Positions 1 to 44,562 are shown, counted from the stretch's first letter. The stretch is 44,562 nucleotides of DNA from Tissierellia bacterium (GCA_012735245.1 JAAYHU010000008.1:1-44562), one strand, 5' to 3'. Made by a program: numbers and translations. Notes: a model not told the origin generated them from the letters alone.

Positions 1-59
1 AGCAGGTCGTAACAATGATATATAGGGCAATGAAAAAATAAAAAATATCTCCCTTTTTA

Positions 60-113
60 TTGACTAAAAAAAGAACTTATCATAATATATAGATATACGG
101 GTATGGGGTATAT
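60..113 (+). promoter_or_regulatory. Probable promoter and possible operator for the CoA-disulfide reductase gene
   Basis: TTGACT at 60-65 and TAATAT at 83-88, 17 bases apart, resemble a sigma-A promoter. Just downstream, ATATAC (93-98) and GTATAT (108-113) form an inverted repeat around a G-rich centre with the near-direct repeats GGGTAT and GGGGTAT. Its position suits a repressor site. CsoR/CstR-type persulfide or copper repressors bind G/C-tract sites flanked by ATAC/GTAT and often control rhodanese-type genes, but assigning this regulator is inference. Confidence 0.4.
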
Positions 114-139
114 GTAGTATAAAAAAGGGAGGTTATATA

Positions 140-1870
140 ATGGGCAAAAAGGTAGTAATAGTAGGTGGAGTTGCTGGAGGTGCAACTGCCTTAGCAAGAC
201 TAAGAAGGCTTGATGAAGATTTGGAAATAGTACTATTTGAAAGGGGAGAATATATTTCCTTTGCCAACTGTGGCTTACCTTATTATATCGGAAATGTAAT
301 AGAAAACAGGGAGTCCTTATTAGTTCAAACTCCAGAGGGGATAATGGAGAGATTTAATGCAAGTATAAGGATTAAATCTGAAGTAATTAAAATCCTTAGG
401 GAGGAGAAAAAGGTCCTAGTCAGGGATTTAGAAACTAAGGAAGAATATGAAGAAAGCTATGATTATCTAATTCTATCTACAGGTTCTACTCCACTTAGAC
501 CGCCTATACCAGGTATTGATTCGCCCAATATTTTTAGCCTATGGAATATTCCAGATACAGATGCCATAAAATCTTTTATTGAGAAGGAAAAACCAAAATT
601 AGCAGTAGTAGTAGGGGGAGGATTTATTGGACTTGAAATGGCGGAGAACTTGTACGAACTAGGCATCAAGGTTTCCATAGTGGAAATGTTGGATCAGGTA
701 ATGGCTCCCTTAGATTATGAAATGGCCCAAATAGTCCATGAGCATTTAACAAATGTAGGAGTAGACCTTAGGCTAAAAGATGGGGTAAAGAGATTCGACT
801 ATAAAGATGGAGTTATCACTGTTACTCTACAGTCTGGAAAGACCATAGATGCAGATATGGTAATCCTGTCCATAGGTATTAGGCCAAATAGTGAGTTAGC
901 AAGGGAAGCAGGCTTGGCAGTTAATGAAAGAGGTGGAATTATTGTAGATAAATATTTAAAAACATCTGATGATTATATTTATGCCATTGGAGATGTTATA
1001 GAAGTAGAAGACTTTGTCAATAAAAATAAAACCATGGTCCCCCTAGCCGGCCCAGCTAATAAACAGGGTAGGATTGTTGCCAATAATATCTTAGGGGCCA
1101 AGGAAGAATATAGGGGAACTCAGGGAACCAGTATAGTTAAGGTCTTTGATTTGACTGTGGCCAACACAGGAACCAATGAAAAAACTTTAAATAGGCTTGG
1201 CAAAGTATATAATAAGGATTATTTTATAGCCCTGATTCATACTAATTCCAATGCAGGATATTATCCTGGGGCCTTGCCTATGACCATAAAATTAATATAT
1301 GATAAAGAAGGAAAAATCCTTGGTTCACAAATAGTAGGATATAAAGGTGTAGATAAGAGAATAGATGTTATTGCTACAGCCATAAGGTTTGGAGCTAAGG
1401 TGTCTGACTTAAAAGAATTGGAATTAGCATACGCTCCCCCATATTCCTCTGCAAAGGATCCTGTAAATATGATTGGATTTGTAGCTGAAAATCAGTTGAC
1501 AGGGAAAGTGGACATAGCTACTTGGAAGGATTTGGAGAATATAGATGAAAATACGGTTATCTTAGATGTTATGGAAGATGAAGAAAGGAAATTGGGTCAT
1601 ATTAAAAACTCCATCCATATACCCTTAGGCCAATTAAGGGCTAGTTTAGATGAACTAGATAAATCTAAGAACTATATTGTATACTGTGCTGTTGGTTTGA
1701 GAGGGTATATAGCCAGTAGAATAATGAAACAAAGAGGATTTAAGGTGAAAAACTTAGCTGGAGGATTTACAACCTATAAGACCATGTTCTGTCAAAGAGA
1801 TGAAGAAAACTGTATTGGCTTAAAGGAAGGGCCAATGATATTTAGTGACACTGGGGTACAAAGGATATAG
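140..1870 (+). CDS. CoA-disulfide reductase / persulfide reductase with C-terminal rhodanese domain
   Basis: This flavoprotein should use NAD(P)H to reduce CoA disulfide, CoA-persulfide or polysulfide, serving redox and sulfur homeostasis in the cytoplasm. The N-terminal FAD site reads VIVGGVAGGATALAR (about 7-20). The redox Cys44 lies in FANCGLPYYIG, the single-cysteine signature of CoA-disulfide reductases. A second Rossmann motif, VVVGGGFIGLEMAE, follows near 155-168, and IYAIGDVIE near 285 is the second FAD motif. A dimerisation domain follows. The last ~100 residues form a rhodanese domain with the loop CAVGLR, catalytic Cys516. At 576 residues it matches the CoADR-Rhd/Npsr fusion family. 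The ATG follows AAGGGAGG. The gene stands alone ahead of rubrerythrin, consistent with a stress-defence pair. The exact substrate (CoA disulfide, persulfide or sulfur) cannot be fixed from sequence. Confidence 0.9.
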   Translation: MGKKVVIVGGVAGGATALARLRRLDEDLEIVLFERGEYISFANCGLPYYIGNVIENRESLLVQTPEGIMERFNASIRIKSEVIKILREEKKVLVRDLETKEEYEESYDYLILSTGSTPLRPPIPGIDSPNIFSLWNIPDTDAIKSFIEKEKPKLAVVVGGGFIGLEMAENLYELGIKVSIVEMLDQVMAPLDYEMAQIVHEHLTNVGVDLRLKDGVKRFDYKDGVITVTLQSGKTIDADMVILSIGIRPNSELAREAGLAVNERGGIIVDKYLKTSDDYIYAIGDVIEVEDFVNKNKTMVPLAGPANKQGRIVANNILGAKEEYRGTQGTSIVKVFDLTVANTGTNEKTLNRLGKVYNKDYFIALIHTNSNAGYYPGALPMTIKLIYDKEGKILGSQIVGYKGVDKRIDVIATAIRFGAKVSDLKELELAYAPPYSSAKDPVNMIGFVAENQLTGKVDIATWKDLENIDENTVILDVMEDEERKLGHIKNSIHIPLGQLRASLDELDKSKNYIVYCAVGLRGYIASRIMKQRGFKVKNLAGGFTTYKTMFCQRDEENCIGLKEGPMIFSDTGVQRI

Positions 1871-1879
1871 ACTTAGGTG

Positions 1880-1909
1880 TTGACTTTTGTCCAATATAAT
1901 GGTTAAAAT
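1880..1909 (+). promoter_or_regulatory. Probable promoter of the rubrerythrin gene
   Basis: TTGACT (1880-1885) and TAAAAT (1904-1909) are 18 bases apart in the gap between the reductase and rubrerythrin genes. The match is moderate. No clear PerR box (TTATAATnATTATAA) is present. Confidence 0.4.
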
Positions 1910-1960
1910 AGTATAAAACAGTATTATAGTATCCAAATTAATAAAAAAGGGGGAATCATA

Positions 1961-2506
1961 ATGAATGCAATGACTGCTGATAATTTAAGATCTGCATTTG
2001 GTGGAGAATCTCAAGCCCATATGAGATACAGAATTTGGGCTGAAAAGGCGGAAAAAGACGGTTTTCCTACAGTAGCTAGGTTGTTTATGGCCACATCTGA
2101 TGCTGAGCAAGTACATGCTACCTTACATTTTAAAGCCTTAAAAGATGAAGTTGGTGACTTTTCAGTAACTTCAGGAGCAGGCTTTGGATATGGTACAACA
2201 TCCGACAATCTACAAGGAGCAATTAATGGAGAGTTGTTTGAAGTAAATCAAATGTATCCAGCATACATAGCAGTTGCAGAACTACAAGAAGAAAAAGAGG
2301 CATTAAAAGCTTATAGATATGCCATTGAAGCAGAAAAGGTACATGCTGAACTGTTTACCAAGGCAAAAGAAGCTGTAGATGCAGGAAAAGACTTAGAGGC
2401 AAAAGTAGTTGAACTTTGTCCAATTTGTGGATATATCACCATAACAGGCGAGGAAGAAAAATGTCCACTTTGTAATGCAAAGAAAGAAGTTTTCGTATCA
2501 TATTAA
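1961..2506 (+). CDS. rbr: Rubrerythrin
   Basis: Rubrerythrin is a cytoplasmic non-haem iron peroxidase that reduces hydrogen peroxide in anaerobes with electrons from rubredoxin or NADH-rubredoxin reductase. The N-terminal ferritin-like four-helix domain carries diiron ligands in GESQAHM (Glu16), DAEQVH (Glu49/His52) and EAEKVH (Glu125/His128). The C-terminal rubredoxin-like domain holds an FeS4 site from two CxxC pairs (Cys153/156 and Cys168/171). At 181 residues it is the normal length. The ATG follows a GGGGG-type ribosome site. A rubredoxin, its likely electron donor, is encoded at 33.3-33.46 kb. Confidence 0.95.
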   Translation: MNAMTADNLRSAFGGESQAHMRYRIWAEKAEKDGFPTVARLFMATSDAEQVHATLHFKALKDEVGDFSVTSGAGFGYGTTSDNLQGAINGELFEVNQMYPAYIAVAELQEEKEALKAYRYAIEAEKVHAELFTKAKEAVDAGKDLEAKVVELCPICGYITITGEEEKCPLCNAKKEVFVSY

Positions 2507-2513
2507 TTAGTTT

Positions 2514-2551
2514 AATGCTAGACATAGGAATATGTCTAGCATTATAATTTT
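2514..2551 (+). terminator. Hairpin terminator after rubrerythrin
   Basis: A perfect 13-bp stem (2514-2526 with 2531-2543, loop GGAA) starts seven bases after the rubrerythrin stop. The U tract is weak (ATAATTTT), so termination may be incomplete. Confidence 0.7.
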
Positions 2552-2585
2552 GCTATATAAAAATTAAAATTAATGGGGTGTTCTC

Positions 2586-3143
2586 TTGATAATAGAAACC
2601 ATTGCCCTATCCTTTATCCTAGGAAAGATAAGGGGAGGAAGTATTAGAAATATAGGAAAGTTAAATATTAATAAATGGTATATATTTGTCATATCCTTCC
2701 TTTTGGAAATCATATCCCTAATATTCATAACTAAGATTAATGTCCCTTTAAGTGGATTTTTGGAAAAAAATTTTCCTTACATACATATTTTAACTTACCT
2801 ATTGTTAATCTTGGGGCTTATTATGAATTTTCAGGAAAAGGGCCTTAAGCTAGTATTATTTGGTACTACTTTAAATTTTTTTCCAATAATCCTTAATAAT
2901 GGGAAAATGCCTGTATCTCTTAAAGCCCTTAAAATTTCAAATCTCCACACTGAATTGGCCTTATTAGAAGAAGGAAGGATATTAACCCACATCTTGGCAT
3001 GTGAATCAACAAGGCTTGCCATATTAAGCGATATAATTCCCATACCAAAGCCCTATCCCTTAGCTAAAATCATAAGTCTTGGAGATATTTTTATTGCCAT
3101 AGGTTTATTTATTCTTATTCAAACCTATATGAAAAAAGATTGA
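2586..3143 (+). CDS. DUF5317-like membrane protein of unknown function
   Basis: This 185-residue protein is very hydrophobic, with about five predicted membrane segments (roughly residues 1-12, 30-50, 63-80, 92-105 and 160-180). The N-terminal pattern, a hydrophobic stretch then KIRGGSIRNIGKLNIN, resembles the DUF5317 family found in clostridia. That assignment rests on memory of the family, not a search. The start is TTG at 2586, supported by GGGGTG seven to eight bases upstream. Hairpins on both sides suggest a monocistronic unit. No catalytic motif is visible, so no function is proposed. Confidence 0.65.
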   Translation: MIIETIALSFILGKIRGGSIRNIGKLNINKWYIFVISFLLEIISLIFITKINVPLSGFLEKNFPYIHILTYLLLILGLIMNFQEKGLKLVLFGTTLNFFPIILNNGKMPVSLKALKISNLHTELALLEEGRILTHILACESTRLAILSDIIPIPKPYPLAKIISLGDIFIAIGLFILIQTYMKKD

Positions 3144-3161
3144 AATTTAACCACATATTGG

Positions 3162-3195
3162 TAAACCCTTTAATAGAGGGTTTATTTTTTTATTT
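3162..3195 (+). terminator. Intrinsic terminator after the DUF5317-like gene
   Basis: An 8-bp stem, TAAACCCT (3162-3169) with AGGGTTTA (3177-3184), is followed by a run of mostly T. It lies 18 bases after the stop codon. Confidence 0.8.
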
Positions 3196-3236
3196 TTTGG
3201 CAAACTATTTTTAAAAGCTAAAGGGAGGTATATTAT

Positions 3237-3941
3237 TTGGAACCTAGACTAGTTATAATAGCAATAATCCCAGCTGCCATTATTATTTTTGCCATGTACC
3301 TAAGCGATAGGCATGATAGAGAGCCCTTTAAAGTATTACTTTTTACTTATATCTTAGGTGCCCTTACTGTTATTCCTTCCATTATAGTTGAAGAAATCCT
3401 TATTGCCTTTAACATATTTCCCGGAGTCTTGGGAGCCTTTTATAATGCCTTTATAGTAGCTGGCCTTACTGAAGAATATTTTAAGAGGCTTGCTGTGTTG
3501 AAATATCCATATAAGACCAAATTCTTCAATGAGAAATTAGATGGAATAGTTTATTCAGTATTCGTTACCATGGGATTTGCCACAGTGGAAAACATAATCT
3601 ATGTAGCCTTTAGATATACTAACAATCCTTTTATCGGATTATATAGGGGAATATTTTCAGTACCTGCCCATGGGGTATTCGGAATAACCATGGGATACTA
3701 TTTGTCCTTATCTAAATTCGATAACAACTTAGAGAGAAAAAGGATAAATATGAGGAAATCATTATACATGCCAGTTATCATGCATGGATTATTTGACTTT
3801 ATATTAATGGCCGATATACCACAGCTAACATTAATCTTTGTACCCTATGTAATATTCTTATGGGTTTTAAATCAAAGGAAATTGGCCAGTTTCATGTTTG
3901 ATTCAAAACATAGGGTAATAGGTCTAAAAAGGGAGAAATAA
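3237..3941 (+). CDS. prsW: PrsW-family intramembrane metalloprotease
   Basis: PrsW proteases are multi-pass membrane enzymes of the CPBP superfamily. In Bacillus, PrsW makes the site-1 cut in the anti-sigma factor RsiW. This 234-residue protein has the expected motifs within membrane helices: Glu79-Glu80 in GLTEEYFKR, Glu118-Asn119 in FATVENIIY, His145 in PAHGVFGITMG, and a final MHGLFDFI near 184. These are the likely zinc ligands and catalytic residues. The start is TTG at 3237 after AAAGGGAGG. No sigma/anti-sigma pair is adjacent, so its substrate is unknown. The next gene encodes a secreted CapA-like protein. Confidence 0.85.
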   Translation: MEPRLVIIAIIPAAIIIFAMYLSDRHDREPFKVLLFTYILGALTVIPSIIVEEILIAFNIFPGVLGAFYNAFIVAGLTEEYFKRLAVLKYPYKTKFFNEKLDGIVYSVFVTMGFATVENIIYVAFRYTNNPFIGLYRGIFSVPAHGVFGITMGYYLSLSKFDNNLERKRINMRKSLYMPVIMHGLFDFILMADIPQLTLIFVPYVIFLWVLNQRKLASFMFDSKHRVIGLKREK

Positions 3942-3973
3942 CCTACTATTGTAAAAAATAATGACAGGGTATA

Positions 3974-4010
3974 AAATAAATGGTAGATAGATTCTACCAT
4001 TTATTTTTTT
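3974..4010 (+). terminator. Strong intrinsic terminator after prsW
   Basis: A perfect 14-bp stem (3974-3987 with 3993-4006), five-base loop and T run lie just before the capA-like gene, whose GGGGG ribosome site starts at 4013. The close spacing leaves little room for a capA promoter after the terminator. Confidence 0.85.
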
Positions 4011-4023
4011 AAGGGGGAAAACC

Positions 4024-5280
4024 ATGAAGAGAAGATTTAGCATTATCTTAATCCTTGCACTAATATTTTTCCTATTAGGATTTATAAGTACTATTTTTAT
4101 TGATTTTAGGGGATATTTGGGAATTGAGAAGGAAACCTTTATTCCTGTTGATAATGAAAGCAATGAAGATATTGTCATAGACTATGAGGAAGAAAATATT
4201 GAGGAGGAGATAATTGAAGAAGCCAAAATATCTAATTTAAAAATACTTGCTGTCGGAGACATAATGTTTCATTCCCCTCAGTTAAATGCAGCCTTTAACA
4301 AGGAAACTAAGGAATATGATTTTACTCCTGTTTTTAAATATGTAAAAAAATACATAGAGCCAGCAGATATTTCCATAGGGAATTTTGAGACTGTAACTGC
4401 TGGAGAGGAAGTAGGCTATTCAGGTTATCCCAGGTTTAATACTCCAGAGGCAGCCCTCCTTGCCTTAAAGGATGCAGGTTTTGACATATTATCTACCGCC
4501 AATAATCATAGCTTAGATCATGGTAAAAAAGGCTTAATCAACACCATAGACAATATTCACAAATATGGGATAAAAAACATTGGGACATATAAAGAAGAAA
4601 ATACCATACTAGTTGAAGAGGTAAATGATATAAGAATTGGTTTCCTATCCTATACTTATGGATTAAATGGAATGGATTACACCTTAAAAGAGGAAGAATT
4701 AAATTTTATGGTAAACCTAATAGATGAAGGTAGGATTAAATCCCATATTGAGAAAGCCAAGGCTAAGGAGGTAGACCTAATCGTAGTATTTATCCATTGG
4801 GGAAATGAGTATCAGAGGGAGCCTTCCCAGTACCAAATGGAATTAGGAGAAAAGATAATAGGCTGGGGGGCTGATATAATCTTGGGAAGCCATCCCCATG
4901 TAGTCCAAAGGTCTCAAATAATTAATATGGATGGCAAGGACAAGTTCATTATCTATTCCATGGGCAATTTTCTTTCCAATCAAAGAAAAGAAACTATGGG
5001 GAATCCTTATACTGAAGATGGGGTCATGGTTCAATTGGAAATAGAAAAGGACTTGACTGAGAATATTACAATCATAAAAAATATTCATTATATCCCAACA
5101 TGGGTCCACAAGTTTAGAGACAATGGAAGACTTTTTTATGAAATCTTGCCTATAGAAGATTACCTAAGGGGAGATATTGAAATTGGAGATGAATATAGCT
5201 TAAGGGAACGGCTGGAGAAGTCTTACAATGATACTATGGAGAAGATGAGTGAAAATTCGACCATTTCAGAATTGAACTAA
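4024..5280 (+). CDS. CapA family protein (PgsA-like metallophosphatase fold)
   Basis: The family includes CapA/PgsA of poly-gamma-glutamate synthesis and many anchored extracellular proteins of unknown substrate. An N-terminal membrane anchor (about 5-28) is followed by an acidic linker rich in Glu, Asp and Ile. The catalytic-type domain follows with AVGDIMFH (near 78), GNFETV, ANNHSLDHG, IHWGNEY, GSHPHVVQ and YSMGNFLSNQ, matching the metal-binding motifs of the calcineurin-like fold. Length is 418 residues and ATG follows AAGGGGGAAA. No pgsB/pgsC genes are present, so a role in poly-gamma-glutamate synthesis is unsupported. An envelope-associated hydrolase is a safer description. Confidence 0.85.
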   Translation: MKRRFSIILILALIFFLLGFISTIFIDFRGYLGIEKETFIPVDNESNEDIVIDYEEENIEEEIIEEAKISNLKILAVGDIMFHSPQLNAAFNKETKEYDFTPVFKYVKKYIEPADISIGNFETVTAGEEVGYSGYPRFNTPEAALLALKDAGFDILSTANNHSLDHGKKGLINTIDNIHKYGIKNIGTYKEENTILVEEVNDIRIGFLSYTYGLNGMDYTLKEEELNFMVNLIDEGRIKSHIEKAKAKEVDLIVVFIHWGNEYQREPSQYQMELGEKIIGWGADIILGSHPHVVQRSQIINMDGKDKFIIYSMGNFLSNQRKETMGNPYTEDGVMVQLEIEKDLTENITIIKNIHYIPTWVHKFRDNGRLFYEILPIEDYLRGDIEIGDEYSLRERLEKSYNDTMEKMSENSTISELN

Positions 5281-5373
5281 TATTTGTATTATAAGTTTTT
5301 GGTTCAAATCAAACCCTACTTATTATATAATTGATATATAGGAAGGAAAAAAATAATAAAAGGTGTGGTTGCC

Positions 5374-6213
5374 TTGGAATTTTTTAGAGGATTGTTTTCT
5401 AATATGAGAATTAGAGATGTTATCGATATTATCATTGTCGCAGTAGTATTTTACAAGGTATTTACCTTGATTAGAGAGACCAGAGCGGAGCAATTGATTA
5501 AGGGTATATTTGCTATTTTTGTTTTTGAAAAGATCAGTGGAGAAGGATGGCTGGAGTTATATACAATTAACTGGATTTTAAAAAATACCATGACTGTTGG
5601 AGTTATTGCCATACTTATAGTATTCCAACCTGAACTACGTCGTGGCCTTGAATACATAGGTCGGTCAAGATTTTTCACCAAATCATTTCTGGAAATCAAG
5701 GGTGAAAGCCTTTCTAAGACAGTAGATGAAATTGTGGAAGCCTGTGCCTCTCTTTCTAGACAGAGGATTGGTGCCTTAATAGTATTAGAAAGGGAAACAG
5801 GTTTAAACGAGGTAGCTGAGACAGGCACCATAATCAACGGCTTAGTCTCCAGTAATCTACTTATCAATATCTTTATCCCAAATACCCCCCTGCATGATGG
5901 AGCTGTAATAATTAAAGAAGATAAGATTAAAGCAGCAGCCTGTTTTTTACCATTGACTGATAATATGAATGTCAGTAAAGAACTAGGTACTAGGCATAGG
6001 GCTGCCTTAGGCATATCAGAAAGGTCTGACAGCCTATCTATTGTTGTATCTGAAGAAACAGGCTCTATTTCCATTGCTGAAAAGGGGACCCTGGCAAGAC
6101 ACTTAGATATAAAGACTTTAAGACAGATATTGATAGATATGTATAAGCCCAAGGATTCACCTCAAACTTTTGTTGCTAGATGGAGGCGAAAAGATGAGCA
6201 AGGAGAAAAATGA
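5374..6213 (+). CDS. cdaA: Diadenylate cyclase CdaA (c-di-AMP synthase)
   Basis: CdaA joins two ATP molecules to make cyclic di-AMP at the membrane. Three N-terminal membrane helices (about 15-35, 40-55 and 72-85) precede the DAC domain. The catalytic DGA motif is at 175-177 (in TPLHDGAVII) and RHR at 207-209 (in GTRHRAALG). Length is 279 residues. I prefer TTG at 5374, because AAAGGTG at 5359-5365 is correctly spaced eight bases upstream. An in-frame GTG at 5365 would add three residues. It overlaps cdaR by about 20 bases, the usual cdaA-cdaR arrangement, but glmM does not follow. A promoter-like TTGGTT/TATTAT (5299/5321) lies upstream. Confidence 0.96.
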   Translation: MEFFRGLFSNMRIRDVIDIIIVAVVFYKVFTLIRETRAEQLIKGIFAIFVFEKISGEGWLELYTINWILKNTMTVGVIAILIVFQPELRRGLEYIGRSRFFTKSFLEIKGESLSKTVDEIVEACASLSRQRIGALIVLERETGLNEVAETGTIINGLVSSNLLINIFIPNTPLHDGAVIIKEDKIKAAACFLPLTDNMNVSKELGTRHRAALGISERSDSLSIVVSEETGSISIAEKGTLARHLDIKTLRQILIDMYKPKDSPQTFVARWRRKDEQGEK

Positions 6214-7408
6214 TTTGACTTTAAAAGTCTTTGCTCTTATTATAGCTATTGTCTTATGGAGCTATGTAATGAGTGAAGTAAATCCATATAGATCTGAAAC
6301 CATTAGAAATATTCCTGTTACCTTTAATAACCTAGAAGCCCTTGAAAGACAGGGCTTAGTGCTAATGGAGCCCAAGGAAGCCACTGTTACCGTAAGGGTA
6401 AAAGGAAGAAAATTTGATATGGCAAATTTTGATTCCAAAAAAATTAAAGCCTACGTTGATTTAAGTGGATACGGAGAAGGGCAAGTTAAAGTTCCAGTCC
6501 AGGTAGTAATAGGAGATTTTAGCAATATTAACATAGAAAGAATTGAACCATCGGAGATACTATTTAGATTCGATAAATTAATTAGCAGGCAAAAACCCGT
6601 TACCATTAGGACTACTGGTAACCTAGATTCAAATTATGTATTAGGAGATATTACAACGAAATCTGCCAGCGTCTTAATTACAGGACCAAGGTCTTGGGTA
6701 AATGAAGTGGCTGAGGTAATAGCAGAAGTAAAAATAGATGGAAGAAAGGAAAGTGCTAGCCTTACAGTACCAGTAAAACTAGTAGATGATGAAGGCAAGG
6801 AAGTAAGGGGAGTTAGGTATGAGCCAACAGTAATAGATGTGGATATTCCAATATATAGAAAGGTCACTGTACCTATTGAATTGCAAACGGAAAACCAATT
6901 GCCAGAGAATTATGAGATTACAAATATAAGTATAAATCCAAGCAGAATTGCCTTAAAGGGTGATAATAACATAGTATATTTAGCTTCAGTCCAAACAAAA
7001 CCAATAGATATAAATGAATTAATAGAAAATCCAACTATGGAAGTAGAATTAGATTTACCACCTAATATATCCCTAGTGAATCCAAATGAAAAGGTAACTG
7101 TTTCAGTTGTTATCGAGGAGACTTTAAGGAAGTCCTTTGAACTAAGTCTAAGGGATATAAGTATTAGAAATTTAGGAGAAGGGCTTAAGATTGCTGATGA
7201 TGATTTATCTAAGACCATTGCTATTACATTAAAGGGTAGTAAGGACCTAATGGAAAACTTTACGGAGGAAGATTTAGGCATATTTATCGACTTAAATTCC
7301 TTTAAGGCAGGAGAACATAAAGTGTACTTTGGATTTAATCTACCAACAGGCATTATCATAGAAGAGATTAATCCCCAGCCTATTGACATAAGGTTGATTA
7401 ACGATTAA
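6194..7408 (+). CDS. cdaR: CdaR, YbbR-domain regulator of CdaA
   Basis: CdaR is anchored in the membrane with its YbbR domains outside and modulates CdaA. One N-terminal membrane helix (about residues 10-26) precedes four weakly similar YbbR repeats of about 80-90 residues each. Typical landmarks are VTVRVKGR, VLITGPRSWV and IALKGDNN. Length is 404 residues from ATG at 6194, chosen because GGAGG at 6182-6186 is seven bases upstream. An upstream in-frame TTG at 6170 has no ribosome site. It is translationally coupled to cdaA. Confidence 0.92.
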   Translation: MSKEKNDLTLKVFALIIAIVLWSYVMSEVNPYRSETIRNIPVTFNNLEALERQGLVLMEPKEATVTVRVKGRKFDMANFDSKKIKAYVDLSGYGEGQVKVPVQVVIGDFSNINIERIEPSEILFRFDKLISRQKPVTIRTTGNLDSNYVLGDITTKSASVLITGPRSWVNEVAEVIAEVKIDGRKESASLTVPVKLVDDEGKEVRGVRYEPTVIDVDIPIYRKVTVPIELQTENQLPENYEITNISINPSRIALKGDNNIVYLASVQTKPIDINELIENPTMEVELDLPPNISLVNPNEKVTVSVVIEETLRKSFELSLRDISIRNLGEGLKIADDDLSKTIAITLKGSKDLMENFTEEDLGIFIDLNSFKAGEHKVYFGFNLPTGIIIEEINPQPIDIRLIND

Positions 7409-7485
7409 CTTAATTAAAGCGAGCTGACATCCTAGTATTTCTAGAAGTATATAGATAAAAAAATATAAAAGAGAGGTGAATATAA

Positions 7486-8388
7486 ATGAGCAAATCCTTT
7501 CATGAATTACTGGAATTGGCAAAATCTAAAGGTCCCAAAATAATAGCTGTAGCATGTGCTGAGGACAGGGATGTACTATCTGCAGTAAAAAATGCAGTAG
7601 AGCAGAAAATAGTAGAACCAATTTTAGTAGGAGATGAGGAGAAGATTATAAAAATAGCCGAGGAAATTGGTTTTAACCTAAGAGACTTTGAAGTATTACA
7701 TGAAGCAGACAAGGTACAAGCATCCAGGATTGCTACCAGCTTAGTAAGCAGCGGCAAAGCTCATGTACTAATGAAGGGCCTAGTAGATACTTCCATAATC
7801 ATGAAACAGGTTTTAGACAAGGAAATAGGCCTAAGAACTGGCAAGGTAATTTCCCACGTGGCGGTATTTAGCATGGATACTTATCATAAGGTATTCATGG
7901 TAACTGATGCAGCAATGAATATATCGCCAGACCTTAACCAAAAAAAGGAAATCATTGAAAATGCAGTAGTCCTTGCAAAGGCATTGGAAATAGAAAGGCC
8001 TAAGGTGGCAGTCTTAGCTGCAAAGGAAAAGGTGTCTCCGAAGATGGAAGCTACAATCCATGCTAAGGAGCTAGCAGAAATGAATAGGAGAGGGGAAATA
8101 ACAGATTGCATAGTAGATGGCCCCCTTGCCTTAGATAATGCTGTTTCTAAGGAATCAGCCAGGATTAAGGGCATAGACAGTGAAGTTGCAGGAGACGCTG
8201 ATATATTACTAGTACCAGATATTGATGCTGGCAATGTATTATATAAGTCTTTGACCTTCTTAGGCAATGCAAAATCTGCAGGCCTCATAATAGGCACAAA
8301 ATCACCTATAGTCTTAACTTCTAGAGCTGATAATGATGAAGCTAAATTAAATTCTATTGCCTTAGCAGTGCTTATGGCAGCAAAATAG
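7486..8388 (+). CDS. ptb: Phosphate butyryltransferase (phosphotransacylase)
   Basis: Ptb converts butyryl-CoA (or branched acyl-CoA) and phosphate to acyl phosphate and CoA. The 300-residue protein aligns by eye with the phosphotransacylase/Ptb family over its whole length. Landmarks are VLMKGLVDTS (about 98-107), SHVAVFSMDTYHK, VTDAAMNISPDL near 140-151 and DGPLALDNAVS. The ATG follows GAGAGGTG. It is nine bases ahead of buk, so the pair should act together to produce ATP by substrate-level phosphorylation. Because a 2-oxoacid oxidoreductase lies downstream, branched-chain acyl-CoAs are as likely as butyryl-CoA. Confidence 0.92.
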   Translation: MSKSFHELLELAKSKGPKIIAVACAEDRDVLSAVKNAVEQKIVEPILVGDEEKIIKIAEEIGFNLRDFEVLHEADKVQASRIATSLVSSGKAHVLMKGLVDTSIIMKQVLDKEIGLRTGKVISHVAVFSMDTYHKVFMVTDAAMNISPDLNQKKEIIENAVVLAKALEIERPKVAVLAAKEKVSPKMEATIHAKELAEMNRRGEITDCIVDGPLALDNAVSKESARIKGIDSEVAGDADILLVPDIDAGNVLYKSLTFLGNAKSAGLIIGTKSPIVLTSRADNDEAKLNSIALAVLMAAK

Positions 8389-8397
8389 GAGGGGAAT

Positions 8398-9465
8398 ATG
8401 ATTAGACTTTTAGTTATTAATCCAGGTTCTACGTCTACTAAAATTGCAGTTTTTGATGATGAAAATATTATCTTTGAAGAAACCCTTCGCCATTCAACGG
8501 AGGAAATCTGTTCATTCAATAGAATTTACGACCAACTTGAATTTAGGAAAGGAATAATTCTAAATGCTCTTGAGAAAAACAATATTTCCTTAGAATCCTT
8601 AGATGCCATAATAGGTAGAGGAGGATTATTAAAGCCTATAGAAGGCGGCACCTATGAAATAAATGAAGCTATGCTAGAGGATTTAAAATCAGGCTTTAGG
8701 GGAGAGCATGCTTCTAATCTAGGTGGGATACTGGCCTATGATATAGCTAAGGACTTAAATATTCGTTCCTTTATAGTTGATCCTGTAGTAGTAGATGAGT
8801 TACAGGATGTAGCTAGAATCTCTGGTCTTAAAGGAATTGAGAGGGTCTCTATATTCCACGCATTAAACCAAAAAGCAGTAGCCAGAAAACATGCTAAGAG
8901 CCTAGGAAAAAAATATGAAGAATTAAATTTAATAGTGGCCCATCTAGGGGGCGGAGTTTCTGTTGGTGCCCACGAAAAAGGAAAAGTTATAGATGTACCT
9001 AACGCCTTAAATGGAGAAGGGCCATTTTCTCCTGAAAGAGCTGGTGGGCTTCCAGTGGGACAATTGATTGAACTTTGTTTCTCAGGCAAATATACCAAAG
9101 AGGAAATAAAGAAGATGATAGTAGGCAATGGAGGGATAGTCTCCTATTTAGGCACCAATGATGCTAGGGAAGTATCTAAGCGGATAAAGGAAGGCGATAA
9201 GGAGGCAGAACTAATCTATTATGCCATGGCCTATCAAGTGTCAAAGGAAATTGGGGCCTGTGCTGCTGTACTTAAAGGCAATGTAGATGGAATTTTAATT
9301 ACAGGCGGTATTGCTTATGATGAGGAATTCACTTCATGGATAGAAGAAAGAGTAAAGTTTATTGCCCCTGTAACTATTTATCCGGGAGAAGATGAGCTTG
9401 CTGCCTTAGCCCAAGGTGGTCTTAGGGTGCTTAAAGGTGAAGAAGAAGCTAAAATATACAAATAG
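8398..9465 (+). CDS. buk: Butyrate kinase (possibly branched-chain fatty acid kinase)
   Basis: Buk transfers phosphate from butyryl or branched acyl phosphate to ADP. The 355-residue protein belongs to the acetate/butyrate kinase (ASKHA) superfamily. Visible motifs are [13 protein letters not shown] (about 6-18), [15 protein letters not shown] (about 182-196), [16 protein letters not shown] and a C-terminal [11 protein letters not shown]. Nine bases separate it from ptb and nine from the next gene, so this is one operon. Family members also act on isobutyryl and isovaleryl phosphates, which fits the neighbouring branched-chain-type oxidoreductase. That substrate choice is inferred. Confidence 0.92.
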
Positions 9466-9474
9466 GATGATGCT

Positions 9475-10149
9475 ATGTTAAAGGATAAAAGAATTAGGAT
9501 AATAACTGGTCATTATGGTAGTGGCAAGTCTGAATTCAGTGTAAATTATGCTGTGAAATTGGCTGAAAAGGGAAGAAAAGTAGCTTTAGCAGATTTAGAT
9601 ATAGTCAATATGTACTTCAGGTCCAGGGAAAAGGCCAAGGAAATGGAAAAGTTGGGTGTTAAAGTCATAGCTAGTCAAATTAATACTCCTGCAGTGGAAG
9701 TCCCATCTATTTCAGCAGAAGTTTATGCACCTTTGCAAGATGAAAGTTACGATTTTGTAATAGATGTAGGAGGAGATCAAGTAGGGGCAAGGGCCTTAGG
9801 CAGATATGTAAATTATTTCAAAGAAGGAGAATATGATATGTTCTTCATCTTGAATGCCAATAGGCCTGAAACCCAATCAGCTGAAAAGGCTTACGAATAT
9901 ATGGTAAAAATCCAAGATGTTTCAAGGGCTAAAATCACAGGAATTGTAAATAATACACATTTGTTAAAAGCAACTACAGTAGAAGATGTACTAAGGGGAC
10001 AAGAACTGGCAATGGAGCTGAAAAGCATAACAGGTATACCAATTAGATATATTTCAGTATTGGAAGATTTAGTTCCCCAACTTCCAAAGGATCTAGAAGG
10101 AGAAATACTTCCCATAAAACTCTTTCTAAGAGATGACTGGATGTTATAG
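9475..10149 (+). CDS. MinD/ParA-like P-loop ATPase of unknown role in the ptb-buk-VOR operon
   Basis: The 224-residue soluble protein has a Walker A motif GHYGSGKSE near residues 13-20, an ALADLDIVNMYFRS segment like the second Asp motif of SIMIBI ATPases, a Walker B-like FVIDVGGDQVGA near 96-107, and FFILNANRPET. This places it in the MinD/Mrp-like superfamily, although its P loop lacks the usual deviant KGG lysine. It sits between buk and the ferredoxin-like subunit gene, nine bases after buk and 35 before the next start. A role in cofactor or Fe-S assembly for the oxidoreductase is possible but unproven. Confidence 0.8.
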   Translation: MLKDKRIRIITGHYGSGKSEFSVNYAVKLAEKGRKVALADLDIVNMYFRSREKAKEMEKLGVKVIASQINTPAVEVPSISAEVYAPLQDESYDFVIDVGGDQVGARALGRYVNYFKEGEYDMFFILNANRPETQSAEKAYEYMVKIQDVSRAKITGIVNNTHLLKATTVEDVLRGQELAMELKSITGIPIRYISVLEDLVPQLPKDLEGEILPIKLFLRDDWML

Positions 10150-10184
10150 TATTTTTAGAACTTTTCTAAATAAGGAGGGTTAAT

Positions 10185-10403
10185 ATGGCAAAGGGTAAAG
10201 TTACCTTCAAGGAGGACAGCTGTAAGGGCTGTGAACTTTGCACAACTGTTTGTCCTGTTAAGATAATTACCATGGACAGGAGCAGAATCAATGCAAAAGG
10301 CTATCATCCAGCAACGGTGACTGACATGGATAAATGTATTGGTTGTGCCAACTGTGCAATCATATGTCCAGATGTAGTTATTACGGTGGAAAGATTCAAA
10401 TAA
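10185..10403 (+). CDS. 2-oxoacid:ferredoxin oxidoreductase, delta (2x[4Fe-4S]) subunit
   Basis: The 72-residue protein carries two classic cluster-binding motifs, CKGCELCTTVCP (about 13-24) and CIGCANCAIICP (about 46-57). It passes electrons from the thiamine-diphosphate active site to ferredoxin. The ATG follows AAGGAGG. Seventeen bases separate it from the alpha-subunit gene. The order delta-alpha-beta-gamma matches the VorDBAC/KorDABC arrangement. A 7-bp hairpin (10154-10170) sits just upstream of the ribosome site. Confidence 0.92.
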   Translation: MAKGKVTFKEDSCKGCELCTTVCPVKIITMDRSRINAKGYHPATVTDMDKCIGCANCAIICPDVVITVERFK

Positions 10404-10420
10404 AATAAGGAGGGTTATCA

Positions 10421-11482
10421 ATGGCAAAAGTACTCATGAAGGGCAATGAGGCTATAGGAGCAGCAGCTATTCAAGCTGGTTGCAGGTACTTTTTTGGTTA
10501 TCCTATAACTCCTCAATCCGAGTTACCAGAATATATGGCAAGGGAATTACCCAAGGTTGGCGGAGTATTTTTACAGGCTGAATCGGAAATAGCAGCAATA
10601 AATATGGTTTATGGTGCAGCAGGAGCAGGAGCTAGGGTAATGACATCTTCTTCAAGTCCTGGCATATCCCTAAAACAAGAAGGTATTTCATACTTAGCGG
10701 GTGCTGAACTACCCTGTTTAATAGTTAATATAATGAGGGGAGGGCCCGGCCTAGGAAGTATTCAACCATCACAAACAGATTATTTCCAAGCCACTAGAGG
10801 TGGTGGAAATGGAGATTACAGGTTAGTAGTATATGCTCCAGCCAATATACAGGAAATGGTAGATTTAATCATTGAAGGCTTCGATGTAGCTGACCAATAC
10901 AGAAATCCAGTAATGATTCTAGGAGATGGAATGATCGGACAAATGATGGAGCCTGTTGAATTTAAAACTCCAAAGAAAAGGGAATTACCTGAAAAGGATT
11001 GGGCAACTACGGGAACTGGAGGCAAGAGAAAACCAAATATTATAAACTCCTTATATATTGCACCAGAAGATTTAGAAGCACACAATATAAGGCTACAAGC
11101 AAAATATCAAAAGATAAGAGAAAAGGAAGTAAAGGTAGAATCATATAAGATTGAAGATGCAGATGTAGTTATATCTGCTTATGGTACGACATCTAGGATT
11201 GCTAAGACAGCCATAGCAAAACTTGAGAAAGAAGGATATAAAGTAGGTTTAATTAGACCTATTACCTTGTGGCCTTACCCATATGATGAATTTAAGAAGA
11301 TTAACCCCAATTGTAAAGGAATACTTACAGTAGAGATGAATGCTGGACAAATGGTGGATGACGTTAAAATAGCAGTAGAGGGTAAGTTCCCAGTTCATTT
11401 CTACGGTAGAATGGGAGGAATGGTCCCTACACCAGAAGCAATAATTGAAAAGGTTAAGAAAATTTGCGGAGGTGAAATATAA
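10421..11482 (+). CDS. vorB: 2-oxoacid:ferredoxin oxidoreductase, alpha subunit (VorB/KorA-like)
   Basis: This is the pyrimidine-binding subunit of a thiamine-diphosphate enzyme that oxidatively decarboxylates 2-oxoacids to acyl-CoA and reduces ferredoxin. The 353-residue protein contains FGYPITPQSELPEY (about 25-38), the substrate-loop region TSSSSPGISLKQEG (about 73-86), GGPGLGSIQPSQTDY and a C-terminal transketolase-C-like domain with YGRMGGMVPTPE. The stop overlaps the beta-subunit start, so translation is coupled. With Ptb and Buk nearby, 3-methyl-2-oxobutanoate and other branched-chain 2-oxoacids are the likely substrates, giving isobutyrate or isovalerate. 2-Oxoglutarate cannot be excluded by eye. 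Confidence 0.88.
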   Translation: MAKVLMKGNEAIGAAAIQAGCRYFFGYPITPQSELPEYMARELPKVGGVFLQAESEIAAINMVYGAAGAGARVMTSSSSPGISLKQEGISYLAGAELPCLIVNIMRGGPGLGSIQPSQTDYFQATRGGGNGDYRLVVYAPANIQEMVDLIIEGFDVADQYRNPVMILGDGMIGQMMEPVEFKTPKKRELPEKDWATTGTGGKRKPNIINSLYIAPEDLEAHNIRLQAKYQKIREKEVKVESYKIEDADVVISAYGTTSRIAKTAIAKLEKEGYKVGLIRPITLWPYPYDEFKKINPNCKGILTVEMNAGQMVDDVKIAVEGKFPVHFYGRMGGMVPTPEAIIEKVKKICGGEI

Positions 11483-12228
11483 TGACTATAGTATTTGAAA
11501 GGACTAGGGGCCTAACAGATGTGGAGACCCACTATTGTCCAGGATGTACCCATGGAATTATTCACAGATTAGTAGGAGAGGCTATGGTGGAGTTAGGAGT
11601 CCTAGAAAAGGCCATAGGAGTTGCACCTGTAGGCTGTTCAGTATTTGCCTATAATTACTTCAATTGTGATATGCATGAAGCTGCCCATGGTAGGGCTCCT
11701 GCAGTTGCCACCGGTATAAAAAGAGTTCATCCAGATAAATTTGTATTTACTTATCAAGGAGATGGAGACTTGGCAAGTATTGGTATGGCAGAAATAGTCC
11801 ATGCTGCCCATAGGGGTGAGAGGATTTCTACAATCTTCGTAAATAACGCTATCTATGGAATGACAGGTGGTCAAATGGCTCCTACTACCTTAGTTGGCCA
11901 AAAAGCTACAACAGCACCAGGTGGTAGAAGTGAAGAACATTGTGGCAGGCCCATTAGAATCAGCGAAATGTTAGCAACTATCCACGGAGCAAAATTTGTT
12001 GAAAGGGTAGCAGTCAATACTCCAGCTAATATAAGAAAGGCCAAAAAAGCTATAATTGAATGTTTCAAAGTCCAACTTGAAGGAAAGGGCTTTGGCATTG
12101 TAGAAGTCCTATCCACATGTCCTACCAACTGGGGAATGACAGCTCCTGAAGCTATGAAATGGTTAGAGGATAACATGATTCCCTATTATCCTCTTGGAAA
12201 TTTGAAAAGACCAGAGGAGGCTGAATAA
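11482..12228 (+). CDS. vorA: 2-oxoacid:ferredoxin oxidoreductase, beta (ThDP-binding) subunit
   Basis: This subunit binds thiamine diphosphate. The 248-residue protein begins with HYCPGCTHGIIHR (Cys in CPGC near 19-22), has GCSVFAYNYF, then the diphosphate-magnesium motif starting GDGDLASIGMAE and ending with VNNAIYGMTGGQ (about 93-133). APTTLVGQKATTAPGGR is typical of VOR/KOR beta subunits. The ATG is within GGTGAAATATAATG and the preceding stop TAA overlaps it. One base separates its stop from the gamma gene start, consistent with fixed stoichiometry. Confidence 0.9.
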   Translation: MTIVFERTRGLTDVETHYCPGCTHGIIHRLVGEAMVELGVLEKAIGVAPVGCSVFAYNYFNCDMHEAAHGRAPAVATGIKRVHPDKFVFTYQGDGDLASIGMAEIVHAAHRGERISTIFVNNAIYGMTGGQMAPTTLVGQKATTAPGGRSEEHCGRPIRISEMLATIHGAKFVERVAVNTPANIRKAKKAIIECFKVQLEGKGFGIVEVLSTCPTNWGMTAPEAMKWLEDNMIPYYPLGNLKRPEEAE

Positions 12229-12229
12229 A

Positions 12230-12787
12230 ATGGAAGAAAGAATAGTAATTGCTGGCTTTGGCGGACAAGGGATAATGGCCCTAGGTCAACTTCTAACCTT
12301 TGCAGGAATGACAGAAGATAAAAACGTATCCTGGCTACCTTCCTATGGTCCTGAAATGAGAGGCGGAACTGCAAACTGCAATGTTATCATATCAACTGAG
12401 GCGGTAGGTTCTCCAGTAGTTACTGAATCTACATCGGTCATCGTTATGAACAGACCCTCCTTAGATAAATTTGAAAACACCATAGTCCCTGGAGGAAGAC
12501 TATTTATCAATTCATCCTTAGTAGACAGAGAATCTACCAGAGATGATATAGAAGTTTATTATATCCCTGCCAATGAAATTGCAAACCAGTTAGGCAACAG
12601 TAGAGTAGCTAATATGGTCATGTTGGGAGCTTTCTTAGAGGTTACAAATGTGGTAGAGAAAAGCACCATTTTGGAAAAGGCTTTCACTGCAGTATTTGGA
12701 GAAAATAGAGCCCACCTATTACCAATAAATAAGGAGGCCCTGGAAAGAGGGGCACAAGTAGTACAAGAGCAAAAAGTTTCCCTATGA
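12230..12787 (+). CDS. 2-oxoacid:ferredoxin oxidoreductase, gamma subunit
   Basis: The gamma subunit (185 residues) completes the four-subunit VOR/KOR-type complex. It starts with the glycine-rich IVIAGFGGQGIMALGQLL, diagnostic of the POR/KOR gamma family and associated with CoA binding. SYGPEMRGGTANCNVIIS follows near 39-56. The ATG lies after GAGGCTGAATAAA. The final codons and stop are inside the transcription terminator, so the operon ends here. Confidence 0.92.
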   Translation: MEERIVIAGFGGQGIMALGQLLTFAGMTEDKNVSWLPSYGPEMRGGTANCNVIISTEAVGSPVVTESTSVIVMNRPSLDKFENTIVPGGRLFINSSLVDRESTRDDIEVYYIPANEIANQLGNSRVANMVMLGAFLEVTNVVEKSTILEKAFTAVFGENRAHLLPINKEALERGAQVVQEQKVSL

Positions 12788-12812
12788 TTTCATAGGGAAA
12801 TTTTTCTTTTTA
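12777..12812 (+). terminator. Intrinsic terminator of the ptb-buk-VOR operon
   Basis: A perfect 10-bp stem (12777-12786 with 12791-12800, loop ATTT) is followed by a T-rich tract. Its left arm contains the end of the gamma-subunit gene, including its stop codon. Confidence 0.9.
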
Positions 12813-12858
12813 TTGTACATATTATCGTATGCTGTATAAATTTTGTACAAAAAAAATT

Positions 12859-12887
12859 TTGCAAATTAATGGATATTATGTTATAAT
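12859..12887 (+). promoter_or_regulatory. Sigma-A-type promoter of the riboswitch transcript
   Basis: TTGCAA (12859-12864) and TATAAT (12882-12887) are 17 bases apart. Transcription would start near 12894, about a dozen bases before the riboswitch fold begins. Confidence 0.75.
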
Positions 12888-12905
12888 ATCCATTGTAAAC
12901 TAAAT

Positions 12906-13025
12906 ATTAAAAGCTGAATTCTTTGTATAAAGAAGCGGGGGAACCAATTTTCTGGGGTGAATCCTTTATGGACGGGCATGGCCCTTTTTGTCCGAACCCG
13001 ACAGCTAACCTCGTAAGCTTTAAAA
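12906..13025 (+). ncRNA. Cyclic di-AMP riboswitch (ydaO/yuaA leader)
   Basis: The sequence carries the hallmark conserved blocks of this class in order: GGGGAACCAATTTT (12937-12950), a TGGGGTGAATCC block (12953-12964), a variable hairpin (about 12965-12992), CGAACCCGACAGCTAACCTC (12993-13012), and a closing P1 arm AGCTTT (13016-13021) that pairs with AAAGCT (12910-12915). The terminal ACCCGACAGCTAAC block is essentially the family consensus. These RNAs bind two c-di-AMP molecules and usually switch downstream genes off. A strong terminator follows, which supports an OFF switch acting on transcription. The regulated genes encode an opine dehydrogenase-like enzyme and a cobalamin-domain protein. 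The 347-base gap 12788-13134 is otherwise taken up by a terminator, this leader and its promoter. Confidence 0.93.
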
Positions 13026-13046
13026 GGGGGCAAGTAAGTTTGCTTA

Positions 13047-13074
13047 AAAACTATGGATGCCCATAGTTTTTTTT
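13047..13074 (+). terminator. Riboswitch-controlled intrinsic terminator
   Basis: A perfect 10-bp stem, AAAACTATGG (13047-13056) with CCATAGTTTT (13061-13070), and an uninterrupted T tract lie between the c-di-AMP aptamer and the next gene. Ligand binding is expected to favour this terminator. The competing antiterminator pairing was not resolved by eye. Confidence 0.9.
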
Positions 13075-13134
13075 GTACGCTGAAAAGAAGGTTGACATAA
13101 AAATACAAAAATAATATAAGAAAGGGGAGATTGA

Positions 13135-14253
13135 ATGAATAAGGATTTCACATTTGCTGTAATAGGTGCAGGTAATGGTGGCATGGCAATGGCCGGATAC
13201 TTATCCTTGATTGGATATAAGGTGAATTTGTACAATAGAACCTTAGAAAACATATTACCCTTGATAAAAAATCCTACTATCTCCTTAACTGGAGAAGTTG
13301 AGGGAGTAGGAGTATTAAATAAAGCAACTAATATAATTGGGGAAGCCATTGAAGGAGCAGATGTAATTATGGTCACTGTTCCAGCTATGGGCCACTATCC
13401 CTTAGCAGTAGCTATGGCACCCTACTTGACTGATGGTCAAGTAATAGTACTTAATCCTGGTCGTACGGGAGGTGCTTTGGAAGTTTATGAAGCCATCAAA
13501 AAGCATAGCCCAGATAAGGAAATAATAGTTGCAGAAGCTCAAACCTTTATATACGCTTGTAGAGCTACCTCCAGCAATAGTGCCCACATATTCCAAGTTA
13601 AGAATGAAGTCAAATTAGCCGCCATCCCGTCCGAAAAGACCAATCACGTTTTAAATCTTCTAAAGTTTGCATATCCACAGTTTGTTCCTGCAAGAGATGT
13701 TTTGGAAACCAGCATAAACAATTATGGAGCCATTTTCCATCCTGCCCCCACATTATTAAATAGCGGTCATATCGAAAGAGGTGCTCCCTTCGAATACTAT
13801 ATAGAAGGCATCACCCCATCCATAGGAGCTTTTCTAGAAAAAATGGATAATGAAAGAATGGAAATAGGTAAGGCCCTACAGATAAACACCTTATCTGCTA
13901 AAGATTGGCTGTATGAATCCTATGGTGCAGAGGGTAACAACCTATATGAAACGGTGCAGGCTTGTAACGCTTATAAAGGATTACAAGCACCAAAAGGGCT
14001 GCAAATTAGATATATCTATGAAGATGTGCCCTACAGCCTAATACCTATGGCTTCAATAGCTAGAGAATTGGGCATAAAAACTCCAGCCATTAATTCCATC
14101 ATAAATTTAGCTTCATTAATGACAGGCAAAGACTTTTTCGAAAATGGCAGGACCATAGAAAGGTTGGGCCTAAGGGGATTATCTGTCTACGAAATGCATA
14201 AATATGCTCAAACTGGAAAAATCGATAAGAAAGATAGGGAGGGTGTTGCTTAA
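13135..14253 (+). CDS. Opine (octopine/nopaline)-type NAD(P)-dependent dehydrogenase
   Basis: Members reductively condense an amino acid with a 2-oxoacid, or a related imine, using NAD(P)H. The 372-residue protein begins with a Rossmann fold, VIGAGNGGMAMAGYL, with Gly11, Gly13 and Gly16. It continues with VTVPAMGHYP and LNPGRTGGALE, typical of the family. The C-terminal all-helical Octopine_DH domain begins near 188, with NNYGAIFHPAPTLLNSGHIE (His202, His212) as the probable active-site region and MHKYAQTG at the end. ATG follows AAAGGGGAG. It overlaps the next gene by one base (TAATG). It is the first gene behind the c-di-AMP riboswitch. The substrates are unknown. No nearby gene resembles nicotianamine-like synthases of metallophore opine systems. 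Confidence 0.85.
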   Translation: MNKDFTFAVIGAGNGGMAMAGYLSLIGYKVNLYNRTLENILPLIKNPTISLTGEVEGVGVLNKATNIIGEAIEGADVIMVTVPAMGHYPLAVAMAPYLTDGQVIVLNPGRTGGALEVYEAIKKHSPDKEIIVAEAQTFIYACRATSSNSAHIFQVKNEVKLAAIPSEKTNHVLNLLKFAYPQFVPARDVLETSINNYGAIFHPAPTLLNSGHIERGAPFEYYIEGITPSIGAFLEKMDNERMEIGKALQINTLSAKDWLYESYGAEGNNLYETVQACNAYKGLQAPKGLQIRYIYEDVPYSLIPMASIARELGIKTPAINSIINLASLMTGKDFFENGRTIERLGLRGLSVYEMHKYAQTGKIDKKDREGVA

Positions 14254-15890
14254 TGAAAAAAATAATTGCAGGAACCTTAGGAAACTGTGTTCATGTTGCC
14301 GGTATAATGAACTACCTTAATTTGGCACAAAATGAAAAATATGAAACGGAATTCATTGGCATTGGAAAGTCAGTAGACGAATTAGTCCAATTAATAAAGG
14401 AAAAAGAGCCAGATATAGTGGCTTTATCCTACAGACTTACTCCAGAGCCATTAAATAAAATCTTAGAAGAGTTAAAGGAAAAGATAGAAAAACATAATTT
14501 ACAAAAGCCTACTTATATTTTCGGAGGTACTGAGCCAACTGCCCTAGTAGCCCAAAAATGGGGCATATTCGAAAAGGTCTTTGATGGAAGTGAAGACATA
14601 GATGAAGTAATAGCCTATCTTAAGGGAAAAGATTATTCCTTAGAGGAATCCTATCCTAGAGACTTAATATCTAGGATTAATTCTAAATACCCCTATCCAA
14701 TCTTAAGACACCATCTTGGCCTGCCTACTATAGAGGAAACAGTAGAGGCCATAGAAAAGGTGGCAGAAGCAAAGGTAATAGACGTAATATCAATTGCCCC
14801 AGACCAAAATGCACAGGAATTCTTCTTTGACCAAGAAAATATGGACGAAAGGTTAAATGGAGCAGGAGGAGTACCTTTAAGGACCGAAGATGATTTTAGA
14901 AAACTATATGAAGCTGCCCAAAGAGGCAATTATCCACTACTTCGTTGTTATAGTGGAACAAAGAATATAATAAGATTTGCAGAAGTCCTTAAAAGGACCA
15001 TAGATAATGCTTGGTGTGCAGTACCCCTATTTTGGTACAGTGAACTAGATAAGAGAGGTCCTAGGCCATTATTAGAAGCCATAAAAGAAAATCAACAGGT
15101 TATGAAATGGCACGGTGATAGAAATATACCTGTAGAGGTTAATGACCCGCATCATTGGAGCCTAAGGGATGCCCATGATGCCATAGGTGTAGCTGCTGCA
15201 TATTTAGCTGCATATAATGCAAAGAAAATGGGAGTAAAAGATTATGTTGCCCAATACATGTTCAATGTTCCAGCAAGTATTTCACCAGAAATGGACCTAG
15301 GTAAGATGCTGGCTAAGGTTGAATTAGTGGAAAGTCTAGTGGATGAAAACTTTAGAGTTTATCGTCAGGCTAGGGCAGGACTTGCAAGCTTCCCAACTAA
15401 TTTATACCAAGCTAAAGGTCAATTGGCATCATCTGCTTATCTAGCCATGGCAATTAAGCCACATATATACCATGTGGTAGGCTATTGTGAAGCCCATCAT
15501 GCAGCTAGGGCAGAAGACATAATAGAATCTGCCATGATAGTAAGGGGAGTTATTAAAAATGAATTCCTTGGCTCAGTCAATATGGCTAAGGATAAAAATG
15601 TCCAAGAAAGAAAGAATGAGCTTATAAAAGAAGCTAAAATAATCTTAAAAGCTATAAAATCCCTAAATCCAAAGGCAGAAGATCCATTGGCTGACCCCGA
15701 AACCCTAACTGAAGCTGTAAGGGTGGGAATCCTAGATGCTCCGCATTTAATAGGCTCAAAGATAGCTAGGGGCCAGCTAAAGACAAGGATGGTCAGTGGC
15801 GGATTATATGCCTATGATGAAAAGAATGGAAGAATCTTAAGAGAAGAAGAAAGGATAAATAGCCTTTTAAAAGAAATATCAAATAGATAA
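14253..15890 (+). CDS. Cobalamin-binding-domain protein, possibly a B12-dependent mutase-like enzyme
   Basis: The 545-residue protein looks like a two-domain B12 protein. Residues about 1-110 resemble the cobalamin-binding Rossmann domain: CVHVAG at 12-17 lines up with DxHxxG, so His14 and Gly17 are kept but Asp is Cys12. ALSYRL at 57-62 corresponds to the SxL region and FGGTEPT at 90-96 to the GG motif. The remainder (about 150-545), with PHHWSLRDAHDAIGVAAAYL and EAHHAARAEDIIES, resembles a large alpha/beta catalytic domain such as the barrel of AdoCbl mutases. That fold call is uncertain. It overlaps the opine-type dehydrogenase gene by one base, implying coupled expression and a shared pathway under c-di-AMP control. 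I do not recognise its reaction. Confidence 0.65.
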   Translation: MKKIIAGTLGNCVHVAGIMNYLNLAQNEKYETEFIGIGKSVDELVQLIKEKEPDIVALSYRLTPEPLNKILEELKEKIEKHNLQKPTYIFGGTEPTALVAQKWGIFEKVFDGSEDIDEVIAYLKGKDYSLEESYPRDLISRINSKYPYPILRHHLGLPTIEETVEAIEKVAEAKVIDVISIAPDQNAQEFFFDQENMDERLNGAGGVPLRTEDDFRKLYEAAQRGNYPLLRCYSGTKNIIRFAEVLKRTIDNAWCAVPLFWYSELDKRGPRPLLEAIKENQQVMKWHGDRNIPVEVNDPHHWSLRDAHDAIGVAAAYLAAYNAKKMGVKDYVAQYMFNVPASISPEMDLGKMLAKVELVESLVDENFRVYRQARAGLASFPTNLYQAKGQLASSAYLAMAIKPHIYHVVGYCEAHHAARAEDIIESAMIVRGVIKNEFLGSVNMAKDKNVQERKNELIKEAKIILKAIKSLNPKAEDPLADPETLTEAVRVGILDAPHLIGSKIARGQLKTRMVSGGLYAYDEKNGRILREEERINSLLKEISNR

Positions 15891-15947
15891 AAAGACCCTT
15901 CCTAAGTTAAGATAAATCTATCTTAAACTTAGGAAGGGCCTCTTTAT
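15891..15947. terminator. Bidirectional terminator between the B12 protein gene and fabZ
   Basis: A 19-bp stem with one bulged A (15896-15914 with 15919-15938, loop AATC) has A-rich sequence on the left and T-rich sequence on the right. It can serve both convergent transcripts. Confidence 0.88.
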
Positions 15948-15952
15948 TTATA

Positions 15953-16384
15953 CTACTCTATTGCAAATAGAAATTCTCCTTCACAGGCAATTTCATCGTC
16001 TACATATGCTTTCCCTTCTCCAACCCCTATAGGTCCTCTGATTTTAGTAAGTTTTACTTCCATTCTCAATGTATCTCCAGGTACAACCTTTCTCTTGAAT
16101 CTTACCTTATTAATTCCAGCAAATAAGGGGGTTTTTCCCTTATACTTCTCATGGGATAAAAGTATAACTGCACCTACTTGGGCCATGGCTTCCACTATTA
16201 AAACTCCAGGCATTACTGGAAAGTGGGGGAAATGACCTTGGAAAAAGGGCTCATTTATAGTTACATTTTTGTAGCCTATACCTTTAACCCCAACTTCTTC
16301 TACTAAAACCTTATCTACAAAGAGAAAAGGATATCTATGGGGAATAATTTTCTTTATAGCCTGGATATCTAAGAAATTAGGCAT
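15953..16384 (-). CDS. fabZ: 3-hydroxyacyl-ACP dehydratase FabZ
   Basis: FabZ dehydrates 3-hydroxyacyl-ACP to trans-2-enoyl-ACP in each elongation cycle. The 143-residue hotdog-fold protein has [14 protein letters not shown] (about 13-26) and the active-site helix [20 protein letters not shown] (50-69), with catalytic His51 and Glu65. The ATG, complementary to 16382-16384, follows a GGGAGG ribosome site on the minus strand. It is transcribed away from the fabH-fabF operon, an unusual arrangement since fabZ is often in the cluster itself. Confidence 0.96.
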
Positions 16385-16588
16385 AATATCCCTCCCATTT
16401 TACTATATCTACTATAAAAAACCGTATTGATTATTTTTCTAGATTCATATATACTATTTATTAACATTTATCCCATAACATATAAATAATATAATCTAAA
16501 TTTCATTTATTTGCAAACCTAAGTTAAATAATTTGAAGGAGGTGGTGGAATAATAAAAGTTATGCACAATTAAATATGGAGGTGGAAA

Positions 16589-17593
16589 ATGAAGAGAATT
16601 TTTGTTGGTATTTCTGGTATAGGTAGCTATGTCCCAGAAAAGGTAATAACAAACCAAGACCTATCTAGAATAGTAGATACATCAAATGAGTGGATAATAG
16701 AAAGGACAGGAATCCAAGAAAGAAGAATAGTTGATGAAAAAACTGCAACTTCTGATATAGCATCAATTGCTGCTGAGAAAGCTTTAGCAGATGCCAAATT
16801 AAAGGCAGAAGACATGGACCTTATTATCGTAGCAACTGCTACTCCAGATCATGCTTTCCCTTCTACTGCCTGCATAGTACAAAAAAACATTGGAGCAACT
16901 AAGGCAGCAGCCTTCGACATAAGCGTTGGATGTTCTGGATTTGTTTATGCCTTAGCTGTAGGTGAGCAGTTTATTAAATCAGGATTTTATGAAAGGGTCC
17001 TGGTCATTGGGGCAGAAACCCTGTCAAAAATAGTGGATTGGCAGGATAGAAATACCTGTGTCCTATTTGGAGATGGAGCAGGAGCCTGTATTTTAGAGAA
17101 GTGTGAAGAAAATATGGGTATTTTAGTTTCCCAATTAGGGTCTGATGGTACAAATGGCTCAGTATTAATACAGCCTGCAGGAGGGTCCAGACAACCGGCC
17201 AACGAAGACACAGTAAAAAACAGGCTACATTTTATAAAAATGGAAGGCAGGGAAGTATTTAAATTTGCTGTTAGGGTCATGGATAAAGCTTCTCAAAGTG
17301 TAATACAAAAGGCTAACTTGAAACTAGAAGATATTGATTTTTTAGTTCCTCATCAAGCAAATATCAGGATAATAGAAGCAGCAGCTAAGAAATTGGACCT
17401 AGAGCAGAGCAAAATTTATGTAAATCTAAACAAGTATGGCAATATGTCTTCAGCCTCTATTCCTGTAGCCCTTCAAGAAGCAATTGAAGAGAAAAGGATT
17501 AAAAAAGGAGACAATGTACTCTTAGTAGCTTTCGGTGCAGGTCTTACTTGGGCTTCAATGATTATTAAATGGAATAGGAGGGAAGATGATTAA
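16589..17593 (+). CDS. fabH: 3-oxoacyl-ACP synthase III FabH
   Basis: FabH starts fatty acid synthesis by condensing a short acyl-CoA with malonyl-ACP. The 334-residue protein has the thiolase-fold catalytic triad: Cys115 in ISVGCSGFV, His255 in LVPHQANIR and Asn285 in NKYGNMSSAS. The ATG follows GGAGGTGG. Supply of branched acyl-CoA from the oxidoreductase at 10-12.8 kb could prime branched fatty acids, as in other Gram-positive bacteria. That is inference. Its stop adjoins the fabK start. It heads the plus-strand fab operon. Confidence 0.96.
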   Translation: MKRIFVGISGIGSYVPEKVITNQDLSRIVDTSNEWIIERTGIQERRIVDEKTATSDIASIAAEKALADAKLKAEDMDLIIVATATPDHAFPSTACIVQKNIGATKAAAFDISVGCSGFVYALAVGEQFIKSGFYERVLVIGAETLSKIVDWQDRNTCVLFGDGAGACILEKCEENMGILVSQLGSDGTNGSVLIQPAGGSRQPANEDTVKNRLHFIKMEGREVFKFAVRVMDKASQSVIQKANLKLEDIDFLVPHQANIRIIEAAAKKLDLEQSKIYVNLNKYGNMSSASIPVALQEAIEEKRIKKGDNVLLVAFGAGLTWASMIIKWNRREDD

Positions 17594-18555
17594 TGTTTCA
17601 TACTAGAATAACGGAGCTATTAAATATTAAATATCCCATACTTCAAGGAGGAATGGCTAGGGTAGCTACCTACAGATTAGCTGCAGCAGTATCAGAAGCC
17701 GGCGGCTTAGGCATCATTGGAGCAGGTAACGCCTCTGGAGAAGTAATAAGAGAAGAGATTAGAAAATTAAAGAAACTGACAGATAAACCCTTTGGCGTAA
17801 ATATTATGATGCTATCTCCTTATGCTGAGGATATTGTAGGTATAATATGTAGTGAGGGAGTTCCTGTAGTTACGACAGGAGCAGGCAGTCCTGGCAAATA
17901 TATTGAAAGACTAAAAAAACACAATGTGAAAATCATACCTGTTGTACCTACAGTATCTTTAGCCAAGCGATTAGAACGGGAAGGTGTAGACGCCTTAATC
18001 GTAGAAGGAACTGAGGCAGGTGGTCATATAGGGGAACTAAGCACCATGGCCTTAGTACCTCAAGTGGTAGATGAAGTAAAAATCCCTGTGATTGCAGCAG
18101 GGGGAATAGCCGATGGCAGGGGATTTTTAGCGGCTTTAAGCTTAGGAGCAGAAGGTATACAAATGGGAACTAGGTTTGTATGCTCTACAGAATGTACAGC
18201 CCACCAAAACTATAAGGGAGCCATTGTAAAGGCCAAGGACAGGGATGCCTTCGTAACTGGGAGAAGTACAGGGTATCCAGTCAGGGCTTTGAAAAACAAA
18301 TTTACAAGGCATTTCTTAGGGCTGGAGAAAAAGGGCGTACCCTTTGAAGAATTAGAGGCCCTAAATGCTGGAAGGCTAAGGCTGGCAGTGGAAGAAGGAG
18401 ATGTGGAACAGGGCTTATTAATGGCTGGGCAAATCTCTGGTTTAATAAGGGATATAAAACCTTGTAGGGAAATAATTGAAGGCATTATAGAAGAAGCCAA
18501 AGAAAATATAAAATATCTGGAGGCCTTCCTCAATGGGGGGAAGTCAATTGGATAA
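17593..18555 (+). CDS. fabK: Enoyl-ACP reductase II FabK (FMN-dependent)
   Basis: FabK reduces trans-2-enoyl-ACP with NAD(P)H and FMN. The 320-residue TIM-barrel protein belongs to the nitronate monooxygenase/FabK family, with YPILQGGMARVATYRLA (about 16-32), GGLGIIGAGN, EGTEAGGHIG near 138-147, and AAGGIADGRG plus GAEGIQMGTRFV in the flavin phosphate region. Its place between fabH and fabD identifies it as FabK rather than a nitronate monooxygenase. No FabI or FabL appears in the window. The ATG overlaps the fabH stop by one base (TAATG), and the gene overlaps fabD by 23 bases. Confidence 0.93.
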   Translation: MFHTRITELLNIKYPILQGGMARVATYRLAAAVSEAGGLGIIGAGNASGEVIREEIRKLKKLTDKPFGVNIMMLSPYAEDIVGIICSEGVPVVTTGAGSPGKYIERLKKHNVKIIPVVPTVSLAKRLEREGVDALIVEGTEAGGHIGELSTMALVPQVVDEVKIPVIAAGGIADGRGFLAALSLGAEGIQMGTRFVCSTECTAHQNYKGAIVKAKDRDAFVTGRSTGYPVRALKNKFTRHFLGLEKKGVPFEELEALNAGRLRLAVEEGDVEQGLLMAGQISGLIRDIKPCREIIEGIIEEAKENIKYLEAFLNGGKSIG

Positions 18556-19522
18556 AAGGGATAAGGTTGCTTTCATATTTCCCGGGCAAGGTTCCCAATA
18601 TGTAGGCATGGGCAGTGATTTTTATGAGAGTTTTCAGTCTTCGAAGAAGGTATATGATGAAGCCAATGAAGTTCTAGGTATGGATTTAAAGGGCATTTGT
18701 TTTTGTGGGACTGAAGAAGAATTAAGGAAAACAGAAAATACTCAACCGGCCATCTTAGCGACTTGTATTGCTATGCTTAGGGCCTTAGAAAGTGAAGGCA
18801 TTGATTGCGACTATACTGCTGGATTAAGCTTAGGAGAGTATAGTTCCTTAGTCATGAGCAAATCCTTAACCTTTAGGGATGCCATTAGGCTTGTAAAGGA
18901 AAGAGGAAAGTTCATGCAAGAAGCAGTTCCCTTAGGGGTTGGGGGAATGGCAGCTATTCTTGGCCTTCAAAAGGAAAAAATCCCTGCTATCCTTGAGGTA
19001 ACAAAAGATTATGGAGTGGTGGAAGTTGCCAATTATAATAGTCCTGAGCAAATAGTTTTATCTGGTGAAATAAAAGGATTAAAGATTGCTTGCCAAGAAG
19101 CAATTAGGCAGGGAGCAAAAAAAGCCATACCACTACCTGTATCTGCACCATTTCATTCATCCCTATTAGTTCCAGCAGGAGAAAAATTAAAAGAAGCCCT
19201 ATCCAAAGTAGAAGTATATGAATCAAAGAAGAAGGTAGTTACCAATGTAGATGGTATGCCTATACTCTCTAAGGAAGAAATTAAACCTAAGCTTGTTGAC
19301 CAGGTAAGCAGCTCAGTATTGTGGCAGCAGTCTGTAGAATATATGATAAATGATGGTGTAAATACCTTTGTAGAAATAGGCCCAGGAAAATCCCTTTCAG
19401 GATTTGTAAAGAGAATTGGAAGGGCCTTGGGCAAAGAAGTAAAGACCTTAAATGTCAATGACTTAAGCTCCTTTAAAGATACAGTGGAATACCTTAAATG
19501 GAAGAAAAGTGGTGATGAATAG
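18533..19522 (+). CDS. fabD: Malonyl-CoA:ACP transacylase FabD
   Basis: FabD loads malonate onto ACP. The 329-residue protein has FPGQGSQYVGMG (about 16-27), the nucleophile elbow GLSLGEY (Ser99; the usual His of GHSLG is Leu, a variant I believe is seen in other Firmicutes) and catalytic His208 in APFHSSLL. The ATG at 18533 has GGAGG at 18519-18523, nine bases upstream. An in-frame TTG at 18548 after GGGGGGAAG is a possible alternative. It starts inside fabK and adjoins fabG, so the three are translationally coupled. Confidence 0.94.
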   Translation: MGGSQLDKRDKVAFIFPGQGSQYVGMGSDFYESFQSSKKVYDEANEVLGMDLKGICFCGTEEELRKTENTQPAILATCIAMLRALESEGIDCDYTAGLSLGEYSSLVMSKSLTFRDAIRLVKERGKFMQEAVPLGVGGMAAILGLQKEKIPAILEVTKDYGVVEVANYNSPEQIVLSGEIKGLKIACQEAIRQGAKKAIPLPVSAPFHSSLLVPAGEKLKEALSKVEVYESKKKVVTNVDGMPILSKEEIKPKLVDQVSSSVLWQQSVEYMINDGVNTFVEIGPGKSLSGFVKRIGRALGKEVKTLNVNDLSSFKDTVEYLKWKKSGDE

Positions 19523-20266
19523 ATGGATTTAGCTAATAAAGTAGCCCTAATAACAGGGGGTTCTAGGGGCATAGGGAAGGAGATAGCCTTAGAACTAGCT
19601 AGAAATGGTGCCAATGTTGCAATTACTTTTGTCAGCAATGAAGTCAAAGCTCAAGAAGTAATAGATGAGATAGGAACACTGGGAATTAAGGCCATAGCCA
19701 TAAAGGCTGATGTATCAAAGGAAGAGGAAGTACAGCAAATGATAAAAAAAGTTGAGGAAGAATTTGAATCAGTTGATATCCTAGTAAACAATGCAGGAGT
19801 TACCAAGGATAATTTACTAATTAGGATGAAAGAAGAAGAATGGGATCAAGTAATGAATGTGAATTTGAAAGGTACCTTCCTCTGCACTAAGGCTGTATCT
19901 AGGATGATGATGAAGAAGAGATATGGCAAAATAATAAATATTACATCTGTAGTAGGCATAACTGGGAATGTAGGGCAAGGGAATTATAGCGCCTCAAAGG
20001 CAGGAGTCATTGGCTTTACTAAGTCCATGGCAAGGGAGTTGGCTAGCCGAGGTATTAGGGTAAATGCAGTGGCACCTGGCTTTATAGAAACCGACATGAC
20101 AGATGTATTAAAAGAAGATATAAAAGAAGCAATGCTAAAATCTATTCCCTTGGGGAATTTTGGAAAACCTAAGGATATTGCAAATGCAGTAGCCTTTCTA
20201 GCAAGCCCTAAATCTGACTATATAACCGGTCAGGTTATAAATGTGAATGGTGGAATGTTTATGTAG
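19523..20266 (+). CDS. fabG: 3-oxoacyl-ACP reductase FabG
   Basis: FabG reduces 3-oxoacyl-ACP with NADPH. The 247-residue short-chain dehydrogenase has TGGSRGIGKEIA (11-22), NNAGVTKD (89-96) and the catalytic residues Ser142, Tyr155 and Lys159 (NYSASKAG), and ends in GQVINVNGGMFM. The ATG directly follows the fabD stop, with a GTGGTGA-type ribosome site in the fabD end. Its position in the fab operon gives the functional assignment. Confidence 0.95.
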   Translation: MDLANKVALITGGSRGIGKEIALELARNGANVAITFVSNEVKAQEVIDEIGTLGIKAIAIKADVSKEEEVQQMIKKVEEEFESVDILVNNAGVTKDNLLIRMKEEEWDQVMNVNLKGTFLCTKAVSRMMMKKRYGKIINITSVVGITGNVGQGNYSASKAGVIGFTKSMARELASRGIRVNAVAPGFIETDMTDVLKEDIKEAMLKSIPLGNFGKPKDIANAVAFLASPKSDYITGQVINVNGGMFM

Positions 20267-20362
20267 TGTACAATGGACAATTGAAAATGGACAAAGGACA
20301 ATTGTGGAAGTAAAGAATTAGGGTCAAAAAGGACCTAAAGCTCGACCAAAATCATTGTCAAT
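20267..20362. repeat. Degenerate AATTGTC/GACAATT short-repeat tract before acpP
   Basis: The fabG-acpP gap contains GGACAATTGAAAATGGAC, GGACAATTGTGG and TTGTCAATTGG within about 95 bases. This is a degenerate repeat of GACAATTG or its complement. A related tract lies at 23370-23452. No open reading frame is present. An imperfect hairpin around GGGTC/GGACC lies between the copies. Confidence 0.55.
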
Positions 20363-20399
20363 TGGAATAGTATTAACAAAATATTAGGAGGTATGTAAA

Positions 20400-20633
20400 A
20401 TGGTATTTGAAAAAGTAAGAAATATTATTGCAGATCAATTAGGCATTGATGATGTAAATAGCATTACAATGGAGACTTCCTTAATGAAGGACTTAGAGGC
20501 AGATTCCTTAGATGCAGTGGAAATAATGATGGCCTTAGAAGATGAATATGGGATTGCTATTCCTGATGAAGATGCAGAAAAATTTAAAAATATAGGTGAT
20601 ATAGTTAGATTTATTGAAGAGTCTATAGAATAA
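20400..20633 (+). CDS. acpP: Acyl carrier protein
   Basis: The 77-residue acidic helical protein carries acyl intermediates on a phosphopantetheine arm attached to Ser36 in the motif EADSLDAVE. The charge pattern and length are typical of bacterial ACP. The ATG follows AGGAGGTATGTAAA. It lies 133 bases after fabG, behind a repeat tract, and 22 bases ahead of fabF. Confidence 0.97.
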
Positions 20634-20655
20634 ACCTTGCTTTGGAGGTAGATAT

Positions 20656-21894
20656 ATGAAAAGAGTCGTTATTACAGGGTTGGGACCAGTATCACCTATT
20701 GGCATAGGCAAGGAAGAATATTGGAAGTCATTAATAGAAGGAAAATCAGGAGTAGGGTTTATTTCAAGGTTCGATACAAGAGATTTTAGCACTAAAATTG
20801 CAGCTGAAGTAAAGGATTTTAATCCTACAGATTTTATAGATAAAAAAGAAGCAAGGAGAATGGACAGATTTACCCAATATGCCATAGCAGGTACAAAATT
20901 GGCCTTAGAGGATGGAATGGTGGATATAGGTAAATTAAATTTGGAAAGAGTTGGAGTCGTCTTAGGTGTAGGTATTGGCGGTATGGAAACCATGGAAGGA
21001 GAGTTTACAAAGCTTAGGGAAAGGGGACCAAGCAGGATTAGTCCAGTATTTATACCTATGATGATTTCAAACATGGCACCGGGACAAATATCTATGAACT
21101 TTGGATTTAAAGGGCCTACTATGATAGTAACTACAGCCTGTGCTTCAAGTACAAATGCCATAGGGGAAGCTTATAGGATGATAAAAAATGGATATTTAGA
21201 TATGATAGTAACAGGTGGAAGTGAAGCATCCATAACCCCAATTTCAGTTGCTGGTTTTTCTTCAATGAAAGCCCTTTCAACTAGAAATGAAGAGCCTACC
21301 AAGGCATCTCGCCCCTTTGATAAGGCAAGGGATGGCTTTGTTATGGGAGAAGGGGCAGGCATACTAATCTTAGAAGACCTAAATCATGCCCTAAATAGGG
21401 GGGCAGAGATTTATGGAGAAATAGTGGGTTATGGTTCAACTTCCGATGCCTTTCATATTACGCAACCAGACCCAGAGGCCAAAGGTGCAACTAGAGCCAT
21501 GGAACTAGCCTTAGAAGAAGGAAAAGTAGAATATAATAGGATTGACTATATAAATGCCCATGGTACTTCCACTTATTTCAACGATAAACTCGAAACCCTA
21601 GCCATTAAAAATCTTTTTAAAGAACATGCTAAAAATATTAACATCAGCTCAACAAAATCAATGACAGGTCACCTTTTAGGGGCTGCAGGTGGTATAGAGG
21701 CTATAGCCACAGTACTTGCCATTAAAAAGGGGATTATTCCTCCTACAATAAACTGTGAAGATCCAGACGAAGAATGTGATTTAAACTATACACCCAATAA
21801 AGCTGTAGAAAGAAGTATTGATTTTGCTCTATCCAATTCCTTAGGATTTGGCGGACATAATGCAAGTATATTATTTAAAAAATATATGGGCTAA
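20656..21894 (+). CDS. fabF: 3-oxoacyl-ACP synthase II FabF
   Basis: FabF condenses malonyl-ACP with growing acyl-ACP chains. The 412-residue protein has the Cys-His-His catalytic set of KAS I/II enzymes: Cys162 in TTACASSTNA, His in NAHGTST (near 302) and His in SMTGHLLGAAGG (near 338), and ends with NSLGFGGHNAS. The ATG follows TTTGGAGG. It is the last gene of the fab operon and a terminator follows immediately. Confidence 0.96.
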   Translation: MKRVVITGLGPVSPIGIGKEEYWKSLIEGKSGVGFISRFDTRDFSTKIAAEVKDFNPTDFIDKKEARRMDRFTQYAIAGTKLALEDGMVDIGKLNLERVGVVLGVGIGGMETMEGEFTKLRERGPSRISPVFIPMMISNMAPGQISMNFGFKGPTMIVTTACASSTNAIGEAYRMIKNGYLDMIVTGGSEASITPISVAGFSSMKALSTRNEEPTKASRPFDKARDGFVMGEGAGILILEDLNHALNRGAEIYGEIVGYGSTSDAFHITQPDPEAKGATRAMELALEEGKVEYNRIDYINAHGTSTYFNDKLETLAIKNLFKEHAKNINISSTKSMTGHLLGAAGGIEAIATVLAIKKGIIPPTINCEDPDEECDLNYTPNKAVERSIDFALSNSLGFGGHNASILFKKYMG

Positions 21895-21897
21895 AGT

Positions 21898-21932
21898 AAA
21901 GGACTTTGGAGCTTATCCAAGGTCCTTTTTGT
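21898..21932 (+). terminator. Intrinsic terminator of the fab operon
   Basis: A 13-bp stem with one G-U pair (21898-21910 with 21916-21928, loop GCTTA) is followed by TTTTT-rich sequence, a few bases after the fabF stop. Confidence 0.88.
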
Positions 21933-21942
21933 ATAAAAAAAC

Positions 21943-21970
21943 TTGTCTCTTTGGAATACTATGTTATACT
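21943..21970 (+). promoter_or_regulatory. Promoter of cca
   Basis: TTGTCT (21943-21948) and TATACT (21965-21970) are 16 bases apart. Transcription would begin near 21977, almost at the upstream ATG at 21979, which argues that the ATG at 22000 is the true cca start. Confidence 0.6.
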
Positions 21971-21999
21971 AAAATAAGATGAAAAAATGGAGTGATAGT

Positions 22000-23346
22000 A
22001 TGGAATTTAACATTCCAGTTTATGTGGAAAGGGTTTTAGATAAATTAGAGGCAAATGGTTTTAGTGCATATATAGTAGGCGGCTCTGTAAGGGATATGCT
22101 CTTGGGGAAAACTCCATCCGACTATGATATAGCTACTGATGCTTTGCCAGAGGAAATAGAAGGGGTCTTTAAAGACTATAAAACTATAGAGGTTGGCAAA
22201 AAGTTTGGTACAATTGTAGTTGTTCAAGAAGAATGCAATATTGAAGTAACAACCTTTAGGCAGGATGGAGAATATTTAGATGGCAGAAGGCCAGAGGAAG
22301 TATTTTTTTCAAAGAGATTAAGGGATGATTTATCCAGAAGGGATTTCACAATTAACTCCTTAGCATATAATAAAGAAACAGGAATTATAGATTATTTTAA
22401 TGGAGTAGAGGATCTAAAGAATAAGATTATAAAAACTGTAGGAAGGCCTGAAGATAGGTTTAAGGAAGACTACCTGAGGATAATCAGGGCAGTGAGATTT
22501 GCTACCCAATTAGAATTTTCCATTGAAGAGAATACGTTCAGTGCCTGTAAATTATATAGTAAGTATCTTTCCAATATAAGCATGGAAAGGATACAGGAAG
22601 AATTCTATAAAATCATCCTATCTAAGAAACCTTCCATAGGTCTTAGACTGTTGAAGGATATAGGGGCCCTGGAAGTATTTTTGCCTGAATTATTAGATGC
22701 TGTTGGATTTAACCAACATAATCCCCATCATGAAAAAGACGTATTTGAGCATACTTTATGTGTTGTAGACAAGGTAGAGCCCATATTACATTTGAGGCTG
22801 GCTGCATTATTCCATGATATTGCTAAACCTCACACCTTAACCATAGATGCAGAGGGAGTAGGCCATTTTTATGGCCATGATAAGTTAGGGGCAAAAATGG
22901 CCAAAACTATACTAAAAAGATTGAAAGCTTCCAATGAAATTATAGATAAAGTATCCCTATTAATAGATAAACATATGACTCAACATGCAAATTTTAAAGA
23001 AAAGGGATTGAAAAGACTATTGGCAAAGATGGGAGAAGTTGAAATATTTACTTTACTCAAACTGCAAAAGGCAGATAGGTTATGCTCAAATAGAAATGCT
23101 GATATTAGCCACTTAATTGAAAAGGAAGAAAAAATAAAAAAGATAATCGAAAACAAAGAGCCATACACCATAAAGCACTTAGCAATTAAGGGAGACGATT
23201 TAATTAATTTAGGATATGCTCAAGGAAAAATAATAGGGGATATATTAAATTACCTACTAAAGAGAGTACTTGAAAATCCAGCACTTAATGAAAAGGAAAA
23301 GCTTATTCAAATTGTAGAAGAACAGTTTAAAAGAGTGAATAGTTAA
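22000..23346 (+). CDS. cca: CCA tRNA nucleotidyltransferase with HD domain
   Basis: This enzyme adds or repairs the 3' CCA end of tRNAs. The N-terminal class II nucleotidyltransferase head shows IVGGSVRDMLLGKTPSDYDIA (about 18-38), with the catalytic Asp pair in SDYDIATDA, then RRDFTINSLAY and DYLRIIRAVRFATQL. An HD domain follows near 230-300 with HNPHHEKDVFEHTL and ALFHDIAKP, suggesting phosphohydrolase activity. Length from ATG at 22000 is 448 residues. I chose 22000 because GGAG at 21987-21990 is nine bases upstream. The in-frame ATG at 21979 lacks a ribosome site and lies at the predicted transcript start. Both tRNA genes in this window lack encoded CCA and would need this enzyme. Confidence 0.92.
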   Translation: MEFNIPVYVERVLDKLEANGFSAYIVGGSVRDMLLGKTPSDYDIATDALPEEIEGVFKDYKTIEVGKKFGTIVVVQEECNIEVTTFRQDGEYLDGRRPEEVFFSKRLRDDLSRRDFTINSLAYNKETGIIDYFNGVEDLKNKIIKTVGRPEDRFKEDYLRIIRAVRFATQLEFSIEENTFSACKLYSKYLSNISMERIQEEFYKIILSKKPSIGLRLLKDIGALEVFLPELLDAVGFNQHNPHHEKDVFEHTLCVVDKVEPILHLRLAALFHDIAKPHTLTIDAEGVGHFYGHDKLGAKMAKTILKRLKASNEIIDKVSLLIDKHMTQHANFKEKGLKRLLAKMGEVEIFTLLKLQKADRLCSNRNADISHLIEKEEKIKKIIENKEPYTIKHLAIKGDDLINLGYAQGKIIGDILNYLLKRVLENPALNEKEKLIQIVEEQFKRVNS

Positions 23347-23369
23347 TAGTCATTCCAATGTCTTAAATG

Positions 23370-23452
23370 ATTGTCAATTTTCTATTGTCAATTGTTAATA
23401 ATTGTGAGCTGTGAATTAAAATAAATTGTCAATTGTCAATTTTCAATTGACT
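23370..23452. repeat. AATTGTC short-repeat tract before glmM
   Basis: ATTGTCAATTTTCTATTGTC, a TCAATTGTTAATAATTGTG stretch and AATTGTCAATTGTCAATT crowd the cca-glmM gap, ending just before the glmM ribosome site. The same motifs occur, mostly as their complement, before acpP. Such tracts could fold or mediate slippage. No gene is present. Confidence 0.6.
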
Positions 23453-23469
23453 TAGAGGGGGAACAAATT

Positions 23470-24822
23470 ATGGGTAAATTATTTGGTACAGATGGGGTTA
23501 GAGGTATTGCAAATAAAGACTTAACTCCAGAATTAGCATATAAAATAGGTAGGGCTGGCGCATATATTTTAGCAAGGGAAAAGAAAGGCAAGATAGTAGT
23601 TGGAAAAGATACTAGGCTCTCTGGAGATATGCTGGAAGCAGCCTTAACAGCAGGTATATGCTCTATGGGCTTAGACGTAATATCAGTAGGTATAATGCCA
23701 ACTCCAGCTGTAGCTTACTTAACTAGAAAGTATGAAGCCCTAGCAGGAGTAGTCATATCTGCATCCCATAATCCAGGAGAGTATAATGGAATAAAATTCT
23801 TTGACTCGAAGGGATTTAAATTACCTGATGAAGTGGAAGAAGAAATAGAGGATATAATACTTAATAACAAAGAATTAAACCTTTTTCCTACAGGAGAAAA
23901 CATCGGCAGGGTAATTGTTGAAAACAACGGAAGAGAAGACTATATAAACTACTTAATTTCCATTATAGATTTGGATTTAACAGGAGTCAAAATTGCCATG
24001 GATTGTGGCCATGGTGCCTTATATAAAATTGGACCTGAAATAATTAAAAGGCTTGGTGGTCAATTAATAGTTATAAACACTGAGCCAACAGGTATGAATA
24101 TTAATGATAACTGTGGTTCAACAAATCCTGAAATGATTCAAGAACTTGTAATAAAAGAAAAGGCCCATATAGGCCTATCCTTTGACGGAGACGGAGATAG
24201 GATAATAGCAGTAGATGAGCTTGGCAACATAGTAGATGGAGATCATATATTGGCCATTTGTGGCACCTATCTTAAAGAAAATGGAAGGTTAAAGAACAAT
24301 ACCATAGTAGGTACTATAATGACAAATATGGGTTTAGATTTATATTTGCAGGAAAAGGGTATTAATATAGTAAAGACTAAGGTTGGAGATAGGTATATAT
24401 TAGAGGAAATGATAAAAAACGATTATGTACTTGGAGGAGAGCAATCTGGACATATTATATTTTTAGATTATAATACTACAGGGGATGGTTTAGCTACAGG
24501 TCTTTATTTATTGAAAGTTATGAAGGAAACTGGGAAACCAATGTCTCAATTAAATAAACTAATGACAGATTTTCCTCAAGTACTGGTTAATGCAAGGGTT
24601 AAAAATGAATTAAAGAACAAATACAAGGAAAACAAGGAGATAATTGAAAAAATAAAGGAAGTAGAAAACCTATTCCAAGGACAGGGGAGGGTAGTCATTA
24701 GGCCTTCAGGAACAGAGCCACTAGTCAGGGTTATGATAGAAGCCAAAGAGGATATAGGACTTTTAGAAATTGCATCTGACTTGGCCAGGTTCATCGAAGA
24801 AAGGATAGGCACTGATACTTAA
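23470..24822 (+). CDS. glmM: Phosphoglucosamine mutase
   Basis: GlmM interconverts glucosamine-6-phosphate and glucosamine-1-phosphate for peptidoglycan precursor synthesis. The 450-residue alpha-D-phosphohexomutase shows the opening FGTDGVRGIAN, the phosphoserine loop ISASHNPGEYNGIKFF (Ser99), the magnesium loop SFDGDGDRIIAVD near 237-249 and the C-terminal phosphate loop RPSGTEPLVRVM. The ATG follows GAGGGGG. In many Firmicutes glmM directly follows cdaAR and its product restrains CdaA. Here it lies about 16 kb downstream, between cca and a degV gene. Confidence 0.96.
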   Translation: MGKLFGTDGVRGIANKDLTPELAYKIGRAGAYILAREKKGKIVVGKDTRLSGDMLEAALTAGICSMGLDVISVGIMPTPAVAYLTRKYEALAGVVISASHNPGEYNGIKFFDSKGFKLPDEVEEEIEDIILNNKELNLFPTGENIGRVIVENNGREDYINYLISIIDLDLTGVKIAMDCGHGALYKIGPEIIKRLGGQLIVINTEPTGMNINDNCGSTNPEMIQELVIKEKAHIGLSFDGDGDRIIAVDELGNIVDGDHILAICGTYLKENGRLKNNTIVGTIMTNMGLDLYLQEKGINIVKTKVGDRYILEEMIKNDYVLGGEQSGHIIFLDYNTTGDGLATGLYLLKVMKETGKPMSQLNKLMTDFPQVLVNARVKNELKNKYKENKEIIEKIKEVENLFQGQGRVVIRPSGTEPLVRVMIEAKEDIGLLEIASDLARFIEERIGTDT

Positions 24823-24839
24823 ACTTAAGAGGTGATTAA

Positions 24840-25682
24840 ATGAAATATAAAATTATAGCTGATAGCAGCTGCGACTTAAATGAGGACTTAAAAAATAAGC
24901 TTAAAATTAGCCTTGTTCCATTTAAGATAGATGTAGATGATGAAAAATTTACAGATGATGAAAACTTAGATACATTGGAACTAATAGATGCAATGAAAAA
25001 AAGTCCAAATCCCGTAAGGACATCCTGTTCTTCGCCTGGAGACTTTGTAGAAAAATACAAGTCAACAGATGCAGACAATATATTTGTAGTAACCATATCT
25101 GGGAACTTAAGTGGAACTTATAACTCTGCAGTGTTGGCAAAAAATATGGTTAATGAAGATGAACCTAATAAGTTCATCCATATATTCGATTCTAAGTCAG
25201 CAAGCGTAGGGGAAACCTTAGTAGCTATGAAAATCCATGAACTAATAGAAGAAAAAATTTGCCATATGGAAATCGTTGAAAGGGTAGAAAAATATATTAA
25301 GGAGATGAAAACATACTTCATCTTGGAAAATTTGGACAATCTAATAAAGAGTGGACGGGTTTCAAAGACCAAGGGATTAATAGCCAATGTATTAAACCTA
25401 AAGCCCATTTTAGGTTCAGATGGAGATGGAAATATAAAATTATTTGAAAATGTAAGAGGAACTAAAAAAGCCTTTAGGAGATTAGTTGAGTTAATAGGAG
25501 AAACTGGTGAGAAATTAGAGGAAAAAATACTTGCAATATCCCATGCAAACGCATTGGAAAAGGCAGAGGACTTAAAAAGAGAAATACAAAAAAGATACAA
25601 ATTCAAAGATATAATCTTAGTTAAACAAGGAGGCTTAACCACAGCCTATGCCAATGAAGGAGGCATAATCTTAGTATTTTAG
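24840..25682 (+). CDS. DegV family fatty-acid-binding protein
   Basis: DegV (FakB-like) proteins bind a fatty acid and, in the FakAB system, present it for phosphorylation by FakA. The 280-residue protein has the N-terminal [13 protein letters not shown] (about 4-16), the loop [16 protein letters not shown] near 58-73, the [11 protein letters not shown] segment with the head-group Ser, [11 protein letters not shown] and a C-terminal [14 protein letters not shown] follows AAGAGGTG. It is 17 bases after glmM and 13 before mnmA, so co-transcribed. A second paralogue is at 43.4 kb. No fakA kinase is in the window, so substrate and partner are unknown. Confidence 0.87.
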
Positions 25683-25695
25683 AAAGGGATATGCG

Positions 25696-26775
25696 ATGAA
25701 GAAGAAAGTAGTCTTAGGTATGAGTGGAGGTGTAGATAGCTCAGTTGCAGCCTATATCCTAAAAGAAGAAGGATATGAAGTAATAGGTATAACTATGAGC
25801 GTAATTCCCCATAATGATATATATGATGAAAGGGAAGGTGGATGCTGTTCCATATCTTCCGTATATGATGCGAGAAAAGTTGCACAGGATTTGAATATTC
25901 CCCATTATGTAATGAACTTCAGAGATGTTTTTGAAAGGAAGGTAATAGATTACTTTGTAAACGAGTATGTAAATGGCAGGACCCCAAATCCCTGTGTAGC
26001 TTGCAATAAATATATAAAGTTTGATGAGTTTTTAAGGAAGGCAAAGACCCTAGGTGCAGATTATATAGCTACTGGCCACTATGCAACTATAGAAAAGGGC
26101 TTAAATACTAATAGGTATTTAATGAAAAGGTCCTTGGATAATAAAAAGGACCAGACATATTTTTTATATGGCATGACCCAATACCAATTAAGGCACACAC
26201 TAATGCCATTGGGTAAATATACTAAGGATGAGGTAAGGAAAATTGCAGAAAAGATAAATCTAGTAGTTCATAACAAGCCTGATAGTGAAGAAATCTGCTT
26301 TATACCAGATAATGACCATGGCAGTTTTATAAAAAATAGGGTCCCAGAAAAAGTAATACCTGGTAATTTTGTTGATAAAGATGGAAATATTTTGGGTAAA
26401 CATAAAGGGATAGTCCACTATACAATTGGTCAAAGAAGGGGTCTTGGTATTGCACTGGGTAAGAGGGTGTTTGTTAAGGAAATAATCCCAGAAAGAAATG
26501 AGATAGTCTTAGGAGAGGAAGAAGATATTTTCAAAACTAAGCTCTATGCTGATGAACTAAATATTATTCCTTTTGACAAATTACCAGATAGTATGGAAGT
26601 TACTGCTAAAATTAGGTATTCAATGAAGGAAGCAAAGGCCCTGGTAAAACCTTATAAGGATGGTGTTATGGTTGAATTTGAAGAACCTCAGAGGGCAATT
26701 ACTAAGGGACAATCAATAGTTTTTTATGACAAGGATATAGTAATTGGTGGGGCAACAATTAAAAAAATATATTAA
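25696..26775 (+). CDS. mnmA: tRNA-specific 2-thiouridylase MnmA
   Basis: MnmA thiolates uridine 34 of tRNAs for Lys, Glu and Gln using ATP and a sulfur carrier. The 359-residue protein starts with the PP-loop [16 protein letters not shown] (7-22). The catalytic Cys103 lies in [10 protein letters not shown] and the partner Cys201 in SEEICFIPD, typical of the two-cysteine persulfide mechanism. [16 protein letters not shown] lies in the central domain. The ATG follows AGAAAGGGATATGCG. It is the last gene before the tRNA-Leu promoter. Confidence 0.95.
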
Positions 26776-26782
26776 AAAAATA

Positions 26783-26810
26783 TTGACAAGTACAAATAAC
26801 ATGTTATAAT
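26783..26810 (+). promoter_or_regulatory. Strong promoter of tRNA-Leu
   Basis: Consensus TTGACA (26783-26788) and TATAAT (26805-26810) are 16 bases apart. Transcription would start about 20 bases before the mature tRNA. Confidence 0.85.
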
Positions 26811-26837
26811 TGAAAGGTAAGCAAAAAATTATTTTAT

Positions 26838-26918
26838 GCGGGAGTGGCGGAACTGGCAGACGCGCTAGACTTAGGATCTAGTGTCTTTGACGTGGGGGTT
26901 CAAGTCCTCTCTCCCGCA
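26838..26918 (+). tRNA. tRNA-Leu (anticodon UAG)
   Basis: The acceptor arm GCGGGAG (26838-26844) pairs with CTCCCGC (26911-26917), followed by discriminator A. The anticodon arm CTAGA/TCTAG encloses loop CTTAGGA with anticodon TAG at 26872-26874, reading CUN leucine codons. A long variable arm (around GTCTTTGACGT) confirms a class II tRNA, and GGTTCAAGTCC forms the T arm. The CCA end is not encoded (ATT follows). Confidence 0.96.
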
Positions 26919-26926
26919 TTACTTTC

Positions 26927-26958
26927 AAACCAGTGGGATTTGTGCCATTGGTTTTTTT
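26927..26958 (+). terminator. Intrinsic terminator of tRNA-Leu
   Basis: AAACCAGTGG (26927-26936) pairs with CCATTGGTTT (26945-26954) with one G-U pair, followed by a T run. Confidence 0.85.
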
Positions 26959-26980
26959 AATATGTATTGACCATATTGTG

Positions 26981-27022
26981 TTGGATATTGTTATTTATTA
27001 TGTTATAATTTTATGATATAAT
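26981..27022 (+). promoter_or_regulatory. Probable promoter region of tig
   Basis: TTGGAT (26981-26986) and TATAAT (27004-27009) are 17 bases apart. A second TATAAT lies at 27017-27022. The trigger factor gene starts at 27070. Confidence 0.5.
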
Positions 27023-27069
27023 AGGTTAGTTAAAAAATGGATGAATATACTTGAGGAGGAAAATATAAA

Positions 27070-28359
27070 ATGAAAGCTTTACTAGAAAAAAAGGAGAATA
27101 ATAGAGCACATTTCACCGTTGAAATTCCGGAGGAAAATTTTGAGGAAGCGCTACAAAAAGCCTACCTAAAAAACAGACACAGATTTAATATACCTGGTTT
27201 CAGAAAGGGAAAAGCTCCAAGGAAGATTATCGAAATGAACTATGGAAAAGAAATATTCTATGAAGAAGCGATTAACTTAATCTTACCAGATGCATATACT
27301 GAAGCTATTGAAGAACTAAAACTAGAACCAGTAGATGCTCCAGAGGTAGATATAGAAGAAATTGAAAAAGGAAAACCAATAATTGCTAAGTTTGAAGTAG
27401 TTGTAAAACCAGAAGTTAAACTTGGAGATTATAAAAGTATAGAAATTGAAAAAGTAGAGTATAATGTAACAGATGAGCATATCGAAGAAGAATTAAGGAT
27501 AGTTCAAGAAAGAAATGCAAGGATCTTAGATGCTGGAGATAGACCTGTTAAAGAGGGAGATATTCTAACCATAGATTACGCTGGCTTCATAGATGGTGAA
27601 CAATTCCCAGGTGGCACAGCAGAAGGACAACAATTGGAAATTGGATCAGGACAATTTATTCCTGGTTTTGAAGACCAATTAGTGGGTAAGAATAAAGGTG
27701 AGGAAGTAGAGATAACAGTTACTTTCCCTGAAGATTACCATGTAGAAGACCTAAAAGGTAAAGAAGCTACCTTCAAAGTAAAGATTCATGAAATAAAGGA
27801 AAAAGAATTGCCTGAACTGGATGATGAATTTGCCAAAGACGTATCAGAATTCGATACCTTAGAAGAATATAAGCAAAGTATAAGGGAAAGATTAGAAAAG
27901 GATTTTAAACATAAGGAAGAAATAGACAATGAAAACAACCTACTAGAAAAAGTTATGGAAATCTGTGAAGTAGACATACCAGATGTAATGATAGAGAATC
28001 AACTAGAAAATGAACTAAAGGAATTTGACTATAGAATGAGAATGCAAGGCTTAAATTTAGAACAATACTTACAATTTACCAATACTACCTTAGACAGCCT
28101 AAAGGCTCAATTGATGCCTATGGCAGCTAAAAGGGTAAAAGGAGACTTAGTCCTTGAAGCTATAGCAAAGGCAGAAAACATTGAAGTTTCAGAAGAAGAT
28201 ATTGATAAAGAATTAGAAAAGATGGCAGAAAGTTATGGACAAGAAAATAAAGAAGGGTTCATTGAAAACATGAAAAAAGGTGATCTTTCATTTATGAATA
28301 CTCCTATTCTAAACGAAAAGGTTATAGAGTTGTTAAAGGCAAATGCTAAGTTCATATAA
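27070..28359 (+). CDS. tig: Trigger factor, ribosome-associated chaperone and peptidyl-prolyl isomerase
   Basis: Trigger factor binds nascent chains at the ribosome exit tunnel. The 429-residue protein has the ribosome-binding signature FNIPGFRKGKAPR near 38-50, a central FKBP-type PPIase domain beginning near 160 (GDILTIDYAGFIDG, IGSGQFIPGFEDQLVG), and a charged helical C-terminal arm domain. The ATG follows GAGGAGGAAAA. The gene precedes clpP and clpX, a conserved order that groups protein folding with quality control. Confidence 0.96.
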   Translation: MKALLEKKENNRAHFTVEIPEENFEEALQKAYLKNRHRFNIPGFRKGKAPRKIIEMNYGKEIFYEEAINLILPDAYTEAIEELKLEPVDAPEVDIEEIEKGKPIIAKFEVVVKPEVKLGDYKSIEIEKVEYNVTDEHIEEELRIVQERNARILDAGDRPVKEGDILTIDYAGFIDGEQFPGGTAEGQQLEIGSGQFIPGFEDQLVGKNKGEEVEITVTFPEDYHVEDLKGKEATFKVKIHEIKEKELPELDDEFAKDVSEFDTLEEYKQSIRERLEKDFKHKEEIDNENNLLEKVMEICEVDIPDVMIENQLENELKEFDYRMRMQGLNLEQYLQFTNTTLDSLKAQLMPMAAKRVKGDLVLEAIAKAENIEVSEEDIDKELEKMAESYGQENKEGFIENMKKGDLSFMNTPILNEKVIELLKANAKFI

Positions 28360-28376
28360 TTTAGGAGGGATTTTTT

Positions 28377-28958
28377 ATGACTTTAGTTCCTATTGTAGTT
28401 GAACAAACTGGTAGGGGTGAAAGATCCTATGATATCTATTCAAGACTTCTAAAGGAAAGAATAATATTTCTTGGTAGTGAAATAAATGATGTAACTGCCA
28501 ATTTAGTAGTAGCCCAGTTATTGTTTTTAGAGTCAGAGGATCCAGATAAGGATATTCAATTATATATAAACAGCCCAGGTGGGTCAGTCAGCGCAGGATT
28601 TGCAATATATGATACTATCCAGTATATAAAGCCCGATGTATCAACTATATGTATTGGTATGGCAGCAAGTATGGGAGCTTTCCTACTAGCTGCTGGAACT
28701 AAGGGTAAGAGATTTGCATTACCCAATGCAGATATTATGATACATCAGCCTTTAGGAGGAGCTAAAGGTCAAGCAGAAGACATCAGAATCCAAGCAGAAA
28801 AGATAATTGAAATTAGGGAAAGGATAAATAGAATCTTAGCTGAAAGAACTGGCCAACCATTGGAAAAAGTCGCTAAGGATACAGACAGAGATTACTATAT
28901 GACAGCTGAAGAAGCTAAAAAATATGGTATAATAGATGAAGTGATAACAAGAAAATAA
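28377..28958 (+). CDS. clpP: ATP-dependent Clp protease proteolytic subunit
   Basis: ClpP forms the 14-subunit serine protease chamber. The 193-residue protein has the catalytic triad Ser98 ([12 protein letters not shown]), His123 (MIHQPLGG) and Asp172 (KDTDRDYYM), and the oligomerisation/oxyanion segment [11 protein letters not shown]. The ATG follows TTAGGAGGGATTTTTT. It is 17 bases after tig and 21 before clpX, encoding its unfoldase partner. Confidence 0.97.
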
Positions 28959-28979
28959 TAGATTAAGTGAGGTGTCACC

Positions 28980-30260
28980 GTGGCCAAATATGATGAAAGA
29001 CAGTTACGTTGCTCTTTTTGTGGAAAGCCACAGGAACAGGTAAGGAGACTAATAGCAGGTCCAAATGTATATATATGTAATGAGTGTATAGAATTATGTC
29101 AGGAAATAATAGAAGAAGAATTCATTGATACACTAGACTATGAAATGCAAGATCTACCAAAACCAGCAGATATTAAAGAGACCTTAGATGAATATGTTAT
29201 AAAGCAGGAGAGAGCAAAGAAGGCCTTAGCAGTAGCAGTATATAATCATTATAAGAGGATCAATAAAAAACCTAAGAAAAATGACGATATTGAATTGCAA
29301 AAAAGTAATATCATCATGTTAGGACCAACTGGTTCTGGTAAAACTTTACTAGCACAGACCTTAGCAAAGATATTAAACGTACCCTTTGCTATAGCAGATG
29401 CCACTTCTTTAACGGAAGCAGGATACGTAGGAGAAGATGTGGAAAACATTATATTGAAGCTAATACAAGCTGCAGACTATGATATAGAAAGGGCAGAAAA
29501 GGGTATAATATATATTGATGAGATAGATAAAATTGCTAGAAAAACAGAAAACCCATCTATTACTAGAGATGTAAGTGGAGAGGGAGTACAGCAGGCCCTC
29601 CTAAAGATTCTAGAAGGAACTGTTGCCAATGTTCCTCCCCAAGGAGGAAGAAAACATCCACATCAAGAGTTTATCCAAGTTGATACGACAAATATACTAT
29701 TTATAGTGGGTGGAGCTTTTGATGGCTTAGACAAGATAATTCAAAACAGAATCGGCAAAAAGTCCATGGGATTTGGTGCAGAAATAGCATCTAAGAAAGA
29801 TGTTAAGGTTGGGGAGCTGTTACAACACATTCAACCTGAAGATCTCCTCAAATATGGGCTTATACCAGAATTTGTAGGAAGATTGCCAGTCATTGTTACT
29901 TTGGAGGAATTAGATGAAGAATCCTTAGTAAAGATTCTGACTGAGCCCAAAAATGCCCTTGTAAAACAATACAAAGAATTGTTTACAATGGATGGGGTAG
30001 AATTAGAATTTGAAGAAGAGGCATTGTATGAAATAGCTAAAAAAGCTATAGAAAGAAAGACAGGGGCAAGGGGACTAAGAAGCATCTTAGAGGATATAAT
30101 GTTGGATATTATGTATGAGATTCCTTCTAGAGATGATATAGAGAAATGTATTATAACTAAGGAAACAGTGGAAAAAAGAGTAAGCCCTACCTTAGTACTT
30201 TCTGACAGAAAAATACAAAGCAAATCTAAGAAAACAGGAAACAGCGAATCTGCTTCATAA
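28980..30260 (+). CDS. clpX: ATP-dependent Clp protease ATP-binding subunit ClpX
   Basis: ClpX is the AAA+ unfoldase that feeds substrates to ClpP. The N-terminal zinc-binding domain uses Cys11, Cys14, Cys33 and Cys36 (CSFCGKP, ICNEC). The AAA+ core has Walker A GPTGSGKT near 115, Walker [13 protein letters not shown] near 178, the pore region GYVGEDVE, the IGF-type ClpP-binding loop near 264 as [13 protein letters not shown], and sensor [10 protein letters not shown]. The start codon is GTG at 28980 after GTGAGGTG. A terminator follows, so lon may also have its own promoter. Confidence 0.97.
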
Positions 30261-30284
30261 GGCTCACATTTGTGGGCTTTTCCT
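30259..30284 (+). terminator. Hairpin terminator after clpX
   Basis: AAGGCTCAC (30259-30267) pairs with GTGGGCTTT (30272-30280) including G-U pairs, then a short T-rich tail. The stem begins at the clpX stop. It is a modest terminator. Confidence 0.65.
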
Positions 30285-30322
30285 TGTCTTTAGGGAATAT
30301 TTAAGATTCAGGAGGAAAACGT

Positions 30323-32677
30323 ATGAGCCAATTTACTTGTGTAAACAAGACTCTACCATTGATACCCTTAAGGGGGATTTCCATATTTCCTCATATGGTG
30401 GTTCATTTTGATGTAGGAAGAGAAAAATCAATAAGTGCCTTAGAAAAGTCAATGATGCATGATGCCACCATATTCCTATGCTCTCAAAAGGATCCCAAAA
30501 TAAACGATCCAACAGTTGATGATTTTTACCATATAGGTACCATAGCAAAGATTAAGCAAATGTTAAAATTGCCTGGAGGGAGCATAAGGGTATTAATAGA
30601 AGGTATCAATAGGGGAAGAATAATAGAGGTAATCCAAGAAGAGCCACACTTTGCAGCTAATATTGAAGAATTAGTCTATGATGAAAAAAATGTGGAAATA
30701 GATGTAAATATGCAAGCGGCAATGAGGCTTGTAATAAATGATTTTGAAGAATACCTTTCCTACAATGATAGGATTTCTTCAGATGTATTAGTTACTGTGG
30801 CAGATATTGATGATCCAGGAAGGCTAGCAGATGTTATAGCTTCCTATATACATTTGAAATTAGAAGATGACCAAAAAATATTAGAGACCTTTGACCTTTA
30901 TGAAAGGTTGGAGTTGCTTCACAAGATATTACAGCAAGAAATAGAAGTACTAAAAATCGAAGAGAAAATCAACCAGAGGGTTAGGAAGCAAATAAGTCAA
31001 ATTCAAAAAGAATACTACCTAAGGGAACAAATTAAGGCTATACAAAAAGAATTGGGCCAAGATGATGATATAATGGCTGAAGTAGAAGCCTATGAAGAAA
31101 AAATAGAAAGAATAAAAATGCCTAAGGAAGTTAAGGAAAAGGCCAAAAAAGAAATTGGAAGGCTACAAAAATTATCCCCCCATTCTCCAGAAACTGGAGT
31201 CATTAGAACCTATTTAGATTGGATAATCGATCTTCCATGGGATAAGGAAACAAGGGATAAAATAGATATAAAGAAAGCAAGAGATATATTAAACGAGGAC
31301 CATTATGGTCTAGAAGATGTAAAGGAAAGAATACTGGAATTCATAGCCATTAGAAAACTTACCAAGAGTATGAAGGGACCCATTATATGCTTAGTAGGGC
31401 CGCCAGGAGTTGGCAAAACCTCTATTGCCAGGTCCATAGCCCGGGCCATAAATAGAAAGTTTGTCAGGATGTCCCTAGGTGGTGTAAGGGATGAGGCAGA
31501 GATAAGAGGACATAGAAGGACTTATATAGGAGCAATGCCAGGAAGCATTATAAACTCTATGAAAAAGGCCAAGTCAAAGAATCCGGTATTTTTACTAGAT
31601 GAAATTGACAAATTAAGTTCAGACTATAGAGGAGATCCTGCAGCAGCCCTTTTAGAAGTCCTAGACCCAGAGCAAAATTCGACTTTTACAGACCACTACC
31701 TAGATGTGCCCTTTGACCTATCTAAGGTTCTATTTATAACTACTGCCAACACTACAACTACAATTCCAAAGCCACTTTTAGATAGGATGGAAGTCATCAG
31801 GATACCTGGGTATACAGATGAGGAAAAATTGCAAATAGCCTTGAATTATCTTCTTCCTAAGCAGCTTAAGGAACACGGCTTAAGTAAGGAAAACCTAATA
31901 ATTTCTGAATCTGCAATAAAGGCAATAATAGACTACTATACTAGGGAAGCGGGAGTAAGGGACCTAGAAAGAAATATTGCCAATTTATGCAGGAAGGCTG
32001 CTAAGAAGATAATAGAAGAAAACCTTAAGGTAGTAAGGATCAATAGGGGCAATATAGCTAATTACTTAGGACCAGAGAAATATAGGTTCGATTTGGTGGA
32101 AGAAGAAAACCAAATTGGTGTAGCAACAGGCCTAGCTTGGACTGCTGTTGGAGGTGAAACCCTTTCCATAGAAGTAAACAGTATGAAGGGTTCAGGGAAG
32201 ATCCAACTTACAGGAAAACTGGGAGACGTAATGAAGGAGTCTGCCATGGCAGGCATTAGCTATATTAGGGCTAATTCTCAAATTTTAGGCATTGAATCGG
32301 ATTTTTATGAGGATATGGATATCCATATTCATGTACCAGAAGGTGCAATACCAAAGGATGGTCCTTCAGCAGGTATTGCCATTGCAACTGCAGTAGTATC
32401 TGCCCTATCTAATACTCCCATTAGAAGGGATGTTGCCATGACAGGAGAGATTACATTGAGGGGAAGGGTTTTACCAGTAGGAGGCATAAAGGAAAAAGTC
32501 CTGGCTGCTAATAGAATGGGCATAAAAAAGGTCCTCTTGCCAGTAGAAAACAAAAAAGACCTAGATGAAATACCAGACAAAGTAAGGAAAAAAATAACCT
32601 TTGTATTGGTTAAAAACATGGAAGAAGTTTTAGACCATGCCTTGGTAAAAGGAAATGATAGCCATGAAGATAGTTAA
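30323..32677 (+). CDS. lon: ATP-dependent protease Lon (LonA)
   Basis: Lon degrades misfolded and regulatory proteins. The 784-residue protein has the N-terminal substrate-binding domain (about 10-205), a coiled region, an AAA+ module with Walker [11 protein letters not shown] near 357 and Walker [11 protein letters not shown], and a C-terminal protease domain with catalytic Ser682 (KDGPSAGIA) and Lys725 (GGIKEKVL). The ATG follows CAGGAGGAAAA. It overlaps engB, so the two are coupled. Confidence 0.97.
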
Positions 32678-33263
32678 GTCTGATTTACAAGCAATTGCTG
32701 TACATCCAAAACAATACCCTATGGACCAGCTTCCAGAAATAGCTTTTGCCGGCAGGTCTAATGTAGGCAAGTCTTCCTTTATAAATTCAATGATAAATAG
32801 GACTAACTTAGCAAGGACTTCCAGTAAACCTGGTAAAACTAGAACAATAAACTTTTATATTATAAATGATAGTTTTAGATTTGTAGATTTACCAGGTTAT
32901 GGCTATGCCATTGCCTCTAAGGCAGAGAAGGAAAAGTGGAGGCAAATTATAGAAAAGTATTTAAATACTAGAGAAAACCTAAAAGATGTAGTCCTATTAG
33001 TAGATATTAGGCATGAGCCGACAGACCTAGATTTAATGATGTATCAATGGATAAAGGCCTTTGGCTATACAGGCATAGTAATAGCAACTAAGGCAGATAA
33101 AATATCTAGGGGAAAAATACAAAAACATATAAGTGTCATAAAGAAGAAACTAGATATTAAAGATTCCAATCTAGTTATTCCCTATTCTGCCCAAAATAAA
33201 ATGAATAAAGAGAGGGTCTGGAGTATATTTAAAGATATTCTAGACAAAAGTTTAGACCAGTAG
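32664..33263 (+). CDS. engB: Ribosome biogenesis GTP-binding protein EngB/YsxC/YihA
   Basis: This essential GTPase helps assemble the large ribosomal subunit. The 199-residue protein contains G1 [13 protein letters not shown] (about 29-41), G2/switch [15 protein letters not shown]3 VDLPGYGYA near 77 and G4 TKADK near 141. The start at ATG 32664 is preferred because AAGGA (32649-32653) sits ten bases upstream. ATG 32655 is in frame but only one base beyond it. It overlaps the lon end by 14 bases. The stop lies in the terminator stem. Confidence 0.94.
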
Positions 33264-33285
33264 CTTTGGCTACTGGTCTTTAATA
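33254..33285. terminator. Bidirectional terminator between engB and rubredoxin
   Basis: A perfect 11-bp stem, AGACCAGTAGC (33254-33264) with GCTACTGGTCT (33269-33279), loop TTTG, includes the engB stop codon. T-rich sequence follows in the plus direction. In the minus direction the A-rich segment 33244-33250 becomes a partial U tract. Confidence 0.85.
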
Positions 33286-33296
33286 AGTACTTATCC

Positions 33297-33455
33297 CTAT
33301 TCTTTAGAAAATTCATCCTTAGCAGCACCGCATATTGGACATACCCAGTCCTCAGGTAAATCTTCAAAAGGAGTGCCAGGAGCTATACCATTATCTGGAT
33401 CTCCCTCAGCAGGATCATAAACATAACCACATGGATTACATACCCATCTTTCCAT
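33297..33455 (-). CDS. Rubredoxin
   Basis: This short gene encodes a 52-residue rubredoxin, a small cytoplasmic one-electron carrier with a single FeS4 site. Ligands are in [12 protein letters not shown] (Cys6/Cys9) and [13 protein letters not shown] (Cys39/Cys42), with the conserved [20 protein letters not shown] between. The minus-strand ATG (complement of 33453-33455) is preceded by AAAGGAGA. It is convergent with engB and shares its terminator. It is a probable electron donor to the rubrerythrin at 2 kb. Confidence 0.97.
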
Positions 33456-33640
33456 ATTCACATTCTCCTTTCATTTTAAAATCATATTAATATTACCCAT
33501 ATCAACAACAAATAAACAATAAAATATTATTTATATATTATATTGAAAAAAACTTATTTATGAGTACAATAGGGTTAGATGGTAAAAATTATGGGTAAAA
33601 TTATAATAACATTCATAATATAAAAATGGAAGTGATGAAA

Positions 33641-34030
33641 TTGGAATTTAAGTATAGTGGTATTGTCTGCTCAGATCTAGAAATGATTAGAAACTTTGTA
33701 GATGAAGTATTAAAAAAACTAAGAAAGCTAATAAAAAATAACGATACCATGTTTGATATAAAATTAATCTTAAATGAACTTATTATCAATGGAGTTCTAC
33801 ATGGCAACAACTGTGTTACTACAAAATGTGTTAAACTTAATTTAGAAGTAAAAGGGAATAAAATAACTATTCAGGTGGAAGATGAAGGACAAGGCATAGA
33901 TTATGATCTAGACTCCTATGATCCGAATGATTTAAAATGCTGCGGAAGAGGCTTAGTTATTGTTAATGGCTTATCTGATGAGTTTTATATAGAGAAAAAC
34001 AAGGTTATAGCAGTTAAACTTATTAATTAG
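33641..34030 (+). CDS. HATPase-domain protein related to anti-sigma factor kinases (RsbW/SpoIIAB-like)
   Basis: This 129-residue protein is a single GHKL ATPase domain. It shows the N box LILNELIINGVLHGN near 43-57, the G1 box VEDEGQGIDYD near 83-93 and the G2 box CCGRGLVIVNGLSDE near 103-117, resembling HATPase_c_2 proteins such as RsbW and SpoIIAB. Those bind and inactivate sigma factors and phosphorylate STAS anti-anti-sigma proteins. I place the start at TTG 33641, since GGAAGTGAT (33628-33636) is a close match to the ribosome site at the right distance. ATG 33626 and ATG 33635 lack one. No STAS or sigma gene is adjacent, so its partner is unknown. Confidence 0.72.
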   Translation: MEFKYSGIVCSDLEMIRNFVDEVLKKLRKLIKNNDTMFDIKLILNELIINGVLHGNNCVTTKCVKLNLEVKGNKITIQVEDEGQGIDYDLDSYDPNDLKCCGRGLVIVNGLSDEFYIEKNKVIAVKLIN

Positions 34031-34111
34031 GGCATAAGTGAAAAGATGATATAAATACTGGTTAGGAGGGAACTGCAGAAAGAGAATTCTTACTAGTTAG
34101 GGGGTCATAGT

Positions 34112-36214
34112 GTGAAGAGAGTATCAATTATAATGTTGGCTTCCATTATAGTCCTAAGTGGACTAACACCAAAGCTTGCCTATGGTGAAAATGGATATGA
34201 TAAGAAGCTAGAGGAATTAATTCTAATGGCAAAGGAATTATTCAACATTACAGATGAATATGATGAATTTAATTCCAGCCTAAGTTCCTATGATGGAAAA
34301 GCTCAGTTCTATTTACACTGGTCGGATTCAGAGGAGAGGCTAAACAATATCAGCATAAATATGGACATTGATGGAAATATTATATACTACAGCAGTTATC
34401 CTTCAACATATAAAGAACCGGATCAGAAACTACCAACTTACACTGAAAGTGAAGCAGAGAAAATTGCCATGGACTTTATATCAAAAATAGCAAAAGATGT
34501 TTCTAAATCTATTAAATTGTTGCCAAGGAAAGCACCCATGAATACTAGGGAGGAGAATTATTTCTTCGATTATATTAGGGTGGAAAACGGTATACCCTAT
34601 AGCCAAAATTCTGTTACTGTAAGTGTAAATAAATTTACAGGAGAAGTTACATCATATTATGCCAACTGGGAAAGGGACTTGGAGTTTCCAAAGCCTAAAG
34701 CCATTATTTCCCATGAAGAGGCAAAGGAGGCCTATATAAAAGATATTGGGTTAAAGCTCATATATAAAACTAATATGTATTTCCCTCTACCAATGGATGC
34801 TAACGAAGAATCTAATAATTATTTAGCTTATTCACCCCTTTATACCAATAGGGCCATAGATGCTTTTACAGGAGAAGTTACTCCTTTAGATATTTATCAT
34901 ATATATTTAGACAGAAAAGAAGCTGTAGCAATGGATGGAGAAGCTGCAGGACCTATTCTAACACCAGTTGAAAGAGAAGAAGTTGACAAATTAACAGACC
35001 TGTTTAATGAAAAAGAAATAGAGAAAATAGGAAGAGAAGTATTAAAAATCAGCCCTGAGTATGAACTAGATAGAAAAAATCTTTATACAAACTATAATAA
35101 TCCTGATGATTATATTTGGAGTTTACATTTCCGAAGGGAAATAGACACAGATAGGTATTCTTACATAGATATTGAATTAGACGCAAAAACAGGAGAATTA
35201 ATTAGTTTCTATAAGTCTTTACAATATGCTGAAGATGCAAAAGCTCAAATTGACAGGAAAAAGGCCCTAGAGCTAGCTAAGGAATACATTAAGGAAATTC
35301 AACCTGATAAGATTAATGATATAGAATTAATGGAAGATATATACGCCAAAGATAATCAATTGACCTATTATTTCCAATTCATTAGAAAGACTGATGGAAT
35401 CTATGTAGAAAATGACAGAATCTTTATAGGTGTAGATGGGGTAAATAAAGAAATATATTCTTATTCCTTAAGCTGGTATAAGGGAGAATTACCTGGTAGT
35501 GACAATATTATACCTCTAGATAAGGCATATGAAATATTATGGGATGGAATTGGGTTGGAATTAAATTATGTTAAGACCTATGATTATAGTAATCCAAACA
35601 AAGTAGAGGCAGAAATCAAATTAGTATATTCTTTAAACAAAGACAAACCAGCAATTATATCTGCAACAACTGGCCAGGTCTTAGATCATACAGGAAAACC
35701 CCATAAAGGAGTTAAAGAAATCAACTATATAGATATAGAAGACTCATATGCAAAGGATAAGATTGCAACCCTAGGAAAATATGGAGTTGGATTCTACCAA
35801 GAAGAGTTTAGGCCAAAGGATAAGATTAATCAAGGAGATTTCATCTACCTATTATGGCAGTCCTTGAACCCATACAGGCCGAATGATTTATCCTATGAAG
35901 AAATCTACAAGGAATTTATCTCTCAGGGGTATATGAAAGAAGAGGAGAAGGCCCCAGAAAAGGCTGTTACAAAGGAAGAAGCAATTAAATATATTATTAG
36001 AATAATGAAATTTGATAAAGTAGCAGAATTAGAAGGTATATATAAGGATATTTTCCTAGACAGCAATGATATTTCCGAAGGATTAAAGGGATACATTAAT
36101 ATTGCTTATGGATTAAAAATACTCTTAGGTGATGGTTCAGGATATATTAGGCCAAAATATGAACTTAAGAGAGAAGATGCAGCAAATATTATCTATAATT
36201 ATATGTTTAATTAG
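34112..36214 (+). CDS. Secreted YcdB/PepSY-like protein with C-terminal SLH domains
   Basis: The 700-residue protein has a signal peptide (about 1-25, cleavage probably after AYG). Two repeated regions (about 30-270 and 290-530) resemble YcdB/YcdC (DUF4901) and PepSY-type domains, with repeated YITxxxPDxxD-like patterns, AKTGELISFY, KFTGEVTSYY and DAFTGEVTPL. C-terminal S-layer homology repeats follow from about 545: EDSYAKDKIATLGKYGVGF with RPKDKINQGDFIYLLWQ, then a diverged one, then GYINIAYGLKILLGDG with RPKYELKREDAANII. SLH domains anchor proteins to cell-wall polymers, so this is a surface protein. The start is GTG after TTAGGGGGTC. Its function is unknown. PepSY/YcdB domains sometimes inhibit proteases. 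Confidence 0.85.
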   Translation: MKRVSIIMLASIIVLSGLTPKLAYGENGYDKKLEELILMAKELFNITDEYDEFNSSLSSYDGKAQFYLHWSDSEERLNNISINMDIDGNIIYYSSYPSTYKEPDQKLPTYTESEAEKIAMDFISKIAKDVSKSIKLLPRKAPMNTREENYFFDYIRVENGIPYSQNSVTVSVNKFTGEVTSYYANWERDLEFPKPKAIISHEEAKEAYIKDIGLKLIYKTNMYFPLPMDANEESNNYLAYSPLYTNRAIDAFTGEVTPLDIYHIYLDRKEAVAMDGEAAGPILTPVEREEVDKLTDLFNEKEIEKIGREVLKISPEYELDRKNLYTNYNNPDDYIWSLHFRREIDTDRYSYIDIELDAKTGELISFYKSLQYAEDAKAQIDRKKALELAKEYIKEIQPDKINDIELMEDIYAKDNQLTYYFQFIRKTDGIYVENDRIFIGVDGVNKEIYSYSLSWYKGELPGSDNIIPLDKAYEILWDGIGLELNYVKTYDYSNPNKVEAEIKLVYSLNKDKPAIISATTGQVLDHTGKPHKGVKEINYIDIEDSYAKDKIATLGKYGVGFYQEEFRPKDKINQGDFIYLLWQSLNPYRPNDLSYEEIYKEFISQGYMKEEEKAPEKAVTKEEAIKYIIRIMKFDKVAELEGIYKDIFLDSNDISEGLKGYINIAYGLKILLGDGSGYIRPKYELKREDAANIIYNYMFN

Positions 36215-36218
36215 GTCT

Positions 36219-36246
36219 AAAGGCCTCGAAGGGATTCGAGGCTTTT
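36219..36246 (+). terminator. Intrinsic terminator after the SLH protein gene
   Basis: GCCTCGAA (36223-36230) pairs perfectly with TTCGAGGC (36235-36242), with AAAG/TTTT extending the stem into a U tract. Confidence 0.85.
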
Positions 36247-36363
36247 AGCATGTATATATGGATATTTTCATTTATTATCTAAGTGTGGTAAAATGTAGCT
36301 TGTCAAATTAACATTAATCATTTTTGAGTCTTTTAAAATTAATTTAAATGAAAGGGAAGATAT

Positions 36364-38190
36364 ATGAAAACAAGAAGAGATGACATTAGAAATATAGCAA
36401 TAATTGCCCATGTGGACCATGGGAAGACTACTTTAGTCGATAGCCTTTTGAAGCAATCTGGAGTTTTTAGGGCCAATCAAGAAGTAGAAGAAAGGGTAAT
36501 GGACTCCGATGAAATAGAAAGGGAAAGGGGCATTACCATATTAGCTAAAAACACTGCCATTTATTATGACGGTGTAAAAATAAATATTATAGATACTCCA
36601 GGCCATGCCGATTTTGGAGGAGAAGTGGAACGGGTTCTTAAAATGGCCAATGGAGTAATCTTAGTTGTAGATGCCTTTGAGGGGCCAATGCCCCAAACAA
36701 AATTTGTACTAAAAAAAGCTTTTGAATTAGATTTACCAGTAATTATCTGTATCAACAAAATCGATAGGCCTGATGCAAGACCCAATGAAGTTATAGATGA
36801 GGTCTTAGATTTATTTATAGACTTAGGGGCCAGTGATAAGCATCTTGATAGTCCCTTTATTTTTACATCAGCAAAGAAAGGAACTGCAAGCCTAGATTAC
36901 AATGAAGAAGGGAAAAACATGGATCCTCTTTTCAAAGCCATAATAGATAATATCCCTGGACCAGAAGGGGATAAGGATGGGCCACTGCAAGTTCTTATTT
37001 CAACTATAGATTATAATGATTATGTAGGAAGAATAGGCATTGGAAAAGTGGAAAAAGGAAAGATTACAACTAATCAAGAGGCTGTAATAGTCAACATGGA
37101 AAATAAGGATAAATATGAAAAGGTGAAGATATCCAAACTATATGAATTTGAAGGTCTAAGCAGGAAGGAAATTGAATCTGCCACAGTAGGGAGTATTATT
37201 GCCATAACAGGTGTTGAAAACATTCATATAGGAGATACAATTTGCGATATCCATTGTCCTGAACCCTTACCCTTTGTAAAAATTTCTGAGCCTACTATTT
37301 CTATGACTTTTTCCGTAAATGATAGTCCCTTTGCAGGCAGAGAAGGGAAATATCTAACTAGCAGGCAAATAAGAAGCAGGCTATATAAGGAATTACAAAC
37401 TGATGTCAGTTTAAGGGTGGAAGAAACAGGCTCAACAGATGCTTTCAAGGTATCTGGTAGAGGAGAATTGCATTTATCAGTTTTAATAGAAAAAATGCGA
37501 AGGGAAGGATATGAATTTCAGGTTTCTAAGCCAGAAGTCATCTTTAAGGAAGAAGATGGTAAAAAACTTGAGCCTATGGAAAAAGTAACCATAGACTTAC
37601 CAAGTGAATATATGGGAGTAATTATAGAAAAACTAGGTCAAAGAAAGGGAGAACTTATAAGTATGACTGAGGCTAAGGGAGGTTATGCAAGGCTTGAGTT
37701 TACAATACCTGCCAGAGGACTTATAGGCTATAGGCAGGAGTTTATGACAGATACTAAGGGGCACGGAATACTGAACTCAGAGTTTGATGGATATGGTCCA
37801 TATAAGGGGGACATACCAAAACGGAAATTAGGCTCTATTATTTCCTATGAAACGGGATATACTACTACCTATGGTCTCCATTCTGCCCAGGAAAGAGGTA
37901 TCTTGTTCGTTGGACCTGGGGTTGAGGTTTATACTGGTATGGTAGTAGGAGCAAATCCCAAGGGCTTAGATATAGATGTAAATGTATGTAGGAAAAAACA
38001 ACAAACTAATATTAGGGCAGCCGGATCAGATGAGGCCTTAAGATTATCGCCTCCAAAGATAATGTCTTTAGAGGAAGCCTTAGAATTTATAGAAGATGAT
38101 GAGCTTATTGAAATAACTCCAACGAATATTAGGATTAGGAAGAAGATATTAGATAGTAATAAGAGGCTCAAATATAAGAAAAACAATTAG
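36364..38190 (+). CDS. typA: Translational GTPase TypA/BipA
   Basis: TypA/BipA is a ribosome-binding GTPase of the EF-G family involved in subunit assembly and stress growth. The 608-residue protein has G1 AHVDHGKTTLVD (about 15-26), switch I RERGITI, G3 DTPGHADFGGEVERV near 76-90, G4 NKIDRPDA near 130, beta-barrel and EF-G-like domains, and the C-terminal domain RGLIGYRQEFMTDTKG. Length is normal. The ATG follows AAAGGGAAG. It is likely cotranscribed with the cardiolipin synthase gene 17 bases on. Confidence 0.96.
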   Translation: MKTRRDDIRNIAIIAHVDHGKTTLVDSLLKQSGVFRANQEVEERVMDSDEIERERGITILAKNTAIYYDGVKINIIDTPGHADFGGEVERVLKMANGVILVVDAFEGPMPQTKFVLKKAFELDLPVIICINKIDRPDARPNEVIDEVLDLFIDLGASDKHLDSPFIFTSAKKGTASLDYNEEGKNMDPLFKAIIDNIPGPEGDKDGPLQVLISTIDYNDYVGRIGIGKVEKGKITTNQEAVIVNMENKDKYEKVKISKLYEFEGLSRKEIESATVGSIIAITGVENIHIGDTICDIHCPEPLPFVKISEPTISMTFSVNDSPFAGREGKYLTSRQIRSRLYKELQTDVSLRVEETGSTDAFKVSGRGELHLSVLIEKMRREGYEFQVSKPEVIFKEEDGKKLEPMEKVTIDLPSEYMGVIIEKLGQRKGELISMTEAKGGYARLEFTIPARGLIGYRQEFMTDTKGHGILNSEFDGYGPYKGDIPKRKLGSIISYETGYTTTYGLHSAQERGILFVGPGVEVYTGMVVGANPKGLDIDVNVCRKKQQTNIRAAGSDEALRLSPPKIMSLEEALEFIEDDELIEITPTNIRIRKKILDSNKRLKYKKNN

Positions 38191-38207
38191 GTTTTTAGGG
38201 GGAAAAG

Positions 38208-39659
38208 ATGGAGATTATCATAAGTATATTAAGCTGGATATTTAGAAATATATTATGGATAAATATTTTACTGGCTATCTTGCTTGTATTTTTTGAAAGA
38301 AGAAATCCAACTACTACCTGGCTATGGATTATGGTATTAACCTTTTTGCCAGGTATTGGCTTTCTTTTGTATTTATTCATAGGTCAGGATTTAAGTAAGA
38401 AAAAGATTTTTCAATTAAAGGAAGTAGAGGACCATTGTTTTAGGGATATAGCTGGATTTCAAGGAGAACAGATGAAAAGGGATGAATATACTTATAAGGA
38501 TCCAAATTATACCAAGTATGAAGATTTAATCACCATGAATTTAATCAGCGCAGAGTCCTTTTTCACCCAAGACAATAATATAGAATTGTATTTTGACGGA
38601 GAAGAAAAATTTAAGAGTTTAATGAAAAGCATAAGAGAAGCAAAAGAATTTGTTTATTTACAATACTATATTTTTAAATCCGATGGATTAGGGAAAAAGA
38701 TTATTGACCTCCTTTGTGAAAAGGCAAGGGAAGGAGTAGAAGTAAAGCTCTTAGTAGACGGCATGGGAGCTAGGAAATTTTCAAGAAAATATATTAAAAA
38801 GCTTAAGGATTCCGGCGCAGAAGTAGCCATATTTTTTCCAGCCTTTATACCTTATTTAAGCCTAAGAATAAATTACAGGAATCATAGAAAAATCTGCATC
38901 ATAGATGGAAAAGAAGGCTTCATAGGTGGATTTAATGTGGGAGATGAGTATATAGGATTATCAAAGAAATTTGGCTACTGGCGGGATACCCATATAAAAA
39001 TCACGGGCTCGGCAGTATCATCATTGCAATGGCGGTTTAACCTAGATTGGAGATTTGCCACAGGGTCTGAAATAACCAGATGTCAAACTTATCTATCGGA
39101 TGAAACAGGTAACACTGGAGTACAGGTAGTATCTTCCGGGCCAGATTCAAAATGGGCCAGTGTAAAAGATGCTTATCTTAAAATGATTTCCAATGCCAAG
39201 GAAAAGATCTATATAGAAACTCCGTATTTCATACCAGATGACAGCATATTTGATGCCTTAAGGATTGCAGGATTATCGGGCTTAGATGTAAGGATTATGA
39301 TGCCTTGTAAACCAGACCATCCCTTTGTCTATTGGGCCAGCATGAGCTATATAGGAGAACTCTTAGAAGCAGGAGTTAAATTCTATACTTACGAAAAAGG
39401 CTTTCTCCATTCAAAGGTAGTTCTTATGGATGATTTTGTCTCATCGGTAGGTACAGCAAACCTAGACATAAGAAGCTTTAAATTGAATTTTGAAGTAAAT
39501 GCCTTTATTTATGATGAAACCATAAACTTAAAATTAACCGATAGATTTTTAAATGATTTAAAAAATTGTAAAGAAATTACATTGGAGGAATATAGTAAAA
39601 GGAGCAAAATAGTAAGGATTAAGGAATCCTTTTCAAGACTTCTATCTCCTATTCTTTAA
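38208..39659 (+). CDS. cls: Cardiolipin synthase
   Basis: Cls condenses phosphatidylglycerol molecules to cardiolipin at the membrane. The 483-residue protein has two N-terminal membrane helices (about 5-28 and 38-58), the PLD N-terminal region, and two HKD motifs: HRKICIIDGKEGFIGGFNVG near 226 and HSKVVLMDDFVSSVGTANLD near 401. ATG follows AGGGGGAAAAG. It directly follows typA, and a lipoprotein gene comes next. Confidence 0.94.
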   Translation: MEIIISILSWIFRNILWINILLAILLVFFERRNPTTTWLWIMVLTFLPGIGFLLYLFIGQDLSKKKIFQLKEVEDHCFRDIAGFQGEQMKRDEYTYKDPNYTKYEDLITMNLISAESFFTQDNNIELYFDGEEKFKSLMKSIREAKEFVYLQYYIFKSDGLGKKIIDLLCEKAREGVEVKLLVDGMGARKFSRKYIKKLKDSGAEVAIFFPAFIPYLSLRINYRNHRKICIIDGKEGFIGGFNVGDEYIGLSKKFGYWRDTHIKITGSAVSSLQWRFNLDWRFATGSEITRCQTYLSDETGNTGVQVVSSGPDSKWASVKDAYLKMISNAKEKIYIETPYFIPDDSIFDALRIAGLSGLDVRIMMPCKPDHPFVYWASMSYIGELLEAGVKFYTYEKGFLHSKVVLMDDFVSSVGTANLDIRSFKLNFEVNAFIYDETINLKLTDRFLNDLKNCKEITLEEYSKRSKIVRIKESFSRLLSPIL

Positions 39660-39670
39660 TAATTAAATGA

Positions 39671-39698
39671 CCTCTGGAAATAATAATCTAGAGGTGAT
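39671..39698 (+). promoter_or_regulatory. Hairpin that overlaps a ribosome site upstream of the lipoprotein gene
   Basis: CCTCTGGA (39671-39678) can pair with TCTAGAGG (39687-39694) with one G-U pair. The right arm contains the start of GAGGTGAT (39691-39698), the ribosome site of the lipoprotein gene starting at TTG 39703. There is no U tract, so this may modulate translation rather than terminate. Confidence 0.45.
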
Positions 39699-39702
39699 TC
39701 AT

Positions 39703-40614
39703 TTGAGAAAAATTGATTTATATATATTAGTCATATTTATTCTTTTTTTATTGGCAGGCTGTAGAAGCAGAAACAGTCAAGAGGTAAAGTTGGAAAAAAA
39801 GGAAATGGCTCCACCTACACTTGTCAGTGTGGCTAGAAATATACAAGAGATATTGACTACAGCTGAAGAAGTTGAAAAACTAATAGATGGAACTTACCTG
39901 GAGGAAAAGAGTTTAAGGGAAGAAGGGCAAAAATCAGATCAAAGCAGATCTAGTTCTGAAAAAACCAGTTCCCAAGGTAGTTCAGGGGAAGGGCAAGGAG
40001 GAAATCAAAATCAGGAAACCAATCAGGGAAATGAAAACAAACCAAAGAGTCTAGAAGAAAAGAATAAGGAGGAAGAAGAAAAAAGGCAGGAAAAAATAAT
40101 CCAGAACTGGCAATCCATGTCTAAGAAAATCAAAAGTGTACACGAGGATTGGAACTCCTATGAAACTGAGGAAAAGAAGGGTAGTATAAGCCTAGAGAAA
40201 ATTGACCAGTTTAGGAATAGCATCAATAATCTAACTAAATCCATAGAAGAAAAGGATGTAATGAAAGTTTATGAATATGGAAGCCAAAGCTTTTTAAACC
40301 TTAGTCCCATGTTTGACTTGTATAAGGATGACCTAGGTGGAGAAGTCAATAAAATAAAGCACGGAGTCTATCTTGCCTATTTGAGATTTGTTGAAGATAG
40401 GATATTGCAGGGGACTAATATCTTAAAGCAATTAGAAAATAGTATCAATAATATAAAGTTGAAGATAGGAGAAGATAAGGATAAAATAAAGATAGTAGAC
40501 AAAATAAATGCTGCCATTGAAGATATGGAAAAGGCAATGAAGGAAGACAGCTTAAAGCTTATTAGAATTAAGAGGGATATAATCATAGACAATTTAATGG
40601 ACTTAGAGAAATAA
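39703..40614 (+). CDS. Lipoprotein of unknown function
   Basis: The 303-residue protein begins with a lipoprotein signal peptide ending in the lipobox LLAGC (Cys about residue 20). A low-complexity linker rich in Ser, Gln, Asn, Gly and Glu (about 75-125) precedes charged helical regions that resemble coiled coil (about 130-300). TTG at 39703 is the preferred start because GAGGTGAT lies five bases before it. An in-frame ATG at 39667 lacks a ribosome site and would put twelve residues in front of the signal peptide. It may be tethered to the outer face of the membrane. I do not recognise a domain. It lies between cls and a class IV aminotransferase gene, 12 bases before the latter. Confidence 0.75.
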   Translation: MRKIDLYILVIFILFLLAGCRSRNSQEVKLEKKEMAPPTLVSVARNIQEILTTAEEVEKLIDGTYLEEKSLREEGQKSDQSRSSSEKTSSQGSSGEGQGGNQNQETNQGNENKPKSLEEKNKEEEEKRQEKIIQNWQSMSKKIKSVHEDWNSYETEEKKGSISLEKIDQFRNSINNLTKSIEEKDVMKVYEYGSQSFLNLSPMFDLYKDDLGGEVNKIKHGVYLAYLRFVEDRILQGTNILKQLENSINNIKLKIGEDKDKIKIVDKINAAIEDMEKAMKEDSLKLIRIKRDIIIDNLMDLEK

Positions 40615-40626
40615 GGGGGAAGTAAA

Positions 40627-41469
40627 ATGAAAAAAGAAGCTATTAAGGAATACTTAATTGTCAATGGAGAAATCCATAGAACAGGGGAAACAGATATATT
40701 CGAAAAAATAGAAAAGCCACCTATCTATGAAGTAATAAGGGTAATTGATGGGGTCCCATTATTTTTTGAGGACCATTTAAATAGGATGTTTGATTCTGCA
40801 AAATTAATAGATTTCCAAATACCAAGGTCTGAAAAGGAAATTAGGAGGGATATCAAGACCTTAATATTGAAGAACGAGATAGATAAACTAAATGTAAAGC
40901 TCCTTGCTGCAGATATTGATAAAATAGGGAAGGTATTTTTAGTATATAATATTGAAAGTTTCTATCCTCCAAGGGAGTATTATACAAATGGAATACATAC
41001 TACCCTGTTTTATTATGAAAGGGACAACCCCAATGCAAAAGTCCTGGTTACATCATTTAAAGAAGACGTAGCCAAGGTCTTAAAGGAAAAGGATGCCTTT
41101 GAAGCATTGTTGGTAAGCAAGGCTGGATACATACCAGAGGGTAGCCGGTCTAATATGTTCTTTGTTAAAGGAGATAAGGTTTATACTGCAAAGGCTTCAG
41201 AAGTATTATTGGGAATTACAAGAAAATACATCTTTAATGTATGTGAGAAATTGAATATAAAGATTGTAGAAGAAAGTATCCATGTTGATGATTTAGACAA
41301 ATTAGATGGGGCCTTTATGTCAGGAACATCAGTAAATGTGCTACCTATCTCCTCTATAGATGATATTAAACTAAATTCTGTAGACAATAGAATAATAAAG
41401 GAAATAAATAGGGCATATATGGAGGAAGTGAATAGGTATATAGAAAGGAACAAAGGAGAGTGGAGATAA
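40627..41469 (+). CDS. Class IV aminotransferase (branched-chain-aminotransferase / aminodeoxychorismate-lyase-like)
   Basis: Class IV PLP enzymes include branched-chain aminotransferase, D-amino acid aminotransferase and aminodeoxychorismate lyase. The 280-residue protein has the opening FEDHLNRMFDSAKLI near 47-61, the probable PLP lysine Lys145 (LVTSFKEDVAK), EALLVSKAGYIPEGSRSNMF, with the PEGSRSN segment binding cofactor, and LGITRKYIF plus SGTSVNVLPIS at the C-terminus. The ATG follows AAGGGGGAAG. It is 12 bases after the lipoprotein gene. Substrate specificity is unresolved. Branched-chain 2-oxoacid metabolism elsewhere in the window makes BCAT activity plausible but not proven. Confidence 0.82.
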   Translation: MKKEAIKEYLIVNGEIHRTGETDIFEKIEKPPIYEVIRVIDGVPLFFEDHLNRMFDSAKLIDFQIPRSEKEIRRDIKTLILKNEIDKLNVKLLAADIDKIGKVFLVYNIESFYPPREYYTNGIHTTLFYYERDNPNAKVLVTSFKEDVAKVLKEKDAFEALLVSKAGYIPEGSRSNMFFVKGDKVYTAKASEVLLGITRKYIFNVCEKLNIKIVEESIHVDDLDKLDGAFMSGTSVNVLPISSIDDIKLNSVDNRIIKEINRAYMEEVNRYIERNKGEWR

Positions 41470-41470
41470 A

Positions 41471-41500
41471 AAATATCAGTAGGGAAACCTACTGATATTT
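41471..41500. terminator. Bidirectional terminator between the aminotransferase gene and pepT
   Basis: A perfect 13-bp stem (41471-41483 with 41488-41500, loop GAAA) flanked by A-rich and T-rich sequence lies between the two convergent stop codons. Confidence 0.88.
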
Positions 41501-42723
41501 TATATTTCTTGTACTAGTTCAATTATCTTTAAAATTGTTGCAACTGCCTTTTCCATGGCAAATATTGGAATATATTCAAATTTGCCATGGAAATTATGTC
41601 CCCCAGTAAATATATTTGGACAGGGTAGCCCCATATATGAAAGTCTGGCCCCATCGGTTCCACCTCTGATGGGTTTAATTAAAGGCTCAATCCCTAGACT
41701 CTCCATGGCCTTCTTAGCCAGGTCTATAATATACATAACAGGTTCAATTTTTTCCTTCATATTATAGTAAGTATCTTTAAGCTCAAGACTTACAATATCC
41801 CCATACTTATAATTTATAAAGTCCACTGCCCTTTTTAAGGTTTCCTTCTTAGATTTAAACTTTTCTATTGAATGGTCTCTGATTATATAAACCATATCAG
41901 TTTTTTCCACAGTACCATTAAAGCTTACTATATGATAAAAGCCTTCATAGTTTTCCGTATACTCAGGTCTTTCATTTACAGGAAGCAAATCGTTTAATTC
42001 TCCAGCTACTAAAATAGAATTTATCATTTTATTTTTTGCAGTGCCAGGATGGACATTTCTACCTTGAATACTGATCTTAGCAGTAGCAGCATTAAAGTTT
42101 TCGTATTCTAACTCTCCAATGGGGCCACCATCTACAGTATAAGCAAAATCTGCTCCAAACTTTTCAACATCAAAATGGTCAGCACCCCTGCCAATTTCTT
42201 CATCTGGTGTAAAGCCTATTTTTACAGTACCATGTGGTATGTGGGGATTATTAATAAGATATTCTACAGCAGTAACTATTTCTGCAATTCCAGCCTTATT
42301 ATCTGCCCCTAAAAGGGTTGTACCATCTGAGGTAATTAGGTCTTTTCCCACGTAATTCTTTAATTCTGGGAAATCCTTAACCCTCATTACAATGTTTTTC
42401 TCAGGGTTTAATACAATATCCTTACCATCATAGTTAGTTATGATTTTAGGCTTTATATCCTTACCCGACATATCAGGGCTAGTATCCATATGGGCTATAA
42501 ATCCGACTGTAGGCACTTCTTCTTCAATATTAGAAGGTAAAGTAGCCATAACATATCCATATTCATCTATAGTCACATCTGACAATCCAATTTCTTTTAA
42601 ATCATTATACAGGATTTTTGCAAATTCCAGTTGGCTAGCAGTACTAGGCACTGAAGTAGAACTTTCATCTGAAGTGGTATCATATTTAACATAATTTAAA
42701 AACCTATTTACAAGCTTCTCCAT
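41500..42723 (-). CDS. pepT: Peptidase T (tripeptidase)
   Basis: PepT removes the N-terminal residue of tripeptides and suits a proteolytic, amino-acid-fermenting lifestyle. The 407-residue M20B metallopeptidase contains the zinc-ligand motifs [12 protein letters not shown] near 76-87, LGADNKAG near 138-145, and [14 protein letters not shown] near 172-185 with Glu-Glu, [11 protein letters not shown], and a C-terminal [14 protein letters not shown]. The minus-strand ATG follows GGAGGGATAAA. Upstream on that strand are two TATAAT-like elements repeated ten bases apart (about 42752 and 42762). Confidence 0.95.
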
Positions 42724-42787
42724 TTTATCCCTCCATAATCATTTTAACAATATTATACAATATTATACGAAGAAAAAAGAAGAATAC

Positions 42788-42794
42788 TGTCGAA
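42788..42794 (+). promoter_or_regulatory. Candidate Spo0A box upstream of the spo0E-like gene
   Basis: TGTCGAA matches the 7-bp Spo0A-box consensus exactly. It is in the intergenic region between divergent pepT and the spo0E-like gene, about 42 bases upstream of a TATAAT at 42836-42841 pointing toward spo0E. A single 7-mer match is weak alone, but the neighbouring gene makes it interesting. Confidence 0.4.
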
Positions 42795-42967
42795 AGATTT
42801 TTAAATTTTTAGTACAATTCCCTGCAGAAAAATGTTATAATCTTTTCTATGAATAAAAACTTCAAAGTGGATAATTTAGTTTTTTTAAAAATATGTGGGG
42901 TATATAAATAATAAACAAGGGGATCTTAGATGGTAATGAGGACGTAAGCAAAAGCGAGGTAAGAGGA

Positions 42968-43153
42968 ATGGAGAAGAACGATAAAACAAATAAAAAACAA
43001 AACACCTTAAGACAATTAAGGGAAGAGATTAGTCGAAAACAAGAGGAATTAAATAGAATCGTCTTAGAAGGTAATGATAAAGAACAGATTCTAAGGTTTA
43101 GCCAAGAGTTAGATGTTTTAATTAGCAAATACCTATCTATTAAACCGGGATAA
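42968..43153 (+). CDS. Spo0E-like aspartyl-phosphate phosphatase
   Basis: Spo0E proteins dephosphorylate Spo0A-P and delay entry into sporulation. The 61-residue protein forms a helical hairpin with the family pattern LREEISRKQEELNRIVLEG followed by SQELDVLISKY, in which the SQELD motif (about 45-49) is diagnostic. The ATG follows GAGGTAAGAGGA. It stands alone between pepT and a terminator. Its presence suggests a sporulating host. Length is typical. Confidence 0.88.
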   Translation: MEKNDKTNKKQNTLRQLREEISRKQEELNRIVLEGNDKEQILRFSQELDVLISKYLSIKPG

Positions 43154-43182
43154 AAAATAGCAGATAGCTCTGCTATTTTTTG
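43152..43182 (+). terminator. Intrinsic terminator after the spo0E-like gene
   Basis: A 13-bp A/T-flanked stem, AAAAAATAGCAGA (43152-43164) with TCTGCTATTTTTT (43169-43181), loop TAGC, begins at the stop codon. Confidence 0.88.
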
Positions 43183-43203
43183 TTAATTAAACTTAACAAA
43201 ATT

Positions 43204-43302
43204 TTACAAAAATAGGGGTAGGCCAATTAATATAACTATGAGAGCAAGTACAATAGCAATTATCCAATATAAGGTTTTTCTTTTAATAAAGAATAATCTC
43301 AC
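43204..43302 (-). CDS. Possible 32-residue single-pass membrane peptide
   Basis: On the minus strand a GTG start (complement of 43300-43302), preceded by AAGGAG ten bases upstream, opens a 32-codon frame: MRLFFIKRKTLYW then a hydrophobic run IIAIVLALIVILIGLPLFL and TAA. A basic N-terminus plus one membrane helix is typical of small membrane proteins, or of the first exported segment of a lost larger gene. Nothing else supports it, so it may be spurious. Confidence 0.35.
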   Translation of the reverse strand: MRLFFIKRKTLYWIIAIVLALIVILIGLPLFL

Positions 43303-43404
43303 AATTCTTCAACTCCTTAATATGGTGGTATTATAATCTATTTGAAAAAGATAAAATATATACCAAAATTTTTTATTTAATGTTAATTTATTTAAAAAAT
43401 GGTG

Positions 43405-43410
43405 TATAAT
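43405..43410 (+). promoter_or_regulatory. Probable -10 element for the second degV gene
   Basis: TATAAT at 43405-43410 lies about 26 bases before the ATG at 43436. A weak TTAATT (43383-43388) sits 16 bases upstream as a possible -35. Confidence 0.35.
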
Positions 43411-43435
43411 AATAGGAAAAAAGGAGGTATTGGAG

Positions 43436-44317
43436 ATGGCTATAAAAATATTAAGTGACAGTGGATGTGATTTGCCAAAAGAGATAATTGAGGAATACAA
43501 TGTAGACATTTTACCTATTATCGTCAACAAAGATGATAAGGAATATTTAGATGGGGTAACCATACAAGCAAAGGAAGTATATGATGGCATGAGAAGGGGA
43601 GAGGTGTTTAAAACAGCACAGATTCCACCACATGCTTTCAAAGATAAGTTTTTAGAGTATGCTAAAAATGGTGAGACAGTAATTTATTTAGCCTTTTCCT
43701 CAGGCCTATCTGGTACTTATCAAACTGCTTTATTCGTTAAAGAATCTATACTAGAACAATATCCAGATTTTGATTTAGAGATTATAGATACCAAGGCAGC
43801 CTCTGGAGGTTTTGGCCTCATAGTTTATCATATTGCAAGGATGGCTAAGGAGGGAAAATCAAAGGAGGAGATTTTAGAAGCCATTGAATTTTACAAGGAT
43901 AATATTCAACATATATTTACAGTAGATGATATGGAATATCTCTTTAGAGGGGGAAGGGTAACTAGAACTCAAGCTTTCTTAGGTGGCTTATTAAGCATTA
44001 AACCTGTACTAACTGTTGTCGATGGCAAACTTGTGCCTTTGGAAAAAGCCAGGGGAAAAAATAAAGTCTTTAAAATCATGTTAGATCTTATGAGGGAAAG
44101 GGCTAAGGAGGCCAATTTAAAGGAGCAACTTATTTGTATCACCCATGGAGACGATTTAGAAGGAGCTATGAAGTTTAAGGAACTAATAAAAGAAGAATTT
44201 GGATCTGAATCCTTTTTAATCAATATGATAGGAGCAGCCATAGGAGCCCATTCTGGTCCTGGAACCTTATCCATATTTTTCTTCAAGAGAAATAGTAAAA
44301 AATTTCAGCTTAAATAA
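43436..44317 (+). CDS. DegV family fatty-acid-binding protein (second copy)
   Basis: The 293-residue paralogue of the protein at 24.8 kb begins KILSDSGCDLPKEII and has FKTAQIPPHAFKDKF, FSSGLSGTYQTALF near 84-97, IIDTKAASGGFG near 116-127, YLFRGGRVTRTQAF near 165-178 and a C-terminal ICITHGDDLEGAM. These match DegV/FakB fatty-acid-binding proteins. ATG at 43436 is preferred because AAGGAGG (43421-43427) is eight bases upstream. The in-frame TTG at 43430 is only two bases from the ribosome site. It is monocistronic. The two copies differ clearly and may bind different fatty acids. Confidence 0.87.
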   Translation: MAIKILSDSGCDLPKEIIEEYNVDILPIIVNKDDKEYLDGVTIQAKEVYDGMRRGEVFKTAQIPPHAFKDKFLEYAKNGETVIYLAFSSGLSGTYQTALFVKESILEQYPDFDLEIIDTKAASGGFGLIVYHIARMAKEGKSKEEILEAIEFYKDNIQHIFTVDDMEYLFRGGRVTRTQAFLGGLLSIKPVLTVVDGKLVPLEKARGKNKVFKIMLDLMRERAKEANLKEQLICITHGDDLEGAMKFKELIKEEFGSESFLINMIGAAIGAHSGPGTLSIFFFKRNSKKFQLK

Positions 44318-44360
44318 ATATAAGATGTTTAAAAAAATAAATAAAAAAATAAAAAAATAC

Positions 44361-44389
44361 TGGACAAATTATCAAAATAGGAGTATAAT
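44361..44389 (+). promoter_or_regulatory. Promoter of tRNA-Lys
   Basis: TGGACA (44361-44366) and TATAAT (44384-44389) are 17 bases apart, 17 bases upstream of the mature tRNA. Confidence 0.8.
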
Positions 44390-44406
44390 ATTAATGTTGA
44401 TAACCA

Positions 44407-44479
44407 GCACCTTTAGCTCAGTTGGTAGAGCAACTGACTCTTAATCAGTGGGTCCAGGGTTCGAGTCCCTGAAGGTGCA
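44407..44479 (+). tRNA. tRNA-Lys (anticodon CUU)
   Basis: GCACCTT (44407-44413) pairs with AAGGTGC (44472-44478), followed by discriminator A. The D arm is GCTCAGTTGGTAGAGC. The anticodon stem ACTGA/TCAGT encloses loop CTCTTAA, anticodon CTT, which reads AAG lysine codons. The T arm is CAGGGTTCGAGTCCCTG. The 3' CCA is not encoded (TCA follows). Confidence 0.96.
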
Positions 44480-44494
44480 TCATAGTAAACAAAA

Positions 44495-44526
44495 GGCTTA
44501 CAGAGATTTTCTGTAAGTCTTTTTTA
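44495..44526 (+). terminator. Intrinsic terminator of tRNA-Lys
   Basis: GGCTTACAGA (44495-44504) pairs with TCTGTAAGTC (44510-44519) with one G-U pair, followed by TTTTTT. After it, 44527-44562 is AT-rich with no visible feature. Confidence 0.85.
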
Positions 44527-44562
44527 TGCAAAAAATCTATTTATTAGAAGCCTTAATATATA

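Follow-up and report, generated by a model that had tools for sequence, protein, structure and literature searches.

We found that a full-length c-di-AMP riboswitch leads an operon encoding an opine dehydrogenase and a predicted adenosylcobalamin (AdoCbl)-type mutase in a Tissierellia bacterium, and that this association recurs in separate bacterial lineages. The window, that is, the entire stretch of DNA analysed here (44,562 nucleotides; GCA_012735245.1, JAAYHU010000008.1), was examined for the riboswitch, the operon, the family and acidic signature of the dehydrogenase and the fold of the mutase, all of which were computed, as was the recurrence of their association. The reading that we prefer, to which we assign a little better than even odds (probability of roughly 0.55), is that the operon is repressed by c-di-AMP and makes an acidic opine-type compatible solute serving as a counter-ion for K+. 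Just short of an even bet is the broader proposal that an acidic opine dehydrogenase and a new AdoCbl-mutase subfamily form a so far undescribed, widespread pathway to a new class of anionic compatible solutes, governed by a c-di-AMP turgor switch in several bacterial phyla; under this proposal, the hosts of the pathway would be anaerobic bacteria as well as archaea, Asgard lineages among them.

Table 1. Features of the operon, its leader and its context (positions counted from the first letter of the window)
Feature	Position	Strand	Evidence
cdaA, diadenylate cyclase (c-di-AMP synthase); context, outside the operon	5365-6213	+	DAC E 3.8e-46, CdaA_N E 1.2e-12
cdaR-like YbbR protein; context	6170-7408	+	YbbR E 3e-32
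Terminator of the preceding 2-oxoacid:ferredoxin oxidoreductase operon	12780-12797	+	7-bp stem and T-tail
Candidate sigma-70-type promoter (TTGCAA, 17 nt, TATAAT, TG-extended)	12859-12887	+	10/12 consensus matches
c-di-AMP riboswitch aptamer (ydaO/yuaA, RF00379)	12902-13034	+	Rfam covariance match, 102.1 bits, E 2.8e-23
Predicted expression platform: intrinsic terminator hairpin and U-tract	13046-13074	+	Folding: 11 bp, -12.6 kcal/mol
Opine dehydrogenase, predicted acidic-amino-acid type (R110, G198; H202/D297; W258)	13135-14253	+	PF02317 E 3.1e-45
Predicted AdoCbl-type mutase: B12 domain (~residues 1-126) and glutamate-mutase-E-like barrel (133-538)	14253-15890	+	Pfam, AlphaFold2 model

A c-di-AMP riboswitch in front of a two-gene operon

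The first-pass annotation had recognised a ydaO/yuaA riboswitch in the leader from its conserved blocks, and the Rfam covariance search that it proposed bears this out: the match spans model positions 1-134 of 134 (gathering score of 38) and is the sole RF00379 match in the genome, the assembly being 87% complete. The promoter-like sequence upstream of the aptamer, a consensus match that by itself is no evidence of function, and the separate terminator of the preceding operon together argue that the pair forms a transcription unit of its own. The aptamer is followed by a hairpin (13046-13071, with the U's after it) that, judging from the sequence, is likely to be its expression platform. This terminator had been described as strong; the 11-bp hairpin and the U-tract are indeed present, but the adjective is generous, because the hairpin is A/U-rich, and it was missed by a simple terminator scanner and seen by folding. 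Folding revealed no single convincing alternative helix in which the 3' part of the aptamer would pair with the terminator as an antiterminator, and neither the window nor any of the loci scanned with Rfam yielded a Na+ aptamer.

The two genes share one base (TAATG, at 14253), in agreement with the translational coupling suggested earlier. Also as suggested, the c-di-AMP synthesis genes cdaA and cdaR lie upstream, where both were confirmed by their domains at ~5.5-7.5 kb from the operon (~7 kb in the original estimate). The pair adjoins fermentation-type genes, namely those for a phosphate acyltransferase, an acyl kinase and a 2-oxoacid oxidoreductase.

The dehydrogenase carries an acidic-amino-acid signature

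Assignment of the first gene to the opine dehydrogenases held (PF02317, 154.3 bits against a cut-off of 30; NAD_binding_2, 28.7 against 21), while the second, initially seen as a B12-domain protein, turned out to encode a complete predicted AdoCbl-type mutase. The dehydrogenase matches 1bg6 (CENDH/ArODH; phmmer E 5.7e-81) and is 38% identical to ArODH over 347 columns, with its predicted catalytic dyad and active-site Trp aligned with those of ArODH, residues of the kind described for opine dehydrogenases (PMC10787698). Opine dehydrogenases from a hot-spring metagenome (mODHs) prefer L-Asp or L-Glu plus pyruvate and mostly NADPH, and a double-mutant swap demonstrated that Arg at ArODH position 111 together with Gly at position 198 sets the preference for Asp versus Phe (PMC10787698, 2024). 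The window enzyme carries the same residue pair as the acidic-preferring mODHs, R110 and G198, and its N34 and T36 agree with the D34 and D36 changes there. Whereas the mODHs were made from a metagenome with their gene context unreported (PMC10787698), for the window enzyme this context is a mutase gene and a riboswitch.

The R110/G198 pair was invariant across an alignment of 81 full-length dehydrogenases from mutase-linked loci and absent from all seven unlinked family members of related genomes that served as controls; it was also found in solo dehydrogenases and in those accompanying divergent mutase subtypes, down to ~24% identity. Based on the signature and its distribution, the predicted reaction of the window dehydrogenase is the condensation of pyruvate with an acidic L-amino acid. 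The reaction of opine dehydrogenases is reversible.

In four related genomes, the same dehydrogenase (77-80% identity, R110/G198 present) follows the switch at loci L262-L265 with the mutase absent, and in two of them an M20 hydrolase comes next. This mutase is therefore probably not needed for the dehydrogenase substrate, and, because of these solo loci, we favour common Asp or Glu as that substrate, with the mutase acting on the opine.

The second protein resembles glutamate mutase in fold

The B12-binding domain PF02310 (39.6 bits against 32.1; E 5.3e-10) was the sole Pfam domain found in the second protein, and a sequence search of the PDB likewise matched the B12 domain alone. In an AlphaFold2 model built with 76 relatives (mean pLDDT 92.9), the region spanning residues 133-538 is closest in fold to glutamate mutase E from Clostridium cochlearium (Foldseek E 5.5e-18; 1cb7_B, VIA Z 32.8, 373 residues aligned at 16% identity), with lysine 5,6-aminomutase, ornithine 4,5-aminomutase and methylmalonyl-CoA mutase ranking lower. 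The Pfam model of glutamate mutase E (PF06368) has no match in the window protein or elsewhere in the genome, and matches some orthologs at or below the cut-off, one of them just over it (26.7 against 26.6). Since profile-profile comparison against ten genuine GlmE sequences gave a weak match (E 0.056), the kinship to glutamate mutase rests on the fold and on these ortholog matches. MutL/GlmL (PF13941), the reactivating helper or chaperone of glutamate mutase, is absent from the window operon and adjoins relatives at four loci; in two genomes the mutase is one chain of 1214-1233 aa with a MutL-like part, which Pfam confirmed at locus L228.

We conclude that the second protein is, as modelled, a predicted AdoCbl-type mutase whose cofactor domain is fused to the N-terminal side of the barrel. 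The glutamate mutase E fold, the fusion or adjacency to MutL/GlmL and the fact that Pfam sees the B12 domain alone mark it as a member of a so far undescribed AdoCbl-mutase subfamily. With glutamate mutase (GlmE/GlmS, PF06368 plus a B12 domain, with GlmL/MutL) it shares the barrel fold and, in its relatives, the MutL beside or fused to it; H14 and G17 of the B12 domain are kept, and the DxHxxG motif reads CVHVAG. Unlike GlmE/GlmS, it has both parts in a single chain, the B12 domain coming first.

We take Arg66, Arg100, Arg149 and Glu171 of GlmE to bind glutamate and Glu330 to contact the ribose. When the strands were aligned by hand, with low confidence, the first four residues fell opposite H154, Q188, Y233 and P258, and Glu330 opposite the invariant E413; the R149-Y233 correspondence is also seen in an hhalign alignment. 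The apparent replacement of the glutamate-binding residues in this low-confidence alignment suggests that the substrate may be other than free glutamate. Glutamate mutase proper was rejected as an identity for the window protein, which lacks a PF06368 match and in which the substrate residues seem to be replaced. Lysine 2,3-aminomutase (ablA), considered below, is a radical-SAM enzyme, in contrast to the AdoCbl type predicted here.

The riboswitch-operon association recurs across lineages

A scan of 84,980 species genomes recovered at least 567 relatives, and the 80 retained span Bacillota, Chloroflexota, Bacteroidota, Thorarchaeota, Thermoproteota and others. Carriers available in culture include Tepidanaerobacter, Thermoanaerobacter thermocopriae and an environmental strain of Tissierella. 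A dehydrogenase is present in 94 of the 102 loci examined (a few genomes were counted twice). At all 13 closest orthologous loci, from the family and order of the window genome (69-93% identity), the riboswitch lies immediately upstream of the dehydrogenase. Mutase loci were also drawn by phylum and by class, independently of the switch, and scored for a switch lying upstream on the same strand at a distance of at most 6 kb: it was present at 27 of 60 loci in the phylum draw (33 without) and at 3 of 21 in the class draw (18 without), with ~0.1 of 60 loci expected by chance (77 switches in 59 genomes of ~2.6 Mb). The genomes of switch-less loci often carry a c-di-AMP switch elsewhere. Among the 80 named loci, 29 have the switch, which leads the operon in every one of them (29/29), whatever the gene order.

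Rfam-confirmed switches precede the same operon in Sumerlaeota (101 bits), Chloroflexota (91), Armatimonadota (72) and Fermentithermobacillaceae/Limnochordaceae (63-98); these loci derive from metagenome bins, although the Chloroflexota mutase clusters with others from its phylum. On a quick mutase tree, the presence of the switch requires at least seven state changes, a count that cannot separate gain from loss or transfer; because of these changes, the link probably arose repeatedly, which is the simplest reading. As to whether homologous pairs elsewhere lack this leader, a survey called for by the first-pass annotation, the answer is divided: many do, yet the leader recurs in separate lineages.

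Operon partners and genomic neighbours

In many species, the operon also includes an ATP-grasp enzyme of the D-Ala-D-Ala ligase family or an AsnB-type amidotransferase, the former under the same switch at four loci and the latter at two. Amide formation by such ligases resembles NAGGN synthesis, and the presence of amide-forming ligases in the operon points to biosynthesis. Na+/H+ antiporters adjoin relatives at four loci, a Na+/Ca2+ exchanger at one and an MscS-type channel gene at another, although these ion-transport neighbours are few and come partly from related Anaerolineae. Other c-di-AMP switches in sister genomes are located on genes for Trk-type K+ uptake (TrkA_N, TrkH) and OpuA betaine transport. 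The recurring association, the osmotic neighbours and the acidic signature thus lend support to the original proposal that the riboswitch controls the pair and that the pair makes an amino-acid-derived solute; the wall-related metabolite offered as an alternative gained none.

Precedents and proposed mechanism

The window leader has the hallmarks of the c-di-AMP (ydaO/yuaA) class RF00379, i.e. a full aptamer in leader position with a terminator behind it. Most known targets of the class have transport or wall functions and one, ablA, belongs to osmolyte synthesis, whereas the target here is an opine dehydrogenase/mutase pair. The earlier view that such a pair does not fit the known targets was nevertheless too strong: in Dehalobacter, ablA (lysine 2,3-aminomutase) is preceded by tandem Na+ and c-di-AMP riboswitches, the latter an OFF-switch on this gene for the osmolyte acetyl-beta-lysine (PMC9337991). 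The window pair can be likened to this system, in which a c-di-AMP OFF-switch acts on the mutase gene of a compatible-solute precursor, although the ablA enzyme yields beta-lysine and its leader has a Na+ aptamer in tandem, for which the window leader gave no match. In Lactococcus, c-di-AMP lowers the Glu/Asp counter-ion pools (PMC8092236). Within the openly licensed literature, we found no paper on a c-di-AMP riboswitch with an opine dehydrogenase, octopine or glutamate mutase, although supplementary tables of earlier surveys may list the target, and nothing relevant on glutamate mutase together with opines.

The beta-lysine OFF-switch and the Glu/Asp pools are the precedents for the mechanism to which we commit. 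That c-di-AMP would turn the operon off is inferred from the architecture and from experiments on other riboswitches of the class; what the two enzymes act on and in which order, what they make and how this serves osmotic balance are likewise put forward conditionally. At high c-di-AMP (turgor and K+ sufficient), the aptamer would let the terminator form and the operon would be silent, and as c-di-AMP falls, transcription would read through. Using NAD(P)H, the dehydrogenase would then join Asp or Glu to pyruvate, giving an N-(1-carboxyethyl)-amino acid; the coupled mutase would more likely rearrange the carbon skeleton of this opine than that of free glutamate. In some species, the ATP-grasp or asparagine-synthetase-like enzymes would amidate the product, and the anionic end product would build up in the cell, serving both as an osmolyte and as a counter-ion for K+.

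If true, many uncultured anaerobes and archaea would possess a vitamin-B12-dependent route to a new osmolyte, the 'orphan' acidic opine dehydrogenases purified from the hot-spring metagenome would acquire a physiological role, the small set of adenosylcobalamin mutases would gain one more reaction, and c-di-AMP control would widen from solute import and K+ to the synthesis of an amino-acid-derived counter-ion. Counted against an osmolyte are the many switch-less relatives, the catabolic-looking L228 locus, the reversible dehydrogenase and the GlmE substrate residues that are not conserved in the hand alignment.

Alternative explanations

The strongest competitor, which we nonetheless regard as unlikely, is that the pair functions in uptake or catabolism and that c-di-AMP only times it. 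At L228, the dehydrogenase and the mutase-MutL fusion adjoin an opp (oligopeptide)-type ABC transporter and a C26 peptidase, a subtype context that looks like uptake or catabolism, and both the fermentation-type neighbours of the window pair and the fact that ODH-type reactions run both ways would suit such a role. However, a transporter is absent from the window operon and is not consistently present among the 13 close orthologs, biosynthetic-type ligases lie within the switch-controlled operon in other species, and turgor fits c-di-AMP control better than feeding does. Slightly less probable still is a redox sink, in which opine formation would re-oxidise NAD(P)H under envelope or osmotic stress and the product would be waste. 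Octopine-type enzymes play this part in anoxic marine invertebrates, the predicted reaction consumes pyruvate and NAD(P)H, and most of the named hosts look anaerobic, to judge from their names and groups; yet a sink would have no use for the mutase and the ligases, other outlets for pyruvate are open to the host, and the switch senses osmotic state rather than redox.

We consider it improbable that the product is a signalling, wall or metal-chelating metabolite, that is, a wall constituent or an opine-type metallophore. Opine metallophores exist (PMC7438024), wall hydrolases are among the known targets of c-di-AMP switches, and the ATP-grasp partner is a member of the D-Ala-D-Ala ligase family. 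Against this, none of the genes consistently linked to the loci of the relatives codes for a metal transporter, an exporter or a wall function. Zinc-transport-like genes do occur near a D-type mutase at one locus (L051), which represents a different subtype without the opine dehydrogenase.

Variant loci of the mutase and the opine dehydrogenase

In a third mutase subtype, the C-type (loci L047 and L049), the c-di-AMP riboswitch comes first, followed by the mutase and then a divergent opine dehydrogenase; the riboswitch is there even though protein identity is only about one-third. L049 additionally encodes an ATP-grasp protein. At L262, L263, L264 and L265, the riboswitch is followed by an acidic-type opine dehydrogenase alone, with an M20 amidohydrolase downstream in L262 and L264. 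Two mutase/ATP-grasp operons include an alanine-racemase-like protein (Table), hinting that some versions of the pathway involve a D-amino acid.

At L228 and L229, mutases of this family fused to the glutamate mutase chaperone MutL/GlmL adjoin an opine dehydrogenase, and the L228 fusion gene also has as neighbours an ABC transporter of the oligopeptide type and a peptidase of the C26 family. The D-type mutases (~635 aa) form a separate subfamily, of which the one member scanned had no Pfam match. Their neighbours vary by locus: glutaminase; genes resembling those for zinc transport, together with a Fur-like regulator; genes resembling 2-hydroxyacyl-CoA dehydratase; or an ATP-grasp protein with an opine dehydrogenase.

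Table. Coordinates of variant mutases and of the alanine-racemase-like partner
Feature	Locus	Position	Length	Pfam
Alanine-racemase-like protein	L103	8701-9418		
Alanine-racemase-like protein	L119	4138-4980		PF01168 confirmed
Mutase-MutL/GlmL (actin-like) fusion	L228 (G521)	2306-6007	1233 aa	MutL part confirmed (this chain only of the pair)
Mutase-MutL/GlmL (actin-like) fusion	L229 (G552)	1739-5383	1214 aa	
D-type mutase	L050	9479-11383		
D-type mutase	L051	14962-16869		
D-type mutase	L052	8624-10540		
D-type mutase	L032	8452-10368		

Another opine-dehydrogenase subfamily (L266, L268 and L269) lacks the R110/G198 signature predictive of acidic substrates, and its loci possibly serve catabolism of N-alkyl amino acids. 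Its members lie amid genes for glycine/sarcosine/betaine reductase (Pfam-confirmed for L268), alanine dehydrogenase-like proteins and transporters.
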